Origin: Leptospiraceae bacterium | GTDB lineage: Bacteria; Spirochaetota; Leptospiria; Leptospirales; Leptonemataceae | Reading direction: 5' to 3' | Assembly: GCA_025059995.1 (NCBI GenBank) | Contig: JANXCF010000003.1 | Location: 62,001 to 126,000, forward strand | Length of the DNA stretch: 64,000 bases | Part shown: positions 1 to 64,000 of the stretch, in pieces | Position numbering within the stretch: position 1 is the first letter of the stretch | Layout of the letters: each line of letters begins with the position of its first letter | Position numbers and translations under genes: made by a program | The notes under the pieces: generated by a model | What the model saw: the letters and a program-made list of their open reading frames with translations, nothing else | Databases searched by the model: none | What the model was told of the DNA's origin: nothing

Positions 1-88
1 TACTCGAATTTTTTTCAAGAAGTTATTAGGATTACAAAAAAATTTCGTTTTCAGAGAGCTTAGATAAAATTTATTACTTTGTTTTCAT

Positions 89-781
89 ATGAAAATATGC
101 TATTTTCAACACGTTGATTTCGAAGATCCTGCAGCGATTTTCGATTGGGTAAAAGAGAGAAATTATATCATAAATGGTTTCCATATTTATCAAAATCAAA
201 TCTTCCCAAATATTGATGATTATGATCTTTTTATCTTCATGGGGGGGTCCATGAGTGTTTATGAAGATGACCAATATCCATGGTTGAAGCAAGAAAAATA
301 CTTTCTCGAGAAAATTATTAAACAACAAAAAAAGATTTTGGGTATTTGTCTCGGAGCTCAATTAATAGCGGAAGTATTGGGTGCGAAAGTATACCCAAAT
401 CATCACAAAGAAATCGGATGGCATATAGTCAACTCCACTGATGAAGCAAAGAAATACGGTATTTTTCCTGATGTATTCCATGCATTCCATTGGCATGGAG
501 ATACTTTTGATAACCCGAATGGTTCCAAACATTTGTTTTATAACGATGCAACCCAACATCAAGGCTTCGTATATCAAGATCACGTTTGGGCTTTTCAGTT
601 TCACTTAGAAACTAACTTAGATAGCATCCAAAAATTATATCATCATTCGAAAAGTGATTTGAACGCTTTAAATCAAACCTATATTAAACCTTTCAATATC
701 GAAGAATCCATGATCCATATTCCAACTTCGAATGGAATACTTTTTCGTTTTTTGGATTTTCTAAGTGGGTATCAAAAATAA
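89..781 (+). CDS. Class I glutamine amidotransferase (GMP synthase-like)
   Basis: This 230-residue protein looks like a stand-alone class I glutamine amidotransferase, which hydrolyses glutamine and passes ammonia to a partner. The nucleophile elbow GICLGAQL places Cys at residue 87, and QFHLE supplies His172 and Glu174, so the Cys-His-Glu triad is complete. The oxyanion-side motif FMGGSMSVYED lies at residues 50-60. There is no synthetase domain, so the acceptor substrate cannot be named; relatives are often annotated as GMP synthase-like or as gamma-glutamyl hydrolases of polyamine or folate compounds. The ATG at 89 has no clear Shine-Dalgarno site. hemA follows on the same strand after about 110 bases. 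Confidence 0.85.
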   Translation: MKICYFQHVDFEDPAAIFDWVKERNYIINGFHIYQNQIFPNIDDYDLFIFMGGSMSVYEDDQYPWLKQEKYFLEKIIKQQKKILGICLGAQLIAEVLGAKVYPNHHKEIGWHIVNSTDEAKKYGIFPDVFHAFHWHGDTFDNPNGSKHLFYNDATQHQGFVYQDHVWAFQFHLETNLDSIQKLYHHSKSDLNALNQTYIKPFNIEESMIHIPTSNGILFRFLDFLSGYQK

Positions 782-895
782 AAATGAGTCTCAATTTTAG
801 CGAAAAATTTTCCTTTTGACAACATTATGACAACTTTAATTTTTCATATGATAAAATCTGGAATAAAACTATATCAAAGCCAAAAAAGGAACCAT

Positions 896-2134
896 ATGAA
901 CTCTTTAGGCGTCATCAAAGTAAGTCATGAAATGATGGATAGTTTGGAGCTCTTAACCCCTTGGAAAGAAGGCTTGGATTTCTCCAAAGTAAAAGAAATC
1001 ATCCAGCGATCTCCTTATAAGATTGATAGTTTTGTTTTTCTTTCTACATGCAATCGAGTTGAAGTTATTTACAAAATCCATGATCCTCAAAACCACAAAG
1101 CATTTTATCATTATATATTAGAAAACTTTCCCAAAATCCCTATTCAACCTGAACACATTACGGGAAGACCTGTTGCATTACATCTTTTAAAACTTGCTGC
1201 GGGTTTAGAATCCATGGTTCTGGGAGAAACCGAAATCCGATACCAACTCAAAGAAGCAGTAAAACAGAGTTTCCAGAACCAGCTCTTAGATTCTGTTATG
1301 AATCAGTTTTGGCAATCCATCTTTCGTGAAAGTAAGGAAATACGAAAACATATACCATCCAATATACCATTATCAATATCATCTTTAAGCATAAGAAACT
1401 TAGAAGAAAAATTAGGAGGTTTCGCAGCCAAAGAAGAACTCTTTGTTGTTATTGGATCAGGTCCTATCAGCAAAGCAAGTGTTGAATATATCAAAAAATG
1501 GAATGGGAGTAACGTCATTTGGGTAAACCGAACCCTCGAAAAAATACAAGAAGAAGCAGTAAGACTTAATGTTGATACAATTGGATTGGATGTGTTTTTA
1601 GATCAAGAAAGATTTCAAAAAATATACTCCCAACCAATTTGTGCAATTGTGACCGCCACTTCTGCAACATACCCCATTTTGACAAAAGAAATAGTTTCGA
1701 AGATCAAGAAGCAAAAGTTAGTCATTATGGATTTAGCAATCCCGAGTGATGTAGAAGAGGAAGTAAAGACTTTATCTAACGTAACAGTAGTAGATCTCCA
1801 ATCCATCAAGGAACAATTAGAAAAAAACAAGAAACGAAGAGAAGAAGCAGCTAAAAATGCGTTAGAAGTTTTAGAAGATTCTTTTTATCGAGTAGAAACG
1901 GTATGGATTACTTCTATGTCATCACCCATGATTAAAGAAATCCAGGAGAAGGTACATTATCATTCTCGAAAAAGATTAGAGAATCTTTTCCAAGGTCACC
2001 TACAACACTTAAGCAATCGTGATAAAAGGATTTTATATGACTGGGCAATTCGTTTCCATCGAGAGATGAACCGTATCCATCGAGTTGGGATCGAAAAAAT
2101 CCTAAAGTACTATTACACAATATCCCAAAAATAA
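896..2134 (+). CDS. hemA: Glutamyl-tRNA reductase
   Basis: HemA reduces glutamyl-tRNA(Glu) to glutamate-1-semialdehyde with NADPH, the first step of C5-pathway tetrapyrrole synthesis. The frame is open from an ATG at 827, but I prefer the ATG at 896: an AAGGA ribosome site lies just before it, and it places the catalytic cysteine of STCNRVEV at residue 52, close to the family norm. GLESMVLGETEI at about residues 103-114 is the conserved substrate-domain motif. The nucleotide-binding loop reads VIGSGPISK, where most family members have a GAGEM-type sequence. The C-terminal helices form the dimerisation region. The usual partner hemL is not adjacent. The gene ends one base before a convergent gene. 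Confidence 0.93.
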   Translation: MNSLGVIKVSHEMMDSLELLTPWKEGLDFSKVKEIIQRSPYKIDSFVFLSTCNRVEVIYKIHDPQNHKAFYHYILENFPKIPIQPEHITGRPVALHLLKLAAGLESMVLGETEIRYQLKEAVKQSFQNQLLDSVMNQFWQSIFRESKEIRKHIPSNIPLSISSLSIRNLEEKLGGFAAKEELFVVIGSGPISKASVEYIKKWNGSNVIWVNRTLEKIQEEAVRLNVDTIGLDVFLDQERFQKIYSQPICAIVTATSATYPILTKEIVSKIKKQKLVIMDLAIPSDVEEEVKTLSNVTVVDLQSIKEQLEKNKKRREEAAKNALEVLEDSFYRVETVWITSMSSPMIKEIQEKVHYHSRKRLENLFQGHLQHLSNRDKRILYDWAIRFHREMNRIHRVGIEKILKYYYTISQK

Positions 2135-2135
2135 T

Positions 2136-2999
2136 TCATTCCCCATCAACAGCGCAGCGAAATCCAAAGTGATGAAAAGGTTGATTTTTGGGAAAATGAG
2201 CCCGTCGGTTATAGCCTTGAGCGTATTCTCCTTTCCACCACCAAGAACCACCTTTTACAATTTTTCGTTTTGAATAACATTCCATTTCACCTTGACATGG
2301 TCCTTTCGGTTGATGAGAAAGGCAATCCATTCCGCATATTTCATAATTTTCCGCATACCAATCATGAACCCACTCCCATGCATTCCCTGCCATATCATAT
2401 AAATTATAACGAAATGCACCTTTGCTTCCTATCTTCCAAGTGGTTCCAACGCCACAGCCTGTTTTCTCATTTTCTTTGATTACTGCCTTTTGACAATCTG
2501 CTGGTTCATTTCCCCATGGAAAAATTTCTCCTTTTTCGCCACGAGCTCCTTTTTCCCATTCTGCTTCTGTCGGTAATCGCTTTCCTTTCCATCGACAATA
2601 TTCATGAGCTTGATACCAATTTACTCCCACCATAGGTTGCATAGGATCAGAAAAGCCTTGATAATTAGGCTTTGCAAAAGAACAAATCCCTGCTTTTACA
2701 CATTCCTGATATTCACCATAAGTAACTTCATATTGATCAATCCAATAAGAGGTCAAATAAACTTGATGCTCAGGGAAAGTATCATGAACAACCTTTCCTG
2801 TGTCTTCATCGATTGAAGGTCGATTGGATCCCAACACCACATACCCTGCTGGCACACAACTCATCTTTGAGTAATCAACGTTTAGTATGGATTTTTTACA
2901 TGGTTCTTCAGGTTTTGTAAACATTTCTGACGATTTTTTGCATGAAGTTATAACAAGATTGTAACATGATATACTTATTACTAATAAAATTTTTTTCAT
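2136..2999 (-). CDS. Lipoprotein with sulfatase-modifying-factor (FGE-like) domain
   Basis: The 287-residue product begins with a lipoprotein signal ending in VITSC (Cys20), so it is probably exported and lipidated. The rest is an FGE/SUMF1-type fold: WIDQYEVTYGEYQECV, VNWYQAHEYCRWKGKRLP, then TEAEWEKGARG, DMAGNAWEWV and the terminal GGSWWWKG and HFGFRCAV. True formylglycine-generating enzymes carry a cysteine pair shortly after the GGSW segment; here that stretch contains none. It is therefore unlikely to oxidise sulfatase cysteines and is better read as a structural or ligand-binding surface protein of the same fold. No sulfatase gene lies in the window. Confidence 0.8.
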   Translation of the reverse strand: MKKILLVISISCYNLVITSCKKSSEMFTKPEEPCKKSILNVDYSKMSCVPAGYVVLGSNRPSIDEDTGKVVHDTFPEHQVYLTSYWIDQYEVTYGEYQECVKAGICSFAKPNYQGFSDPMQPMVGVNWYQAHEYCRWKGKRLPTEAEWEKGARGEKGEIFPWGNEPADCQKAVIKENEKTGCGVGTTWKIGSKGAFRYNLYDMAGNAWEWVHDWYAENYEICGMDCLSHQPKGPCQGEMECYSKRKIVKGGSWWWKGEYAQGYNRRAHFPKNQPFHHFGFRCAVDGE

Positions 3000-3019
3000 T
3001 ATAAAATAAGTAAATATTA

Positions 3020-3048
3020 TTGATTGTGTTTTACAAGCATTTTATATG
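3020..3048 (+). promoter_or_regulatory. Candidate promoter for the HDOD gene at 3059
   Basis: TTGATT (3020-3025) and TATATG (3043-3048) are separated by 17 bases. The ATG begins 10 bases after the -10 box, so transcription would start about 4 bases before it, leaving no room for a ribosome binding site. This is pattern matching only in a very AT-rich region. Confidence 0.35.
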
Positions 3049-3058
3049 GTAATAAGAA

Positions 3059-3922
3059 ATGGAAACAAATACATACCAACCATCCCGTGAGAAATTAAAT
3101 GAATATTTAATCCAAGTCAAAGACTTAAACATTATTCCTCCAGTTCTCATACAAGTAATGGCACTTCCTGATGACAATGAGCTGAGCTTCAAAGAACTGA
3201 GTAGACTAGTCCAGACAGATCAGATTTTGGTTTCACGAATCATCAAAATTGCAAATTCCCCATTCTACAATCGTGGGATCGAAATCACGTCATTACAAAA
3301 TGCCATTGCTCGTTTGGGTTTTCGCTTGATTCGTTCTATGATTGTGGTTGCCATGAATGATTCCATTTTTGCTCATGGAAACTATCGAAAATTTCGAGAA
3401 GAAGTTTGGCAACATTCTATCGCTACTGCCATTTATGGATCCAAACTAACAGAACAGTTTTTAGGAAAACAAGAGATTGATAAAGGGATGATTGGAGGTC
3501 TCCTACAAGACATAGGCAAGGTAATTCTCAACATGATTGATCGCAAAAAGTATGTTGAAGTTTTAAGAGAATTCCTCGAAACCAAAAAAGACATACGATG
3601 GATTGAAATAGAAAAGTTCGGGGTGGATCATACCCTAATGGGGTATGAAGCATCGAAGTTTTGGAAATTACCCAGCTTTGTTGTAAAAACCATCGAAGAA
3701 CGACATTTACCTTTAGAAGAAAAAAGTACTTTGGGAGTTATTTTAACTGCCGCTGATATTTTGGTTCGAAAAGCAGGCTTTGGATTGTATACAGAAATTC
3801 ATGAAAAAGAATACAAAGAGATCGATCTACACTTAAAAGGTGAATTATCCAAAATCCAACTCAATGAAATTCAAAAATACATCAAAGAAAATGAACTATA
3901 TAAAAGTATTTTGTTTACTTAA
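3059..3922 (+). CDS. HDOD-domain signalling protein
   Basis: This 287-residue soluble protein consists almost entirely of an HDOD domain, the degenerate HD-fold output module found in bacterial signal-transduction proteins. Visible hallmarks are NIIPPVLIQVMALPDD near residue 25, the segment with ISRIIKIANSPFYNR-like sequence (VSRIIKIANSPFYNRG), and GGLLQDIGKVILNM, where the metal-binding HD of active phosphohydrolases is replaced by QD. HDOD proteins usually act as non-enzymatic signalling scaffolds. A second HDOD gene lies at 53481 beside cheD. The last 8 bases overlap the convergent adenylate cyclase gene, suggesting at most shared signalling context, not co-transcription. Confidence 0.85.
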   Translation: METNTYQPSREKLNEYLIQVKDLNIIPPVLIQVMALPDDNELSFKELSRLVQTDQILVSRIIKIANSPFYNRGIEITSLQNAIARLGFRLIRSMIVVAMNDSIFAHGNYRKFREEVWQHSIATAIYGSKLTEQFLGKQEIDKGMIGGLLQDIGKVILNMIDRKKYVEVLREFLETKKDIRWIEIEKFGVDHTLMGYEASKFWKLPSFVVKTIEERHLPLEEKSTLGVILTAADILVRKAGFGLYTEIHEKEYKEIDLHLKGELSKIQLNEIQKYIKENELYKSILFT

Positions 3923-5126
3923 CTCTATAAGCTTTGATTCTTTCAATCTTTCCTTTGAGCTCAATAGAAGGGATTTCTTCGAATTGGTATCTTTTCTTGA
4001 TTTCATCAGATAAAAACATAACTAAATTTTCATTTGCTAAAACTTCACTAGGTCCTGCAATCGATTCTAATCGAGCTGCGATATTGACGGTATCTCCGAT
4101 GGCAGTATAGGACAGCTTTTGGAAGGATCCAAAATTCCCCAAAGTAGCTACACCTGATGCAACGCCAATACCCATTTTAGCATCGATACCATAGGTTCGC
4201 TTCCAGTTTTGATTCCACAATTCAAAAACACTCTGCATTTCCATAGCTGCTTGTAATGCTAAATCCCTGTGGGCTTCATTTGGTAGTGGGGCACCAAATA
4301 TCGCCATAATGGCATCTCCGATATACTTATCAATCAAACCATTGAAGCTCAAAATTACTTCCGTCATGGCGGTAAAGTATTCATTCAAAAACGAAACGAC
4401 ATCCGTAGGTTTCATTTTCTCTGCAATCGCCGTATAGCCACGAATGTCAGCAAAAAGGACACTGATTTCTCTTTCTACACCTTTTTGTTCTAATGGTATT
4501 TCGCCACTGATTATTCCGTTTATAATATTGGGATCCACATAAAGTCCAAAAATGGTTTGAATCTTCTTTTTTTCTTCTTCTAAGCGAATCTTGTTTTTGT
4601 ATTCTCTTTCCAACTCTTCTTTCATAATGATAACCATTTCCCTGAGTTCTTGGATTTGTTCTTCTGAAATGCCTCTCGCAATCTGTAAACTTCGGATCGA
4701 GTCACTAATTTGTTTAAATAATATCTTATTATTAAATTGGATTCGAAAATAGTTTCTTAATTTGTTTTCCAACAGAAAATAATCTAAGTTCTTTTTATGG
4801 AAAAATTCTATGATGCCGTTCTTATAAACATAGTTTTCAAACATGATTTCAGAATAATTTGATATCACTACCACCATTGTTTCTGCGATAACTGGCTCAT
4901 TCACTAAACTATCGATGAAATCAGCAGGATCAATCCCCCATTCTACTTCTGTAATCAAAAAGTCTATCTCTCTACCTTGCAAAATAGGTATAATTTGCTC
5001 TTTTTCTGTGGTAGTGTAAACTAAGACAAATTCCCTGAACCAAAATTCTAATTTTTTTTTAAGTTTATCAGCGAATTCTTCGTCAGGATCAGCTATCAAA
5101 ATGTTTAAAGTATCTTTCTCGACCAT
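3915..5126 (-). CDS. Receiver-like domain plus class III adenylate/guanylate cyclase
   Basis: The 403-residue protein has a response-regulator-like N-terminus (about residues 7-125), a charged coiled-coil linker (about 135-195) and a class III cyclase domain. Cyclase motifs include VLFADIRGYTAIAEKM, KYIGDAIMAIFGAP and YTAIGDTVNIAARLE, so the metal-binding aspartates and transition-state region are present. In the receiver the acidic pocket (IADPDEEF) is kept, but the phosphoacceptor position in LITEVEWG appears to be Glu60 and not Asp, which would mimic the phosphorylated state. The product would be soluble and make cAMP or cGMP. The substrate cannot be fixed by eye. It overlaps the convergent HDOD gene by 8 bases. 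Confidence 0.87.
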   Translation of the reverse strand: MVEKDTLNILIADPDEEFADKLKKKLEFWFREFVLVYTTTEKEQIIPILQGREIDFLITEVEWGIDPADFIDSLVNEPVIAETMVVVISNYSEIMFENYVYKNGIIEFFHKKNLDYFLLENKLRNYFRIQFNNKILFKQISDSIRSLQIARGISEEQIQELREMVIIMKEELEREYKNKIRLEEEKKKIQTIFGLYVDPNIINGIISGEIPLEQKGVEREISVLFADIRGYTAIAEKMKPTDVVSFLNEYFTAMTEVILSFNGLIDKYIGDAIMAIFGAPLPNEAHRDLALQAAMEMQSVFELWNQNWKRTYGIDAKMGIGVASGVATLGNFGSFQKLSYTAIGDTVNIAARLESIAGPSEVLANENLVMFLSDEIKKRYQFEEIPSIELKGKIERIKAYRVK

Positions 5127-5293
5127 AGATATTATCGCTTATTAATTAATTCTCAAATAAATACAAAGTTAAAAAAGTTTAATACTTTATCACGTCAAGA
5201 TTTCGAAGAATTTTGACATAGTGAGTTGCATTTTACTTGCAAGTTTAACAAAAATAAAATTCAAGATTCATAATTCCAACGAAGAGGATGTAA

Positions 5294-6685
5294 ATGATTA
5301 AATATTCAGACCTTAATTTCAAAAACATCAAAAATGAAATCGAACACCGAATGAAATCAAAAGATCTTCATCCTCTTATTATTGAAGATTTTATAAAAAA
5401 AGTTCATCGAGTTTATTCAGGAGAATCTGGTTTAATGAATTTTCAATACGTAGAAGAGTTAAGTCAAAATGACCTAATTGATTTAGAAAAACTACCCTAT
5501 CAATTAGATTATCATTCTGAGCTAACGAAAGAAATTATTAGTAGAATTGTGTTAATCAAACTAAATGGTGGCTTAGGAACATCCATGGGTTTAAACAAAG
5601 CAAAAACTTTACTCAAAATCAAAGACAACTTGACCTTTTTGGATGTGATCATAAAACAAATCGAAATCCTAAGAAAATCCACCGAAATAGAGGTTCCTCT
5701 ACTTTTTATGAATTCTTTTAATACTCACGAAGATACCCTAAAATATGCTGGCATTCGAGGAATCAATTCCTCAAGAAATCTTCCAGAAAGTTTTATACAA
5801 AACCAAGTTCCAAGAATCGAACAAAAGAGCTTGAAGCCCATAGGTGATGGCACACAAAATAAAGACTGGTGTCCTCCTGGTCATGGAGATGTTTATATTT
5901 CATTAAAAATTTCTGGGATTTTAGATAAGCTATTATCTATGGGGATTGAATATGCCTTCATTTCCAATGGAGACAATTTAGGAGCTACATTTGAACCATC
6001 AATTTTAGCCTACATGATAGATCAAAATTTGGATTTTATTAGTGAAGTGACATTAAAAACCCCTGCAGACATTAAAGGAGGTATCCTCTTTCGCAATAAA
6101 CTTACCCAAAGGATAGAGCTACTGGAAACCGCCCAAGTGCCACCTGAGAATAAAAAAGACTTCGAAGATACAACAAGATTTAAAGACTTCAACATCAATA
6201 ACCTTTGGGTGAATCTGAAGTCTTTAAACAAACTCTTACAACAAGGACAATTAGAACTAAGCTTGATTGTAAATCCCAAAGAAGTTGATGGAGTTTCTGT
6301 GTTCCAATTAGAAACTGCTATGGGTTCCGCCATTGGACAATTTCCCAAAACAAAAGTAATACGGGTCCCAAGAAGTCGTTTTGCCCCTGTAAAAAAGTGT
6401 AATGACTTATTAATTAAACGAAGTGATGTTTATGAATTTGATGAAAAATTCGCTTTGGTAATGAATGCTTCTATAAAAAGTGAACCCATCGTCAAACTTA
6501 GTCGTGAATACGATCATATTCAAGATTTTGAAAACTACTTCCAATTCATCCCTTCTTTAAAAGAATGCACTGAATTAACAATCAACGGAAAGATCATTTT
6601 TGATAAACCTGTAAAACTCCAAGGGAAAGTTACCCTAAATAACGAAAATGATGTCCCCCTTCGTATCTCTGAAATTTATCCATGA
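5294..6685 (+). CDS. UTP--glucose-1-phosphate uridylyltransferase, eukaryotic (UDPGP) type
   Basis: The 463-residue enzyme makes UDP-glucose from UTP and glucose-1-phosphate. It belongs to the UDPGP family typical of eukaryotes, not the short bacterial GalU family: KLNGGLGTSMGLNKAKTLL at residues 89-107 is the nucleotide-binding loop, followed by PPGHGDVY and FISNGDNLGAT. The C-terminus holds the left-handed beta-helix region expected of this family. An AAGAGGAT ribosome site precedes the ATG. The stop codon overlaps the next gene in an ATGA junction, so UDP-glucose supply is translationally coupled to a GT39-type glycosyltransferase. Confidence 0.9.
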   Translation: MIKYSDLNFKNIKNEIEHRMKSKDLHPLIIEDFIKKVHRVYSGESGLMNFQYVEELSQNDLIDLEKLPYQLDYHSELTKEIISRIVLIKLNGGLGTSMGLNKAKTLLKIKDNLTFLDVIIKQIEILRKSTEIEVPLLFMNSFNTHEDTLKYAGIRGINSSRNLPESFIQNQVPRIEQKSLKPIGDGTQNKDWCPPGHGDVYISLKISGILDKLLSMGIEYAFISNGDNLGATFEPSILAYMIDQNLDFISEVTLKTPADIKGGILFRNKLTQRIELLETAQVPPENKKDFEDTTRFKDFNINNLWVNLKSLNKLLQQGQLELSLIVNPKEVDGVSVFQLETAMGSAIGQFPKTKVIRVPRSRFAPVKKCNDLLIKRSDVYEFDEKFALVMNASIKSEPIVKLSREYDHIQDFENYFQFIPSLKECTELTINGKIIFDKPVKLQGKVTLNNENDVPLRISEIYP

Positions 6686-8172
6686 AAATAATAAATCAAA
6701 AGTATATCTTTCTTTTAGCGTTGGTTTTTGTCTTCATTTTGAAAGATATAAATGAACCTTTGTGGGAGCAAGATGAAGCAGCCTATGCAGGTTTTGGACT
6801 ACACTTTCTGATTCATCCTGATCATCAATTTATCCCTAATTTTCCTTTATCAGAACCTCATCGTAAACCTCCACTTTTGTTCTTTTTTATCGAGAATTCT
6901 TATCGACTTTGGGGTGTTAACGAGTTTGCCGTTCGTTTTATAAATTTAGTTTTGTCTTTATTTTTTTTGATTTCTCTGCCTATTGCCTTGAGGATTTACT
7001 TTCGAAAAAGAGAGATTGATTTTTTCGTTTTGGGGATTTTGGTTTTCTTTTCTTTTTTGATCATAAATACCTATGTTAGGATTGCTCTGACTGATTTCCT
7101 TCTTTTGTTTTTTCAGTTTTTAATGATTTTTGTTAATTATGCCTGGTATCAAAAAGATGGAGCTCAAAAAATAAGTCTTGGGCTTATTTTGATTTTCATT
7201 TTGATCATAGGAACCTTAATCAAAGGTCCAGTCATACTTGTTAATTTTTTATTGATTAATATTTTTTATATTTTTTTGTTGTTTATCGCTAAAAAAAAAT
7301 TTGATGTATTAAAAAATATTTATAAAATAATTATCATTTTTATATTTTCAATTTTACCCATATCCTTTTGGTTTTTATATCTATATCAAAGCAATCAACG
7401 TGAGTTTGTAATTTGGTTTCTGGATTGGTATATTTTCAAGAGAGTGGGTGGCTCTGTGTTTGGTCAAACGGGTCCACCAGGTTATTACTTTCTCTCAATC
7501 CTGATAGCTTCTTTTCCTTGGAGTTTAGAAACTTTTAAAGTTTTAAAATCAAGTTTTTTTTATATTCTGAAAAAAATCAAGTTCTTTACCAAAAACAAAA
7601 AAGTCAATCTTTCCAACAAAATCCTTTATGAGATAAGTGCCTTTTTTTCTTTGTATTTTGTTTATGAATTTCTTCCATCAAAATTACCTTCATATATCTT
7701 AGCTTTTTATGTGGTTCTTTGGATTTGGATTTTACGTTTTTTGGTAAAAAATCCTATATCTTTCCCTTCCCTTTTGGTTCGAGTGATGCTTGCCGTAGTT
7801 GCCATTCAAACATTTTTATTCTTCACCTCCGACATGAGAAAAACATCAAAAGTATTGGGTTCTTTTTTGCAAAGGCACTGTGAGGATAAAAACGTCTTCA
7901 TTTCAAATCAAATACGACTACCCGGTATTGTTTGGTATTATGTGAAAGATGACTCTCTAAACAAAATAAAAGAAAAATATCAAAAGATTCACGTTCTACA
8001 AGATTATATAAAAAGAGCTCCCCAACTAACAACGCAAAATAATTGCTTCTTACTTTTGAAAAGCGAATTCGAAATATTTAAAAACATCATCCATAAAGAC
8101 AAACAAATCCTTCATAAAGAAGGCTGGATTTTTGATAAATTCAAAAAAGAAGAGTTTGTTATAGTTTATTGA
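6682..8172 (+). CDS. GT39/ArnT-like membrane glycosyltransferase
   Basis: This 496-residue polytopic protein resembles the PMT/ArnT family, which transfers a sugar from a polyprenyl-phosphate donor on the outer face of the inner membrane. The first periplasmic loop has the family's acidic pair (WEQDEAAYAG, near residue 30) and the EPHRKPPLLFFF segment. About ten hydrophobic spans follow and a short soluble C-terminal part closes the protein. The acceptor may be lipid A, another glycan or a protein, and cannot be told. It is coupled to the UDP-glucose pyrophosphorylase gene by an ATGA overlap and overlaps the convergent PHP gene by 7 bases. Confidence 0.83.
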   Translation: MKIINQKYIFLLALVFVFILKDINEPLWEQDEAAYAGFGLHFLIHPDHQFIPNFPLSEPHRKPPLLFFFIENSYRLWGVNEFAVRFINLVLSLFFLISLPIALRIYFRKREIDFFVLGILVFFSFLIINTYVRIALTDFLLLFFQFLMIFVNYAWYQKDGAQKISLGLILIFILIIGTLIKGPVILVNFLLINIFYIFLLFIAKKKFDVLKNIYKIIIIFIFSILPISFWFLYLYQSNQREFVIWFLDWYIFKRVGGSVFGQTGPPGYYFLSILIASFPWSLETFKVLKSSFFYILKKIKFFTKNKKVNLSNKILYEISAFFSLYFVYEFLPSKLPSYILAFYVVLWIWILRFLVKNPISFPSLLVRVMLAVVAIQTFLFFTSDMRKTSKVLGSFLQRHCEDKNVFISNQIRLPGIVWYYVKDDSLNKIKEKYQKIHVLQDYIKRAPQLTTQNNCFLLLKSEFEIFKNIIHKDKQILHKEGWIFDKFKKEEFVIVY

Positions 8173-9323
8173 ACCTCACAAAAATTAGGAATTTCTTTGT
8201 TTAATCGAAAAACTGGGTTGGTTATAAGAATCCCACGAAGATCGAAAACCTCGATTCGAATAAACTCGTAATTCAAACCTTTGAGGTTGATTTTTCCATG
8301 CTGTTGGTTATGAAATTCAATGATTGTCTGATTATGTTTGGTTTTAAAAGAAATCTTTTGGACAGGTTCTTTGAAAGTAATCGAAAAAACATTTTCGTTT
8401 GATATGATTTCTTTTAGAGGAAAAGCAAAGCTAGTTTCTGGAAAGTTTTGTTTTACAGCCACGTAGCGTCCCTTGCAAAGACTTCTGAGAATATCTTCTT
8501 TTTTTGGTGTGGGAGCTTCTATCAAAAGATAACGCTTCAACGCTTCACTCCCATAATCTTCATTGAAAAAAAGCCATTCCCTCCATAAAGTTTTAAACAA
8601 CGATTCATTTAAATACGTATCGATGATTTCTTTTGAAAAAACATGCAAGTCATCCGATGAAAAAGAAAAAACAGGTTTTCCCTTTGATAATACCTCATCC
8701 CATAAGTCTAAACTATCACCAAAGGGGGTAAAAACCTCCATGGCTTGAAATCCTTCCAAATCAACAATCATATCAGCGGTAAATCCATTTAGCAACTTAG
8801 GATGATTCAAAACAACAAAAGTAGAACCACGTCGGATTTGGGAAATCGACCATTGCAGATTCTCAAGCGAACGAAAAAAAGGAAAAAGATCAGGAACAAC
8901 AAAAGAAGCCTGAATTGACAGAAAATGCTGCTTTTTGTTATTTAATCCCCACTCATAGACTGGGATGTAGGACTCAACCTCATGACCGAGAAAATCAGGA
9001 TAAAAAATATGGTTATAATCCGAAACCGAAATCACATCAAAACCAAATTCTCGATAAACTTTATATAAAGACTCGATTGAGTGTCTTTCATAATGAAGTA
9101 AACTCTCAGAATGCATATGAAAAGTTGCTTTAAACCATTTTTGCTGGTTTGGATTATCATAAGGAAAGTAAGAAAAACCATTTTCTTTTGTTAGCCAAAG
9201 CGTTTTATTCAAAGGCTTAGTGCACGCGAAAAAAGAAAATAAGTTCAAAAGTATCAGACTAAACAAAATCGTAAAAATTAAAACAAAAACTATAAAAATG
9301 TTTTTTATATATAGATTTTGCAT
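8166..9323 (-). CDS. Membrane-anchored PHP-domain metallohydrolase
   Basis: The 385-residue product has one strong N-terminal hydrophobic segment (about residues 8-33) ending in FFACTK, which could be an uncleaved anchor or a lipobox. The remainder is PHP-like: TFHMHSE supplies the first metal ligands, VSDYNH the next, then VVLNHPKL, and FSSDDLHVF near the C-terminal side. These fit a two- or three-metal phosphoesterase site of the CehA/McbA-type PHP proteins. The C-terminal hundred residues look like a beta domain. The substrate is unknown. The gene is divergent from the one at 9404 and ends in a 7-base overlap with the glycosyltransferase gene. Confidence 0.8.
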   Translation of the reverse strand: MQNLYIKNIFIVFVLIFTILFSLILLNLFSFFACTKPLNKTLWLTKENGFSYFPYDNPNQQKWFKATFHMHSESLLHYERHSIESLYKVYREFGFDVISVSDYNHIFYPDFLGHEVESYIPVYEWGLNNKKQHFLSIQASFVVPDLFPFFRSLENLQWSISQIRRGSTFVVLNHPKLLNGFTADMIVDLEGFQAMEVFTPFGDSLDLWDEVLSKGKPVFSFSSDDLHVFSKEIIDTYLNESLFKTLWREWLFFNEDYGSEALKRYLLIEAPTPKKEDILRSLCKGRYVAVKQNFPETSFAFPLKEIISNENVFSITFKEPVQKISFKTKHNQTIIEFHNQQHGKINLKGLNYEFIRIEVFDLRGILITNPVFRLNKEIPNFCEVQ

Positions 9324-9368
9324 ATGTTATTTAAAAAAGTTTCATACGAATTTAGAAATCAAAAGGTA

Positions 9369-9396
9369 TTGACAAGAAAAAAAAATTTTGTATGTT
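9369..9396 (+). promoter_or_regulatory. Candidate promoter placing transcription start at the GTG codon
   Basis: A perfect TTGACA (9369-9374) is followed after 16 bases by TATGTT (9391-9396). The GTG start at 9404 lies 7 bases past the -10 box, where transcription would be expected to start. An in-frame stop lies immediately upstream of the GTG, so an earlier start is impossible. Confidence 0.45.
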
Positions 9397-9403
9397 TGTT
9401 TGA

Positions 9404-10054
9404 GTGAGAAAATATAAGTTCCTATTATTATTTATATTCAGTTTCAATGTTTTATGGGGGGAAATTCCTTTTTTGAAGTTCACTCAACCACTCGAGGTTA
9501 CGATAAAAAAAGAATTTTTAGTTAACAATGTACAAAAACCAAAAACAACGAAAGGTGATCTTTTTTTCGAATTACCTACATTATACAATCTTCCATACGC
9601 TCCAAATCAAAACGAATTTCTAACATATCTAAACCTAATGGATAGCTGGTCCTTTCAAAATTTTAATAGATTAGGAAAATTTGATTTCACTTTTCTTCCC
9701 TATTACCATGAAAATCAACTTCCATGGGAGACTCATCAAAGAACTCTGTTTTTCCGAAGTTCTTTGTCATACTACATCCCTTTACAAAAGAATCGACATT
9801 TATATACTTTCTTTGGTTTCACCAATGAGCAACGTTTTACATCACAAACATGGGATCTTCGAGAACCCATCATCGAATACGGTAAAATATTCTTTACCCC
9901 AGGGATTCAACTCCAAAGTCGAAGCATAGTCTTAAAGACCCTTATAGAAATGCCACTATATCAATATGACTTCATAAACAAAAACGGAACCCTACATCCT
10001 CTCTTTCAAAGGGATAACTTTAAGACCCAAATCCAAATCCAAATCCAGCATTAG
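9404..10054 (+). CDS. Small exported protein of unknown function
   Basis: I do not recognise this 216-residue protein. It has a clear Sec-type signal peptide, with the hydrophobic stretch FLLLFIFSFNVLWG followed by EIP, and the mature part is rich in aromatic residues and alternating polar/hydrophobic runs (for example FFRSSLSYYIPL, LYTFFGFTNEQRF). This would suit a small outer-membrane beta-barrel or an OM-associated protein. The start is GTG: an in-frame TGA precedes it directly and there is no internal Met before the signal peptide. No Shine-Dalgarno sequence is present. The last four bases (TTAG) overlap the convergent HtrA-like gene. Confidence 0.7.
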   Translation: MRKYKFLLLFIFSFNVLWGEIPFLKFTQPLEVTIKKEFLVNNVQKPKTTKGDLFFELPTLYNLPYAPNQNEFLTYLNLMDSWSFQNFNRLGKFDFTFLPYYHENQLPWETHQRTLFFRSSLSYYIPLQKNRHLYTFFGFTNEQRFTSQTWDLREPIIEYGKIFFTPGIQLQSRSIVLKTLIEMPLYQYDFINKNGTLHPLFQRDNFKTQIQIQIQH

Positions 10055-11523
10055 TTTAAAAAAACATCTTTTGGGATTTGGTAGGTTTTCAAAATTTGTT
10101 GATGTTCTTCTTTTTTGCTGAGATCCAAGTATAGTTTTCTTTTATCTGAAAATTCGATTTCAATGATCTGTTCTTGATGTTCTTGGATGATGGAATAGAA
10201 ATGTTTTAGGTTGAAGATAGGCTTTCGATTTATCTTTGCAATAGGCTTGAACTGAAAGTTATTTAAGCCTACATTAACAGGATGGTGCAATATATCAGAG
10301 ATAATCACAACCTTGTCTTTTTCATTGTGATCTTTATAATGCCTTTTTGTATCATATAGAAATGCTAATTCAATTGCCCTACTACGCCATTGCTTCCCAA
10401 ACCTTTCAACCAAAAAAGAATGACTGAGTTCAATAAAAACAAATCCTAAGATTACGATGTAGGGTTGAGTTCCATAAACCTTCCAGGGTATTCTCTCAGG
10501 GTGGCTGGTTGATGCAAAAAAAGATCGCAAGACAATTTCTACTTCCATAGGTTTGAATTGACGGAGAAGTTTTACTTTGATTTTTTCTTCTGGTTTTCGA
10601 TAACTGCCATCGGTCTTTCTTGAGAACAAAAGTTCCCAATCTTGCAATCCCAGCAAAGGATCATCATAGAGACAATCCATTTTTGGTTTGATGCCATCTA
10701 TTTCTAAAATCACATCTCCTACGTTCAAAAATCCATATGCACTAGACCCTACAAGGATTTCCTTGATCATACAAGCTTGATCTTCTTCAGATAATCCAAA
10801 GTAAATCTTAGCATCATCTCTTAGAGGTTCAAGTTGAGTACCTCCAACGACAAAACCTTGATAAGTCTTTTTTGAGTATGTTTCCAAAAAATGAACAATG
10901 CGGGATACCGGAACAAAGTGTAATTTTTTTTCTCCTTTGTAAGAAAAAAAACCAATAATTTTATCTTTTACAAAAGCAATCGAACCAACAATCAAACTTT
11001 CTGAACTTGCAACCGAAAATATGGGAAGCCTTGTGAAACCATAATCAGAAGTGAGGTTGTATTCACTCACTACAAAATTTTTCGTTGTGATTTTTTGATT
11101 TTCATAAAATGCTACTTGGATATTTTGCTTGATACTTGGTTCTACTCCAAATGGGATTTTACGCCAGTGAAAATCTTTAACCTCCAGCCCTTTTACGTTA
11201 ATGATACAAAAATTAATCTCAAAATCTGCAAATTCCAATGTTCCAACATACCGCTTTTTTTTGTATTCTACATGGATTGTGATTGCGTGTGGTAGCTCAT
11301 CACATTGAGTCAAAACCATTTGAGAGTCGATCAAAATCCCATATTGTCGATAATCATCCCCTACTTCCACTTTCCATGGCTGAGTTTTGTTATAACGAAC
11401 GGTGGAATATTGGATTTCTATCAAAAATGTTTCCAAGAAAGAAATGAAATCCTGAGACAACAATCCTTTAACAAAAAGAACAAAAAAAACAAAAAAATTC
11501 CCCAAAAAAATGAAAACTCTCAT
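10051..11523 (-). CDS. Catalytically dead HtrA/Deg-like protein with PDZ domains
   Basis: The 490-residue product has a signal peptide and the same layout as its upstream neighbour: a trypsin-like domain, a PDZ domain (around residues 225-340, including GSSAYGFLNVGDVILEIDG) and a PDZ-like C-terminus (KINRKPIFNLKHF). Aligned by eye, every triad residue is lost: TNAHVV of the neighbour becomes TQCDEL (His to Asp), DCDLALL becomes EINFCII, and GNSGGPA becomes LIVGSIA. It is therefore probably a pseudoprotease that partners or regulates the active paralogue. Its ATG overlaps the neighbour's stop (ATGA, 11520-11523), so the two are translationally coupled and arose most simply by tandem duplication. 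Confidence 0.8.
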   Translation of the reverse strand: MRVFIFLGNFFVFFVLFVKGLLSQDFISFLETFLIEIQYSTVRYNKTQPWKVEVGDDYRQYGILIDSQMVLTQCDELPHAITIHVEYKKKRYVGTLEFADFEINFCIINVKGLEVKDFHWRKIPFGVEPSIKQNIQVAFYENQKITTKNFVVSEYNLTSDYGFTRLPIFSVASSESLIVGSIAFVKDKIIGFFSYKGEKKLHFVPVSRIVHFLETYSKKTYQGFVVGGTQLEPLRDDAKIYFGLSEEDQACMIKEILVGSSAYGFLNVGDVILEIDGIKPKMDCLYDDPLLGLQDWELLFSRKTDGSYRKPEEKIKVKLLRQFKPMEVEIVLRSFFASTSHPERIPWKVYGTQPYIVILGFVFIELSHSFLVERFGKQWRSRAIELAFLYDTKRHYKDHNEKDKVVIISDILHHPVNVGLNNFQFKPIAKINRKPIFNLKHFYSIIQEHQEQIIEIEFSDKRKLYLDLSKKEEHQQILKTYQIPKDVFLN

Positions 11524-13013
11524 CTTTTATCCTTTATAAAATGATCATTTTGTATTTGATAGAACTTCATGATTCTTTGATGATTTTCTACAAGTTTTTC
11601 TGATGAAAGAATCATAGGCAAACTCTCTTCAAAAAACTCAAATACAATAAACTTTTTTCTTTTGGTTTCTTCATGGAGAAGATCATGTAGTTCCTTTAGG
11701 TTTTTTATTTCTTTACCATTGACTTTGTGTAAAATTTTATATAGGTAGAATCGAAGTTTTTGATTATCCCCAAACGGCAAGATGTTATTTAAGATAATGA
11801 TTTGATCGTGGATTCCTCTCTGATTTTGTAAAGCGAAGTAGTAAGAATAAAAAATCTCTGAACGTTGGTGTTCCAGCCATTTAGAAGAAAAGGCATTTAA
11901 TAAATTTGCCTCTAAGGGTTGAAATACCAACCCACTAAATAAAACATACACAGGAGGATAATCGTATGATTTTCTTTGGAAATCCAAAGCATGGGTAATC
12001 TTTGCAGGAAAGGAAATATCGATTACTTTTCCCTTTCGATAAACTTTGACTTGGATCTTTTCATCTTTTTCTAAATTATCTACTAATTCTATATAATCAC
12101 GATATTCTCCATTCAAAAAAATTTCTCCATTTTCTGTGATAGGATATCCTTGGATTTCTAAAATTACATCACCTTGTTCTAAAAATCCTTCGGCACTTGA
12201 TCCTGGTAAAATGTCATAAACATACAAACCATTTTGTTGATATCTTTTAGGAAGATTCAAAGCCTTTTTTAACATAGGATTTTCAGTGGTTTGAGTCAAA
12301 ACTCCCAATTCAATATAACCATCATAAGCGCTATCCAGCTGAATATCGCGCAAAAACTTTTTTAAAACTGGTGGTGGAATTAAATATCCCAAGTTTTCTC
12401 CCGAGCGTAAAACTTGAAAAGCCATTCCCACAACTTTACCATTCTGGATGGCAGGACCTCCTGAATTCCCAGGGTTTATCGCTGCATCCACCTGTAAAAT
12501 CAAATGACTATCAATCCCACTATGAGTATAGGTATCAAAATCAATTCGTGATACAATCCCTTTCGTAATGGAAATTCTTTTTCCTCCAATTGGATAGCCA
12601 ACCACAATCACGGGTGAATTAATTTGCGGAGTTTCACCGATGGATAATGCCTTTGCGTTATCATAAAAATTTTCTCTTGAGCTCAGATTTTCATCAATGT
12701 CCAACAAAGCAAGATCACAATCATGAGCGATATGAACCACTTTTGCAAAAGAAAAAGAACTTTGGTTCGCTCTTTTAACTCGTATCTGGATGGCATTACT
12801 CACCACATGAGCATTCGTAAAGATATACTTTCGATTTTGAACTTCGATGATGAAACCACTTCCTGTATTTTGCTGTATTGAAGGTCTTTGCCATGGAAAT
12901 TCATAATTGTATTTGTATCCGTAAGTTTCAACATATACTACTGATGAAAATAAATCCTGCTCTTCTGTTTGTGCGAAAAAACGAAAAATAAAAAAAAGAG
13001 TCAACGTTTTCAT
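11520..13013 (-). CDS. HtrA/Deg-family periplasmic serine protease with PDZ domains
   Basis: The 497-residue protein is an HtrA-type protease acting in the envelope. A short signal peptide precedes a trypsin-like domain with an intact triad: His69 in FTNAHVV, Asp100 in HDCDLALLD and Ser184 in NPGNSGGPA. A PDZ domain follows, with ILPGSSAEGFLEQGDVILEI, and a second PDZ-like unit sits at the C-terminus (LHKVNGKEIKNLKELHDLL). This two-PDZ layout with a diverged second PDZ recalls plant Deg-type proteins as well as DegP. An AAAGGG ribosome site lies upstream of the ATG. It is the first gene after a 179-base gap and is coupled to its dead paralogue. Confidence 0.9.
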   Translation of the reverse strand: MKTLTLFFIFRFFAQTEEQDLFSSVVYVETYGYKYNYEFPWQRPSIQQNTGSGFIIEVQNRKYIFTNAHVVSNAIQIRVKRANQSSFSFAKVVHIAHDCDLALLDIDENLSSRENFYDNAKALSIGETPQINSPVIVVGYPIGGKRISITKGIVSRIDFDTYTHSGIDSHLILQVDAAINPGNSGGPAIQNGKVVGMAFQVLRSGENLGYLIPPPVLKKFLRDIQLDSAYDGYIELGVLTQTTENPMLKKALNLPKRYQQNGLYVYDILPGSSAEGFLEQGDVILEIQGYPITENGEIFLNGEYRDYIELVDNLEKDEKIQVKVYRKGKVIDISFPAKITHALDFQRKSYDYPPVYVLFSGLVFQPLEANLLNAFSSKWLEHQRSEIFYSYYFALQNQRGIHDQIIILNNILPFGDNQKLRFYLYKILHKVNGKEIKNLKELHDLLHEETKRKKFIVFEFFEESLPMILSSEKLVENHQRIMKFYQIQNDHFIKDKR

Positions 13014-13192
13014 TATGAACCCTTTTTATGATATGAAAATAAATTCAATTTTCTTTTTTAGAATGTACTAAAATCAGAAAAACTACCAACGAATTCATAT
13101 AAAAATCAAAAAAATCCAACAATACCCAACAAGAAAATTAATAAGAAAATTATCTAATCAAAAAAAAGCACTTTTGAAATGATTAAAAAGTT

Positions 13193-14755
13193 TCACAAAA
13201 TCCGCTGGTATTGACTTAAAGAAAGATTCCATACGGAAACACCACAGAACCGTTCTCCTTCTGGACAATAGGGTTTTATTTGAGCTTCCTTTCGTAGTTT
13301 GCAAGGAGCTCCAAAGAAACCTTTGAATTGAGGTATTGCTTCTTCGATTTGCCTTATTTCTTCTACCGATGCATGAAAGATCTCTTCTTGGGCATTATAG
13401 CAAGTTCTCATCTTCCATTTGTGAATGAGGTAAATTAACGTCCCCGACTCATAATAACGAACAGGAAAGGCATTCGGTAGTAAATACACTACCAAATCTC
13501 TTTGATTTGTCCTTTCGACAAACTCATTGATTTTTGCATATAGACGATTCATAAATGAAACATAATACTCTAAAATTTCTTCGTTTTCTTTGATGAGTTT
13601 GGGAATGATATAATCAGGTTTTCCTGTATAGTGCCTGATTAGATAGGGCTTTGACGATGGGACCATCCGATGACGTTGATCCTGACTATCAGCGGTATGG
13701 GAAATCTTCTTTTGAAACACAAAATGAATATGATTAAGGATTGAGTTCAGTTTTGAGTGCATGGTTTCATTAAATACCGAACCAAGGTGCTTGTTTTTTG
13801 TTGGAGAAAAGAAAAATGTCAAAATCTCGTCATCAGACAAATTTTCGTCAACGAAACCAAAAACGCTATAAAAACTCTCTTTGAGGATTTCGATAGGGTT
13901 AGAAGTAAAACTGACGAGTTTGGAAAACAACTCTCCTTGTTTGGCATCAAAATACTCAATAAATTTCATTGCAGTCATTGATGAGATTTCTTGATAATGT
14001 TCTTTAAAAAAATGATATTCTGGAGTTTCTTCCAATGGGATTGGGTCTGTGATTTCTTTGGCATAGAGGGGATCGATCTTGTTGATATTTTCCCACATTT
14101 TTTGCACAAGCTCAGAAATTTCATCTGGGACATCGTTTATCATTGCCATCCTTCGGTATCGATGTAGTGTCAATCCATTGACAGTATGATAAAGATACGT
14201 AAAGGTCGCCAAAGGTAAAACATATCTTGCCAGCTCCATGGCTTTTTTTTCAATATCTTTTAACCATTTTTCTTTTGTCTTTTTTCTGTAAGGAAAGATT
14301 CGAAAATACTCTTTTTCAACGAAGGGTTTGAGCTTTTCGATAAAATCATAGTAAGTATTCATCTGAAACTCTATGATTTCGTTATACAATTCACTCCACT
14401 TTTCGTTTTTTCGGACAGCTTTTGGAACATAAAATTGATCTTTTTTTACCTTCACATAACGTTGACTTACTTGCTCAGAGTTGTAATAGGGATGAGAATG
14501 CAAAAAGGACCAAACAGCAATCCGACTGATATTCTTGATGGCAAAAATGAATTGTGGATGTTGTCTTGTTGTGAGATGTCCACCTTCTAATGTAATTTTC
14601 GCTACTCTGTCTCTAAGAACGATAGAAGATTCATCTTTTGAAATTTCTTCTGGATAAATAATTCCCTTTGAGGAATAACAAGTTCTCGCTGTTGCTATGG
14701 AAAGATCAAAAGGACGTTTCGTATAATCAATTAATTCTACAATAAGTTCTTTCAT
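13193..14755 (-). CDS. thyX: Double-domain flavin-dependent thymidylate synthase
   Basis: ThyX makes dTMP from dUMP with FAD and methylenetetrahydrofolate. At 520 residues this is about twice the usual length and reads as two ThyX folds in tandem. The N-terminal half keeps the NSEQVSQRYV segment (residues 92-101, matching NExSxRY) but lacks the RHR before it (FLHSHPYY instead). The C-terminal half has QDQRHRMVPSSKPYL (near residue 360) and KMRTCYNAQEEI, which matches the RxxxxAQxEI element. Two halves sharing one set of motifs suggests an intramolecular pseudo-dimer. Long ThyX forms of this kind are, as I recall, known in Chlamydiae. It begins 12 bases after the subtilase stop. metF in the window supplies the folate cycle. 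Confidence 0.85.
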   Translation of the reverse strand: MKELIVELIDYTKRPFDLSIATARTCYSSKGIIYPEEISKDESSIVLRDRVAKITLEGGHLTTRQHPQFIFAIKNISRIAVWSFLHSHPYYNSEQVSQRYVKVKKDQFYVPKAVRKNEKWSELYNEIIEFQMNTYYDFIEKLKPFVEKEYFRIFPYRKKTKEKWLKDIEKKAMELARYVLPLATFTYLYHTVNGLTLHRYRRMAMINDVPDEISELVQKMWENINKIDPLYAKEITDPIPLEETPEYHFFKEHYQEISSMTAMKFIEYFDAKQGELFSKLVSFTSNPIEILKESFYSVFGFVDENLSDDEILTFFFSPTKNKHLGSVFNETMHSKLNSILNHIHFVFQKKISHTADSQDQRHRMVPSSKPYLIRHYTGKPDYIIPKLIKENEEILEYYVSFMNRLYAKINEFVERTNQRDLVVYLLPNAFPVRYYESGTLIYLIHKWKMRTCYNAQEEIFHASVEEIRQIEEAIPQFKGFFGAPCKLRKEAQIKPYCPEGERFCGVSVWNLSLSQYQRIL

Positions 14756-14767
14756 CAGAAAGAAAGT

Positions 14768-16435
14768 TCACTCTTTTCTTCCTATAATGGTAATACCCCA
14801 ACTGTGAAAGGTCCCTGTATCTTCTGGTATTTTATCTTGAATGGAAATACGAAATTTTCCATTGGCGGATTCTTCTAAAAATCGAGCTATACCAAAACTC
14901 CATTCTTTTTCACCACGATCGCAGGAAATTCTCTTGATGGGGTTTTTTCCATCTGAACAATTGTGGGGTTCCATTAAAACCGCTTCTGTTCCAGAAGGTG
15001 AATATGCTTGAATTAAAAGATCACCCCAATAGTTATGAGTGATTTTGACTTTTATATCTACCCATTCTATTTTTTGGATATTAAATACTGTTGTTGAAAT
15101 TTCTTCCATAATTGCATTCCCATTATCTGGAATTTGTTTTTCAACAGAGACATTTTCTATCTTACATTTTCGATATTCTCCTAATGGGGTCCATCGACTT
15201 GCCAATTCCACAGCTTTAGAAACATTTACCATTCCAAAACCATATTTGTGATTGATCCAATAACCTGCGGCATTCATTTTCCAATCCTTGTCTTGTGGAT
15301 CATTTTTCGTTGCTGACTTAGCTAAGATAACTTTCACATCTCTCCAAGATAAATAGGGATTTGCTTGTAAAATCAAAGCAATTGCACCAGAGACCAACGG
15401 AGTAGAAGCCGAGGTTCCATTAAAGTTTTTGGTATAATTTCTATCAGACAAATCACTCTCAAATTTACTTATGTACTTTGAATTATAACCATAATCGCCT
15501 CTCAAATCCGTAGTTGTTAAACCAATAAAATCATTCCCCATAGATGGTGCACAGATCCATAAATTGGCACCATTCTCAGAATACTCTGCTTTTTTTCCGT
15601 TTTTTCCGACTGCGCATACAGCAATCACTCCATGAAAATTCGCATAGCCATCATAGTTGGAATTATCAGCAATTAATTTCTGACCATTGGATTCAAAATA
15701 AGCGCCATTTCCTGCGGCATACAAAAATATGGTTCCTAAACCAAACCTTCCCTCTTTGAGTCCATGAAGTATGGCATCTTTCCAAATTTGAGGAGAATCA
15801 TGAAGTAATCCTGTTTTGTCAACAGGACCCCAACTATTATTTGAAATCCATACATGATATACATCACGCTGTATAGAATCAACAATGTTTGTGATTTGAG
15901 ACACTAAAATGGAATTAAACACACGAAGTCTACTTCTTGGTGCAACTCCTCGAACTCCCAAGAAATTGTCCTTTGCTGCAATGAGTCCAGCAACCATAGT
16001 GCCATGAATCGAGTCATCTTCTTCTAAGTTTCCTGTTGGGTCAAAATCGTTATCTCTATAATCAAAACTTTTTGAGATTTCTATGTTTTCGTTTAAATCT
16101 TCATGATGAATATCAACACCATCATCGATGATAGCAATTTGAACGTTTTTTCCGCAATGTTTTGTCCAGACATCTTTCATTTGTAAATCTGCTAATGGAT
16201 TTTGAAAATGCCACTGGTAAGAAAACAAAGGATCATGTATAGAAAAACAATTTTCCTGTTCTGTTTGGATTCTTTCTTTTGATTTGTTCGGAGGAATGTC
16301 AATGCACTCAATTTTAGGAACGGATTTTTGTTGGAATAACCACCACAAAATCCAATACTCTTGGTCATATTCTGATTTCTCTGATATAGTACAATAACCC
16401 ACCAAAAAAGAAAATATGACAATCCATCTTTTCAT
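14768..16435 (-). CDS. Lipoprotein subtilisin-like protease with proprotein convertase P-domain
   Basis: The 555-residue product has a lipoprotein signal ending in VGYC (Cys15). A subtilase S8 domain follows: Asp104 in AIIDDGVDIHH, His144 in SIHGTMVAG, oxyanion Asn243 in AAGNG and catalytic Ser342 in NGTSASTPLVSG. From about residue 415 to the end there is a P-domain (VKITHNYWGDLLIQAYSPSG through GTFHSWGITI), the beta-sandwich that follows the catalytic domain in kexin/furin proteases. The order S8 then P-domain is that of kexin-like enzymes, and lipidation would keep it at a membrane surface facing outward or the periplasm. It starts 35 bases after the PdxB-like gene and is 12 bases from thyX. 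Confidence 0.9.
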   Translation of the reverse strand: MKRWIVIFSFLVGYCTISEKSEYDQEYWILWWLFQQKSVPKIECIDIPPNKSKERIQTEQENCFSIHDPLFSYQWHFQNPLADLQMKDVWTKHCGKNVQIAIIDDGVDIHHEDLNENIEISKSFDYRDNDFDPTGNLEEDDSIHGTMVAGLIAAKDNFLGVRGVAPRSRLRVFNSILVSQITNIVDSIQRDVYHVWISNNSWGPVDKTGLLHDSPQIWKDAILHGLKEGRFGLGTIFLYAAGNGAYFESNGQKLIADNSNYDGYANFHGVIAVCAVGKNGKKAEYSENGANLWICAPSMGNDFIGLTTTDLRGDYGYNSKYISKFESDLSDRNYTKNFNGTSASTPLVSGAIALILQANPYLSWRDVKVILAKSATKNDPQDKDWKMNAAGYWINHKYGFGMVNVSKAVELASRWTPLGEYRKCKIENVSVEKQIPDNGNAIMEEISTTVFNIQKIEWVDIKVKITHNYWGDLLIQAYSPSGTEAVLMEPHNCSDGKNPIKRISCDRGEKEWSFGIARFLEESANGKFRISIQDKIPEDTGTFHSWGITIIGRKE

Positions 16436-16470
16436 TTTGCAATCATTAAAAAATCATTCTAAAAAAGATT

Positions 16471-17601
16471 TCAAGAATAAAACCCCATGAAGTAATCATA
16501 TAATTCTTTTTTGATAGGATCCCAATTTCTTTGATATTTTTGTTCTTTAATACCTGCACGTATTGGGTATTGACTCCGGATTTTAGAAAAAAAAGAAACA
16601 TGTTGTTTGAGCTTAGTTGTTTCCTCCATGATACTCGAGAAAATTTCGATTTCGTATTGTTTAGGAAAAAAATCACTTACTTCAAAAGAAAATTCAAACT
16701 GAAAATGATGAGAAAAATCTTTCAATATTTTGAACATCCCTCGAAACCGAGACTGCCAATGATAACCAGCTGTATGTGGTGTAGAAATCTTTAATCTTTT
16801 CGAGAGAAAATACTCAGCTTTAGGTGGTTCGAAATAGTAAACATCCATGATGGAATCAAAATTTTCTATACAATACAAATATGCTTCTTCTGTAAAAATT
16901 TTCCCTCTTGAGGTATTAATGATGATTGAAGATTTTAAATTTTTTAAAAACTCTAAATCAACCATGTGATATGTTGGATACTGATCCTTGGTTAAAGGGA
17001 CGTGAAAGGTAATCACATCGCAATGACGGATCTCCTCTAAGTTTTTTTTATACTCCTTTGGAAAAACAAAAGGATCCACAGCGATGATCGGAATACCAAA
17101 ATCCTTCAAAATTTTTCCTAATAGACTCCCAATTCTTCCATAGCCAATGATTCCTACACAAAAATCTCTTTTTCGCCATCTTTGATAATCCAAAACATAT
17201 GAGAGAGCTGTTAAAACATATTCAACAACGGAGTCTCTATTTTCTCCCTCCGCAGAAAAAAAAGGAATCTTTACTTCCCTGAGAAAACTCTGATCCACAT
17301 GATCCAACCCTGTTGATGGTGAACCGAAAGAACGAGGTTGATGATTTAAGAACTCCACTAACTCTTGATTAACCTGAATGGCTACAGGAACCAAAAATAG
17401 CAGAATTTGATTTTTTTGAATTAGATTTTTGAATTCTAAAGATAATGCTTTTTGATCTAAACTCTGTTTAAGATGATGTAGAGAATAAAAGTAGTAATCT
17501 AACTGATTTTTTTCACAAAAAGAATCTAAGAGTTCTCTTACTCCATGGAAATCATAAACATTTGGAATGAGGATGAGGTTTTTACGAACCGGTGCTTCCA
17601 T
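16471..17601 (-). CDS. D-2-hydroxyacid dehydrogenase, PdxB (erythronate-4-phosphate dehydrogenase)-like
   Basis: The 376-residue protein belongs to the NAD-dependent D-2-hydroxyacid dehydrogenases. STGLDHVDQSFLREVKIPFF and ENRDSVVEYVLTALSYV resemble PdxB, which oxidises 4-phosphoerythronate in vitamin B6 synthesis. The Rossmann loop is GIIGYGRIGSLLG, the catalytic region shows ITFHVPLT and INTSRGK, and the active-site His lies in STPHTAGYHW. The C-terminal extension beyond the catalytic domain also fits PdxB. No other pdx gene is nearby, so another hydroxyacid could be the substrate. The ATG lies 20 bases inside the end of the ABC permease gene, so it is translated within that operon. Confidence 0.72.
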   Translation of the reverse strand: MEAPVRKNLILIPNVYDFHGVRELLDSFCEKNQLDYYFYSLHHLKQSLDQKALSLEFKNLIQKNQILLFLVPVAIQVNQELVEFLNHQPRSFGSPSTGLDHVDQSFLREVKIPFFSAEGENRDSVVEYVLTALSYVLDYQRWRKRDFCVGIIGYGRIGSLLGKILKDFGIPIIAVDPFVFPKEYKKNLEEIRHCDVITFHVPLTKDQYPTYHMVDLEFLKNLKSSIIINTSRGKIFTEEAYLYCIENFDSIMDVYYFEPPKAEYFLSKRLKISTPHTAGYHWQSRFRGMFKILKDFSHHFQFEFSFEVSDFFPKQYEIEIFSSIMEETTKLKQHVSFFSKIRSQYPIRAGIKEQKYQRNWDPIKKELYDYFMGFYS

Positions 17602-18382
17602 AATGCTTTTCTCCTACCCTCCAAAACAACAATGATAAAAGAAAAAATACTACACCAACGGGAAAGGTTCCATAGATAAGCATAGGATGTAAAAAAGCTT
17701 CTTTTTTATCTAAAAATAAATGTGCAGGGTAATAATTTACAAAACCTATTGGAAAAATAAATGTAAGAAAAAATTGAACAAATCGATTATAAATATTGAG
17801 CGGATATAAAATAAATTCTCTTGTTGAAAAAACAACTAAATGTTGCAAGCTATCATTCTTGATGGCAAAGAAACTCACACCAGCAACAAAAATTCGTATC
17901 GCTCCAAAAATCAAAGAACCTCCTATAATCGTTAAAACAAAAAGAAAAATTCTTTTTAGATCCCACTCAATGGGAAGAAAATGGTGAGTTAAAATTAAAG
18001 CAATGATACCCAAACCAAAATGGATCAATCCTGTCAGATCAAAATTCATTGAAATGATTTGTCCTAAGGTATTCAATGGTCTGAGAAGAATACGATCGTA
18101 ATCTCCTTTACGTATGAACTCACTAAAGAACAAAAGACCAGAAAACACGTTCGAAGTAATTCCATAAGAAAAAATAAAAAGAGTATAAAGTAAACTCAAT
18201 TCCCCTGGACCCCACCCTTGAATACTTCGAAAATTATAAATCATAATCACAATCACAAAGATTTGAGAAAGATAAAAACTAACAATCGATAACAAAAAGA
18301 CATAAAATGAACCTCGATATTCCATTTTTGATTGAATAGAACTCAAAATCAAGCGAAGATAAGTATTATCTATAAACATCAA
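17582..18382 (-). CDS. ABC-2 type exporter permease (second subunit)
   Basis: This 266-residue polytopic protein has about six hydrophobic helices and fits the permease family paired with COG4586-type ATPases. The loop FIRKGDYDRILLRPLNTLGQ, with its (K/R)G-(D/E)-(Y/L)-D-x-x-L-x-(R/K)-P pattern, is a good family mark and recurs in the other permease as RTGEIAVDLMKPYSL. Together with the next permease and the ATPase it would form a heteromeric exporter; the substrate is unknown. Its start overlaps the preceding permease by 4 bases (ATGA) and its end overlaps the PdxB-like gene by 20 bases. Confidence 0.82.
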   Translation of the reverse strand: MMFIDNTYLRLILSSIQSKMEYRGSFYVFLLSIVSFYLSQIFVIVIMIYNFRSIQGWGPGELSLLYTLFIFSYGITSNVFSGLLFFSEFIRKGDYDRILLRPLNTLGQIISMNFDLTGLIHFGLGIIALILTHHFLPIEWDLKRIFLFVLTIIGGSLIFGAIRIFVAGVSFFAIKNDSLQHLVVFSTREFILYPLNIYNRFVQFFLTFIFPIGFVNYYPAHLFLDKKEAFLHPMLIYGTFPVGVVFFLLSLLFWRVGEKHYGSTGS

Positions 18383-19161
18383 CCACCTGCAATGGTAAGT
18401 TTCCTCAAGCCCAGTCGATATAAACTATAAGATAGTAAAAACAAAATTGTAGCCTGAACAAGGTAAGAAATCAAGATATCTCCAAAGTTAGTAAAACTTT
18501 GAGACTTCACTAAAACCAAGGTTGGATAGTAAAAAAGATAAGGAAAAGGAGTAAGAAGAATCAAATCCTTCATCCCCTCAGGAAAAAAATCCAAAGGGAT
18601 GATGGCTCCGGAAAAAAGAGTCGTTAAAGATAGATACACAATCCAAAAAGGAAAAGTCTCAGTAAAGAAAAACGACAATGAACTGATCAAAAGAGAAATA
18701 AAAAGGTGAATCAAAAAAGACAAACCAAACAAAAGAAAAAACTTCAAAAGAACAACACCATCAAAAGAAAAAGAAATTCCAAAAAGAAAATAACTCACCA
18801 AAAAGATTGGAAACCCTTTTGACAAAATTTGATACAAAAAAAGCCCAATTGTATCAGAAAAGAAAATGATGGCTAAAGAATAAGGTTTCATGAGATCAAC
18901 AGCAATTTCACCGGTTCGAACCTTCGTGGTAAGGAAGCCTTCATTTCTTGGAAATATTGTTTTAATAACCATCGCAATAATGACATAAGCGGTCATTTGC
19001 TCTGAAGTAAAGGGAAGATTTGTTTTTTCTTTTAAAAGGGTCTTCCATAAAGTAATAAAAATAAAAATATACAAAAAAGCATTCAGTAAAGAAGCAAAAT
19101 ATTCAAACCGATAGGCAATAGCTTTTTGAAAACTCATGGAAATGTATTTTAAGTAAATCAT
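18379..19161 (-). CDS. ABC-2 type exporter permease (first subunit)
   Basis: A 260-residue membrane protein with about six helices and the cytoplasmic loop KVRTGEIAVDLMKPYSLAI, matching the permease partner family of COG4586 ATPases. The first residues (YLKYISMSFQKAIAYRFEYF) are the amphipathic segment common to ABC-2 permeases. It overlaps the ATPase gene by 4 bases (ATGA) and the second permease by 4 bases, so the three subunits are translationally coupled, consistent with one complex. Substrate unknown. Confidence 0.82.
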   Translation of the reverse strand: MIYLKYISMSFQKAIAYRFEYFASLLNAFLYIFIFITLWKTLLKEKTNLPFTSEQMTAYVIIAMVIKTIFPRNEGFLTTKVRTGEIAVDLMKPYSLAIIFFSDTIGLFLYQILSKGFPIFLVSYFLFGISFSFDGVVLLKFFLLFGLSFLIHLFISLLISSLSFFFTETFPFWIVYLSLTTLFSGAIIPLDFFPEGMKDLILLTPFPYLFYYPTLVLVKSQSFTNFGDILISYLVQATILFLLSYSLYRLGLRKLTIAGG

Positions 19162-20159
19162 AATTCAACAAACTGATTCTTATAGAGCTCCTTTAAGGTT
19201 TCTTCGAGTTCTCTTTTTTTTACGTGAATGTCAGCAATCAATCCCCCATGCTGTTGGATGTACGAAATTACGTGATTTACACTTTCATGAACGGGGATTT
19301 CGATCTCGTAATACTGATGATTTTCATTTTTGAGGATACGAAAGAAAGAATGATTTAATTGTAAAGGTTGTTCTAAATGAAAAACCACTTTTTTAGTTTT
19401 TTGGTAAGTTTGGATGAATTGCTCTAATTTTCCATCGTAGTAAATTTTTCCTTTGTCAATTAAGATCAAGCGTTGAGCGAGGAATTCAATATCACCAATA
19501 TCATGGGTAGTCAAGATGACGGTAACTTGACGTTCATGATTGATTTTTTTTATTGTATTTCTCACAATATCTTTTGTGAGGATATCCAATCCAATCGTCG
19601 GTTCATCTAAGAACAAAATATCAGGATGATGAATCAGTGATGCTGCTAAGTCAGCTCTCATTCTTTGCCCAAGGGACAACTTTCGAACCTGCTGATACAA
19701 AAAGGGCTTCATCCCTAAAAGTTCTACAAGTTCATCGAAACGTCTTTGGAACTCTTTTTTTTCTATCTTATAGATTACCCTCAGCAATTCAAAAGACTCA
19801 ATGAGAGGAAGATCCCACCACAATTGGGTCCTTTGTCCAAAAACAACGCCAATATTACGAACAACCTGCTTTCGTTCGAAAAAGGGTTCTTTTCCGTTTA
19901 CTAAAACCCTACCCGAGGTTTGTTTGAGGATACCTGTTAGGATTTTGATGGTGGTGGACTTGCCTGCTCCGTTGGGTCCTACATAACCTACAATCTCTCC
20001 TTTAGAAATCGAAAACGAAATACCATCAATTGCTCGGATGGGGATTTTTTGTCTTTTGAATAAACCCAATATAGAACCCAACAAACCTTTGGGTCTTTGG
20101 TATTGATAAAAGATTTTAGTCAAATCCTCAACATAGATTTGACCTTCTGTGGTTTTCAT
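19158..20159 (-). CDS. ABC exporter ATP-binding protein
   Basis: The 333-residue ATPase drives the two ABC-2 permeases encoded downstream. It has Walker A ([19 protein letters not shown]), a Q-loop region ([15 protein letters not shown]), the signature [15 protein letters not shown], Walker B ([13 protein letters not shown]) and the switch His in [10 protein letters not shown]. The variant signature LSLGQR, with the [12 protein letters not shown] segment, is typical of the COG4586 subgroup. About 90 residues follow the ATPase core. Start and stop both overlap neighbours in ATGA junctions, the upstream neighbour being trpB. Confidence 0.9.
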
Positions 20160-21424
20160 AGATTTTCTTTGATGCGGTAAACTTCAGAAACATCCTTATC
20201 ACCACGTCCAGATACCGAAATAAGAACATACGGCTTTTGGTTTCTTTCGTGATACTTTTGGATTTCTTTTTTGGCTAAGGCAAAGGCGTGAGCTGTCTCA
20301 AGTGCTGGTGTGATTCCTTCCATTTGGGATACTTCTATAAAAGCCTCTATGGCTTCTTCATCTGAAATGGCATAGTATTCAGTTCTTTTGATGGAATGTA
20401 GATATGCATGTTCTGGTCCAACACCTGGATAATCCAAACCCGCAGAAACACTATGAACGTTATAAATCTGCCCTTCTTCATTCTGAATAAATAGCGATTT
20501 TGTTCCGTGAAAATAACCTGTTTCTCCGAATTGGATTGATGCTGCGTTCTCTCCTTTTTTGTGGGAGATTCCTCCTGCTTCGGCTCCTAAAAGACGCACT
20601 TCAAAATCCGTTAAAAAACCATGAAATATCCCAATGGCGTTTGAACCTCCCCCCACACAAGCCACAACAAAATCTGGTAGTCGATTCGTCTTTTGTAGAA
20701 ATTGCTTTCTTGCTTCTTTACCTATGATAGATTGAAAGTCCCTCACAATAGCTGGGAATGGATGAGGACCAATCACCGAACCAATCACATAATGAGTATA
20801 TTCGACTGTTTTTGCCCAATCCCTCATGGCTTCATTAGTGGCATCTTTTAAAGTTGCATTACCTGATGTGACTGGGACGACTTCAGCTCCAAGTAGCTTC
20901 ATTCGATAAACATTTAGATTTTGTCTTCGAACGTCTTCTGCCCCCATATAGATGGTGCATTGAAGACCAAACTTTGCTGCTGCGGTTGCGGTTGCAACAC
21001 CGTGCTGTCCGGCACCTGTTTCGGCAATCACTCGGGTCTTTCCCATTTTCTTCGCAAGGAGCACTTGACCAACAGCATTATTGATCTTGTGGGAACCAGT
21101 ATGATTTAAATCCTCTCTCTTGAGCCAGATTTCAGCTCCCCATTCCTGAGAAAGTCTCTCGGCTTTCGTCAAAAGAGAAGGTCTTCCACAAAATTCTTTG
21201 TAGTAGTAATTCAATTCCTTGATGAATTCTTTATCCTTAAGGAACTTTTTATAATTTTTTTCTAATTCTTTGATGGCTGGGATCAAAACTTCGGGGCTAT
21301 AAACCCCTCCAAAGATTCCGTAATAGCCATCTTTAGGAACGAGCTTTCCTGATGAAAAAGGATACCTTGCTAATTTCTTTAAAAACTTTTTGTCTTTTTT
21401 CGATAGTGTTTTTGTTTCCATCAT
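20156..21424 (-). CDS. trpB: Tryptophan synthase beta subunit
   Basis: TrpB condenses indole and serine to tryptophan with pyridoxal phosphate. The 422-residue protein is of the standard TrpB1 type: the PLP lysine lies in [14 protein letters not shown], then [18 protein letters not shown], the phosphate-binding [10 protein letters not shown] and the C-terminal [10 protein letters not shown]. Its alpha partner trpA, normally adjacent, is absent from the window. The gene sits between proS and an exporter and overlaps both by four bases (ATGA), so it appears to have been inserted into, and to be co-translated with, this housekeeping operon. Two consecutive ATG codons (21424 and 21421) could serve as the start. 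Confidence 0.93.
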
Positions 21425-23193
21425 GCTTTTGGTAGTTGTGAATATAGATAATCTCGTAATTCACGGATTTTTGCGATTAGTTCCTTTTCATCTACAAAAA
21501 ACTTCTGATTTTCTTTGCGTAGGTAGATTTCTATTTTGCCTTCTGAAAAATAATTCGAACCAAGAGTAATTCGAATGGGAAAGCCGATTAACTCAGAGTC
21601 CGTAAGTTTTACCCCTGCTCTTAAATCCCGATTATCCCATAAAATATCAAAATTTTCTTTTCGCAAGGTTTGATAAATCTTTTCTACTTTTTCTTTTTCT
21701 TCTTCTGTTTTTGTGATGTCTACTAACACAATCTCAAAGGGAGCTACACTAATGGGCCATGTGATCCCCTTTTCGTCATGATTTTGCTCGATGATTGTTG
21801 CCATGGTTCGATCAATCCCAATTCCATAACAACCCATGACAGGATAAATCCGCTTTTGATTCTTATCAAGAACAGTAAATTCCATTGATTTTGTGTATTT
21901 ATCTCCCAACTTGAAGATATGACCTACCTCAATACCCTTGTATTGCTTGAGCTTTCCGTTTCCATTGGGGCTCGGATCTCCTTCTACTGCTAAAGCCAAA
22001 TCAACGAGTTTTTCGTGCCAGTTTTTGTCAATCAATACAGGATGAAAATGAGCAATGTGGTATTCTTCCTTATTTGCGCCTGTTATCCAACTTTTTTGAG
22101 TTGCAACCGATCGATCGAACAGAAGGATAACGTCATTGGACTTTAATTGCCATGGACCAGCATAGCCGGGGACACTGCCAATTCGATAAAAATCCTCTTC
22201 TTTGGCTGGATAAACTTCAGTAGCTTTGAGGTGATTTTTTAGTTTGACTTCGTTAATTTGCCGATCCCCTCGGATGAGAATCATCACTAATACTTCTTTT
22301 TCTTCTGGTAAATCAGCTCGATAAAGTAACGTTTTTAAAAGTTCTTGGGAAGATTTTCGTAAAAACTTTGCCAAATCATCAATGGTTTTACAATTCGGAG
22401 TAGGAATCTCTTTGAGCTCTTTTTTCAAATGTTCAATTTCTTCTTCAGTAAACTTGAGCTTTTCATCAGTGATTTCAGGGTATATTACTGGAGTTTTTTC
22501 TTGATTGCTTCGATAAGAAAAATCTTCACTTACAAGTAGGGTTTCTTCGCCAATATGGGATAAAACCATAAACTCCTCAGAAGCACTTCCTCCCATAGCA
22601 CCCGTGTCAGCCTCTACTGGTAATGTTTCTAATCCCACCCTTGCAAAGATTCTTCTATACACTTTTCTCATCTCTTCATAAGTTTGATTAAGGGAATCCT
22701 CATCTAAGTGGAACGAATAAGCATCCTTCATGATAAATTCACGGCAGCGAATCACACCAAACCTTGGACGGATTTCATCCCGAAATTTCGTATGAATTTG
22801 ATATACATTGATTGGTAAGTCCCGATATGAACGAATGAATTTCTTTAATAAATCCGTAAACGTTTCTTCGTGAGTCGGACCTAGGACCAAGTTATTTTCG
22901 TGCCGATCCTTCAAACGAAACATTTCTTTGCCCATCGTATACCATCTACCAGTGCTTTCCCACAACTCAGAAGGAACCAAAATTGGGAGTTGGAATTCCA
23001 GAGCTCCTGCTCGATCCATTTCCTCTCGAACGATGGCTTCTATTTTTTTGATCACCCTCAAACCTAAGGGAAGATAATGATAAAGTCCAGAACCTAATTT
23101 TTCAATCAAGCCTGCTCGTAGCATCAAACGATGGGAAGCAACAACGGCATCTTGTGGGTCTTCACGTTTTGTATAAAGAAAAAAGTTTTTCAT
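21421..23193 (-). CDS. proS: Prolyl-tRNA synthetase, bacterial type with editing domain
   Basis: ProS charges tRNA(Pro). The 590-residue length and layout are those of the bacterial form: class II motif 1 region ([20 protein letters not shown]), motif 2 ([25 protein letters not shown]), an inserted Ala-tRNA editing domain (about residues 220-390), motif 3 ([18 protein letters not shown]) and the anticodon-binding domain. It follows rseP by 29 bases and its stop overlaps the trpB start. The rseP-proS adjacency at the end of the rpsB-cdsA-dxr block supports a Leptospira-like source. Confidence 0.96.
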
Positions 23194-23222
23194 TGAGTTC
23201 GAAAATTTCTTATTTGTTTTGT

Positions 23223-24854
23223 TTACAATCCTAAAACAAATAAAACATCACGAAACATGATCCACAAACCTAAAGAAAGTAAAATAATAAAAGCCACTCT
23301 ATGTAAATTCTCAATCAAACTTAAGGGGAGTTTTTTTCCTCTAATGGCTTCTATGAGAAAAAGCACGATGTGACCTCCATCCACTATGGGAAAGGGTATC
23401 AAATTAATGACCATCAAGGCAATTGAAATTGATGCCATCAAAATCAAGTAATCACGAAAGTCGGTTTCAATCACAATGCCAGCTAAAGCAAACATCCCAA
23501 CCGGTCCCATGGTATTATCGATAAAAGAAATCCTTCCCGTGAATAGCATTTGAAAGAACTTCGGATAGATCATTATATTTTGTATTGTGTTTTCATAAGC
23601 ATAAGAAATTGCTCCAACCAATGAGGCTTCCTTGGGAATTGTGATTTGCTCAATTACATTATTCGGTCGAAATCCCATCAAACCAATCTTAGATACACTT
23701 AGATTTGCTTCAAACTCGGCACTCCCAATACGAAAACGATACTTCTGATTTTGATTTTTAGAAATGAATTTGTAGATTTCTTCAAAGGAAGTTGTTGTAA
23801 TCCCTTCAATTTGTAAGAAATTCAAGGCTCGTAAATGCTCAGGAACATAAGACAAAAGCTGAATTTCTTCTATGGTTTGATTATATTTTAGATCCTTGAC
23901 GTTTCTAAAAGTGATTCGATATTCTTTTCGAAAAGGAACTTGGATCTCAAGGGTTTCTTTAAACCAAGGCACCAACCATGGATATTTTTCTCTTTCTACT
24001 TTTACGTTAACCACCTCTTTATCTAATCCTCCCAAGAGCTCTTGGAGTTCTGATGTGGATTGAACTTTTTTTCCTTCAACTTCAATGATGACATCTCCAT
24101 CTTTAAAATACTTCATGGCTGGGTAATTCGTCGGTTCAACATCTTTTTGGAACAACGACAAGAGTTTAAACTTTACTAAATCTACAAAAGGAAAATCAAC
24201 TTGGATTTTTCTTTCGCCTGGGATTCGAATACCGATTTGGGACCTTCCTGTTGAGTCAACTTCGGGAATGACTGTTATATTTAAAATTTTTTCTTCTTGG
24301 TTTTCGATACGTTTGATTTGAAAATCCAATGGCTGTCCACCTGAAAGTAAAATTGTTTCTTGGATGTCTTTGAAATCATCAACTGGTTTTCCATTGATGC
24401 TTAAGACATAATCGCCATTTTTGAGGCCAGATAATTTTGCGGGAGAATTTTCCATTTCATCCCACAAATAAATCATGGGGGGATTATCTTTGGGAAGAAA
24501 TCCAACCACAAAAAACAAAAGAAAACCCAAAATCAAATTAAACAACGGACCTCCAATAACAGGGATGATACGTATTAATGGTGGTTTGGAAAAAAAACCA
24601 TAAGAGACTTTATCAACATTGTGATAATCCTGTGCGTAGTCATCACCATAAAATTTCACATACCCACCAAAAGGAAAAGCAGTAATTTGGTATGTAGTAT
24701 CTTTGAATTTCACCTTCCAGATACCCTTTCCAAATCCAATGGAAAAAATCTCAGCCTTTATACCTACTAATCTACCCAAAAGAAGATGTCCCAATTCATG
24801 AACTATGATGGTTATTCCTAATAATGCTATACCACCGAGTATGATCACTAACAT
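23223..24854 (-). CDS. rseP: Site-2 metalloprotease RseP with two PDZ domains
   Basis: RseP is an inner-membrane zinc protease that cuts membrane-embedded anti-sigma factors and leftover signal peptides. The 543-residue protein carries HELGHLLLGRLVG (HExxH) in the first transmembrane segment and NLIPFPIVDGGHIVLF, the third zinc-ligand motif, near the C-terminus. Between them are two PDZ domains (around GLKNGDYVLSINGKPV and FKDGDVIIEVEGKKV), plus an extra beta-rich segment at about residues 300-390 that makes it longer than the usual 450 residues. It begins 4 bases after the dxr stop, in the standard cdsA-dxr-rseP order. Confidence 0.94.
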   Translation of the reverse strand: MLVIILGGIALLGITIIVHELGHLLLGRLVGIKAEIFSIGFGKGIWKVKFKDTTYQITAFPFGGYVKFYGDDYAQDYHNVDKVSYGFFSKPPLIRIIPVIGGPLFNLILGFLLFFVVGFLPKDNPPMIYLWDEMENSPAKLSGLKNGDYVLSINGKPVDDFKDIQETILLSGGQPLDFQIKRIENQEEKILNITVIPEVDSTGRSQIGIRIPGERKIQVDFPFVDLVKFKLLSLFQKDVEPTNYPAMKYFKDGDVIIEVEGKKVQSTSELQELLGGLDKEVVNVKVEREKYPWLVPWFKETLEIQVPFRKEYRITFRNVKDLKYNQTIEEIQLLSYVPEHLRALNFLQIEGITTTSFEEIYKFISKNQNQKYRFRIGSAEFEANLSVSKIGLMGFRPNNVIEQITIPKEASLVGAISYAYENTIQNIMIYPKFFQMLFTGRISFIDNTMGPVGMFALAGIVIETDFRDYLILMASISIALMVINLIPFPIVDGGHIVLFLIEAIRGKKLPLSLIENLHRVAFIILLSLGLWIMFRDVLFVLGL

Positions 24855-24858
24855 ATTT

Positions 24859-26064
24859 CTACCTCGTATATAAAGTTTTATAACGATTGATTACGTATTC
24901 CTTTACTTCTCGATTTATCTTTAATATAATATTGAAATCATGAATTTCGACAATAGGGATATTTTCCAATGCATCTTTTATAATCAAGGGAATTTCAGTA
25001 AAGTGAATTTGATCATTCAAAAACAAATCTACGGCAACTTCATTACTTGCATTCAATACGATTGGAGCTGACTTTCCTAATGTTCCTGCTTCTATGCATA
25101 GATAAAAACCCGGATACTTCTCTTTATCAACGGGATAGAATTTTAAGCAAGGCCAATTCTCGGGTTCTTGGAATTCTTTTAATTTCTCTGGGAGAACTTC
25201 AGGAAAAAACAAAGAATGAGCTATGGGAAAAATCATGTTCGGAGGAGATGTTGCTAACATGTAACTTCCATCATTAAGTTGAATCATGGAGTGAACAAAG
25301 CTATCTTTATGGATTTTTACATCAATTTTTTCATAAGGCAGTCCAAAGATATAATGAGCTTCTATTACCTCGAGACCTTTGTTAATCAAGCTTGCAGAGT
25401 CAACAGTGATTTTTTTTCCCATATTCCAAGTTGGATGTTTGAGGACATCTTCTTTTTTGACTTTTTTGAGCTCTTCTGTGGTATAGTCTCGAAAAGGACC
25501 TCCTGAAGCTGTTAAAATCAACTTCCGGATGTTTTTAGGATTTTGAGATAATAATAACTGAAAGGCGGCGTTATGCTCAGAATCTACAGGTATCAAAGGG
25601 GCTTGATATTGTTTTAACATTTGAAAAATCAACTCACCTCCAACAACCAATGATTCTTTGTTGGCAATACAAAGTTTTTTTTGATTTTTGATGGCTTCTA
25701 TCGTAGCTTCCAAACCAATTGATCCTGTAAGAGCATTCAAAACTGTATCTCCCTGAGAGTGATTTATCATTTCCAAAAGTCCCTCATAGCCTCTGTAAAA
25801 TTTAATCTTTACGTTGTGGTAGTTTTTTGTGAATTCATCAAACTTCGATTCGTCAGTAATGGTAATTTGTTTCGGTTGAAACTCCTCAATCAACTTCGGT
25901 AATTCTTTGATGGATGTATGAACGCTGATTTCTTCTAATTGGATTTGAGGAAACCTTCGCAATACTTCTAAAGTTGTTTTTCCAATCGAACCAGAAGCTC
26001 CCAAAAGAGTTAATTTTTTTGTTGGCGCTGCATATTTTAAATTTAGTCGTTCTCTAAAATCCAT
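24859..26064 (-). CDS. dxr: 1-deoxy-D-xylulose 5-phosphate reductoisomerase
   Basis: Dxr makes methylerythritol phosphate, the committed step of the MEP isoprenoid pathway that feeds uppS nearby. The NADPH-binding loop is LLGASGSIGKTTLEV, the substrate/metal region includes ANKESLVVGGE, PVDSEHNAAFQLL and ASGGPFRDY, and KKITVDSASLINKGLEVIEAH is the family signature. I take the ATG at 26064, which gives 401 residues and avoids overlapping cdsA. An in-frame TTG at 26079 is possible, but neither has a clear ribosome site. About 15 extra N-terminal residues precede the Rossmann fold compared with E. coli. Confidence 0.94.
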   Translation of the reverse strand: MDFRERLNLKYAAPTKKLTLLGASGSIGKTTLEVLRRFPQIQLEEISVHTSIKELPKLIEEFQPKQITITDESKFDEFTKNYHNVKIKFYRGYEGLLEMINHSQGDTVLNALTGSIGLEATIEAIKNQKKLCIANKESLVVGGELIFQMLKQYQAPLIPVDSEHNAAFQLLLSQNPKNIRKLILTASGGPFRDYTTEELKKVKKEDVLKHPTWNMGKKITVDSASLINKGLEVIEAHYIFGLPYEKIDVKIHKDSFVHSMIQLNDGSYMLATSPPNMIFPIAHSLFFPEVLPEKLKEFQEPENWPCLKFYPVDKEKYPGFYLCIEAGTLGKSAPIVLNASNEVAVDLFLNDQIHFTEIPLIIKDALENIPIVEIHDFNIILKINREVKEYVINRYKTLYTR

Positions 26065-26068
26065 CGGT

Positions 26069-27001
26069 TTATAGAACAAATAAGGTTTTAATATAAAAAT
26101 AAAAATATCCTAAAGGAAAAGTAAACAACATTGCATCCACTAAATCCAAAACCCCACCATGACCAGGTATGATCGTAGATGAGTCTTTCGCTTTTGCATC
26201 TCGTTTGATGGCACTTTCGACCAAATCACCAAATATGGTAGCAAACGAAAAGACCAAAGTCAAAATAGAAGCCTCCCAATAGGAAGGAAGAATCAATAAA
26301 CTCTTAGACGAAAGATTTGAAAGAACCTTAATCCAAACGTATAAAAAGCCTAAATTAAAGAGATTTGCAAATAATACACCGGCAATATAGCCTTCCCAAG
26401 TTTTTCTCGGGCTTACCTTCAAACCTGCATTATGTTTTCCAAACCATCGTCCCCCAAAATATCCTCCTACATCGGTCATGATGGTAGAGAATGCAACGAA
26501 AACAAAAATAAAAATCCCTTCATCCAAAGAAAGCATGGGAAGAACAATTGATAATGGCAAAAATACATATAAAACTCCCGTAATAGTGCTCATCACATTG
26601 TAAGTATTCCCCTCAATAGGACGAAACATCATACTATACGTTTTAGTAACAATCACGAAAATCACTAAAATAGGAATGACGGGATTTTTGATATTTTGAT
26701 ATGTTTCTAAAAAATCTAAAAAAACAGGTGGGAATTCCAAATGTTCTTTTGACTCGTAAAGAAATTGAGCATAATATGAAATCAATATCAAGAAACCAAA
26801 AAAATGACCTAAAAATTTTATGGGTCTTCCTGAAACACCTCTATCCACCAGACGATAGTATTCCTCGAGCCCCAAAAAAGCAAAAAGATAAATGAATAAT
26901 AATGCGGGAATGGCATAAAGAAAATACAAAAAATTTAATAATAAAATTACTATTCCACCAATAGAAAACCCAGCTATGATTCTTTTTAAAGTTTCACTCA
27001 T
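26069..27001 (-). CDS. cdsA: Phosphatidate cytidylyltransferase
   Basis: CdsA makes CDP-diacylglycerol from phosphatidate and CTP in the inner membrane. The 310-residue protein has about eight hydrophobic helices and the C-terminal family signature covering KRDAKAKDSSTIIPGHGGVLDLVDAML (SAIKRDAKAKDSS, then IPGHGGVLDLVDAM), with the earlier conserved SPRKTWEGYIAG. It lies 42 bases after uppS and just before dxr, the common uppS-cdsA-dxr order. Confidence 0.94.
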   Translation of the reverse strand: MSETLKRIIAGFSIGGIVILLLNFLYFLYAIPALLFIYLFAFLGLEEYYRLVDRGVSGRPIKFLGHFFGFLILISYYAQFLYESKEHLEFPPVFLDFLETYQNIKNPVIPILVIFVIVTKTYSMMFRPIEGNTYNVMSTITGVLYVFLPLSIVLPMLSLDEGIFIFVFVAFSTIMTDVGGYFGGRWFGKHNAGLKVSPRKTWEGYIAGVLFANLFNLGFLYVWIKVLSNLSSKSLLILPSYWEASILTLVFSFATIFGDLVESAIKRDAKAKDSSTIIPGHGGVLDLVDAMLFTFPLGYFYFYIKTLFVL

Positions 27002-27043
27002 TTTGTCTATTTTTTGTTTATAGTTTTTTCGAAAAGTAATTCT

Positions 27044-27775
27044 TTACACAGGTATCAAACCACCAAATTTTCTTTGTCTTGTGGAATACCAATCTAAAGC
27101 TTTTATTAAATCTTCTTTCGTAAAATCAGGCCATAAAGTATCCGTAAAGTAAATTTCCGCGTAGGCATTTTGCCAAAGCAAAAAATTCGAAATCCTTTTT
27201 TCTCCTCCAGGTCTGATTAAAAGATCCACAGGAGGAAGTGGATAAGTATATAAGCATTTTTCAAATTCTTCTATGTCGGCTTTTGTGTAATACCCTGTTT
27301 TTTTGTATTGTTCAATTTTTTGTTCCAAAAGCACATTACAAGCATGTAGGATTTCTTGTTGAGAACCATAATTTATGCAAAAATTTACTATTAATTTACC
27401 AAAAATCTTTGTCTTTGCTACAGCTTCGTTTAAAACTTGCTGATTTTCTATGGGTAGTTTTTGCGTGTCTCCTGATACTTTAATCGAAATTTGTTTTTCG
27501 ATGCATTCATCAATATACTTTTGAAAAAACTCTTTCATTAGCTGCCATAAAAATTGGACCTCTGATTTGGGACGCTTCCAATTTTCCGTACTAAACGTAT
27601 ATAAAGAAATATAAGGTATTTGAAGTTCCAATACTACATCGATAAGTTTACGAAGATTCTCGCCTCCCTTCCGGTGTCCTTCCGTTCTTGGTAGGTTTCG
27701 GCGCTGTGCCCATCGACCATTTCCATCTAAAATGATGGCCACATGTTTAGGAAGTTTTTTTTCAGCTTCACTCAT
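27044..27775 (-). CDS. uppS: Undecaprenyl diphosphate synthase (cis-prenyltransferase)
   Basis: UppS extends farnesyl diphosphate to the C55 lipid carrier for peptidoglycan and surface glycans. The P-loop-like motif HVAIILDGNGRWAQRR begins at residue 10, then TEGHRKGGENLR, YTFSTENWKRP and the C-terminal RPGGEKRISNFLLWQ and YTDTLWPDF-like segments (YFTDTLWPDF). Length (243 residues) is typical. Its ATG shares one base with the frr stop in a TGATG junction, so translation is coupled. Confidence 0.96.
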   Translation of the reverse strand: MSEAEKKLPKHVAIILDGNGRWAQRRNLPRTEGHRKGGENLRKLIDVVLELQIPYISLYTFSTENWKRPKSEVQFLWQLMKEFFQKYIDECIEKQISIKVSGDTQKLPIENQQVLNEAVAKTKIFGKLIVNFCINYGSQQEILHACNVLLEQKIEQYKKTGYYTKADIEEFEKCLYTYPLPPVDLLIRPGGEKRISNFLLWQNAYAEIYFTDTLWPDFTKEDLIKALDWYSTRQRKFGGLIPV

Positions 27776-28341
27776 CAGAATTGCATTATACTTTCTTCTT
27801 TTTTGTGAGCCAAGTCTTCTAAGATTTTTATGTGTTTATCGGTGATCTTTTGAACTTCGTCTTGGTAATGTTTTTGTTCATCTTTTGAAATATTAGTGAT
27901 TTTCTTTAGGTCATCCAAAGAATCTCTTCTTACATTTCTTATGGCTACTTTGGCTTCTTCTAATTTTTGTTTTACTTGTTTGACTAATTCCAAACGCCGT
28001 TCTTTGGTCATTTCGGGCAATACTAATCGAATCACAGATCCATCGTTTTGAGGGTTGATATTTAAATCACTTTTTTGTATTGCCTTTTCTATCGCAGTCA
28101 GAGAATTCTTATCGTAGGGCTGTATTACAATCAGTCTTGCCTCTGGAACTGATATAGTAGCTATTTGGTTTATAGGAACTTCAGTGCCATAATATTCTAC
28201 TAAAATTCCATCCAAAATGCTTGGGTTGGCTCTACTAGACCGTATGCTATTCAATTCTTTCTTAAAAGCTTCTATGGTTTTATCCATCCTTTTATTGGCT
28301 TCTTCTAAGATACTCTTGATTTCAGAATATACATCACTCAT
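27775..28341 (-). CDS. frr: Ribosome recycling factor
   Basis: RRF splits post-termination ribosomes with EF-G. I use the ATG at 28341, which has a GAGG site 6 bases upstream and gives 188 residues starting MSDVYSEIKSILEEANK. A longer frame from 28359 would add six residues without support. Hallmarks are the long helices with LNSIRSSRANPSILDGILVE and IRNVRRDSLDDLKK. The start lies 8 bases inside the end of pyrH and the stop overlaps uppS by one base. Confidence 0.96.
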   Translation of the reverse strand: MSDVYSEIKSILEEANKRMDKTIEAFKKELNSIRSSRANPSILDGILVEYYGTEVPINQIATISVPEARLIVIQPYDKNSLTAIEKAIQKSDLNINPQNDGSVIRLVLPEMTKERRLELVKQVKQKLEEAKVAIRNVRRDSLDDLKKITNISKDEQKHYQDEVQKITDKHIKILEDLAHKKEESIMQF

Positions 28342-29065
28342 ACTCAACCTCCACATCATGGGAAATCAAAGTACCTACTTTTTCTCCACGTATTAATCTT
28401 GATAGGTTTCCATCTTTAAAAATGTCAAACACAATTACTGGTATATTATTTTCCATGCATAAGGCTAAAGCGGCAGCATCCATTACCTTCAATTGTTTGT
28501 GAAGAGCTTCTTTATAAGGAAGTTTGATATATCTTTTCGCTTTATGATTCTTTAAAGGATCAGAGTCATAAACTCCATCGACTTTAGTGGCTTTTAAAAG
28601 AATTTGACATCCAACCTCAATTGCTCTTAGTGCTGCTGTTGTGTCCGTTGTGAAAAAAGGGTTCCCTGTTCCCGCTGCAAAGATAACCACTCTATTTTTC
28701 TCAAGATGGCGCATCGCCCTTCGACGGATATAGGGTTCTGCAATGGATTTCATTTCTATTGCAGTTTGAACACGGGTGACTAATCCTATCTTTTCACATG
28801 CATCTTGCAAAGCCAAAGCATTGATAACAGTTCCCAACATCCCCATGTAATCAGCTGTTGCACGATCGATCCCAGCCTCTGCTGCAAGGTTTCCTCGAAT
28901 GATATTCCCACCCCCAATCACAACGGCAACGTTTATACCTTGATCATGACACATTAAAATCTGTTCAGCTATTTTTTTTACCAACTGAAAGTTAATCCCA
29001 AATTCTCCTCGATTATTAAAGGACTCCCCTGAAATTTTTAATAAAATTCGTTTATAAGGAAACAT
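28334..29065 (-). CDS. pyrH: Uridylate kinase
   Basis: PyrH phosphorylates UMP to UDP and belongs to the amino-acid kinase fold. The 243-residue protein begins YKRILLKISGESFNNRGEFG, then VVIGGGNIIRG, the UMP-binding TADYMGMLGTVINALALQ and AAGTGNPFFTTDTTAALRA. The gene starts one base after the tsf stop, the standard rpsB-tsf-pyrH-frr order, and overlaps frr. Confidence 0.97.
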   Translation of the reverse strand: MFPYKRILLKISGESFNNRGEFGINFQLVKKIAEQILMCHDQGINVAVVIGGGNIIRGNLAAEAGIDRATADYMGMLGTVINALALQDACEKIGLVTRVQTAIEMKSIAEPYIRRRAMRHLEKNRVVIFAAGTGNPFFTTDTTAALRAIEVGCQILLKATKVDGVYDSDPLKNHKAKRYIKLPYKEALHKQLKVMDAAALALCMENNIPVIVFDIFKDGNLSRLIRGEKVGTLISHDVEVEYE

Positions 29066-29066
29066 T

Positions 29067-29663
29067 TTAGGAACCTACTTGAAAACGAGCAAAACGACTT
29101 ACACGGATATTTTCGCCAAATTTGGCAATGTGCTCTTTTATGTATTCTTCTACGGTTTTCTTTTCATCTTTATAAAAGGGTTGTTTTAGCAAACAAACTT
29201 CCTCGTAAAATTTTTGTATCTTACCTTCGACGATTTTTTCAATTATATTTTCAGGTTTTCCTTCATTTCGAAGTTGCTCCCTTATGATTTCTTTTTCTTT
29301 TTCCACAATAGCCGGATCTAAATCTTCGGGAAGAATCGACAAAGGATTATAAGCAGCTACTTGAATAGCCAAATCTTGGGCTAATTGATAGAATTCTTCG
29401 TTTCTGGATACAAAATCAGTCTCGCAATTTACTTCCACAAGGGAACCTATTTGTCCATTTGTATGGATATATGAAGCTATTAAACCTTGATTTGTAGCTC
29501 GATCCATTTTTTTTGCTGCCTTCGCTATCCCCTTTTTTCTTAATACTTCAATCGCTTTTTCGATATCTCCATTGGTTTCTATTAAGGCAGCTTTACAATC
29601 GGTGATCCCAGCTCCTGTCATTTCTCTTAATTTCTTGATTTCTTCAGTAGATGGTGTATACAT
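29067..29663 (-). CDS. tsf: Elongation factor Ts
   Basis: EF-Ts exchanges GDP on EF-Tu. The ATG at 29663 is preceded by an excellent AAAGGAG site at about 5 bases, giving 198 residues starting [17 protein letters not shown]. An upstream in-frame ATG at 29684 overlaps that site and is unlikely. The N-terminal UBA-like motif [18 protein letters not shown] and the EF-Tu-contact [16 protein letters not shown] are intact. At about 200 residues it is the short form with a single core subdomain, as seen in several phyla. Confidence 0.96.
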
Positions 29664-29692
29664 AATTTCTCCTTTGCTTTCCATTAAGTTTT

Positions 29693-30568
29693 TTAGGTTT
29701 CTTCTTTATCTAAATAGTCTTGGTATTCTTCACTGGTTTCATTTTCATAATCACCATAAGGTTCATCTTCAACAAACTCACCAGTCTCATCATACTCACC
29801 TTTATATTTAAGAGAATCTTGATGATCATCATATTTGGATTCATCATAATCTTCATCCGTAAATTGTGAGTCTGTGATTTTTCCTTCTTTTCCTTGAATT
29901 ACGGCATCTGCCATAGTTTCTAAAAATAATGAAATTGCCCTTATGGCATCATCATTACCAGGAATTGGATAATCAATCAATTCTGGATTACAATTGGTAT
30001 CCACAATAGCAAATATACGAATGCCCATTTTCCTTGCTTCTTTGACAGCGATACGTTCTTTGTCAGGATCGATAATAAAGATATTTTCAGGAAGTGTACT
30101 CATGTCTTTGATTCCTGCTAAATGCTTTCGAAGTTTTTCTAACTCTCGCCTGAGCATCAAAACTTCTTTTTTGGTTCGAGCTTCTAAATGCCAACTATTC
30201 TCCTCTTCCATTTTTTCTAATTTTTTGAGCCGTTCAATGGACTGTCTTACTGTTCGCCAATTGGTTAGCAATCCTCCGGGCCATCTTGTATTTACGTAAA
30301 ACATCCCGCATCGTTTTGCTTCCCTTTCGACTGCACTGCGAGCTTGTTTTTTGGTTCCCACAAAAAGAACTCTCTCACCACGACTGGCGGCATCTCGTAA
30401 AGCCTCAAAAGCTCGCTTCGCCATCTGGACCGTTTTTTGTAAGTCAATGATGTGAATTCCATTACGAGCCATGAAGATATATGGCTTCATTCGTGGATCC
30501 CACTTGCTTGTCTTATGTCCAAAGTGAACACCCGCTTCTAATAATGTTTTCATGGAAATCTTTGACAT
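29693..30568 (-). CDS. rpsB: Ribosomal protein S2 with acidic C-terminal tail
   Basis: S2 is a 30S subunit protein. Residues 1 to about 228 match the family: [58 protein letters not shown] and [11 protein letters not shown]. After that comes a tail of roughly 60 residues rich in Asp, Glu and Tyr (for example [32 protein letters not shown]) that is absent from E. coli S2. I recall similar acidic extensions in Leptospira S2, but cannot check it here. It is 12 bases downstream of a DUF4321 gene. Confidence 0.96.
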
Positions 30569-30580
30569 AACACATCCCTT

Positions 30581-30826
30581 CTACGATGGAATTTTGTATA
30601 ATAAATAAACACCTAAAAGGATACCCATTATTGTTGCAGGAGTTAATTGTATTGTTAATTCTTCGATAATGTAAAAATCCTTGATTTGAATGCCGGGTTT
30701 GGGAATCAAAGGATAGTTTAGAAACTTCAACCCAAAAACAGTTTCCAATAACGAACCCATAACTGCACCTATCAAACCCGATAAAAGAACCACTACGACA
30801 ATAAAACTTATGGAATGCTTTTTCAC
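30581..30826 (-). CDS. Small DUF4321-type membrane protein
   Basis: An 81-residue protein with two hydrophobic segments (about residues 7-27 and 60-77) separated by a soluble stretch with LNYPLIPKPGIQIKDFYI. It resembles the short DUF4321 family found next to translation or division genes; its function is unknown. The start codon is GTG at 30826. It appears to be the first gene of the rpsB operon, 12 bases before rpsB. I see no convincing -10/-35 pair directly upstream. Confidence 0.7.
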   Translation of the reverse strand: MKKHSISFIVVVVLLSGLIGAVMGSLLETVFGLKFLNYPLIPKPGIQIKDFYIIEELTIQLTPATIMGILLGVYLLYKIPS

Positions 30827-30981
30827 TTAGTCAAAAAAATTGATCCAACATTTTGGTCAAATTTTTTTCTTTAATCAAAAACGTTTCAACAATGAATTAT
30901 TCAATCTACAACCAAGATAATAAAGCAAAAGAATATCAAACACAAAAAGGTTCGTCTTTAAAAGTCGTATATTTCTTTTCT

Positions 30982-31240
30982 TTAGTAAAAAATAAAAATA
31001 CCTTCCGATTTGTCTTGTCTTTGAGCATTCCCAAAAGTTGATTTGGACACTTGCTTAACGTAAAGGTTTTCATTTTCAATTTTTTCAATCATCCAGAATT
31101 TTCTTTTTCCTTTAGAGAGAAAAAAATTATCAGGGTAAGTATCAACATAGCCGATTTTTTTTGTTTTCAATATTAATAACCTTAAAGCTATTAGAATAAA
31201 GTAATAAAGTATATTCGAATGGATTTTTCCTTAATAACTC
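30982..31240 (-). pseudogene. Degraded coding remnant C
   Basis: Reading the minus strand, one frame gives a coding-like stretch ELLRKNPFEYTLLLYSN then FKVINIENKKNR before a stop. A second frame continues with VDTYPDNFFLSKGKRK, WMIEKIENENLYVKQ and a terminal SEGIFIFY. The two join if one frameshift near 31150 is repaired. The second part could instead be a real 62-residue protein from a TTG at 31170, but it has no ribosome site. Family not recognised. Confidence 0.35.
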
Positions 31241-31255
31241 AAATTCTATAATTTT

Positions 31256-31700
31256 TCATCCGGATAATACTTTTGATAAATCTCGTGAAACTTTACATAA
31301 TCTCCTTTGGTATTCATGAACTAAATGATTGAGTATTTCTTTTAAAAAGTTAGTTCCTTCATTTTGTAGAGATGTTCCACTACGAACAAGCTCAGACTCT
31401 TCTTTCACTTCGTAGAGATTTTTATATCATCCACTAATGGTTTCATCTCTTCGGTTTGATAATAGTAGCGAGAAAATTTGTAGAACCACAACACTCCTAT
31501 CACGAACATAACAAATTTCTCCTAATAGATATTAGATTTTCTCTTGCCATTTCGAAAAAAGTTTCTATTACCTTTTCTTTATCGTCTCTACTTGTTTCGA
31601 AAAAAATCAGGATGACGGCACATCAAAGAATCCAAAGACTCAGGAGTTGTAATCAAGTGGTGGTATGCACTGACAAAATATAGTCAATATTGATTACTGT
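31256..31700 (-). pseudogene. Degraded coding remnant B
   Basis: Minus-strand frames in this stretch are open and coding-like in turn but interrupted: YFVSAYHHLITTPESLDSLM, then DKEKVIETFFEMARENLISI, then FYKFSRYYYQTEEMKPLVDD, then after a shift YKNLYEVKEESELVRSG and FLKEILNHLVHEYQRRLC. At least three frame changes or stops separate them. The family is not recognised. It may be the continuation of remnant A or a separate gene. Confidence 0.42.
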
Positions 31701-31776
31701 TGAGTTTCGATAAATTATAACTCAAATGTATCCATTATATTCATTGAATTTGCTTTTTTTGATTTTTGTTGGGAAT

Positions 31777-32469
31777 TCAATTCTGAAGCAAATAATTCAA
31801 CCCCAACAAAACTTCATGAAGATAAATTTCTGTGTGTATAAAAGCCTCACTCCATTGGCTTTTTTTCTGAAAGATAACGAGTTGATAAGCTGAAAACAAA
31901 AGTTTCAAAAATTGCTCATCTTGTAGGCTTTATATAATAAGTCTTGATGAAACTGAGAAAATCCATTGATAACCCCATCGATGCTTTTTTTGTTTTTGAA
32001 AATTTTTTACTTTCCGTCCAAACCATAAAGAAAATTCATCTTCTTTTACTTCTAACGTATACAAGAATACCCATTGAGAGTCTTGTTTTTCGTAAATTTC
32101 ATTAGTATTTTCAGAGTAGTATTTGAGTTCGAATCCTATTCAATCCTTTCTTTCAAAATGAGAAATAATTTTTCATCATAAGTTTGTAGCTTGTTATCTT
32201 TTCATCGAGGTTTTCTACACCCTTCGAGAACTCATCAAGGTAAGTTTTTCGAAATTCGTTTGTTTGATTTCTTTCAAATTTTGTTTTAGTTTATAACGTG
32301 GCTTGGAATTTCTTTTGTTTTACTTGCTGATTAATCATTCCAAGTTTTGAGTACTTTATCTAATGATTTTTTGATAAACGTAAATTTATTTTTTGCTTTT
32401 GTATAATGTCAATTTTTTTTACAAAAGCATTTAGCGATTGATGATAATCTTATATAAATTTGAATCCAT
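31777..32469 (-). pseudogene. Degraded coding remnant A with intact start signals
   Basis: An ATG at 32469 is preceded at four bases by a perfect AGGAGG (32474-32479), yet the frame stops after MDSNLYKIIINR. Downstream, shifted frames give FERNQTNEFRKTYLDEF, SKGVENLDEKITSYKLM, then GFELKYYSENTNEIYEKQ, WVFLYTLEVKEDEFSLWFG, KKHRWGYQWIF and FIHTEIYLHEVLLGLNYLL. The composition is clearly protein-like, so this is a gene broken by several frameshifts and stops. No family recognised. A hairpin-like sequence inside it is discussed among rejected items. Confidence 0.55.
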
Positions 32470-32486
32470 GAAACCTCCTATCACTT

Positions 32487-32495
32487 TATATAGCA
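32487..32495 (-). promoter_or_regulatory. Extended -10 box upstream of decayed gene A
   Basis: On the minus strand TTGCTATATA reads as an extended -10 (TGnTATAAT-like). Transcription would begin near 32480, directly at the AGGAGG site of the broken gene, giving a leader of about 11 bases. A TTGAAA lies further upstream at a long spacing. Confidence 0.3.
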
Positions 32496-32560
32496 ATTGA
32501 AATCCCAGAATGTTTCAAAAATAAAAAAAAATTAAGAGAAGTAAAAAAAATTTCATGTTC

Positions 32561-33172
32561 TTATGAGGATGTTTTGAGGTTGGTGTTTAAATTTTGGAGA
32601 AGCTCTAAAAAAAAGCGAAAGCGAGAGTTTTGCTGTATTCTTTGGTGTTCTTTTTCTGTGGTTATAGGACCAACGAAATTATATCGTAAACGTAAAGGAT
32701 TGGTGGTGAAAATCAAGGTTTCGGGGGTGCCCGTGATGATTTGATCCACGTCAATACGAAATGGTGGTTCCATGATGATCATAGGGATTGGGATGTTTCT
32801 TTTTTTTTGATCTTCTTTTAGAACTTTTTGCAAAAACAAAAAGCTTTCTTCGTCAAAAGGTCGATTTTCAAACTCTGGAGGAACAAAAGGAACGTTTCTT
32901 TCAATACTAGGTTCTACTGCTAAATACATGGAAAACCCAAACTCTCGTGCTTGTTCGTAAATGAGCTTAATGGCAGGAAGTTCTTCAATGCAAGGACCGC
33001 AAGTAGGGCTATAGAAATTCAAAATCAAGACCGGCTCTCGTATTTGGGTTAGAAAAAAGCGCTGGTTCTCCAAAGTTCGAACAGGGATTGTTTGAAAAAA
33101 CAAATCATACTCATATTTTTTTTGGCACGAAATCAAAAATAAAGAAAAGAAAACCAAAAGAAACTTTTTCAT
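32561..33172 (-). CDS. Thioredoxin-like (TlpA/ResA-type) lipoprotein
   Basis: The 203-residue product has a lipoprotein signal ending LISC (Cys16) and a thioredoxin fold with the redox motif YSPTCGPCIEELP near residue 57, as in TlpA/ResA proteins. It has the characteristic insert after the CxxC helix and a late TGTPETLIF segment containing the cis-Pro. It probably reduces or oxidises disulfides of exported proteins. Its ATG overlaps the stop of the SDR gene by 4 bases, so it is translated with the DprE-like pair. Confidence 0.85.
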   Translation of the reverse strand: MKKFLLVFFSLFLISCQKKYEYDLFFQTIPVRTLENQRFFLTQIREPVLILNFYSPTCGPCIEELPAIKLIYEQAREFGFSMYLAVEPSIERNVPFVPPEFENRPFDEESFLFLQKVLKEDQKKRNIPIPMIIMEPPFRIDVDQIITGTPETLIFTTNPLRLRYNFVGPITTEKEHQRIQQNSRFRFFLELLQNLNTNLKTSS

Positions 33173-33909
33173 AAAGACAATTTCTTGAAGATACCCTCAG
33201 GGATATGACGAATAATGAGCATTATGTATTTCCAAAACCATTTTGTGTATAAAACATTTTTTTTCTTTACCATGGAATGATAGATATCTTTGGCTACTTC
33301 TTCTGGTTCTGCTGTCAAAAGTTTGGGTAGTGTGAGATGTGCCGTCATCGCAGTTCTTACAAACCCAGGTTTTACCGTCATAACATGGATATTTTCTTTA
33401 AACAATCGATTTCTCAAACCTGACAAATAAGCAGTATAACCCGCTTTTGCGCTACCATAGAAATAATTACTTTGTCTTCCTCGATCTCCTGCCACTGAAC
33501 TCACTCCTATGATGACCTTTTCAGAGGAATTTTGTGCCTTTAGAAGTTCTACTATTCTTTCAGTAAAAAGAGAAGGAAGCGTATAATTAACCCGAATGAT
33601 TCTTTCGGCTTCTTTTGGATCTGATTGGGCTTTTTGTTGATCTCCTAAATACCCCACGAAGCAAGCAAAGATTTGAAAATCTCTCGGGAGCTGTGATATC
33701 ACTGTTTCGATGGAGTCTTTCTCGATATCAAACGGAATGGCTTGAACATCAATATGATAGCGAATAAAAAGATCATTTTTGATTTTTTCTAACTTTTCTT
33801 GATTTCTTCCTAAAAGGGTCAGGTTGATTTTGTTAGTCCCTAGTTCCTTACAAAAAGCATATGCCATGTCAGAGGTGGCGCCTAAAATCACTGCCCTTTG
33901 GTAATTCAT
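33169..33909 (-). CDS. SDR-family oxidoreductase, DprE2-like
   Basis: This 246-residue short-chain dehydrogenase has the cofactor loop ILGATSDMAYAFCKEL, an NNAG-like FACFVGYLGDQQ, catalytic Ser-Tyr-Lys in GVSSVAGDRGRQSNYFYGSAKAGY and VKPGFVRTAM. The nearby GDRGR.SN.YYG pattern and pairing with a DprE1-type flavoprotein match DprE2, which reduces the 2'-keto intermediate during decaprenylphosphoryl arabinose formation. In this organism the lipid carrier and sugar are unknown. It lies 15 bases after the DprE1-like gene. Confidence 0.82.
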   Translation of the reverse strand: MNYQRAVILGATSDMAYAFCKELGTNKINLTLLGRNQEKLEKIKNDLFIRYHIDVQAIPFDIEKDSIETVISQLPRDFQIFACFVGYLGDQQKAQSDPKEAERIIRVNYTLPSLFTERIVELLKAQNSSEKVIIGVSSVAGDRGRQSNYFYGSAKAGYTAYLSGLRNRLFKENIHVMTVKPGFVRTAMTAHLTLPKLLTAEPEEVAKDIYHSMVKKKNVLYTKWFWKYIMLIIRHIPEGIFKKLSL

Positions 33910-33924
33910 ATAGTTCTCCTTTTG

Positions 33925-35286
33925 TTAGTTTGTGATTAATCCAAGCCTTTGGGCTTGTAAGGATGTAAACTGATTTTGAGGATCATATTTTTTTTTCACT
34001 CTCAAGAAATCTTCAACTGGGTAGGTGGAATAAAACATTTCTTTTTTCATCCTCGCATCTTTTGTTAAATACAATCTTCCATTGTATTTGATGACGATTT
34101 CATCCAATTTCGAAAGTAATTCTTCCAATTCAGGTTGCAAAGGAAAATCCAAAGCCAACGTATAACCTTCTTTAGGAAACGAAAACGGAAATTCTATCAC
34201 TTTTTTTGATCCCTCTTGCGGGATTTTGTTAGGATTACCAAAAACTTTAAATACCACTAAAAAAGAACCCATTTTTCGTTTTGCAATTTCTTCAATGATG
34301 TGCTTCGTTCCATCCAGTCCATTTTCTTTGGGTAGAACAAACTGATATTGAACAAAACCTCTTTTTCCGTAGATTTTGTTCCATTCCAAAAGAGAGTCCA
34401 AAGGATAGAAAAAATGATCATAATCAACTATTTGAGGTTTCCCTAACTGGAACGAAGTATGATAGTAAAGAAAATTAAATATTTTCACCACGAGTGGGTT
34501 TAACACAAATGAAGGAAAATAAAAAGGTATCGTCAACGTTCTTCTTTTGGGTATTTCCAATGGCTTATCTCTAAGTTCGAGTGGTAGATCTTCTAATTTT
34601 GCATGATCCCCCGTAAAAAGGATTCCTCTACCCAAATTCCGTCCTGTTGCCAAACAATCCATCCAAGCTACTGTATAAGGTGAGTCTTCATGCTGATGAA
34701 ATAAAGTTAACATTTCTTCTAAGTTTTTTGCTTTATAGGTTATTTGTTTGATGTAGGCGGTTTCAATTTTTTTCAGTTTTATGGTGGCAGTTTTGATCGC
34801 TCCTAAAAGTCCCATACCTCCACATATATACTGAAAGAGTTCTACGTTTTTTGTTGGTGAACATTCTATTTGTTTTCCACTGGCAAGAAGAACCTCCATT
34901 GAGACTACGTGCTTACAAAAAGAACCTTCTTTATGATGGTTTTTCCCATGAACATCAGAACTGATAGCACCCCCAATTGTGATAAACTTAGTCCCAGGAG
35001 TTACCGGCAAAAACCAACCCTTAGGGACAAAAACCTCCAGAATTTCTGCAAGACTTATACCCGCCTCACATGTTAAATATCCTTTTTCTTCATCAAAGTG
35101 AAGAAAATAACGATTCTTAGTCGTATCTACAATCCTCTCTCCTAAACTTGAATCTCCGTAGGATCTTCCCAAACCCCTAAGAGTGAAGCTCTGTTTTGAT
35201 TTGATGAGATGATGGATTTGTTGGAATTCGAAGATATCGGCTTCAATTGTAGGGTAGTTTCCCCAGTTCGAAATGATTTTTTTCAC
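33925..35286 (-). CDS. FAD-dependent oxidase, DprE1-like
   Basis: The 453-residue protein is a VAO-type flavoprotein. The FAD-binding region shows RGLGRSYGDSSLGE near residue 39, PVTPGTKFITIGGAISSDVHG and KNHHKEGSFCKHV, all close to DprE1, the oxidase of decaprenylphosphoryl ribose epimerisation in mycobacteria. The C-terminal segment (LYLTKDARM, FLRVKKKYDPQNQF) is also family-like. With the adjacent SDR it would epimerise C2' of a lipid-linked pentose for surface glycan synthesis; the substrate is inferred only from this pairing. Confidence 0.83.
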   Translation of the reverse strand: MKKIISNWGNYPTIEADIFEFQQIHHLIKSKQSFTLRGLGRSYGDSSLGERIVDTTKNRYFLHFDEEKGYLTCEAGISLAEILEVFVPKGWFLPVTPGTKFITIGGAISSDVHGKNHHKEGSFCKHVVSMEVLLASGKQIECSPTKNVELFQYICGGMGLLGAIKTATIKLKKIETAYIKQITYKAKNLEEMLTLFHQHEDSPYTVAWMDCLATGRNLGRGILFTGDHAKLEDLPLELRDKPLEIPKRRTLTIPFYFPSFVLNPLVVKIFNFLYYHTSFQLGKPQIVDYDHFFYPLDSLLEWNKIYGKRGFVQYQFVLPKENGLDGTKHIIEEIAKRKMGSFLVVFKVFGNPNKIPQEGSKKVIEFPFSFPKEGYTLALDFPLQPELEELLSKLDEIVIKYNGRLYLTKDARMKKEMFYSTYPVEDFLRVKKKYDPQNQFTSLQAQRLGLITN

Positions 35287-35325
35287 ATAGTCATATTTTT
35301 TATGAAACAGAATATGTCTATTGCA

Positions 35326-37239
35326 TTATACCTTCTTAGAAAGAACACGAACTAAAAAATCCTCTATTGAGGTAGCCACATCGAATTTTTCTTGATCGGG
35401 CATAAGAGCTTTTTTTTGAGCATCAACCTCTTCCATGGCTTCTTTTAGCAATCGATTTCCATTCCTTGCAATGTATCGTTTTGAGATCAGAACAGGCCAT
35501 TGGTATTTGGGATCATTAAGATTGATTTTTGGGGATTCTGGATTATGGGGAAGAATACGAAAAGAAAAGATTTTTCCTTTGCCATATTTTTTCAAAAATT
35601 GAATTAAAAAATCTTCGTTTTTTTGAAACTCAGGGATGCGCTCGATTAATGTTAAACGATTAGGTAGCTCTTTTCGACTCCATGCTTCATCTAGTACATC
35701 AAGAACCTTTTCTAATAGCTCTTCTGCTTTCTCATCTCTTTGGATGACTTCCCCTACTTTTTTTCGTTCTTCTTCGAGTTCTTCTGTTTTTTCTTCTTCG
35801 AATTCTTCTATTGATTTTTGAGCGATTTTTTGCTTAGCGATTTCTTTTGTTTTGATTTGTGCTTCTTTTTGTTTTGATTGGATTTGCCTTTGAACTTCTT
35901 CTTGTTTTAACTTTTCTTTCAGTTTTTCTTTTTCTTCTGGTTTGACCTTTTCTTTTCCAAAAAGCATCCTTATAAGTTTAACAAACCAAGGGAGGTGAGA
36001 AAATAATACATCATCCTCAACACTCTGATAAATTTTCAATTGTTCACCTTGCAAATATCTGTGAATTTCCAATTGCATTAAAACACGTATTTCAGTATCA
36101 TCATTTTTTTCATAGAATTGTTTTCTTGCATGAACAATCGCAGGAAAGGCATTTTTTTTATGTAGTACAAAATTCAATACTCGATTGTTTATAAGAAATT
36201 CAGTATGAAGCACATCAGGTTGCGAAATGAAAGTCACAAAATCCACTTGGGATAATGATTTAAGATTCTGTGTAGGAATCACAAATTCAATTTTTTGGAG
36301 TTCTTCGATGGCTTTTTGGAGTTTTTGTTTTTTCTCTTGTTCTTCTTTTATTTTGTAAAGCTTGATGAGTTCTTCTATCAAAATCAAAAGTTCTTGATGT
36401 AAATTTCGTGATTTAACGTCTGCATTCTGGATTTGACTCAAAAACTGCTCAAGTTGAGGAATTTGATAATCCCCCGTAAAAGTGAATAGACTCGACTCCA
36501 TCGATAATCTCGACAAGAGAAGCTGCATGCGGTCTCGAAGGCTTTCCTCATCAGGAAATTGCAAAGTAAAGAAATTATCTTTTTTTACATATGAAATTAA
36601 CTTCTCATTGATTAAATCTTGTATGATAGGTTTTACAAATACACGATATGTTAAAGCTTTTTCCAAGGGAGTTTTATCTAAAGGATTTTGCAAGTAGTAT
36701 TGTATCACAGCACCAGCATGGGAATTGTAGTAATTGTGTTCATTGAGGTTCTTCAAAATAAAGTCTCGATGATCTCCTTGCCACTTCGAATTCTTTCTCT
36801 GTATCCATTTTTGTATAGCATCAATACTTTTGGTTTTATAATAATCAAAATACCTCTTGTAGGAAATTCCATCATTTTGAAGTGGTCTACATAAAATCAA
36901 ATGAGAAGTCAAATATCCACCACTCACTATAAAATCTACAGCAGGAAACATAATTACTACATTTGCTTTGAGAGAACCTTTCCCTATTAATTCTTTAATG
37001 TACTCTTCAAATTTATCTTTTGGTAAATTAATGTCTTTTTGGAGTTGATAATAATCTAATAATACTTTGTGTGTTTGAAACTTATTGGTTGCTTCTAAGA
37101 TAGCATTAAAAATAGTATAGATGCCTTTATATTTAAAATCACCACGAGACTCAAGGGATTGAACATAATCTATCGCTTCTCGATAAGGTAAAACCTCGAT
37201 TTCTGTTTCTGTATGAACTTCTTCTTTCATATTCTTCAT
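35326..37239 (-). CDS. Large soluble protein of unknown function with charged linker
   Basis: I do not recognise this 637-residue protein. It has no signal peptide. Residues 1 to about 270 look globular and helix-rich; residues about 410-510 are a highly charged Lys/Glu/Gln segment (for example KEKLKEKLKQEEVQRQ, EEFEEEKTEELEEERKK) predicted to be a coiled coil or disordered linker; a smaller globular part follows (about 530-637). It starts divergently from ubiE and ends 39 bases before the DprE1-like gene. It may be a lineage-specific cytoplasmic protein. Confidence 0.7.
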   Translation of the reverse strand: MKNMKEEVHTETEIEVLPYREAIDYVQSLESRGDFKYKGIYTIFNAILEATNKFQTHKVLLDYYQLQKDINLPKDKFEEYIKELIGKGSLKANVVIMFPAVDFIVSGGYLTSHLILCRPLQNDGISYKRYFDYYKTKSIDAIQKWIQRKNSKWQGDHRDFILKNLNEHNYYNSHAGAVIQYYLQNPLDKTPLEKALTYRVFVKPIIQDLINEKLISYVKKDNFFTLQFPDEESLRDRMQLLLSRLSMESSLFTFTGDYQIPQLEQFLSQIQNADVKSRNLHQELLILIEELIKLYKIKEEQEKKQKLQKAIEELQKIEFVIPTQNLKSLSQVDFVTFISQPDVLHTEFLINNRVLNFVLHKKNAFPAIVHARKQFYEKNDDTEIRVLMQLEIHRYLQGEQLKIYQSVEDDVLFSHLPWFVKLIRMLFGKEKVKPEEKEKLKEKLKQEEVQRQIQSKQKEAQIKTKEIAKQKIAQKSIEEFEEEKTEELEEERKKVGEVIQRDEKAEELLEKVLDVLDEAWSRKELPNRLTLIERIPEFQKNEDFLIQFLKKYGKGKIFSFRILPHNPESPKINLNDPKYQWPVLISKRYIARNGNRLLKEAMEEVDAQKKALMPDQEKFDVATSIEDFLVRVLSKKV

Positions 37240-37341
37240 TAGTAGATAGAAATTGTCATTTATGGCATTTTAATTTTATTTACATAAAAAAATCAATTTT
37301 TTTTCTCAATGACAAAGTTAAAAAATAATTTAAGGTAATAT

Positions 37342-38094
37342 ATGATAAAACTGAAAAATCTTCGTGATGTTCTCCCTAAACAGGATGTTAAAGAAAAATT
37401 TGTCAAAGAAAATTTCAACGACATTGCAAGGTATTATGACTTGTTCAATGATCTTTTTACTTTTCGTTTGCATAGAAACTGGAAGAAAAAATTAATTAAA
37501 AGCCTATCTTTAGAAAATGTAGAACGAGCGATTGACTTATGTTGTGGAAGTGGAGATATAGCCATTTACATGGCAAAATCTCCCAATATACAAAGAGACT
37601 TTAAAGTCATTGCCTGTGATTTTAGCGAAGAAATGTTGAAGTTATTAAACCAGAAAATTCAAAAACAAAATCTAAACGGAAAAATCGCTATTCTTAATAG
37701 TAATGTTTTAAATCTACCTAAAGAATTCGAAAACTCTTTTGATGTAGCCACAGTGGGATATGGCGTTCGTAATGTCAAAGACAGAGTCCAGTTTTTTCGA
37801 GAAGTTTATAGAATTTTGAAAGACAATGGTAGGTTCGGTATTTTAGAAGTGGGAGACATTCAACCTAAATTTTTACGTCCTATTGCTTATTTTTACATGA
37901 AATACCTCATCCCATTGATTGGATACTTTTTACAAAAAGAGAAAGTAAACATGTACGCATATTTGCCAGCTTCGGCTTTGGAATTTCCACCACCTGATGT
38001 AATCAAAAGGGAACTTGAGTCCGTTGGCTTTCAAAATGTCACTTACAAAAGAGTTTTTTTTGGAGCTTCAGTGATATATACTGCTTACAAATAA
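37342..38094 (+). CDS. ubiE: Demethylmenaquinone/ubiquinone C-methyltransferase
   Basis: UbiE/MenG methylates demethylmenaquinone with S-adenosylmethionine, the last step of menaquinone synthesis. The 250-residue protein shows NFNDIARYYDLFNDLFTF at the N-terminus, motif I IDLCCGSGDIAIYMA, ATVGYGVRNVKDR and FGILEVGDIQPKFLRP. With mqnD at 49659, menaquinone is the likely product, so menG would be equally apt. An AAGG precedes the ATG at short distance. The NAD kinase gene follows after 13 bases. Confidence 0.92.
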   Translation: MIKLKNLRDVLPKQDVKEKFVKENFNDIARYYDLFNDLFTFRLHRNWKKKLIKSLSLENVERAIDLCCGSGDIAIYMAKSPNIQRDFKVIACDFSEEMLKLLNQKIQKQNLNGKIAILNSNVLNLPKEFENSFDVATVGYGVRNVKDRVQFFREVYRILKDNGRFGILEVGDIQPKFLRPIAYFYMKYLIPLIGYFLQKEKVNMYAYLPASALEFPPPDVIKRELESVGFQNVTYKRVFFGASVIYTAYK

Positions 38095-38107
38095 ATTAGA
38101 AATAAAG

Positions 38108-39034
38108 ATGAGTAAAACTTTTTTGGTTTCACTTAAGCGAACCAAATGGGAAAGAGATTTATTAAAGTACGGTTCCGTCAAGGAATTAAAAAGAATTTAT
38201 CGATTGCAAAATCAAATTTTTCAAAGAGTTTATTCATCCCATGTAAGACAAAAAAAATCACAAGAAAAACTCATGAAAACATTTAATCACGATGCTACTT
38301 TCATTTATCGTGAAGAACTCTCTATACCCTTTGTTAAAAATTTTTCTTTTCTTATAAGTTTTGGTGGAGATAATCATTTTATTTATACAGCTCGATTTGC
38401 TTCTCAACCCATCATTGGTATTAACTCAGATCCAAAAACTTCTACTGGTGCTTTGTTGTATTTTCATGTTGATAAATTCATCGAACATTACAAGAAAAAA
38501 AAATTCTACGAAAATCAATACCTCATCGAAGAGTGGACCCTCATAGAGGGCATCATTGAATACCCTGATGGAAGTAAAATTTCAACAGGCAAATGCATTT
38601 CAGAAACCATCATCAGAAACGAATTTGCCGAAGCCATGAGTCGATACTTAATACGCATAAACCAAAAAGAATATGAAGAACAAAAAAGTTCAGGATTGCT
38701 TTTATCAACAGGTGCCGGTTCCACCGGTTGGTTTTATAATTGTCTGCCTCACTCCATCCAACTTTATGAAGATGCCACTTTCCCAAAAAACGCAGAGTAT
38801 TTTAAAATCATTGCACGAGAGCCAGGCTTCAATCGAACCCATAAATTCAAATATCTCTATTGCACTTTACATAAAGATGATGTATTAGAAATCATATCCG
38901 AAATGGATGGGGTGATTGTGGTAGATTCTCATCCGGAGTGTAGTTTCTCTTTTCCCCCTGGTTCAAAGGCAAAATTCTTTTTAAGTAAAGAAAAACTGAA
39001 AGTCATAAAACCCTATAAAAATCAAAATTTGTAA
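38108..39034 (+). CDS. Divergent NAD kinase-family protein
   Basis: The 308-residue protein matches the ATP-NAD kinase fold, which makes NADP. The usual GGDGT loop appears as SFGGDNHFIYTARF near residue 85, and the NAD-binding element appears as LLSTGAGSTGWFYN in place of the common TGSTAY. GINSDPKTSTGALL lies between them. The Gly-Thr of the catalytic loop is replaced by Asn-His, which may alter phosphate-donor use or indicate another nucleotide or lipid substrate. It is probably co-transcribed with ubiE. Confidence 0.75.
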   Translation: MSKTFLVSLKRTKWERDLLKYGSVKELKRIYRLQNQIFQRVYSSHVRQKKSQEKLMKTFNHDATFIYREELSIPFVKNFSFLISFGGDNHFIYTARFASQPIIGINSDPKTSTGALLYFHVDKFIEHYKKKKFYENQYLIEEWTLIEGIIEYPDGSKISTGKCISETIIRNEFAEAMSRYLIRINQKEYEEQKSSGLLLSTGAGSTGWFYNCLPHSIQLYEDATFPKNAEYFKIIAREPGFNRTHKFKYLYCTLHKDDVLEIISEMDGVIVVDSHPECSFSFPPGSKAKFFLSKEKLKVIKPYKNQNL

Positions 39035-39081
39035 TCAATTATTTATTTTCTTAAAACAAATGAATTATTAATTTCTAACTA

Positions 39082-40086
39082 ATGCCAAAAGAAATTAGTC
39101 ACATTTACTTTGCACAACAGATACTTGATATTCTACCTGAAGAAATTCAAGAAACCATTTCAAAACATAAAGAATTATATTTTTATGGCTCTGTTGCACC
39201 CGACATTTATTACTACTATCTGCCACTGAATAAAAGTTACCAAAAGCTTGCCAAAATGGATATAGGGAAAAAAATACATGATTCCTCAAACAATTTGCAG
39301 CCTATCCACCATTTACTGGATGATTTAAAAAACTACCCCTATGAATTAAAAAACAAAATTTTGTGTTTTGTGGCAGGATATTTAACTCACGTAGCCGCCG
39401 ATATTGTTTTTCATCCTTATATTTACTCCATTACAGGGCACTATTTTCATAATGACTCAAAAATTCAAAATTTTGCTCAGAGAAATCATCGTTTATTCGA
39501 GACCTGCATGGATTTATTTATCTTAAAGAAAATTTATAAACAATCCATAAAAGAATTTTCCCTACACCAAAAACTTACGATTCCCAAGAAAGATAGTGTC
39601 ATCCTAGATCATTTTGGTAAAGCAATCAAACAATCTTTTCTTGATAACATTTTTTCTGAATACCTAGTTGTAAAATTTACTCATTATTGTTATAAAATGC
39701 ATATTTCATTAATAAAACTATTTCAAAAGAACTTTATTCCTAAGTTGCTATTTGGCATTCAGAAGGAACTATATAAACATTCCACATTCGTTTTGTTTTA
39801 TTATGATTTCGATTTTTGTAATCACTTTGATTACGAAAATTTTGATCCAGCTCCCCATCCTGTTACTAACGAAACCATAACAGGAAATTTTTACACTTTC
39901 ACTGAAAACATCAAGAAAATTGGATATCAATTTATTACTTCCATTTTTGAAGCCATTTATGAAAGACCTTATCTACCCCAAGAATGGGAAAAGTTAATTC
40001 CACATTATTCTTTAAACACTGGATTAGTAGGAATACATATCGATGAAATGAAACACTTTCATATTCATCATGGATTTCAAGTCTAA
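39082..40086 (+). CDS. Zinc-dependent phospholipase C-like protein
   Basis: The 334-residue protein resembles the zinc-dependent phospholipase C (S1/P1 nuclease-like) fold: PKEISHIYFAQQIL at the start, YGSVAPDIYYYYLP, then CFVAGYLTHVAADIVFHPYI supplying His/Asp ligands. There is no signal peptide, unlike secreted phospholipases C, so it would act in the cytoplasm or on the inner membrane. The substrate is unknown. It lies 47 bases after the NAD kinase-like gene; the last four bases (CTAA) overlap the convergent HEAT gene. Confidence 0.75.
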   Translation: MPKEISHIYFAQQILDILPEEIQETISKHKELYFYGSVAPDIYYYYLPLNKSYQKLAKMDIGKKIHDSSNNLQPIHHLLDDLKNYPYELKNKILCFVAGYLTHVAADIVFHPYIYSITGHYFHNDSKIQNFAQRNHRLFETCMDLFILKKIYKQSIKEFSLHQKLTIPKKDSVILDHFGKAIKQSFLDNIFSEYLVVKFTHYCYKMHISLIKLFQKNFIPKLLFGIQKELYKHSTFVLFYYDFDFCNHFDYENFDPAPHPVTNETITGNFYTFTENIKKIGYQFITSIFEAIYERPYLPQEWEKLIPHYSLNTGLVGIHIDEMKHFHIHHGFQV

Positions 40087-40754
40087 TCCCACTTGATGCT
40101 TTCAAGAGAAGCCTGAGCGTCTTTTTTTATACCTGTTGGGAAAGAAGACTGTATTACCTTCATAAGAGGAACAAAAGAACGTTTATCACCTAAGGCTCCT
40201 AGGGATTGTATCACAGCAGATACCAGACGAATATTATCAGCTTGCGGTCCTCTTTGGAGCTCAATATTCAAAGCATCAACTAACTCAATTGAAGCCATAC
40301 TTGTATTTTTCCAAAATCTTCCTAAGCTCCTTGCAGCTTCGATTCGAACATCTTCATGTTCATTTACGTCTTTCAGTCTTCTTCCCAAAACAGGAATCAC
40401 GTTTTCAGTACCTTTTTCATAAATAGCAAATACCCCTAAGGCACGACAAATATTAATCCTCAAAACATGGTGATGTGGTTCATTCGGATTGGGAGTCAAA
40501 GCACCAATCAAGGGGTTATACATTTTCTCAGGGGGAAAGTTGGGATTTTGTGCATAAATCTGCTGAACTATCACCGCCAAACGATCCACTGCTGCTTGCT
40601 TATCTTCGATACGTATTCCCGGGTCTGAAAGTAGTTTGTTGATTTCTTCTATCCCTTTTTCATTTGGCGGAATGCGATTGAAAATGGGTATAGTCTCTTG
40701 ACCAAACAAAGGAGCCATAAAAAAAATCAAAAAAACAAAATAAAGCTTTTTCAT
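40083..40754 (-). CDS. Exported HEAT-repeat protein
   Basis: The 223-residue product has a Sec signal peptide (LYFVFLIFFMAPLFG, followed by QET) and a helical array of HEAT-like repeats: INICRALGVFAIYEKG, VRIEAARSLGRFWKN and SAVIQSLGALGDKRSFVPLM. The repeats form a binding scaffold in the periplasm; the ligand is unknown. It is the last gene of a five-gene minus-strand cluster of envelope proteins, 2 bases after the HAMP-like gene. Confidence 0.78.
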   Translation of the reverse strand: MKKLYFVFLIFFMAPLFGQETIPIFNRIPPNEKGIEEINKLLSDPGIRIEDKQAAVDRLAVIVQQIYAQNPNFPPEKMYNPLIGALTPNPNEPHHHVLRINICRALGVFAIYEKGTENVIPVLGRRLKDVNEHEDVRIEAARSLGRFWKNTSMASIELVDALNIELQRGPQADNIRLVSAVIQSLGALGDKRSFVPLMKVIQSSFPTGIKKDAQASLESIKWD

Positions 40755-40756
40755 AA

Positions 40757-41269
40757 TTACTTCCTCTCTTTGGTATTAACATATCGTATGTATTCATTTA
40801 TGACTTCTACTAGGTCATGAAATTGATCGGTTTTTCGGATTCGGATTTCTTTTACCGTTCCTGTTTCTATCATTTCTCTCAATGTTCGTTTGATATTGAA
40901 GATTGGTCCTGCCATACTATGAGAATAAAATAAACTAAAAATTACAATGATCAACAAATTCAAAACGCTTGTAAACAAGATTGGTTTCCAATAGAGTTGA
41001 AAGGCATTATAAGGTTTTCCTGGTTTGGGAATTTGAATAATTTCCCCATTCTCTTGAACACATTGAATCGAGTTTTGTATATCCATACTAAAGAGTAAAC
41101 CACCTTCTCTCGTTAACAAAATGAAAGGATTTTCCCTTAATAGCCAAAGAACGATTAATGTACCCAATAAAACAAGCACAATCAATACAGCAAATCGAAT
41201 CATGAAATCATTCTGAAATTTCTTATCAATATAATAACGCCACCGAATAGCTTTTTCTTTATTTTCCAT
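40757..41269 (-). CDS. Two-helix membrane protein with HAMP-like cytoplasmic segment
   Basis: This 170-residue protein has two transmembrane helices (about residues 24-46 and 96-116) enclosing a roughly 50-residue external loop. A C-terminal segment follows (GPIFNIKRTLREMIETGTV, KTDQFHDLVEVINEYIRY) that fits a HAMP-type signal relay. No kinase, cyclase or chemotaxis output domain follows, so it may signal through a partner or be a structural anchor. An AAGGAG site precedes the ATG. It lies between the HEAT and TPR genes. Confidence 0.75.
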   Translation of the reverse strand: MENKEKAIRWRYYIDKKFQNDFMIRFAVLIVLVLLGTLIVLWLLRENPFILLTREGGLLFSMDIQNSIQCVQENGEIIQIPKPGKPYNAFQLYWKPILFTSVLNLLIIVIFSLFYSHSMAGPIFNIKRTLREMIETGTVKEIRIRKTDQFHDLVEVINEYIRYVNTKERK

Positions 41270-41317
41270 AACTGCTCCTTGTTATATTCTTATCGATTTT
41301 GAGGAAACAATAATAAA

Positions 41318-44300
41318 TCAATCATAAAATAAAAGAAGTCCTCTTCTGAAGCCTTTTGTTTCTGGAAAAACCTTCTTTTCAACAGACTGATTTTCCCATT
41401 GGATTTTCCAAATTTGTAATTGATTTGTATTATCTATGAAATAAAGATTATCGTTTCTATAGAAAAGACTATTAACTTTGAATTTAGGTAGTTTACCACT
41501 CCAAATAGCCTTCCTTTCAAAATGATAAATCTCAACCTGTTCTGTATCTTTGAGAATCGAAACAATTGTGTTATCAAAAAATAAATATTCACGATTTTCT
41601 AACTTTGGAATTTTTTCGTCGATGGAAAAATCTCTTAATAAATATATCGATTTATTCGTTTCTATTAAGAAATAATCATGAAATCTAAACGTATTCAAAA
41701 ACATTTCCCCATTGGATGTTTCATATAGTAATTCCTTTTCTTTTTCGAAAATCTTGTTTTTGTCTTTATTTTCTACGAGTTGTTTATAAACTTGATTTTC
41801 TTTTTTTAGTATTAAATGACCTTTATGGTATAACATCGGTTCAGCATCAACAGTATAGTAATTGTCTTTGTAAAAAATATAAAATTCCTTATCGCAGTCT
41901 TTATTTGATAGAACTATCATCAAAGGCTGATATTTTATAACCTTGCACACTTTATATGAAAATTCCCATTTTTTTACTTCTTTGCCAGTTGGAATTTCTA
42001 AAGCAACTATGCTTCTATCACTCACCACCCAAAGATAATAATCTATGGCAACTTCTTTGATATTTTCATTAAAAGTAAGTTTATAAATTATTTTTTCTGA
42101 GTGACGTTGAATATAAGCGATGGTTCTTTCAGTATAAAAAAAGAGACCTTCATTCGTCGAAAGTAATTTCATCTCTGGCATTTCTTTCGAATAAAAAACC
42201 TCATACGGTACCTGGTTTTGCGTTGAATTTTCGTAGAGTTTCTTCACTCTTTCATAAAACTCGGAATCAGGATAATCTCTTAAAAACTGTAAGCTTAAGC
42301 TTTGGACTTCTTTTGTTTTTTTTGTAGCTTCATAAATCCTCAAAAGTCCCCAGTAATAAATATCTCTTTTTTTGAGTTCTATTGCTTTTTTTAAAAGTCT
42401 CTCGGCTTCGATATAATTTTGCTGTTTGTATTCTAAATACGAAAGGTAATAGTATGCTTCACTAAATTTAGGATAATACTTTATTATAGATTGTAGTTCT
42501 TTTTTGGAAATATCATATTCATTTTGATTCAAAGAAATCAATGCAGAATTTAATTTCGCCATGACCACTTCATACGAATCTTCACGTGAGATATCTTCAA
42601 AATATTTCTTAGCAGCAACATCTCCAAGAGAATGATACAAAGCTACCCCTTTTGCTACTTTTGCAGGAAAAAAGTCAGGCTTATAGAGTAACGAGTCTTC
42701 AAAAAAAACCAAAGCTTCTGAATATTTTTTTTGGTGAAGCTTGATAATCCCTAATTTGTAATAAGAAAAATAAGCATCTTCGTATTTTTTGATGATTTCA
42801 CGAAATCCCTTTTCTGCCTCATCGAAACGCTTTAGTTCAATCAATCTTGTATAGAGAGCTTCTTGGATTTCAACTTCATCTGGTTGGTTTTTTTGAGCTT
42901 CAGTCAATAGTTTGAAACCTTGAACCTCATTACCTGTTTGAAATTCAATCTCCGCCAAACGAACTAAAATCATGGGCTTTTTCCATTTTTGATACACTTG
43001 CTGATAGAGTTCTTTTGCCTTTGTGTATTCTTCTTTTGTATAAAGTTCCTCAGCTTTTTGTAGTATGGGAACTAGGTTTTTGTATTTTTGATTTTCTTGG
43101 ATGATTTTTTTGCTTGTAGTATAAAGAGGATTTTCTGGATCGAGTTCCATAGACTTTTGGATATATTCTAATGCTTTCTCAAAATTTTTTCTTTGATTTT
43201 CTTCATAAGCCATGTGGTAGTATACTAAAGCTAGGTTCAAGTTTGGGATTTGATTTTGAGGGTTTTGTTTTTTTAATGCCATATTCCATTGAATGGCTTG
43301 ATCGTATTGTTTTTCTTTAATCAAAAGTTCATTGTATAATGAAGCAAATTCCGTTTGATTCGAGGCAATTTTTTTGATAGTTTCTTTGAATTGTTGGTAT
43401 TTTTGTTGATTGGTTTTTCGATAATAATCCGAAAGGGCACGATGAACCGCTAAAGAAGTTTTTTCTTCTTCAAGGGCTTGAAGATAATATTTTTCTGCTA
43501 ATTTATTATCATTCAACTGAAAGTAATAATCCCCATAAGCTAATGACACTCCATAAAAAGGGAAAGTCTTATGTGCTAAATCAAGGGAACTTTTAGCTTT
43601 CTTGAAATCATTCTTTTTTAAGAACTCATAAGCATTTTGGATTTGTTGTAAGGCTAAAAACTTTTTCTCCTCTTTTTTTTCTTCAGCTGTAAGGTTGGAA
43701 TGTTTTAGAAATTGTTCTAAATGGTATTTTGCTTTGGGAAAATCCTTGTTCTCTAAGTATAAAAGATAAAGTTTTTTGTGGAGTTCTTTTGAATGAGGAT
43801 CTTTTTGTAATAACTTGATGAATTGAGAAATGGCTTTTCGATACTCCCCGCGTTTCTCATAGTAAAGTCCTAATAAGATTTGTAAATTAATATCATTGGG
43901 AAATCGAGATAGCCCTTCTTCCAAACAACTTTTGGTTTGTATCAACTGATACATTTCTAAAAATGTTTTACATAAAAGAGAATATCCTTCTGGATTTTTC
44001 TGGATTTCCAATGCCCTTTGGAATTGTGCAACTGAGTCAGGATATCTTTTTTGTTCATAATATAAAATACCTAGCTGCGTATAACCAATCGTTTCTTTTG
44101 GAAATTTCTCGATGATCTGCTTATAATTACGTTCAGCTACACTCCATTGTTTTTGAAGGAAAGCACGATTCCCTTCTTCTAACAACTGAGAGAGTTCTAA
44201 CTGAGCTTTCCCCCTTTGATAATATTCTGATTTAGGTTCAATAGCTTCTAATTGTTGATAAAATTTTGAAGAATTTTGAAAATCCTTTTTCTCGTAGTAA

Positions 44301-44851
44301 ATATCCGCAAGCAATAACAATACATTTTTTCTATAAACAAAATCTTCTCTATTGAGCTCCTCTAATAATGGAATTGCCTTTTCATAATTTCCCGTTTCTT
44401 TGTAAAGTAATCCTAATCGATAAACATAAACATCTTCTTTGGGATAGAGTTTTACTAATCTTTCAAAACGTTCAATTGCAGAAGATACATCATTCAACGA
44501 GGAAAAAACCAGACCCAACGTCAGAAGGAGTTGTTCATGATTGGGATTTAAAACTTCTGCTTTTTTTAATGAATCTAAAGCAGATTCTAATTCATTCAAT
44601 CGATAATACGAAATTCCCATTAAGTAGTAGCCATCAAATGTTGTATGGATTTTTAGGGACTCTTGAGATAATTGTATGGCTTTTAGATAATTTTGGTTTT
44701 GATATTCCAAATTAGCTTGGTTCAAAAGTCTTTTTGCTTCTATTAGCTTTTTTTCTTGTTCATTTACAAGTTGAGTAACTTCTTTTTTAGGTGGTGCTTG
44801 ACACGAGAAAAGAAGAGTTGAAGCAATGATAAAAAAAAATATATACTTCAC
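41318..44851 (-). CDS. Very large TPR-repeat lipoprotein
   Basis: The 1177-residue product begins with a lipoprotein signal ending LLFSC (Cys17). Residues about 30-830 are an almost unbroken array of tetratricopeptide repeats, for example GYYLMGISYYRLNELESALD and AYYYLSYLEYKQQNYIEAER, giving perhaps twenty or more units. The last 300 residues lack TPRs and look beta-rich, with repeats of short aromatic strands (LYFIDNTNQLQIWKIQW) suggesting a propeller-like domain. It is probably a periplasmic or outer-membrane scaffold for assembling envelope complexes. It is 9 bases downstream of the PEGA lipoprotein gene. Confidence 0.82.
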   Translation of the reverse strand: MKYIFFFIIASTLLFSCQAPPKKEVTQLVNEQEKKLIEAKRLLNQANLEYQNQNYLKAIQLSQESLKIHTTFDGYYLMGISYYRLNELESALDSLKKAEVLNPNHEQLLLTLGLVFSSLNDVSSAIERFERLVKLYPKEDVYVYRLGLLYKETGNYEKAIPLLEELNREDFVYRKNVLLLLADIYYEKKDFQNSSKFYQQLEAIEPKSEYYQRGKAQLELSQLLEEGNRAFLQKQWSVAERNYKQIIEKFPKETIGYTQLGILYYEQKRYPDSVAQFQRALEIQKNPEGYSLLCKTFLEMYQLIQTKSCLEEGLSRFPNDINLQILLGLYYEKRGEYRKAISQFIKLLQKDPHSKELHKKLYLLYLENKDFPKAKYHLEQFLKHSNLTAEEKKEEKKFLALQQIQNAYEFLKKNDFKKAKSSLDLAHKTFPFYGVSLAYGDYYFQLNDNKLAEKYYLQALEEEKTSLAVHRALSDYYRKTNQQKYQQFKETIKKIASNQTEFASLYNELLIKEKQYDQAIQWNMALKKQNPQNQIPNLNLALVYYHMAYEENQRKNFEKALEYIQKSMELDPENPLYTTSKKIIQENQKYKNLVPILQKAEELYTKEEYTKAKELYQQVYQKWKKPMILVRLAEIEFQTGNEVQGFKLLTEAQKNQPDEVEIQEALYTRLIELKRFDEAEKGFREIIKKYEDAYFSYYKLGIIKLHQKKYSEALVFFEDSLLYKPDFFPAKVAKGVALYHSLGDVAAKKYFEDISREDSYEVVMAKLNSALISLNQNEYDISKKELQSIIKYYPKFSEAYYYLSYLEYKQQNYIEAERLLKKAIELKKRDIYYWGLLRIYEATKKTKEVQSLSLQFLRDYPDSEFYERVKKLYENSTQNQVPYEVFYSKEMPEMKLLSTNEGLFFYTERTIAYIQRHSEKIIYKLTFNENIKEVAIDYYLWVVSDRSIVALEIPTGKEVKKWEFSYKVCKVIKYQPLMIVLSNKDCDKEFYIFYKDNYYTVDAEPMLYHKGHLILKKENQVYKQLVENKDKNKIFEKEKELLYETSNGEMFLNTFRFHDYFLIETNKSIYLLRDFSIDEKIPKLENREYLFFDNTIVSILKDTEQVEIYHFERKAIWSGKLPKFKVNSLFYRNDNLYFIDNTNQLQIWKIQWENQSVEKKVFPETKGFRRGLLLFYD

Positions 44852-44860
44852 TATAACCTC

Positions 44861-46486
44861 CTATGGCTTAGGTTGAATATCCCATTGGCGTTTTTGATTA
44901 AAATCCCATCGTTTAGAAGTAAAGTAAAACCATCGACTCAGTAAATTCATAGACTTTTGATTGGAAATAGAAAGCTTTTTGATAACCAACTCAGAGTTTG
45001 ACTGGTTTTCTAAACCTACCATTACATATTTAGAAAGAATCTTTTTCTCGTAGAGAGTTTTAGTATTAACAAAAATAGAAAGTTCCTGACTTTTCGTGTC
45101 GTAGTCAAAATAAAGATAAAAACCTTCCTTTGGGTAGGTAATCTGATAGTTATAAATATGCTTAAGATTAAGCAGTTCATTTCCATCATATACAAGTAAA
45201 TAATTATGAGACTTATGGACAAGAACTTGGAATTTTTCAAAATACAAAATTATTTGAAATTCCTCACCATCCAAAATCATTTCTAAAGCAAGATCATCAC
45301 AAATGAAATGAGAAGAAAATATTTTCTTTTGGGGAGCTATCAACAGCCCATGTTTGCTTATAACTGACTTTATTTTTTCTTGCTTTTGATTTGATTCTTC
45401 AAACCAAAGAAAAGAATCCTCTTCCCTAAAAGCATTTGGACGAAACTCTACATAGTAATCCTTCGGGTAAAAAAGATAATAACGGCTATTTCGTGAAAGA
45501 TAGATTTCTCTTTCTAAATCATATACTTTGTTTTTGTCTTCGAGAGTAAAACGCAATACATAATTTCCCACTGGAATTTCAGAAAGATAAACAGAACTAC
45601 CATAAGATTCACCATTGACGAAAATTTGAAACCTCGTATCATTCGATGACAAATTCAAAACATTTGATGCCAACATATCATCAGTTCGCAACAAAATGCG
45701 ATGATGCTGATCTTCTTCGACAATGAAAGGGATTTTTTGTGGAATGTTTTTGTGTTCATAGTACATCAATTCATATTCGCCTTGGGGTAGTTCTAGTTCG
45801 ATTGGGGTAATGCCACGATAAATTAAGTGCTCCTGCTGATAAATCCATGCCTCGTTTTTATAAGAACTGTAAATCGATATTTTTCCTAAACCGAAATCTT
45901 TAAATTTATTTAAAAATTCCTGAACATTTTGTTCATCACTCGTAAACATACGAAAACTTATGGGAAATAGAATTTTACTTCGCTTCGGATCTACTAAAAC
46001 ATGGTTTTTTGATACTTCTTTTTGGATTTTAACCATCAATCCTGAGAAATCATAGCGTTTCTTTTCGTTTTGGATCAAAAATCGGATTTCGAAAAAAAAA
46101 TTGTCGTTGTCTTGTTCTTGATTCTTTTCTTTCACGAAAATCCGAAGATGATGAGTAGCATCTTGTTCTGTTGTTTGAAATACAATGTTTGGATATTGCT
46201 TTTCTATGGCACGAAAAATATAATCTAAAAATGTATTTATGGCTTCACGACTTTGTGGGTCGATATTTTCTGAGTATTTCATACTCTTAATGCCAATAAT
46301 AAATTTCGATGGAAAAGATTTTTTAATACTTTCTTTCTGATCTAAGTTGATTACTCGTTTTTGAATTTTTTGTTCATCTTGGATGGAAATAAATCGTGAG
46401 ACTTCCCTTGGAATTTCCGTTTCTTGCAAATTGGCACAACCAAAAAGAAACAAAAAAAAAAGAGAGGTTAACTTTTTATTCTTCAT
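44861..46486 (-). CDS. PEGA-domain lipoprotein
   Basis: The 541-residue lipoprotein (signal ending FLFGC, Cys17) has an N-terminal part with FIIGIKSMKYSENIDP that resembles periplasmic proteins building on TolB-like N-domains. PEGA-type beta repeats follow: LIYRGITPIELELPQGEYEL and FVNGESYGSSVYLSEIPVG. The C-terminal region is beta-rich and may be a lectin-like fold. PEGA domains are surface or cell-wall binding modules. It is translated ahead of the TPR lipoprotein and may form a complex with it. Confidence 0.75.
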   Translation of the reverse strand: MKNKKLTSLFFLFLFGCANLQETEIPREVSRFISIQDEQKIQKRVINLDQKESIKKSFPSKFIIGIKSMKYSENIDPQSREAINTFLDYIFRAIEKQYPNIVFQTTEQDATHHLRIFVKEKNQEQDNDNFFFEIRFLIQNEKKRYDFSGLMVKIQKEVSKNHVLVDPKRSKILFPISFRMFTSDEQNVQEFLNKFKDFGLGKISIYSSYKNEAWIYQQEHLIYRGITPIELELPQGEYELMYYEHKNIPQKIPFIVEEDQHHRILLRTDDMLASNVLNLSSNDTRFQIFVNGESYGSSVYLSEIPVGNYVLRFTLEDKNKVYDLEREIYLSRNSRYYLFYPKDYYVEFRPNAFREEDSFLWFEESNQKQEKIKSVISKHGLLIAPQKKIFSSHFICDDLALEMILDGEEFQIILYFEKFQVLVHKSHNYLLVYDGNELLNLKHIYNYQITYPKEGFYLYFDYDTKSQELSIFVNTKTLYEKKILSKYVMVGLENQSNSELVIKKLSISNQKSMNLLSRWFYFTSKRWDFNQKRQWDIQPKP

Positions 46487-46534
46487 TTAAAACAATATTT
46501 AATTTTTTTTAGATTTGTCAATATGTGTTTTTCT

Positions 46535-46999
46535 TTACTTTTCGATTTGCTTGAACCAGTTATTGAATTCTTTGTGATATTGCACTAATCGTTTTAAGAA
46601 ACCACGACGTTCTTCTATCAAAAGGGCTCTGGCTTCTGAAATAATATCGGCTATGCTTTCACGATGGAATGCAAGATGACTCAAAAACAAAAAACGAATT
46701 TCCCCATTTAGTTGACTTAGGTCTAATCGAGATAAACCCCTCCAGAATTCCTCTAAACGAGTAAATGACAGTTCCAAGTCAGAAGGAAACGTGCTGTTAA
46801 TTAATGCCACTTTGTCTGTGATTTCTCTTAATATTGAGAAAAAGTTTTCTACTTCATCTTTGGTGATTTTGGTTAAATCCTTTTTTTCATCAAAGAATGC
46901 TTTTAAAAAATTTTTTCTTTCTTCTGAAAGGTCCTGTTTTGCATATGCCGCTTGTAAAGTATCAACAACTGTCATTTTATCAGAACCTCTTTTCGCCAT
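46535..46999 (-). CDS. Small helical protein of unknown function
   Basis: A 154-residue soluble, highly charged and helix-rich protein with no signal peptide or recognised domain (segments such as ERKNFLKAFFDEKKDLTKI and FLFLSHLAFHRESIADII). The ATG at 46999 has a GGAG about 8 bases upstream. It is the first gene of the cluster ending at 40083 and lies 48 bases before the PEGA gene. Confidence 0.65.
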   Translation of the reverse strand: MAKRGSDKMTVVDTLQAAYAKQDLSEERKNFLKAFFDEKKDLTKITKDEVENFFSILREITDKVALINSTFPSDLELSFTRLEEFWRGLSRLDLSQLNGEIRFLFLSHLAFHRESIADIISEARALLIEERRGFLKRLVQYHKEFNNWFKQIEK

Positions 47000-47328
47000 A
47001 GCCCGACTCCATTCGATTTCTCATCGAAACAAAAAAAATATTGACCATAATTTTTTGATAATGTATTGTGTAAATATTTTTATAAGTTTATCGAAACTTT
47101 TTCGAAAAAATTCAATTACCCAGTTTGAATTTGAGATTGTGAAATTTCGATAATCACTCAAGCTTCCGACTAAAAGAAAATAAGCAACACTTGATATTAT
47201 CAAAAAATCATAATTAAAAACTTGACTGATTGAAAAATAAGTTTACGAAAACAATATGACGAAAGAGAACAGTTTTTGCAGACCTTTCAAAATTGCTGTG
47301 TCGAATATAAGTCTAATAGGATAATCAT
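47000..47328. other. Gene-free stretch before the decayed restriction gene
   Basis: No open frame with coding character, tRNA or clear hairpin was found. The stretch contains a short palindrome (TTTTTCGAAAAA near 47099) and probably the upstream part of the decayed gene that follows, too altered to read. Confidence 0.4.
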
Positions 47329-47878
47329 ATGGAACGGAGCTGGAAAGATTATTACAAAGACTTAGTAAAAAATGGAAGGAGCTAGTGTTCATTAGCTTCC
47401 TGTTGCTGTTTCCTTTGAAAAAGAAAAAGTCAAATATCTAAAACATATCATAAAAACAAGAGGCGAATTTGAATTTATCCTTTCTTTAGAAAAACATCTA
47501 AACGAAAAGATGCATTTTTTCAGCAGTTTGATTGGTGTTTTTTTCCAAGATTGATGAAAGTTTGAAATCTACCTACCCTACTTTGATTCTAAAAGCAATA
47601 ATATAGCGAAATTCATTCCTGATTTTATCTTTTGGTTAGTAAAAGGTGAGCATTATTACTTGTTGTTTGTGGATCCAAAGGGAACTGAGCATACAGACGC
47701 CATGAGAAAAATTGATGGCTACGTGAGTTTATTTTTCAACAATGGTAAAACCAAAACAGTTTCTTACAAACATCAAAATAAAAACTCCCCTGAAGAATAC
47801 ATAGAATGCAAAGTGATGGTTCTTTTGAGGATGTTTACTGAAAAGGCAAGGTACCCAAAGAGTATAAAATTTATCTGA
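47329..47878 (+). pseudogene. Frameshifted C-terminal remnant of a type III restriction endonuclease subunit (Res)
   Basis: Successive plus-strand frames give VSFEKEKVKYLKHI, EFEFILSLEKHLNEKM, FDWCFF, FSKIDESLK, IYLPYFDSKSNNIAKF and then a longer open part with PDFIFWLVKGEHYYLLFVD and PKGTEHTDAMRKIDGY. The order matches the C-terminal nuclease end of DEAD-box type III restriction (Res-like) proteins, and PDF...FVDPKG is the PD-(D/E)xK nuclease motif. At least two frameshifts break it, and the helicase part is missing. The defence system is therefore inactive here. Confidence 0.72.
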
Positions 47879-48038
47879 ATTGAAAGATATTCTATCCGTT
47901 GCAGAACCAAGTCTTTTTCGAGTCTTACATGAAATCAAATTTGAAGACTTGTTCGTTGATGAAGTGAGTTTCTTGTTTTCGACGTTTCAAAGATTTTTCA
48001 AAATTTGGGTTTTCGATATAAAAATAGAATCATTTTAA
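47873..48038 (+). pseudogene. Small open remnant after the Res fragment
   Basis: An open plus-strand stretch reads SELKDILSVAEPSLFRVLH then EIKFEDLFVDEVSFLFSTFQ to a stop at 48038, with no start codon. It is in a different frame from the Res fragment and looks like the tail of another broken gene, or an altered end of the same one. Family not recognised. Confidence 0.35.
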
Positions 48039-48150
48039 AAAAAGCCTAATAATTATAAAGATGCACAAGAAAATCACTTTCGATCATAAAATACAAAAAC
48101 TTATTCATTACTTCACATCAAACTCAATTTCATAATTTTCGGAAAAAACA

Positions 48151-48181
48151 TTGACATAAAAAAGATAGAAAAAAATACAAA
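48151..48181 (+). promoter_or_regulatory. Candidate promoter for the MBL-fold gene
   Basis: A perfect TTGACA (48151-48156) is followed after 19 bases by TACAAA (48176-48181), a weak -10. The ATG at 48188 would lie at or beside the transcription start, and no ribosome site precedes it. Confidence 0.3.
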
Positions 48182-48187
48182 GAATGA

Positions 48188-49177
48188 ATGAAAGTGAAGC
48201 TGTATGGTGTTCGAGGTTCGATCCCCACCCCTCTCTCTACGAAAGAATACCGAATGAAAATAAAAGAAATCCTAAAACGAGCCATCCGACAATCCATAAA
48301 AGAAGATCAAATCGATGCGTTCATAAAAGGACTCCCACTCAATCTTTCTTATGTAATTGGAGGAAATACTACGTGTGTGCGTGTTCAAACAAAAGAAAAG
48401 TTTTATATCATCGATGCAGGCACTGGTCTTCGAGTATTAGGGGAAGAAATCATAACCATGCAAAAAGAGACGTCTCGATCTCATGATTCAAACCGGCTAT
48501 CACAAACTATACCCAAAGAACTCCACATTTTTTTGACTCATACACATTGGGATCACATACAAGGTCTGCCATTTTTCAAGCCATTGTATTTACCAGATTA
48601 TACTTTACACTTTTACTCACCTTTTCCGGATATCCAAGAACGATTGGAATACCAGACAGAACAAAGATTTTTTCCAGCTCCAATTACAAAAACAGCTAGT
48701 AAAAAATTTTATCATTACATACCACCCAAAAGCATTTTTACATTAGAAAAAGAAATAGAAATCACCACATTCCCTTTAAAACATCCTGGGGGTTGCTTTT
48801 CCTATAAGTTTATAAATAAAGTCACCGGAAAAACTTTTATCTTTGCAACAGATGTGGAATTTACAGGAGAGGACTTTATCGAAAGATCAGAATTTTTGGA
48901 ATATTTTGGAGGTGCAGATGTTTTGGTATTAGACGCCCAATATACTCTGGATGAATCTTTCATGAAAATTGATTGGGGACACACAAGCAATACTATGGCA
49001 GTGAACTGTGCTACCCAATGGAAAGTGAAAAATCTGTTTTTAACCCACCACGAACCTACGTATAAAGATAGTATGATCTACGAAAACTACAAGCACGCGA
49101 TTGAACATCGAGAGAAATTGAATGCCTCAAAGCCGAATATTTACCTTGCCATTGAAGGGTTAGAAATCGTTCTGTGA
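48188..49177 (+). CDS. MBL-fold metallo-hydrolase
   Basis: This 329-residue soluble protein is a metallo-beta-lactamase-fold hydrolase. It starts MKVKLYGVRGSIPTPL, with the early GVRGS typical of the subgroup related to phosphodiesterases and RNase Z. The metal motif is LTHTHWDHIQGLPFF near residue 117, followed by FPLKHPGGCFSYKF, ATDVEFTG and FLTHHEP, which supply the remaining ligands. An insertion of about 45 residues precedes the metal motif. The substrate (cyclic nucleotide, RNA or other) is not determinable. It is coupled by a GTGA overlap to the next gene. Confidence 0.85.
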   Translation: MKVKLYGVRGSIPTPLSTKEYRMKIKEILKRAIRQSIKEDQIDAFIKGLPLNLSYVIGGNTTCVRVQTKEKFYIIDAGTGLRVLGEEIITMQKETSRSHDSNRLSQTIPKELHIFLTHTHWDHIQGLPFFKPLYLPDYTLHFYSPFPDIQERLEYQTEQRFFPAPITKTASKKFYHYIPPKSIFTLEKEIEITTFPLKHPGGCFSYKFINKVTGKTFIFATDVEFTGEDFIERSEFLEYFGGADVLVLDAQYTLDESFMKIDWGHTSNTMAVNCATQWKVKNLFLTHHEPTYKDSMIYENYKHAIEHREKLNASKPNIYLAIEGLEIVL

Positions 49178-49656
49178 ACTTTCTACACAAAAAATATTTT
49201 CTTTTGAATGGTCTCATGCTGGTTTTTGTTTTCGGAACTTTTTTGACGTTATTGGAGTTTGAACTTTTTTTACACAAAAAAAACTACGAATTCTTGATTC
49301 ATCGATCTATGAATACTTCAAATCGTGTTTTTGCAAAAATTGAAACCATACAAAACAAATCTTTCTTTGGATACGAACATTATTATTTTACTTTAAGTTT
49401 TTGGTTTCAAGGGAAAAAGCAATTTCAAAACAAAAAAGTATCTTCGTCTTTGTATTACCGCTACAAAGAAGGAGATCAAATAGAAGCCATCGTAATTAAA
49501 GATCTTTTTGAGAATCCAAAGATATTTTTGATTCCTCAAATTTTTAGCGAGATTGAGCTGGATAGAGCAAAATACAAAAATCTTAGTGAAATTAGTTGGA
49601 TTTTGATAGCCATTGGGATTTTGTTTTTGTTGATTTCTTTTGTTGTGAAATCCTAA
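49174..49656 (+). CDS. Small DUF3592-like membrane protein
   Basis: A 160-residue protein starting with GTG inside the previous stop codon. It has an N-terminal helix (about residues 10-30), a soluble beta-rich part (ANRVFAKIETI-like, FTLSFWFQGKKQ, YYRYKEGDQIEAIVI) and a second C-terminal helix (ISWILIAIGILFLLISFVV). The layout resembles DUF3592 proteins, of unknown function. It is 2 bases before mqnD and so in the same operon. Confidence 0.65.
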   Translation: MNFLHKKYFLLNGLMLVFVFGTFLTLLEFELFLHKKNYEFLIHRSMNTSNRVFAKIETIQNKSFFGYEHYYFTLSFWFQGKKQFQNKKVSSSLYYRYKEGDQIEAIVIKDLFENPKIFLIPQIFSEIELDRAKYKNLSEISWILIAIGILFLLISFVVKS

Positions 49657-49658
49657 CT

Positions 49659-50465
49659 ATGTTAGAAAAAAAACTTTCTTTTGGTTTGACACCTTGTCCG
49701 AATGATACGTTCATTTTTTATCAGTTCTTGAAAAATCCCTTCATCGAGGGGCAATTTCATGACATTGAGGTTCTGAATGAATTAGCTTTCCAAAAAGCTC
49801 TGCCCTTGATTAAAGTTTCTTGTGCCACTGCCGTAAAACTCCAGGATTACATAATTCTTTCAGCTGGTGGAGCTATGGGGTATGATTGTGGTCCTATTCT
49901 GATTTCGAATTTTCTCAATCATGCCGAAACATGGGAAGATCTTTACACATCCAAAATTTATATCCCCGGAAGACACACAACAGCAAACTTTTTATTTCAC
50001 CAATTCTCTAAGGAAAACAAAATCCCTTTTGAAAAACTAAGCATTCACTACGTTCGCTATGATCAAATCCTTCCTTTGCTCGTGAACAATCAAGAAAGGG
50101 CTTATGGAATCCTTATCCACGAGGAACGCTTCACGTATAAGAAGCATTCACTAAATCTTGTTTTGGATTTAGGCGAGTGGTGGTACAAGGAAAAAAATCT
50201 TCCCATCCCTTTGGGTTGTATTGTATTACATCAAGAATATCATGCTTATAAAGAATTTATTGAAGATAAGATTCGCGAAAGTTTACTTTACTCACAAAAC
50301 CATTATTTTGAGGTTTTAGATTTCATGAAAAAGCATGCCCAAACTATGGATGAGGATGCCATCAAAAATCATGTTAATCTTTATGTGACAAAATTCAGTT
50401 ATGATGTTGGAGTGGATGGCTGGAATGCCATCCAGATGTTGAAAACTTTCATTAACCAGAGTTAA
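49659..50465 (+). CDS. mqnD: 1,4-dihydroxy-6-naphthoate synthase of the futalosine menaquinone pathway
   Basis: MqnD releases 1,4-dihydroxy-6-naphthoate from cyclic dehypoxanthinyl futalosine. I take the ATG at 49659 (268 residues, MLEKKLSFGLTPCPNDTF); an earlier frame from 49596 runs inside the upstream gene and is not supported. Family motifs are GLTPCPNDTFIF, KVSCATAVKLQDY and LSAGGAMGYDCGP, then PGRHTTANFLF. MqnA is related but lacks several of these features. Together with ubiE/menG this indicates menaquinone by the futalosine route; other mqn genes are outside the window. It ends one base before a convergent gene. Confidence 0.87.
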   Translation: MLEKKLSFGLTPCPNDTFIFYQFLKNPFIEGQFHDIEVLNELAFQKALPLIKVSCATAVKLQDYIILSAGGAMGYDCGPILISNFLNHAETWEDLYTSKIYIPGRHTTANFLFHQFSKENKIPFEKLSIHYVRYDQILPLLVNNQERAYGILIHEERFTYKKHSLNLVLDLGEWWYKEKNLPIPLGCIVLHQEYHAYKEFIEDKIRESLLYSQNHYFEVLDFMKKHAQTMDEDAIKNHVNLYVTKFSYDVGVDGWNAIQMLKTFINQS

Positions 50466-50466
50466 A

Positions 50467-51765
50467 CTACAAAAGAAAAATCAATGCCATAAGTAAAAAT
50501 ACCGGTTGTAAAATCAAGATTGAATAGATCATATATCCACCAAAGCTAGGCATTTTTATTCCTGCTTGTTCGGCAATTGAACGAACCATAAAGTTCGGTG
50601 CATTTCCGATGTAGGTATTCGCACCCATAAATACAGCTCCTAAAGACACTCCCACTAAAAGCATAGGATGATTTTGTATGAACTCTTGCACAGTTAGAGC
50701 TCCTTGTGCCGTAGTGAAAAACACCAAATACGTTGGAGCATTATCCAAAAAGCTTGAAAAAAGTCCTGTTGCATAGAAATACTCAATTGGGGTATCAAGT
50801 CCTAATTCTCCTCCATGAATTCGAAGGAGTATCAAAGCCGGAACCATCGTAATGAAGATACCAATAAATAATGCTGCAACCTCGATAATAGGATAAAAGT
50901 TGAAGTCATTTTCTTTTCGATATTCTACGGGTGTTGTGAGTTTTGAAAGTAAAATTAAGATCAAAAACAAAGGAACTTGGATGAGTTTATAGTATTCGTT
51001 TTCATGAATGAGGGATTTGAAGGGTTCATAGTTTTCATTGACGAATGCAACAACAAGAATCACACCGAGCAACCAAAGAAAGTTAATATATCCTTTAATC
51101 GTGATGGGCTCAACTTGTGTATCATCAGCTCTGAGATCTTCTTTGGTTTCTTTTTTATACATGATGCTATCCCAGATATAGTAAATGACTAATAAAGTAC
51201 CTACAGTAAACAACCATTCAGGGAAAAGTCGAAACGTCCAAGTAAACGGAACTCCTCGTAAATATCCCAAAAACAAAGGGGGATCACCCAAAGGCGTCAA
51301 AAGTCCACCAATATTTGAAACAAGAAAGATGAAGAAAATCACAGTATGCACAACGTGTTTTCTTTCAGAGTTGGATTTCAACAAAGGACGTATCAAAACC
51401 ATAGAAGCTCCAGTTGTTCCAATGAAAGAAGCAACTACGGAACCAACGAATAAAATTATGGTATTGTTCATTGGAGTGGCTTTAATGTCCCCACGAACTA
51501 AAATCCCACCACTTATGTAAAACAACGCCCCCAATAACGAAACAAAAGGAATGTAATCAAGAATGATTTGGTGTTTTAAATCCCCTAACCTTCCAATCGA
51601 AATCAGATATATAGCCACAGGTATCCCCAAAACCATTGAAACAATCAGTTTATTCAAGTTGCTATGCCACCAGTGTTCTGCAACTAAAGGTAATATCGCA
51701 ATCGCAAGCAATATCAACACAAAGGGTATGACTGACCAAAATGCGGGTTCTATACCGTTATGCAT
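50467..51765 (-). CDS. NhaD/ArsB-superfamily sodium:proton antiporter
   Basis: This 432-residue protein has roughly twelve hydrophobic helices and fits the ion-transporter (CitMHS/NhaD) superfamily. Diagnostic stretches are FIGTTGASMVLIRPLL, GGLLTPLGDPPLFLGYLRG and SSFLDNAPTYLVFF, plus a late GANTYIGNAPNFMVRSI. It probably exchanges Na+ for H+ across the inner membrane, although organic anion transport cannot be excluded. An AAGGAG ribosome site lies 6 bases before the ATG. The calcium/sodium antiporter gene lies upstream on the same strand. Confidence 0.82.
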   Translation of the reverse strand: MHNGIEPAFWSVIPFVLILLAIAILPLVAEHWWHSNLNKLIVSMVLGIPVAIYLISIGRLGDLKHQIILDYIPFVSLLGALFYISGGILVRGDIKATPMNNTIILFVGSVVASFIGTTGASMVLIRPLLKSNSERKHVVHTVIFFIFLVSNIGGLLTPLGDPPLFLGYLRGVPFTWTFRLFPEWLFTVGTLLVIYYIWDSIMYKKETKEDLRADDTQVEPITIKGYINFLWLLGVILVVAFVNENYEPFKSLIHENEYYKLIQVPLFLILILLSKLTTPVEYRKENDFNFYPIIEVAALFIGIFITMVPALILLRIHGGELGLDTPIEYFYATGLFSSFLDNAPTYLVFFTTAQGALTVQEFIQNHPMLLVGVSLGAVFMGANTYIGNAPNFMVRSIAEQAGIKMPSFGGYMIYSILILQPVFLLMALIFLL

Positions 51766-51857
51766 ATCAGCTCCTTGTTGAATTAAATTTTATTTAATTT
51801 GTTTCTTTTTTTTTAAAAAAAAACCAATAATGAAAAATCTATTCAAGAGTCAATTCT

Positions 51858-52838
51858 TTATCGAATACCAATATATGCACGAAATCCAATATACGCTATA
51901 TAAAACGACAAAAGCACAATGCCTTGTATCCTTTGGATTGTGTGTCGCTTACCTAAAAACAACAGAAAAAACAAAATCAAACTTGATAATACAGAAACCA
52001 AAACATCAATATTGTTTTCTTCAGTAAACCTTAAGGGGGACAATGTGGCACTAACGCCTAAAATAAAAAACACATTAAAAATATTCGATCCTACTACATT
52101 TCCAACGGCTATGTCGGAATTTCCTTTGTAAGCAGCAACTCCTGTTGCAGCCAACTCAGGAAGCGAGGTTCCAACAGCCACAATGGTCAAACCGATGAAT
52201 GCCTCACTTAAACCGACGAACTTCGCAATCTCTACAGCTCCATTGACCACCCAATCACCACCTAAAACTAACATCACTAATCCAACCACAACATATATAA
52301 TTGACATCCATAAACTGAGTTCTTTTTTGGGGACCTCTTCTTCGAAGATTTCTCCTTTCTTGGCGATAGAAAAAATATAGTAAAGAAAAATCGTAAAGAA
52401 GAATAAGATAATGATACCGTCGTTATGAGAAAGTTGGTTTCTTTGAGTGGAGTCAAAAAAAACATCATTTGCCATTACCATTACAACTAACGATCCAAGT
52501 AAACTAAAGGGGATTTCTTTCCATACGGTGCTTTCACGAACGGTGAGTTCTTTGATGATGGCACTGATTCCTAAAATTAACAAAATGTTAGCAATATTGC
52601 TACCTAACACGTTGGAAATGGCAATATCGTCTTGACCGCGTATCGAAGAAAGTATGTTAACGGCTAATTCTGGTGAGGAAGTTCCCATTGATACGATGGT
52701 TAACCCTATGACCAAATCTGAAATACGAAATTTTCTTGCTAATGAGGAAGCTCCATCTACTAATAAACTCGCACCTTTAATCAATACAAAAAAGCCTGGG
52801 ATAAACAAAATATACGTTATCAGCTTAGAGGTTTCCAT
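51858..52838 (-). CDS. CaCA-family calcium/sodium antiporter (YrbG-like)
   Basis: The 326-residue exchanger has about ten helices and the two inverted alpha-repeat motifs: VSMGTSSPELAVNILS and NVLGSNIANILLILG in the first half, then VAVGTSLPELAATGVAA and NVVGSNIFNVFFILG in the second. The acidic residues in these repeats bind cations. I prefer the ATG at 52838; the frame also runs from a TTG at 52844. The two halves are separated by a cytoplasmic linker with GEIFEEEVPKKELS. It is divergent from cheD. Confidence 0.9.
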   Translation of the reverse strand: METSKLITYILFIPGFFVLIKGASLLVDGASSLARKFRISDLVIGLTIVSMGTSSPELAVNILSSIRGQDDIAISNVLGSNIANILLILGISAIIKELTVRESTVWKEIPFSLLGSLVVMVMANDVFFDSTQRNQLSHNDGIIILFFFTIFLYYIFSIAKKGEIFEEEVPKKELSLWMSIIYVVVGLVMLVLGGDWVVNGAVEIAKFVGLSEAFIGLTIVAVGTSLPELAATGVAAYKGNSDIAVGNVVGSNIFNVFFILGVSATLSPLRFTEENNIDVLVSVLSSLILFFLLFLGKRHTIQRIQGIVLLSFYIAYIGFRAYIGIR

Positions 52839-52974
52839 GAACAACCAAAAAATGTTTGAACAAAAATCTGAAAAGTTGATTTGTGATTTTTAAGTATAAC
52901 TCCAATAATATAAAAAAAATACTTGTTTACTTACAAAACGCATGATTTCTTACTTTAAAAAAACAGGTCTATTT

Positions 52975-53472
52975 ATGAATGTCTTAGAAGAAACAACGAT
53001 TCATGTTGGAGTATCTGAATGGAAGGTAGCGAAAAGTCCAGCAAAACTAAGAACTACTTTAGGTTCTTGCGTCGGGATCGTTCTTTATGATAAGACAAAA
53101 AAAATTGGAGGGATTAGCCATGCCTTATTAGATGAACCTCCAACTGGGAAGATCATCAATCGAGGAAAATATGCAAGAACTGCCATCGAAGAACTGATAA
53201 AAGATTTAGAAAAATTAGGAACTTCGAAAAAAAACCTCACAGCAAGGATATTTGGTGGGGCAAGTATGTTTCAAAACAGTGTTTCTAATATTTTCCAAAA
53301 CATAGGTGAGAAGAACGTAAAAGTTTCTCGTGAGGTTTTAGAAAGCCACCAAATTCCAATTGTTTTTGAAGATGTTGGTGGACATAATGGGAGAACCATT
53401 ACTCTGTTTTTAGATGATGGAAGGATACTTTTACGTAGTGGAACGATTGAAAAATATATATACAAAGTATAG
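52975..53472 (+). CDS. cheD: Chemoreceptor glutamine deamidase CheD
   Basis: CheD deamidates glutamines of chemoreceptors and can also interact with CheC. The 165-residue protein has the catalytic Cys in LGSCVGIVLYD, the His in GGISHALLDEP, and RIFGGASMFQ later, all in the family order. I use the ATG at 52975 (MNVLEETTIHVGVSEWKV), which matches the usual length; the frame is open from 52942. The adjacent HDOD gene, 8 bases downstream, may be co-regulated. No other chemotaxis gene is in the window. Confidence 0.9.
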   Translation: MNVLEETTIHVGVSEWKVAKSPAKLRTTLGSCVGIVLYDKTKKIGGISHALLDEPPTGKIINRGKYARTAIEELIKDLEKLGTSKKNLTARIFGGASMFQNSVSNIFQNIGEKNVKVSREVLESHQIPIVFEDVGGHNGRTITLFLDDGRILLRSGTIEKYIYKV

Positions 53473-53480
53473 GAGAATTT

Positions 53481-54350
53481 ATGACGATTTCCTTCAAACA
53501 AGAGGTCCAACAAACACTAAATAACATAGAGAGATTACCTTCCTTTCCCGAAGTCGTTCATAAAGTTCTTAAATTACTACGTGATCCCGATGTTGAGTTT
53601 AAAGCTATATCAAAAGAACTTGTCAAAGATCCAGGACTTACCGCAGATGTAATTCGCTTATCAAACTCGGCTTATTACCATCCAACAAAAGAAATCCGTT
53701 CCATTGAAGAAGCCATTAAAGTTTTGGGATTAAAAGTATTGAAAGAAATCGTAATGGTAGCTGCAGCACGTGGAATTCTGAAACAACCCATAGAAGGTTA
53801 TAAATTAGAAAGTCGTGATATGTGGGAACATTCACTTATGGTGGGGTATCTATCCATGAACATAGTAGAAAAACAAAAAATTCCCAATGTACCTAAAGAT
53901 GTTGCTTTTACGGCTGGACTTATGCATGATTGTGGTAAGATTGTTCTTGCAAGCACATTCAAAAAAGCCATTTTATTAATACAGCAGGAATATCAAAAAC
54001 ATCCAAATGTTAGTTTCTTAGAATTAGAAAAAAAGTATATCGGTTTTACACACCCCGAAATTGGAGCTTTTCTTTTAAAAAACTGGAACTTTCCTGAAGA
54101 ATTGGTTGATTCTGTTTTACATCTTTATGAGCCAGAAAAATCCACGAAAAATCCAACATTAACCTCTCTGATACATGTTTCGAATTGGTTGGTAATCTCT
54201 GCGGGAATAGGGGTTGATGTCATGGGAATGAATGAAACCCTAAGTCCTTTTGCTTTAAAACAAATCCATTTCAACAACTCATTGATACAAGAATATTATG
54301 AATCCATACCCGAGCTTATGGGAAACATAAAGGATTTAATAGAACTATGA
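53481..54350 (+). CDS. HDOD-domain signalling protein
   Basis: This 289-residue soluble protein has an HDOD domain spanning most of it: RLPSFPEVVHKVLKLLRD, LTADVIRLSNSAYYHP and SIEEAIKVLGLKVLKEI. The metal-site region reads GLMHDCGKIVLA and so retains a histidine-aspartate pair, in contrast to the HDOD protein at 3059. It lies between cheD and aroK, with an AGGAG site before the ATG. Its neighbour suggests a role linked to chemotaxis or motility signalling, but this is inference. Confidence 0.85.
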   Translation: MTISFKQEVQQTLNNIERLPSFPEVVHKVLKLLRDPDVEFKAISKELVKDPGLTADVIRLSNSAYYHPTKEIRSIEEAIKVLGLKVLKEIVMVAAARGILKQPIEGYKLESRDMWEHSLMVGYLSMNIVEKQKIPNVPKDVAFTAGLMHDCGKIVLASTFKKAILLIQQEYQKHPNVSFLELEKKYIGFTHPEIGAFLLKNWNFPEELVDSVLHLYEPEKSTKNPTLTSLIHVSNWLVISAGIGVDVMGMNETLSPFALKQIHFNNSLIQEYYESIPELMGNIKDLIEL

Positions 54351-54907
54351 AAATAGCCCTGATTGGTCCAAGAGGTGCGGGAAAATCAAAACTATCACGA
54401 AAACTTTCAAAAAAAATTGAATGGGTGGCATTTAGTACTGATATTTTGATTTCGTATGAAGCAGGTGGAAAAACCATCAAAGAAATTGTAGAACAAGAAG
54501 GCTGGTTTTCCTTTCGTAATCGAGAATATGAAATCTTAAAGAAACTTTATACTATGGATCGGATCATTATTGATTGCGGCGGTGGAATCTTATTTGATGT
54601 CGATCCATACACTCAAAAAGAGATAGAAAGCCAAAGAAAAATTGAACTTTTAAAACAAAATTCTTTTGTCATCTATATTCAGCGAGATCTCGATTGGTTA
54701 TTGCAAAAAAATATTAATAATGCTCAACGCCCTAGTTTAAGCCAAGACGAAGATTACGAGACCCTTCTTCTTAGACGTCTTCCTGTGTATAAAAAATATG
54801 CTAATTTTGTTCTGGACATGAAAGATAGAGAAATCGAAGAAGGTGTAGAAGAAATCTTGTTCTTCTTAAGAAAGAAATCTCTATATTCAGAAATTTTTAA
54901 TAAATGA
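54347..54907 (+). CDS. aroK: Shikimate kinase
   Basis: AroK phosphorylates shikimate in the aromatic amino-acid pathway. The 186-residue protein starts with a P-loop GPRGAGKSKLSRKL (residues 7-20) and continues with FSTDILISYEAGGKTIKEIV (the DxD-type region), WFSFRNREYEIL (substrate-binding FRxxE) and IDCGGGILF. The lid region contains NAQRPSL. The ATG overlaps the HDOD stop (ATGA). Some kinases of this fold have other substrates, but the FRxxE and GGG motifs favour shikimate. Confidence 0.85.
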   Translation: MKIALIGPRGAGKSKLSRKLSKKIEWVAFSTDILISYEAGGKTIKEIVEQEGWFSFRNREYEILKKLYTMDRIIIDCGGGILFDVDPYTQKEIESQRKIELLKQNSFVIYIQRDLDWLLQKNINNAQRPSLSQDEDYETLLLRRLPVYKKYANFVLDMKDREIEEGVEEILFFLRKKSLYSEIFNK

Positions 54908-54947
54908 GTTGTATCTTTTTTATATATAGCTTTTTTATGAACATAAG

Positions 54948-56384
54948 ATGAATTTCCCCAACGACATTCCTAATATAAAAACTTTTGGTGAGTTAAAAGA
55001 AAGTGGATATCGCTATCGAAGTATTAAAGAAGAAATGGCTCAGAATTTAGCAGAAAAATTAGCTAAAAAACAGCCCATCTTTCCACAAATTCACGGATAT
55101 GATGATACTGTGCTTCCACAACTATATCACGCAATCTTAGCAGGACATAACATTGTTCTTTTAGGTGAGAAAGGACAAGCAAAAACAAAAATCATGCGCT
55201 CTTTGGTGGAACTATTAGACCCTTATTTTCCCATCATAGAGGGAACTCCTATTCCCGAAAGTCCCTATCGTCCCATCACAAAAATGGCAAAAAAGTTGAT
55301 AGAAGAAAAAAAAGAAAACACTCCCATTCGATGGCTTCATAGAAGTGAAAGATACGGAGAAAAAATAGCTCCAGGAAGCAGAATCTCCGATATCATCGGA
55401 GATATTGATCCTGCCAAGATTATTCATGGAACATCCATGGGAACAGAAGAAGCTCTGCATTATGGACTCCTTCCGAGAATGAATCATGGGATTTTTGCCA
55501 TCAATGAATTACCTGATTTAGACTACTTAGTACAAGTTGCTATGTTTAATATCTTGGAAGAAGAAGACATACAAATTCGAGGGCTTCCTATCCGACTTCC
55601 GCTGGATGTTTGTATTTGTTTTACTGCTAACCCTTCGGAATACACAAGATCAGGGAAAATCATCACCCAATTGAAGGATCGTATTGGTGCAGAAATTCGA
55701 ACCCATTATCCCAAATCAAGAGAAATCGGACTGCAAATCACTAAACAAGAAATCCAAATCCCAAACATAAAACCTGATGTGATTGTTCCAAAGTTTATAG
55801 AAGAAATCATAGAAGAAATTACAATCCAAGCAAGAAGGCATCCACTAATCAATCAAAAATCAGGAGTCTCAGCGAGATTATCCATTGCCAATTATGAAAC
55901 CATTGTTGCATCAGCAAGGAGACGAGCTCTACTTTTAAATCAATCGATTGGATATGCAAGAATGACGGATTTTGGAAACATCTTTAGTTCAAGTTTAGGA
56001 AAGATTGAGTTAGACCCTTATCGAGATGAAGCTGTAACGGAATTTCAAGTGATAATGAAACTCATTGATCTTGCTATTAAAGAAGTTTTTGAAGAGTACT
56101 TTCCAGAAAAAAAATACCATACGGAGCTTGAAAACATTGTAAAACAAATCTACGAGGCAGAAGTTGTTGAAATCTCTGATTCTATGCCATCAAGTGAATA
56201 TAAAAAATTTTTAAAAATAATACCTAGTCTTTTTGACTTACTGCGTGATCAAAATTGGAATCAAAACGATGAACTCATGGCTTCGGGAATTGAGTTTATC
56301 TTTGAAGGTTTGACAACGAAAGAAAAAATTAGCCGCAGAAGATTAGGTGAAGTAGTAAGCTTCAAATCCGTGGATTTATACTGA
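54948..56384 (+). CDS. MoxR/ChlI-type AAA+ ATPase
   Basis: The 478-residue protein resembles magnesium-chelatase subunit I and MoxR-like AAA+ ATPases. Walker A reads LLGEKGQAKTKIMRSL (residues about 72-87), Walker B reads GIFAINELPDL, and sensor 1 reads VCICFTANPSEYT. An inserted segment (about 100-180) lies between Walker A and Walker B, and LKDRIGAEIRTHYP follows. No VWA or chelatase D partner is adjacent. Its stop shares one base with the next gene (TGATG), so it is translated together with the two ArsA-like ATPases that follow. Confidence 0.8.
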   Translation: MNFPNDIPNIKTFGELKESGYRYRSIKEEMAQNLAEKLAKKQPIFPQIHGYDDTVLPQLYHAILAGHNIVLLGEKGQAKTKIMRSLVELLDPYFPIIEGTPIPESPYRPITKMAKKLIEEKKENTPIRWLHRSERYGEKIAPGSRISDIIGDIDPAKIIHGTSMGTEEALHYGLLPRMNHGIFAINELPDLDYLVQVAMFNILEEEDIQIRGLPIRLPLDVCICFTANPSEYTRSGKIITQLKDRIGAEIRTHYPKSREIGLQITKQEIQIPNIKPDVIVPKFIEEIIEEITIQARRHPLINQKSGVSARLSIANYETIVASARRRALLLNQSIGYARMTDFGNIFSSSLGKIELDPYRDEAVTEFQVIMKLIDLAIKEVFEEYFPEKKYHTELENIVKQIYEAEVVEISDSMPSSEYKKFLKIIPSLFDLLRDQNWNQNDELMASGIEFIFEGLTTKEKISRRRLGEVVSFKSVDLY

Positions 56385-57307
56385 TGCTTCCTTTTACCCA
56401 CAAAGTCCTTTTTGTATTAGGAAAAGGGGGTGTAGGAAGAACTACGATTTCTACGGCTCTGGGATTGTATTTCGCTGAATTAGGGAAGAAAACTCTTATC
56501 ATCCAATGGAGTTTAAAGGATCTCATATCACCAATCTTTCAAAAAGAACCCGTTGGTCATAAACATAAAGAAATCTATCCCAATTTATACATAATGAACT
56601 ATGATCCTGAAATCACACTCAAAGAATACTTTGTAGATCATTTAAATATGACGTTATTTTACAAATTCATCATCGAAAATCCGCAAGTGAAGAAGCTACT
56701 TCAAGCAACTCCTGGTTTAGAAGAGGTGTTCTTTTTAGGAAGGATCTTTTGGTTAGTGGAACTAGCCAAAGAAGAACGTGGTTATGAGTTTGATAAGATC
56801 ATAGTGGATACTCCTGCTACAGGGCATGGTGGTGCTCTTTTCGGAGTAATCTCAACGATTTCTAACTTTCAGTTTCAAGGTCCTCTCATTTATGAAACAA
56901 CACGAGTAGCTAAAATGCTTCAAGATCAGGAAAAAGTAGGAACAATTCTAGTGACCCTTCCCGAAGAATTGCCTTTCGAAGAAACAAAAGAACTTTATTC
57001 ATTGATTAAAAAAGAAATGAAACGAAATCCTATAGCTCTTTTTGTAAATAAAAGCATTCAATGGTATTTGAATGGAACCTATAATTTCAATACAAACTTA
57101 TTTGAAAAGTTTGATGTTTATAAGGATACAATCAAAAGTGTTTACTTGTATTTGAAAAACAAGTTTGATTATGAAGTCATGATAAAAAATGAGTTTAAAG
57201 AGAAAACTAACGTTTACTCCATTCCTGATTTGATTTTCATGAAACAAAATTTTGATCAGTTTACGAGAATTCAAAAAATCAAAGAATTTTTCACGGACTA
57301 TGGATAA
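56384..57307 (+). CDS. ArsA/Get3-family ATPase, subunit A (P-loop lysine replaced)
   Basis: The 307-residue protein belongs to the ArsA/Get3/MinD-like deviant P-loop family. Its loop reads LGKGGVGRTTIS (residues about 12-23): the intermonomer signature Lys is present, but the Walker A Lys is replaced by Arg. The switch I segment, usually S(T/I)DPA, reads IIQWSLKDLISP and has lost the Asp. Switch II is kept as IIVDTPATGHGGALF. It is therefore unlikely to hydrolyse ATP alone, and it probably pairs with the following gene, whose defects are complementary. The ATG overlaps the AAA+ stop (TGATG). Confidence 0.85.
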   Translation: MLPFTHKVLFVLGKGGVGRTTISTALGLYFAELGKKTLIIQWSLKDLISPIFQKEPVGHKHKEIYPNLYIMNYDPEITLKEYFVDHLNMTLFYKFIIENPQVKKLLQATPGLEEVFFLGRIFWLVELAKEERGYEFDKIIVDTPATGHGGALFGVISTISNFQFQGPLIYETTRVAKMLQDQEKVGTILVTLPEELPFEETKELYSLIKKEMKRNPIALFVNKSIQWYLNGTYNFNTNLFEKFDVYKDTIKSVYLYLKNKFDYEVMIKNEFKEKTNVYSIPDLIFMKQNFDQFTRIQKIKEFFTDYG

Positions 57308-58445
57308 AAAACCAAAACTTCATATTTTTTTGGGTGCTGGTGGCGTAGGTAAAACCACTCTTTCTGCCAGTTTTTCTCTTTATTTAGCATCCATTGGAAG
57401 AAAGGTTGGTCTATTAAGTATTGATCCAGCGAAAAGACTTAGGACAGCTTTAAATTTTGATAATATCAGTGAAAAAGGTAGCCTTTTTTGGAAGAATGAT
57501 GAAAATGGTGGAGAAATTCGCGTTGCCATATTGAATTTACCTGACAGCCTTAAGCGTTGGATTCAAGATGAAGGTTTAACTATTGAGCACCAAAAACAAT
57601 TATTCGAACATCCATTATATCAGACATTAGCAGAGAAAATTGCTTCAGCAGTCGAAACCTTAGCTCCTATAAGAATGGCTGAATGGATAGAACAATATCC
57701 AGAAACAGAAGATTTAGTCATTGATACAGCTCCAGGTATTCATGCAATAGATTTTATTTTACGTCCCGAAAGGCTACTTGCTTTTTTTGACAGTAAAATT
57801 TTGCAATGGATAAAATGGTTTGGTGGTGAAGAAAAATATATTTGGGTGAATGGTAAAAAGCAGGTTATTTCAGAAAAGAATTTCTTTCAGAAACTACTTC
57901 GAATGAGCGCTAAGTCAATCTTATCTGCCTTAGGAAAAGCGGGTGGTGAAAATATTTTACTGAGTCTTGCTGAGTTAATACTTTTAATGGATCAAATTTT
58001 TTATAAAATGGTAAATCGCCTACAGGAGGCAAGAGATTGGATAAAAAACGAAAACACCTCAGTGTATTTTGTTTTTTCATCAAGAGAAGATTCTGTTGCA
58101 ATAGTATTAGAAATTTATCAAATCTTACAAACTCTTTTTAAACATAAGTCTTTTTTTATATTTAATCAGACTATTCCAGAATTACTTTATCAATCTCAGG
58201 AATGGAAAGACTTTATATCCCAAAATGAAGTACAAAACAAAATTGATATTCTTTTAAGAACATATTTAGAGAATTATCCCAAAATCAAACAAAGTATATA
58301 TGAAAAACTTCATGAAAATTCGATAGAAAAACAAACCATCATCGAAGTCCCTTTGTGGTCCTCCATTGAAACTCAAGACAACCTAAAAATCAAAGATTTA
58401 ATCCAATTAGGTTCTTTAATGAAGCCATCTATATTTTTATACTGA
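57300..58445 (+). CDS. ArsA/Get3-family ATPase, subunit B (signature lysine replaced)
   Basis: I start this at the ATG at 57300, 8 bases inside the previous gene, giving 381 residues that begin MDKKPKLHIFLGAGGVGKTT. The P-loop reads GAGGVGKTTLS: the Walker A Lys is intact but the signature Lys is replaced by Ala. Switch I SIDPAKRL and switch II DTAPGIHAIDF are intact. This is the reverse pattern of the preceding subunit, so together they could build one complete ATP site across a heterodimer interface. The gene also has a helical insert (about 190-240), perhaps a client-binding region. Confidence 0.86.
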   Translation: MDKKPKLHIFLGAGGVGKTTLSASFSLYLASIGRKVGLLSIDPAKRLRTALNFDNISEKGSLFWKNDENGGEIRVAILNLPDSLKRWIQDEGLTIEHQKQLFEHPLYQTLAEKIASAVETLAPIRMAEWIEQYPETEDLVIDTAPGIHAIDFILRPERLLAFFDSKILQWIKWFGGEEKYIWVNGKKQVISEKNFFQKLLRMSAKSILSALGKAGGENILLSLAELILLMDQIFYKMVNRLQEARDWIKNENTSVYFVFSSREDSVAIVLEIYQILQTLFKHKSFFIFNQTIPELLYQSQEWKDFISQNEVQNKIDILLRTYLENYPKIKQSIYEKLHENSIEKQTIIEVPLWSSIETQDNLKIKDLIQLGSLMKPSIFLY

Positions 58446-58495
58446 GAAGTTTTTTTGATTTACAATCCAAAAGAAAAATCCTAATATATAATATT

Positions 58496-59101
58496 ATGAA
58501 ACAATTTGGTGATTTTCATTCACTAAAGGGTAATTTTCTGATTTCTGAAACTACCATGTTAGATCCAAATTTCAAAAATACAGTTGTATTAATGATTGAA
58601 CATAATGAGGATGGAGCTTTTGGACTCATTGTCAATCGTAAATCCAATCTAACTTTAGCAGACATTTTACCAGAATTTCAATCCCAACGCAGAGGTAGTG
58701 AAACTCCTATCTACATTGGAGGTCCGGTTCAACAAGAGTTTTTATTTGCTATTCATTCTCCCCTCTATGATCGATCTATTTCCACTACAGCGATAGAAGT
58801 CATCAAGGGTGTCTACTTTGAGCCTGGATTTCGAAATTTAGAGCAATATTTTAAAGACGATTATTGGAAAGATCTTCCATTAGATGATAAACCTAAAATC
58901 CGACTTTACATTGGGTATTCAGGCTGGAGCCCAGGGCAATTAGAAAGAGAAATTCAGGAAGGTAGTTGGATTTTGCATCCAGCCTCTACAAAAATTATTT
59001 TTCACCCAAATCCTGAAGAAGGATGGAAGGATGCTCTACGTCAAAAAGGAGGTATTTACAAAATCTTTGCCGATACAAATCAAGATCCTTTCATGAATTA
59101 A
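58496..59101 (+). CDS. YqgE/AlgH family protein (UPF0301)
   Basis: The 201-residue protein matches the YqgE/AlgH family: LKGNFLISETTMLDPNFKN, VVLMIEHNEDGAFGLIVNR, IYIGGPVQQEFLFAIH and RLYIGYSGWSPGQLEREI, the last being the characteristic GYSGW. Family members are small single-domain proteins of unresolved function; in Pseudomonas AlgH has been linked to alginate regulation. It is 50 bases downstream of the ArsA pair and its stop overlaps a convergent gene by four bases (TTAA). Confidence 0.92.
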   Translation: MKQFGDFHSLKGNFLISETTMLDPNFKNTVVLMIEHNEDGAFGLIVNRKSNLTLADILPEFQSQRRGSETPIYIGGPVQQEFLFAIHSPLYDRSISTTAIEVIKGVYFEPGFRNLEQYFKDDYWKDLPLDDKPKIRLYIGYSGWSPGQLEREIQEGSWILHPASTKIIFHPNPEEGWKDALRQKGGIYKIFADTNQDPFMN

Positions 59102-60873
59102 GACAATCGCACTACCATTAAAGTAGCATCATCCATCATCTCAAAATTCCCAATATAGTTCTGTACATCTTCGAAAATTTTATGAACCAATTCTTTTGGA
59201 TGTAAAAAATGATATTTTTTTATTACCTCAACTAATCTCTCTATCCCATATTGCTCATAATTCTCTTTACATGCTTCTGTTATTCCATCTGTATATAAGA
59301 CTAAAAGATCACCTGGATCATAATGATATAAGTTTTCTTTGTATTCTACTTTTGGTATAGCTCCTAAAGGTGGACCTTTAGCTGATATAAATTCTACTTT
59401 TTGACTTTCTGTTCGGTATAAAATTTGGTAGTTATGTCCAGCTGAGGCTATTCGTAGTCTCTTTAATTCCTTTTCGATTTGAACTAACATTACTGTAACA
59501 AACAAACCTATACGGGAATTTTTTATTAACTCTTCATTTACTTCTTGTAAAGTTTTCATTGGTTGTAAATACCTTGGTATATAGCTACCAAGAAGAGTTT
59601 TTGAATACTCCATAAATAAAGCAGCGGGAACACCTTTCCCTGATACATCAGCAATAACTAACGATAACATATTATCATTATGATAATAAAAATCATAAAA
59701 ATCACCCCCCACATCTCGACACATTTGATATCCTGCTCCCAATTGGAATCCTGCAATTTCCGATGGTATATCTGGAAGGGAGTTTTTTTGGATTTCTGCT
59801 GCGGTTTCTAAATCTTTTTTATAGATTTTGATTTCGAATTCTCTTTTTCTTGCTTCAATGCGCTGATAGGCTGAAGCCAATTGATTTGCAACAGTTTGTA
59901 AAACTTTTAGCTCAAATTGATCAAAAGGCATTCCATTGATTTTATCTGCCACATTCAAAATGCCAATCACTTCACGCTCTCTTTTTATAGGAACTGATAT
60001 AAATGATTTAGTCTTATATTTACTTGCATTTTCAGTAGAAATTCCCAATTCTTTGACTACATCTTTTATGAGTAATGGTTCACCTGATTTCAATACAATA
60101 GAACTAATACCTCTAGTAGGATCGATTCGTATATCATTTTCCTCTAACTGAAAACCTAAAGTTCGTTTCACATAGAATTCACGATTTTCATCTTTTAATA
60201 TAATAGATAATCGTTCTACTTCCAATACTTTTGAAATTGCCTTCAAGATACCATCGAGCAGTGGTTCAATGTGATCATATTGATAAATAGCTTGAGAAAT
60301 TTCAAAGATACAATTCAATTCATCCATACGAGTTTTTAACTCATTATATAACCTACGATTATGAATAGCTATGCCTGCCATCCCTGATAAAAACATTAGA
60401 AGTCTTACATCTTTTTCTTTAAAATCCCTACCATCTAAGGTGTTAACTGCCTCTAATACACCTATTATTTGATTCCTTGCCAACATGGGAACGGCTATTA
60501 ACTTTTTTGTTTTAAAACCACTGGATTCATCAATTTCACGATGAAGTCGTGGATCATTTTGAGCATCATTAACTATGATAGGCTTGAGGGTTTTTACACA
60601 TTCCCCTGCAATACCCTTTCCTGCTGGAACTCTTTGTCTTGCTAATAGATTACTTCTATCACCTCTTGCAATATCAAAGACTAAATCGCCTGTAATTTCA
60701 TCATATAGAAGCAAGGAGGCTCCTTCTGTGTTTAGAAGTTCCCGTGCCGTATCCATGATTATAATCAAAAGACTATGCAAATCTTGCTCCGAATTGATTC
60801 GATATACAATATCACTGATTTGAGATAAAGTCAAATAATTACTTTTTTTAAAAAATGAAGTACTATTACTCAT
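59098..60873 (-). CDS. GAF-GAF-SpoIIE (RsbU-type) serine phosphatase
   Basis: The 591-residue protein has two GAF sensor domains (about residues 30-175, with VPAGKGIAGECV, and about 205-345, with ISVPIKREREVIGILNVADK), a helical linker, and a PP2C/SpoIIE phosphatase domain (about 370-591). The phosphatase has the metal motifs GAGYQMCRDVGGDFYDFYY, VIADVSGKGVPAALFM, LRIASAGHN and LVLYTDGITEA. It would dephosphorylate an anti-sigma-factor antagonist in a partner-switching cascade in response to a GAF ligand. The cytoplasmic protein has no membrane helix. It ends in a 4-base overlap with algH and starts 8 bases inside the end of metF. Confidence 0.9.
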   Translation of the reverse strand: MSNSTSFFKKSNYLTLSQISDIVYRINSEQDLHSLLIIIMDTARELLNTEGASLLLYDEITGDLVFDIARGDRSNLLARQRVPAGKGIAGECVKTLKPIIVNDAQNDPRLHREIDESSGFKTKKLIAVPMLARNQIIGVLEAVNTLDGRDFKEKDVRLLMFLSGMAGIAIHNRRLYNELKTRMDELNCIFEISQAIYQYDHIEPLLDGILKAISKVLEVERLSIILKDENREFYVKRTLGFQLEENDIRIDPTRGISSIVLKSGEPLLIKDVVKELGISTENASKYKTKSFISVPIKREREVIGILNVADKINGMPFDQFELKVLQTVANQLASAYQRIEARKREFEIKIYKKDLETAAEIQKNSLPDIPSEIAGFQLGAGYQMCRDVGGDFYDFYYHNDNMLSLVIADVSGKGVPAALFMEYSKTLLGSYIPRYLQPMKTLQEVNEELIKNSRIGLFVTVMLVQIEKELKRLRIASAGHNYQILYRTESQKVEFISAKGPPLGAIPKVEYKENLYHYDPGDLLVLYTDGITEACKENYEQYGIERLVEVIKKYHFLHPKELVHKIFEDVQNYIGNFEMMDDATLMVVRLS

Positions 60874-61762
60874 ATAAGTTCAGATTTTTTTGATATATTT
60901 TTTTTAGTTCACTTAATATTAAGTAAGTTGCATTACTCTGATTTAATGTATAAAAATGTATTCCATCAATATCATTATTTATCAAATCTTCACATTGTTG
61001 GATAGAATATTCAATACTTACTTTGAGTAAATCCTCTTGAGAGTCTTTGTATTTTTCAATTAATTTTTCTAAGTTTTTTGGTATATGACATTGAACCATT
61101 TGAGTAAATTTTTGGATTTGTTGGTAATTCGTGATTGGCATTATACCCGCGATGATGGGAACATGAATTCCCATCTTTCTTGCCATGTCCCTGAAAAGAT
61201 AAAATTTATCATTATCATAGAACAATTGCGTTATTAAAAAATCAGCTCCTGAATCAACTTTAAGCTTTAAATACTCAATATCTTCTTTTAAAGTTTTTGC
61301 TTCTGGATGTTTTTCTGGATAGCAAGCAGCACCAATAGAAAAAAAATCATTATATTGAAGTTTTATCCATTGTATTAATTCATACGCATAACGAAAATCA
61401 TTAACTAAATGAATATCCTTGTTTTTTGGTAAATCTCCCCTTAACGCCATAATATTTTGGATATTTGCTTTTTTATATTGATTTAATAAAAAACCAATTT
61501 CTTCTTTACTTGAGCCTATACATGTAAGATGTGCCATGGAAACTAATAAGTCTTGATTTTGAATTTCTATGACCAATGCCTCTGTTTTTTCTTTTGTTGA
61601 ACCTCCAGCTCCATATGTTATGGATACAAAATCAGGTTTTAATCGTTTCAAATCTAAAAGTGATAATTTAAATTTCCTTTCAGCTTCCTCCGTTTTAGGT
61701 GGAAAAAATTCGAATGAAAATGTTGGCTTAGTGTTCAAAAGAATGTCTTTGATTTTATGCAT
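60866..61762 (-). CDS. metF: Methylenetetrahydrofolate reductase
   Basis: MetF reduces 5,10-methylene-THF to 5-methyl-THF with FAD, for methionine synthesis. I use the ATG at 61762 (298 residues, starting MHKIKDILLNTKPTFSFEFF); a TTG at 61795 would add 11 residues. The barrel shows FSFEFFPPKTEEAER, SITYGAGGSTKEKT, MAHLTCIGSSKEEI, ALRGDLPKN and DFLITQLFYDNDKFYLF. Neither candidate has a good ribosome site. The end overlaps the phosphatase gene by 8 bases. Confidence 0.92.
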   Translation of the reverse strand: MHKIKDILLNTKPTFSFEFFPPKTEEAERKFKLSLLDLKRLKPDFVSITYGAGGSTKEKTEALVIEIQNQDLLVSMAHLTCIGSSKEEIGFLLNQYKKANIQNIMALRGDLPKNKDIHLVNDFRYAYELIQWIKLQYNDFFSIGAACYPEKHPEAKTLKEDIEYLKLKVDSGADFLITQLFYDNDKFYLFRDMARKMGIHVPIIAGIMPITNYQQIQKFTQMVQCHIPKNLEKLIEKYKDSQEDLLKVSIEYSIQQCEDLINNDIDGIHFYTLNQSNATYLILSELKKIYQKNLNLYE

Positions 61763-61843
61763 AAAAAATTTGTCGTTGTATATTTTTAAATACAATTTTT
61801 GTATTTTTCAAAATAAGTAAATCGATTTTTAATGTAATTCATG

Positions 61844-61873
61844 TTATCATGGTAAAACAAAAACCGATATTAT
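61844..61873 (+). promoter_or_regulatory. Candidate promoter for the membrane protein at 61884
   Basis: A -10-like TATTAT (61868-61873) lies 10 bases before the ATG and a weak TTATCA (61844-61849) lies 18 bases upstream. Transcription would begin about 4 bases before the start codon. Confidence 0.25.
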
Positions 61874-61883
61874 AGAATAAAAA

Positions 61884-62918
61884 ATGTCATCTAAGATTCT
61901 TTTATTATTAAAGAAATTTCGTGAATTACCTGAAAATAATTTGTCTTTAATCTTATCCCTTATTTTAAATATAATTCAACTTACAATTGTAATATACACA
62001 AGTGTCTTCATTCTACCGATTTCATACTTAGAGGCATTGAAATGGTTTTTTTTATTCAATTTAATTTTATTAACTCTTGAGAGTTTAGTAAAACTACTCT
62101 CTCAAAATAAACTCTTTCGTTCCTATTCAAAACTTGAACTTCTGTCATCATTACCCTCGTGGATTTTAATCATTTTCTTTCCTGAGAACTTTTATGATGC
62201 TCCGGGGGTTCTACTCATAAAAGGAATGTTATTCTTGCGATTATTTCCATTGTTACAAATCCTTTTAGAAGAAAAAACCTTTCACTTAAAAGAACACTTA
62301 CCCATATTTTTCAATAAGATGGTTAGTGTAGTCAGCATAAGTAGTTTCATTTTTATCTATTCTGGTGGACTTTTTACGATAATGCTATATGATAAATACA
62401 TTCAAAAAGAGAAAGAATATCGAATATCCCAAATTACTCATCTATTAAAAATTTATTCCATTGAGGAACTACCAAATCATTATCCTCAAAAATGGATATT
62501 AAAGATTGAGCGAAGAAAACAAGATAAACATTATGAGATTTTTTTCATTGATAGGGAAATGTTAAAATCATCATTAATCCCTAATATTCATTTCTCTTAT
62601 GTGGTTGGAAAATTTCCTGATGAAAGCATTATAGTGAGTTTTTTAGATTTGTATCAGAATAAGAATTATCTTGAGTTGATTTACATGATCACATCTTTAC
62701 TAATGATTGGAGGAATTTATTTTTTGTTATATTTTTATTATAAAAAGTTTGTATTTTTACCCTTGGAAAAAGGAACTATTGTATTGGAACTACGACTTAT
62801 GGGAGAAGACATAAAAACAACTGACCTACCAGATTTGAAAAATCAACACAACGAAATCATAGAATTCATTAAAAAAAGTGATTTGTTATATAAAAAACTA
62901 ACTGAACTAGAACGCTAA
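61884..62918 (+). CDS. Multi-spanning membrane protein of unknown function
   Basis: I do not recognise the family of this 344-residue protein. It has about four N-terminal hydrophobic helices (residues about 20-45, 50-75, 85-105, 110-130), another near 150-175 (SVVSISSFIFIYSGGLFTIM), a soluble extracytoplasmic or cytoplasmic stretch (about 180-270), and a late helix (IYMITSLLMIGGIYFLLYFYY) followed by a charged C-terminus. The N-terminal four-helix pattern, with SKLELLSSLPSWIL, recalls the voltage-sensor-like part of ion channels, but I see no pore signature. It ends 4 bases before the convergent repeat protein. Confidence 0.65.
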   Translation: MSSKILLLLKKFRELPENNLSLILSLILNIIQLTIVIYTSVFILPISYLEALKWFFLFNLILLTLESLVKLLSQNKLFRSYSKLELLSSLPSWILIIFFPENFYDAPGVLLIKGMLFLRLFPLLQILLEEKTFHLKEHLPIFFNKMVSVVSISSFIFIYSGGLFTIMLYDKYIQKEKEYRISQITHLLKIYSIEELPNHYPQKWILKIERRKQDKHYEIFFIDREMLKSSLIPNIHFSYVVGKFPDESIIVSFLDLYQNKNYLELIYMITSLLMIGGIYFLLYFYYKKFVFLPLEKGTIVLELRLMGEDIKTTDLPDLKNQHNEIIEFIKKSDLLYKKLTELER

Positions 62919-62922
62919 AATC

Positions 62923-64000
62923 TTAAAAGGTTAATAGAACTGGTATTTTTTTTACTCCTTGTTTTACAGTACCGAGAGCTTTACCGATGACAGTGCCTGG
63001 TTCAAAGCTTCCATCGTATTTCTCTGCACAACCTGATTGAAATGAAGACATTAGTAGATCTCCTGGTTCTACAGGTTTATATTCAGCAACCACTCTAACC
63101 AATGCTAAACCAAAAAATGCAACTAAAACATAATTATGATCTTTTTTATGTTCAAATTCATTCTTTATGTTTCCGTTTAAAATGATGGAAGCTGATTCAA
63201 CAACAACACCAATTACCTTATTGCTTTTTTTATGATGACATTTTTGAACATATCCATCCTTTTGGGAAGACACAACCACATCTCCAGGAAGAAAATGTTC
63301 TTTTTCTTTGACTGGTAGATAAATTCCAATACTAGCTTCATAAGGATTATTTGTATTTAGCAAAAAAATATTATTCATAAATACACTTTTACCTTGCACC
63401 CACAAAGAAAATTTGTCTAGGGGTTTCATCTGTAAAAGATCTTCAACATATCTTCCTTCTTTGATTCCCACTAATAAATCAATAAACCTTTCAGAATAAA
63501 AGCGTCCTGCTATTCCATTCAAGGAATTTCCATAAATTGATGTTCCAGTTTCTGAGAGTCCTACTACACCTTGATAATCTCCATAGCCTACAATTCCTCG
63601 AAATCTACCTTTACCAACAACTCCACTTCCTTGACCTACGTTTATCCCATAAATAGGGCTATAATCAAACGGTGGAGGTAAACATTCTTCATAATGTTTC
63701 CCCATTTCTTCTTGCAATTTGATTGTTCCAGTATGGGTACTAAAATCATGATGTAGCGGTGCATATTCATGTTCATGAGGTAATGGAATTCGAGCATCAT
63801 AAAGTCGAGGATCATCCCCTTGAACAACGGTATTTGGGGTGGATCTTCCTTTAGGACATAACTGCACGATTCCGTAGGAGTATTCAGTTGCTTTTTTGAG
63901 TCGTCGGTCATTCCCTTGAACCACTACCCCCTCTCGATCCTCACCATCCTCTGCTAACTCCACTATCCCCTTACTCGTCGTCGTCGCTGGCTTCAAACGA
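62923..64000 (-). CDS. Tail-fibre-like repeat protein, N-terminus beyond the window
   Basis: The frame is open through the right edge, so only the C-terminal part (about 360 residues) is visible and no start is assignable. At the N-terminal side are repeats of roughly 33 residues: RLKPATTTSKGIVELAEDGE...VVVQGNDR, followed by RLKKATEYSYGIVQLCPKGR...VVQGDDPR. Such GIVQLAEDGE/VVQGNDxRL repeats are typical of phage tail-fibre and collar proteins. Downstream is a Gly-rich beta segment (GINVGQGSGVVGKGRFRG) and a C-terminal domain including YVLVAFFGLALVRVV and EPGTVIGKALGTV, reminiscent of tail-spike or peptidase-like folds. No phage genes are nearby, so it may be a domesticated surface protein. Confidence 0.7.
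   Translation of the reverse strand, partial: RLKPATTTSKGIVELAEDGEDREGVVVQGNDRRLKKATEYSYGIVQLCPKGRSTPNTVVQGDDPRLYDARIPLPHEHEYAPLHHDFSTHTGTIKLQEEMGKHYEECLPPPFDYSPIYGINVGQGSGVVGKGRFRGIVGYGDYQGVVGLSETGTSIYGNSLNGIAGRFYSERFIDLLVGIKEGRYVEDLLQMKPLDKFSLWVQGKSVFMNNIFLLNTNNPYEASIGIYLPVKEKEHFLPGDVVVSSQKDGYVQKCHHKKSNKVIGVVVESASIILNGNIKNEFEHKKDHNYVLVAFFGLALVRVVAEYKPVEPGDLLMSSFQSGCAEKYDGSFEPGTVIGKALGTVKQGVKKIPVLLTF

Follow-up and report, generated by a model that had tools for sequence, protein, structure and literature searches.

Get3- and MinD-type ATPases form symmetric dimers with two coupled sites, in which the share of each site in the overall reaction is hard to tell. Get3 itself is a homodimer, encoded by a single gene and complete at both sites, and the Get3/TRC40 proteins serve in the delivery of tail-anchored proteins; ArsA is linked to arsenite efflux and the ars operon, and Get3d carries an extra C-terminal alpha-crystallin-like domain. 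The signature lysine of Get3 crosses the dimer when ATP is bound, while the attacking water is positioned by the Asp of switch I (PMC10248533), and in SIMIBI dimers each monomer places a Lys or Arg into the site of its partner (PMC9599734), so the rule on which a preliminary description of the present locus relied, that the signature lysine of one subunit touches the nucleotide of the other in Get3/ArsA dimers, is a published one. Get3d of Nostoc, which has no CxxC motif, remains an ATPase (kcat 0.28 per min) although its Walker Lys is an Arg and its Asp position is occupied by Glu (PMC10248533). A two-gene system is described from Mycobacterium tuberculosis, in which BagA (Rv3679) and BagB (Rv3680) share the crystal entries 6BS3-6BS5 (6BS3 is entitled 'ADP-bound bacterial Get3-like A and B in Mycobacterium tuberculosis'); the BagA-BagB papers, Hu et al. 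(2019) and Whitaker et al. (2020), are given here as they are cited in PMC10597346.

The window analyzed here, a stretch of 64,000 nucleotides from a Leptospiraceae bacterium, encodes two adjacent ATPases of the ArsA/Get3 fold on its forward strand. Gene A (positions 56384-57307; 307 aa) is BagA-like and would render a catalytically inactive subunit that acts as donor of a trans-lysine. Its P-loop, GKGGVGRTT (56420-56446; G13-K14-G-G-V-G-R19-T-T), retains the signature Lys14 (56423-56425) but carries Arg19 (56438-56440) where the Walker A Lys would stand, and its switch I region, QWSLKDLIS (56504-56530), reads Q41-W-S-L-K-D46 in place of the S-T-D-P-A of Get3 and ArsA, with Ser43 at the position of the catalytic Asp of the DPA motif; switch II (DTPATGH, 56807-56827) is intact. 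Gene B (57300-58445; 381 aa) is BagB-like, the predicted catalytic subunit, and shows the reciprocal pattern. Here the P-loop, GAGGVGKTT (57333-57359; G12-A13-G-G-V-G-K18-T-T), has the signature Lys replaced by Ala13 (57336-57338) and keeps the Walker A Lys18 (57351-57353), and the switch I motif SIDPAKRL (57417-57440; S40-I-D42-P-A-K-R-L) retains the catalytic Asp42 (57423-57425), followed by switch II DTAPGIH (57723-57743). The end of A and the start of B overlap by 8 bases (57300-57307, in the +1 frame, with the ATG of B at 57300 and the TAA of A at 57305-57307), an arrangement consistent with coupled translation. The substitutions in both P-loops, the lost Asp of A, the intact SIDPAKRL of B and the overlap had all been pointed out in the preliminary description, and reading frames, motifs and overlap were verified. 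Only ArsA and P-loop models of Pfam match the two proteins (ArsA_ATPase, 93.9 bits for A and 56.8 bits for B, against a cut-off of 24.3). Neither protein in the window contains a single cysteine, so the CxxC zinc site of the Get3 type is missing, and CxxC is likewise absent from every A and B protein compared, orthologues included.

Among 22 genomes of the same family, A and B co-occur in the same 12, spread over five genera, and neither gene was found alone; in all 12 the two are adjacent, with A preceding B. The altered motifs are as constant as the pairing. Every A gene encodes GKGGVGR with T or S as the next residue, and every B gene (12/12, one of which, from genome G203, is a contig-end fragment) encodes GAGGVGKTT together with SIDPA[KR]RL. 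Lys14 of A and Lys18 and Asp42 of B are invariant across all orthologues, the P-loop and switch II of A are fully conserved, and at the position of the catalytic Asp the A proteins carry Ser or Ala, flanked by an invariant Gln41, Trp42 and Asp46. All six Arg codons are represented at Arg19 among the 12 A genes and all four Ala codons at Ala13 of B, which argues that selection maintains both substitutions. Chance or recent mutation of the P-loops is ruled out by this combination of 12/12 conservation and full synonymous codon usage, and a lone decayed pair by the occurrence of A and B in the same 12 genomes; on the sequence evidence, neither chance nor one-off decay accounts for the altered motifs. 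When 296 Spirochaetota genomes were scanned, DNA coding for GAGGVGKTT turned up in the 12 B genes only, and DNA coding for GKGGVGRT in 11 A genes and one coincidental ORF of an unrelated enzyme (the twelfth A reads GRS), so that none of the other P-loop genes in these genomes was found to carry the altered P-loops. Both lysines and the Asp are present in the ordinary ArsA genes and in most of the single Get3-like genes of Spirochaetota. One further locus (L070) held no P-loop ORF, and PADLOC returned no meaningful match.

BagA-BagB is the described pair to which A and B are closest. Searched as single sequences against the PDB, A finds chain A of 6bs3 (Rv3679; E 3e-16) and B finds chain B (Rv3680; E 3e-19) as best match, with the next match to B far behind. 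Profiles built from the orthologues put 6bs3_B well ahead for B (108 bits vs 71), whereas for A 6bs3_A (87.4 bits) is level with ArsA1 of Chlamydomonas reinhardtii (88.4 bits), which ranks first by E-value. The NCBIfam models point the same way, BagA being matched by 10/10 A proteins and BagB by 10/10 B proteins scanned, although their scores fall well short of the equivalog thresholds (86 of 400 bits for A of the window, NF053622; 89 of 521 bits for B of the window, NF053621); the BagB cut-off was exceeded by none of 21 relatives. In a maximum-likelihood tree of 44 domains, the Leptospirales A proteins group with actinobacterial BagA (99/97) and the B proteins with actinobacterial BagB (99/96), both clades being separate from the Spirochaetota ArsA halves and single Get3-like proteins. 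Since the branches that link the Leptospirales and actinobacterial clades are long (1.4-2.3), these two joins are likely rather than proven. The preliminary description, which had placed the pair among deviant P-loop ATPases of the ArsA/Get3/MinD class, thus had the right fold family but missed the named pair.

The comparison with Actinobacteria (pairs of Tsukamurella, Nocardia and Nonomuraea, together with the M. tuberculosis fragments shown in the PDB matches) separates what is shared from what is peculiar to Leptospirales. As in the window, the Get3-fold genes are adjacent and in the order A-B, including in Tsukamurella, although the neighbours of the Tsukamurella pair (RidA, WhiB and a transglycosylase) are unlike those found here. 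Actinobacterial B proteins have G[AS]GGVGKTT and T[IV]DPA[KR]RL, i.e., the signature Lys is lost and the DPA kept, as in Leptospirales B, and the A proteins have the signature Lys (GKGG) but no DPA, as in Leptospirales A. Unlike Leptospirales A, however, with its Arg in 12/12 proteins, actinobacterial A retains the Walker A Lys (GKGGTGK[ST] in 4/4 proteins) and has Glu, rather than Ser or Ala, at the position of the switch I Asp. Judging from these motifs, all of the Bag group shares the loss of the B signature Lys and of the A DPA, whereas the change of the Walker A Lys to Arg in A, without a switch I acid, marks the Leptospirales clade. The reciprocal lysine exchange noted at the outset thus holds in all 12 Leptospirales pairs but not family-wide, as actinobacterial A keeps both lysines, and none of the pairs examined, the actinobacterial ones included, has both lysines in each subunit. 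A and B can be described as distant, further degraded relatives of BagAB, with a predicted dead partner one step beyond actinobacterial A; this kind of pair is already known from BagAB, and the version of A with Arg and no acid is what is new.

Other members of the fold offer less complete parallels. With Get3/TRC40 of yeast and archaea the pair shares the fold, the deviant Walker A motif and the logic of a trans-lysine combined with a switch I Asp, but yeast Get3 has a CxxC zinc motif at the dimer interface that A and B lack. ArsA likewise combines two non-identical Get3-fold halves in a pseudo-dimer, but in a single polypeptide, and the Spirochaetota examples of ArsA have GKGGVGKT and DPA in both halves; the separate genes and degenerate P-loops of A and B rule out ArsA proper. 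Get3d of Nostoc and Arabidopsis is a single protein that combines an acid at the Asp position with the signature Lys, whereas here a separate partner, B, lacks the signature Lys.

Our preferred explanation, to which we give a probability of about 0.72, is an obligate heterodimer of the BagAB type, in which A and B, both Get3-fold ATPases, share one composite catalytic site. ATP would be held in the P-loop of B (Lys18, Thr19) and attacked by a water aligned by the switch I Asp42 of B, and Lys14 of A would complete the site in trans. The mirror site in A would lack the Walker Lys (Arg19), a switch I acid (Ser43) and a trans-lysine from its partner (Ala13 of B), and would either bind ATP without turnover or bind none. 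As the B site is complete if A gives Lys14, and the A site is without these three elements, one composite catalytic site per heterodimer is the simplest reading. Formation of the complex is expected from homology to 6BS3 and the trans contact from the established mechanism of the family; single-site turnover and a chaperone-like handling of clients are inferred as well. Opening and closing of the pair, as seen in Get3, would be driven by a single ATP per dimer and would serve to hold or release a putative client. By analogy, the function would be BagAB/Get3-like. The obligate heterodimer with a trans-lysine from A that had been proposed from this locus alone is partly supported, by the reciprocal losses in every pair, by A and B never occurring apart, by the presence of BagA and BagB in one crystal entry and by the published rule of a lysine that reaches across the dimer.

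Whether the A site is dead depends on the combination of losses. The Arg at the Walker position alone is no proof, because Nostoc Get3d hydrolyses ATP with an Arg there; it is the coincidence of the Arg, the missing switch I acid and the missing trans-lysine that argues for an inactive site. The alternative of a heterodimer with two working but unequal ATPase sites, a slow one in A that uses Arg19 and a shifted Asp46 and a fast one in B, draws on that Nostoc precedent, on the invariant Gln41, Trp42 and Asp46 and on the full conservation of the A P-loop and switch II. Asp46 lies three residues beyond the lost Asp and might act as a stand-in for it, and the conserved P-loop and switch II suggest that A may still hold a nucleotide. 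The Nostoc protein, however, retains both an acidic residue at the Asp position and a trans-lysine, whereas A has Ser or Ala and receives an Ala from B, and with three defects coinciding at one site we regard slow turnover in A as unlikely.

More doubtful still is an ATP-binding switch without significant hydrolysis at either site, in which the substitutions would have slowed the cycle to binding only. Mutations that remove one Lys from deviant Walker A ATPases do usually reduce activity, but the B site has all the elements for hydrolysis if A donates Lys14, and the invariance of Lys14 in A and of Lys18 and Asp42 in B is hard to explain were hydrolysis dispensable. That A and B are separate homodimers with different jobs, their complementarity being coincidental, is the least probable of the three and very improbable in itself, for although Get3 is homodimeric, the strict co-occurrence in 12/22 genomes, the invariable adjacency and the crystallization of BagA and BagB homologues together speak against it, and a B homodimer would be without any trans-lysine.

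AlphaFold models, built from 2-3 sequences, were of low quality. At locus L069 the A and B genes lie in the same frame, and this pair was folded as one chain, with the single TAG read as Ser and an alignment of three sequences; the AlphaFold model is of low confidence (pLDDT 56, pTM 0.45). Foldseek recognized Get3 folds in the halves of this low-confidence model (6bs3_B, TM 0.65 by target length), but the halves were not placed against each other the way those of ArsA are (full-length TM 0.23-0.32), and A modeled alone reached a pLDDT of 39.9. The models are too poor for any conclusion on A-B distances and neither back nor contradict the trans contact.

A further reading, which we offer tentatively, is that this is a fully asymmetric Get3-type lineage in which the A site would be dead by three independent losses, its conserved Arg P-loop would keep a nucleotide without hydrolysing it, as a cofactor with a structural or allosteric role, and exactly one ATP would be used per dimer. 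The Bag family would then show a stepwise route to this state, on which actinobacterial A would be the half-degraded stage and Leptospirales A the fully degraded one. A heterodimer with a different conserved half-site in each subunit makes the trans-lysine testable by changes in a single subunit, leaving the other site untouched. The comparison also extends the Bag pair past Actinobacteria to Leptospirales, so the system is probably older and wider in bacteria than the mycobacterial literature implies.

Upstream of A lies a gene for a BchI/ChlI-like AAA+ ATPase (54948-56384, forward strand), whose TGA overlaps the ATG of A by one base (TGATG); the gene downstream of B encodes a YqgE/AlgH protein. 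Orthologues of the AAA+ gene (66-85% identical) are found in 15/22 genomes of the family, 10 of the 12 with the pair and 5 of the 10 without it, and of the five genera that possess the pair, three have the AAA+ gene next to it, g1 and g5 immediately and g4 at a distance of a single gene. Its presence in half of the genomes that lack the pair rules out a functional unit with A and B, and we treat it as a frequent neighbor that provides context only. The intervening gene in g4 (L069:1573-3930) encodes about 790 aa with isochorismatase-like, APH/TCAD9 kinase-like and dual-specificity phosphatase domains. It is next to A in that genus alone, unlinked or absent elsewhere and absent from the genus of the window, and on this distribution a link to conflict systems through it was rejected. 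Two other ORFs of the window (51185-51520 and 55215-55487) are each nested wholly within a longer conserved gene that runs on the other strand, and are probably spurious.

Two other arrangements of Get3-like genes were seen in Spirochaetota. Genome G174 has a second, unrelated Get3-like tandem (L075:4026-6137), in which one protein retains SVDPQ and its neighbor, with both of its lysines kept, reads STNPVHSL, with Asn for the switch I Asp; this is possibly another asymmetric pair. In several Spirochaetota a single Get3/ArsA-like gene follows the gene for a CstA carbon-starvation transporter (L078:3101-6695; also L076, L077 and L079), and at L076, L077 and L078 the next gene encodes a protein of about 210 aa, without a Pfam match where scanned (L078). 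A functional link is suggested by the recurrence of this order.
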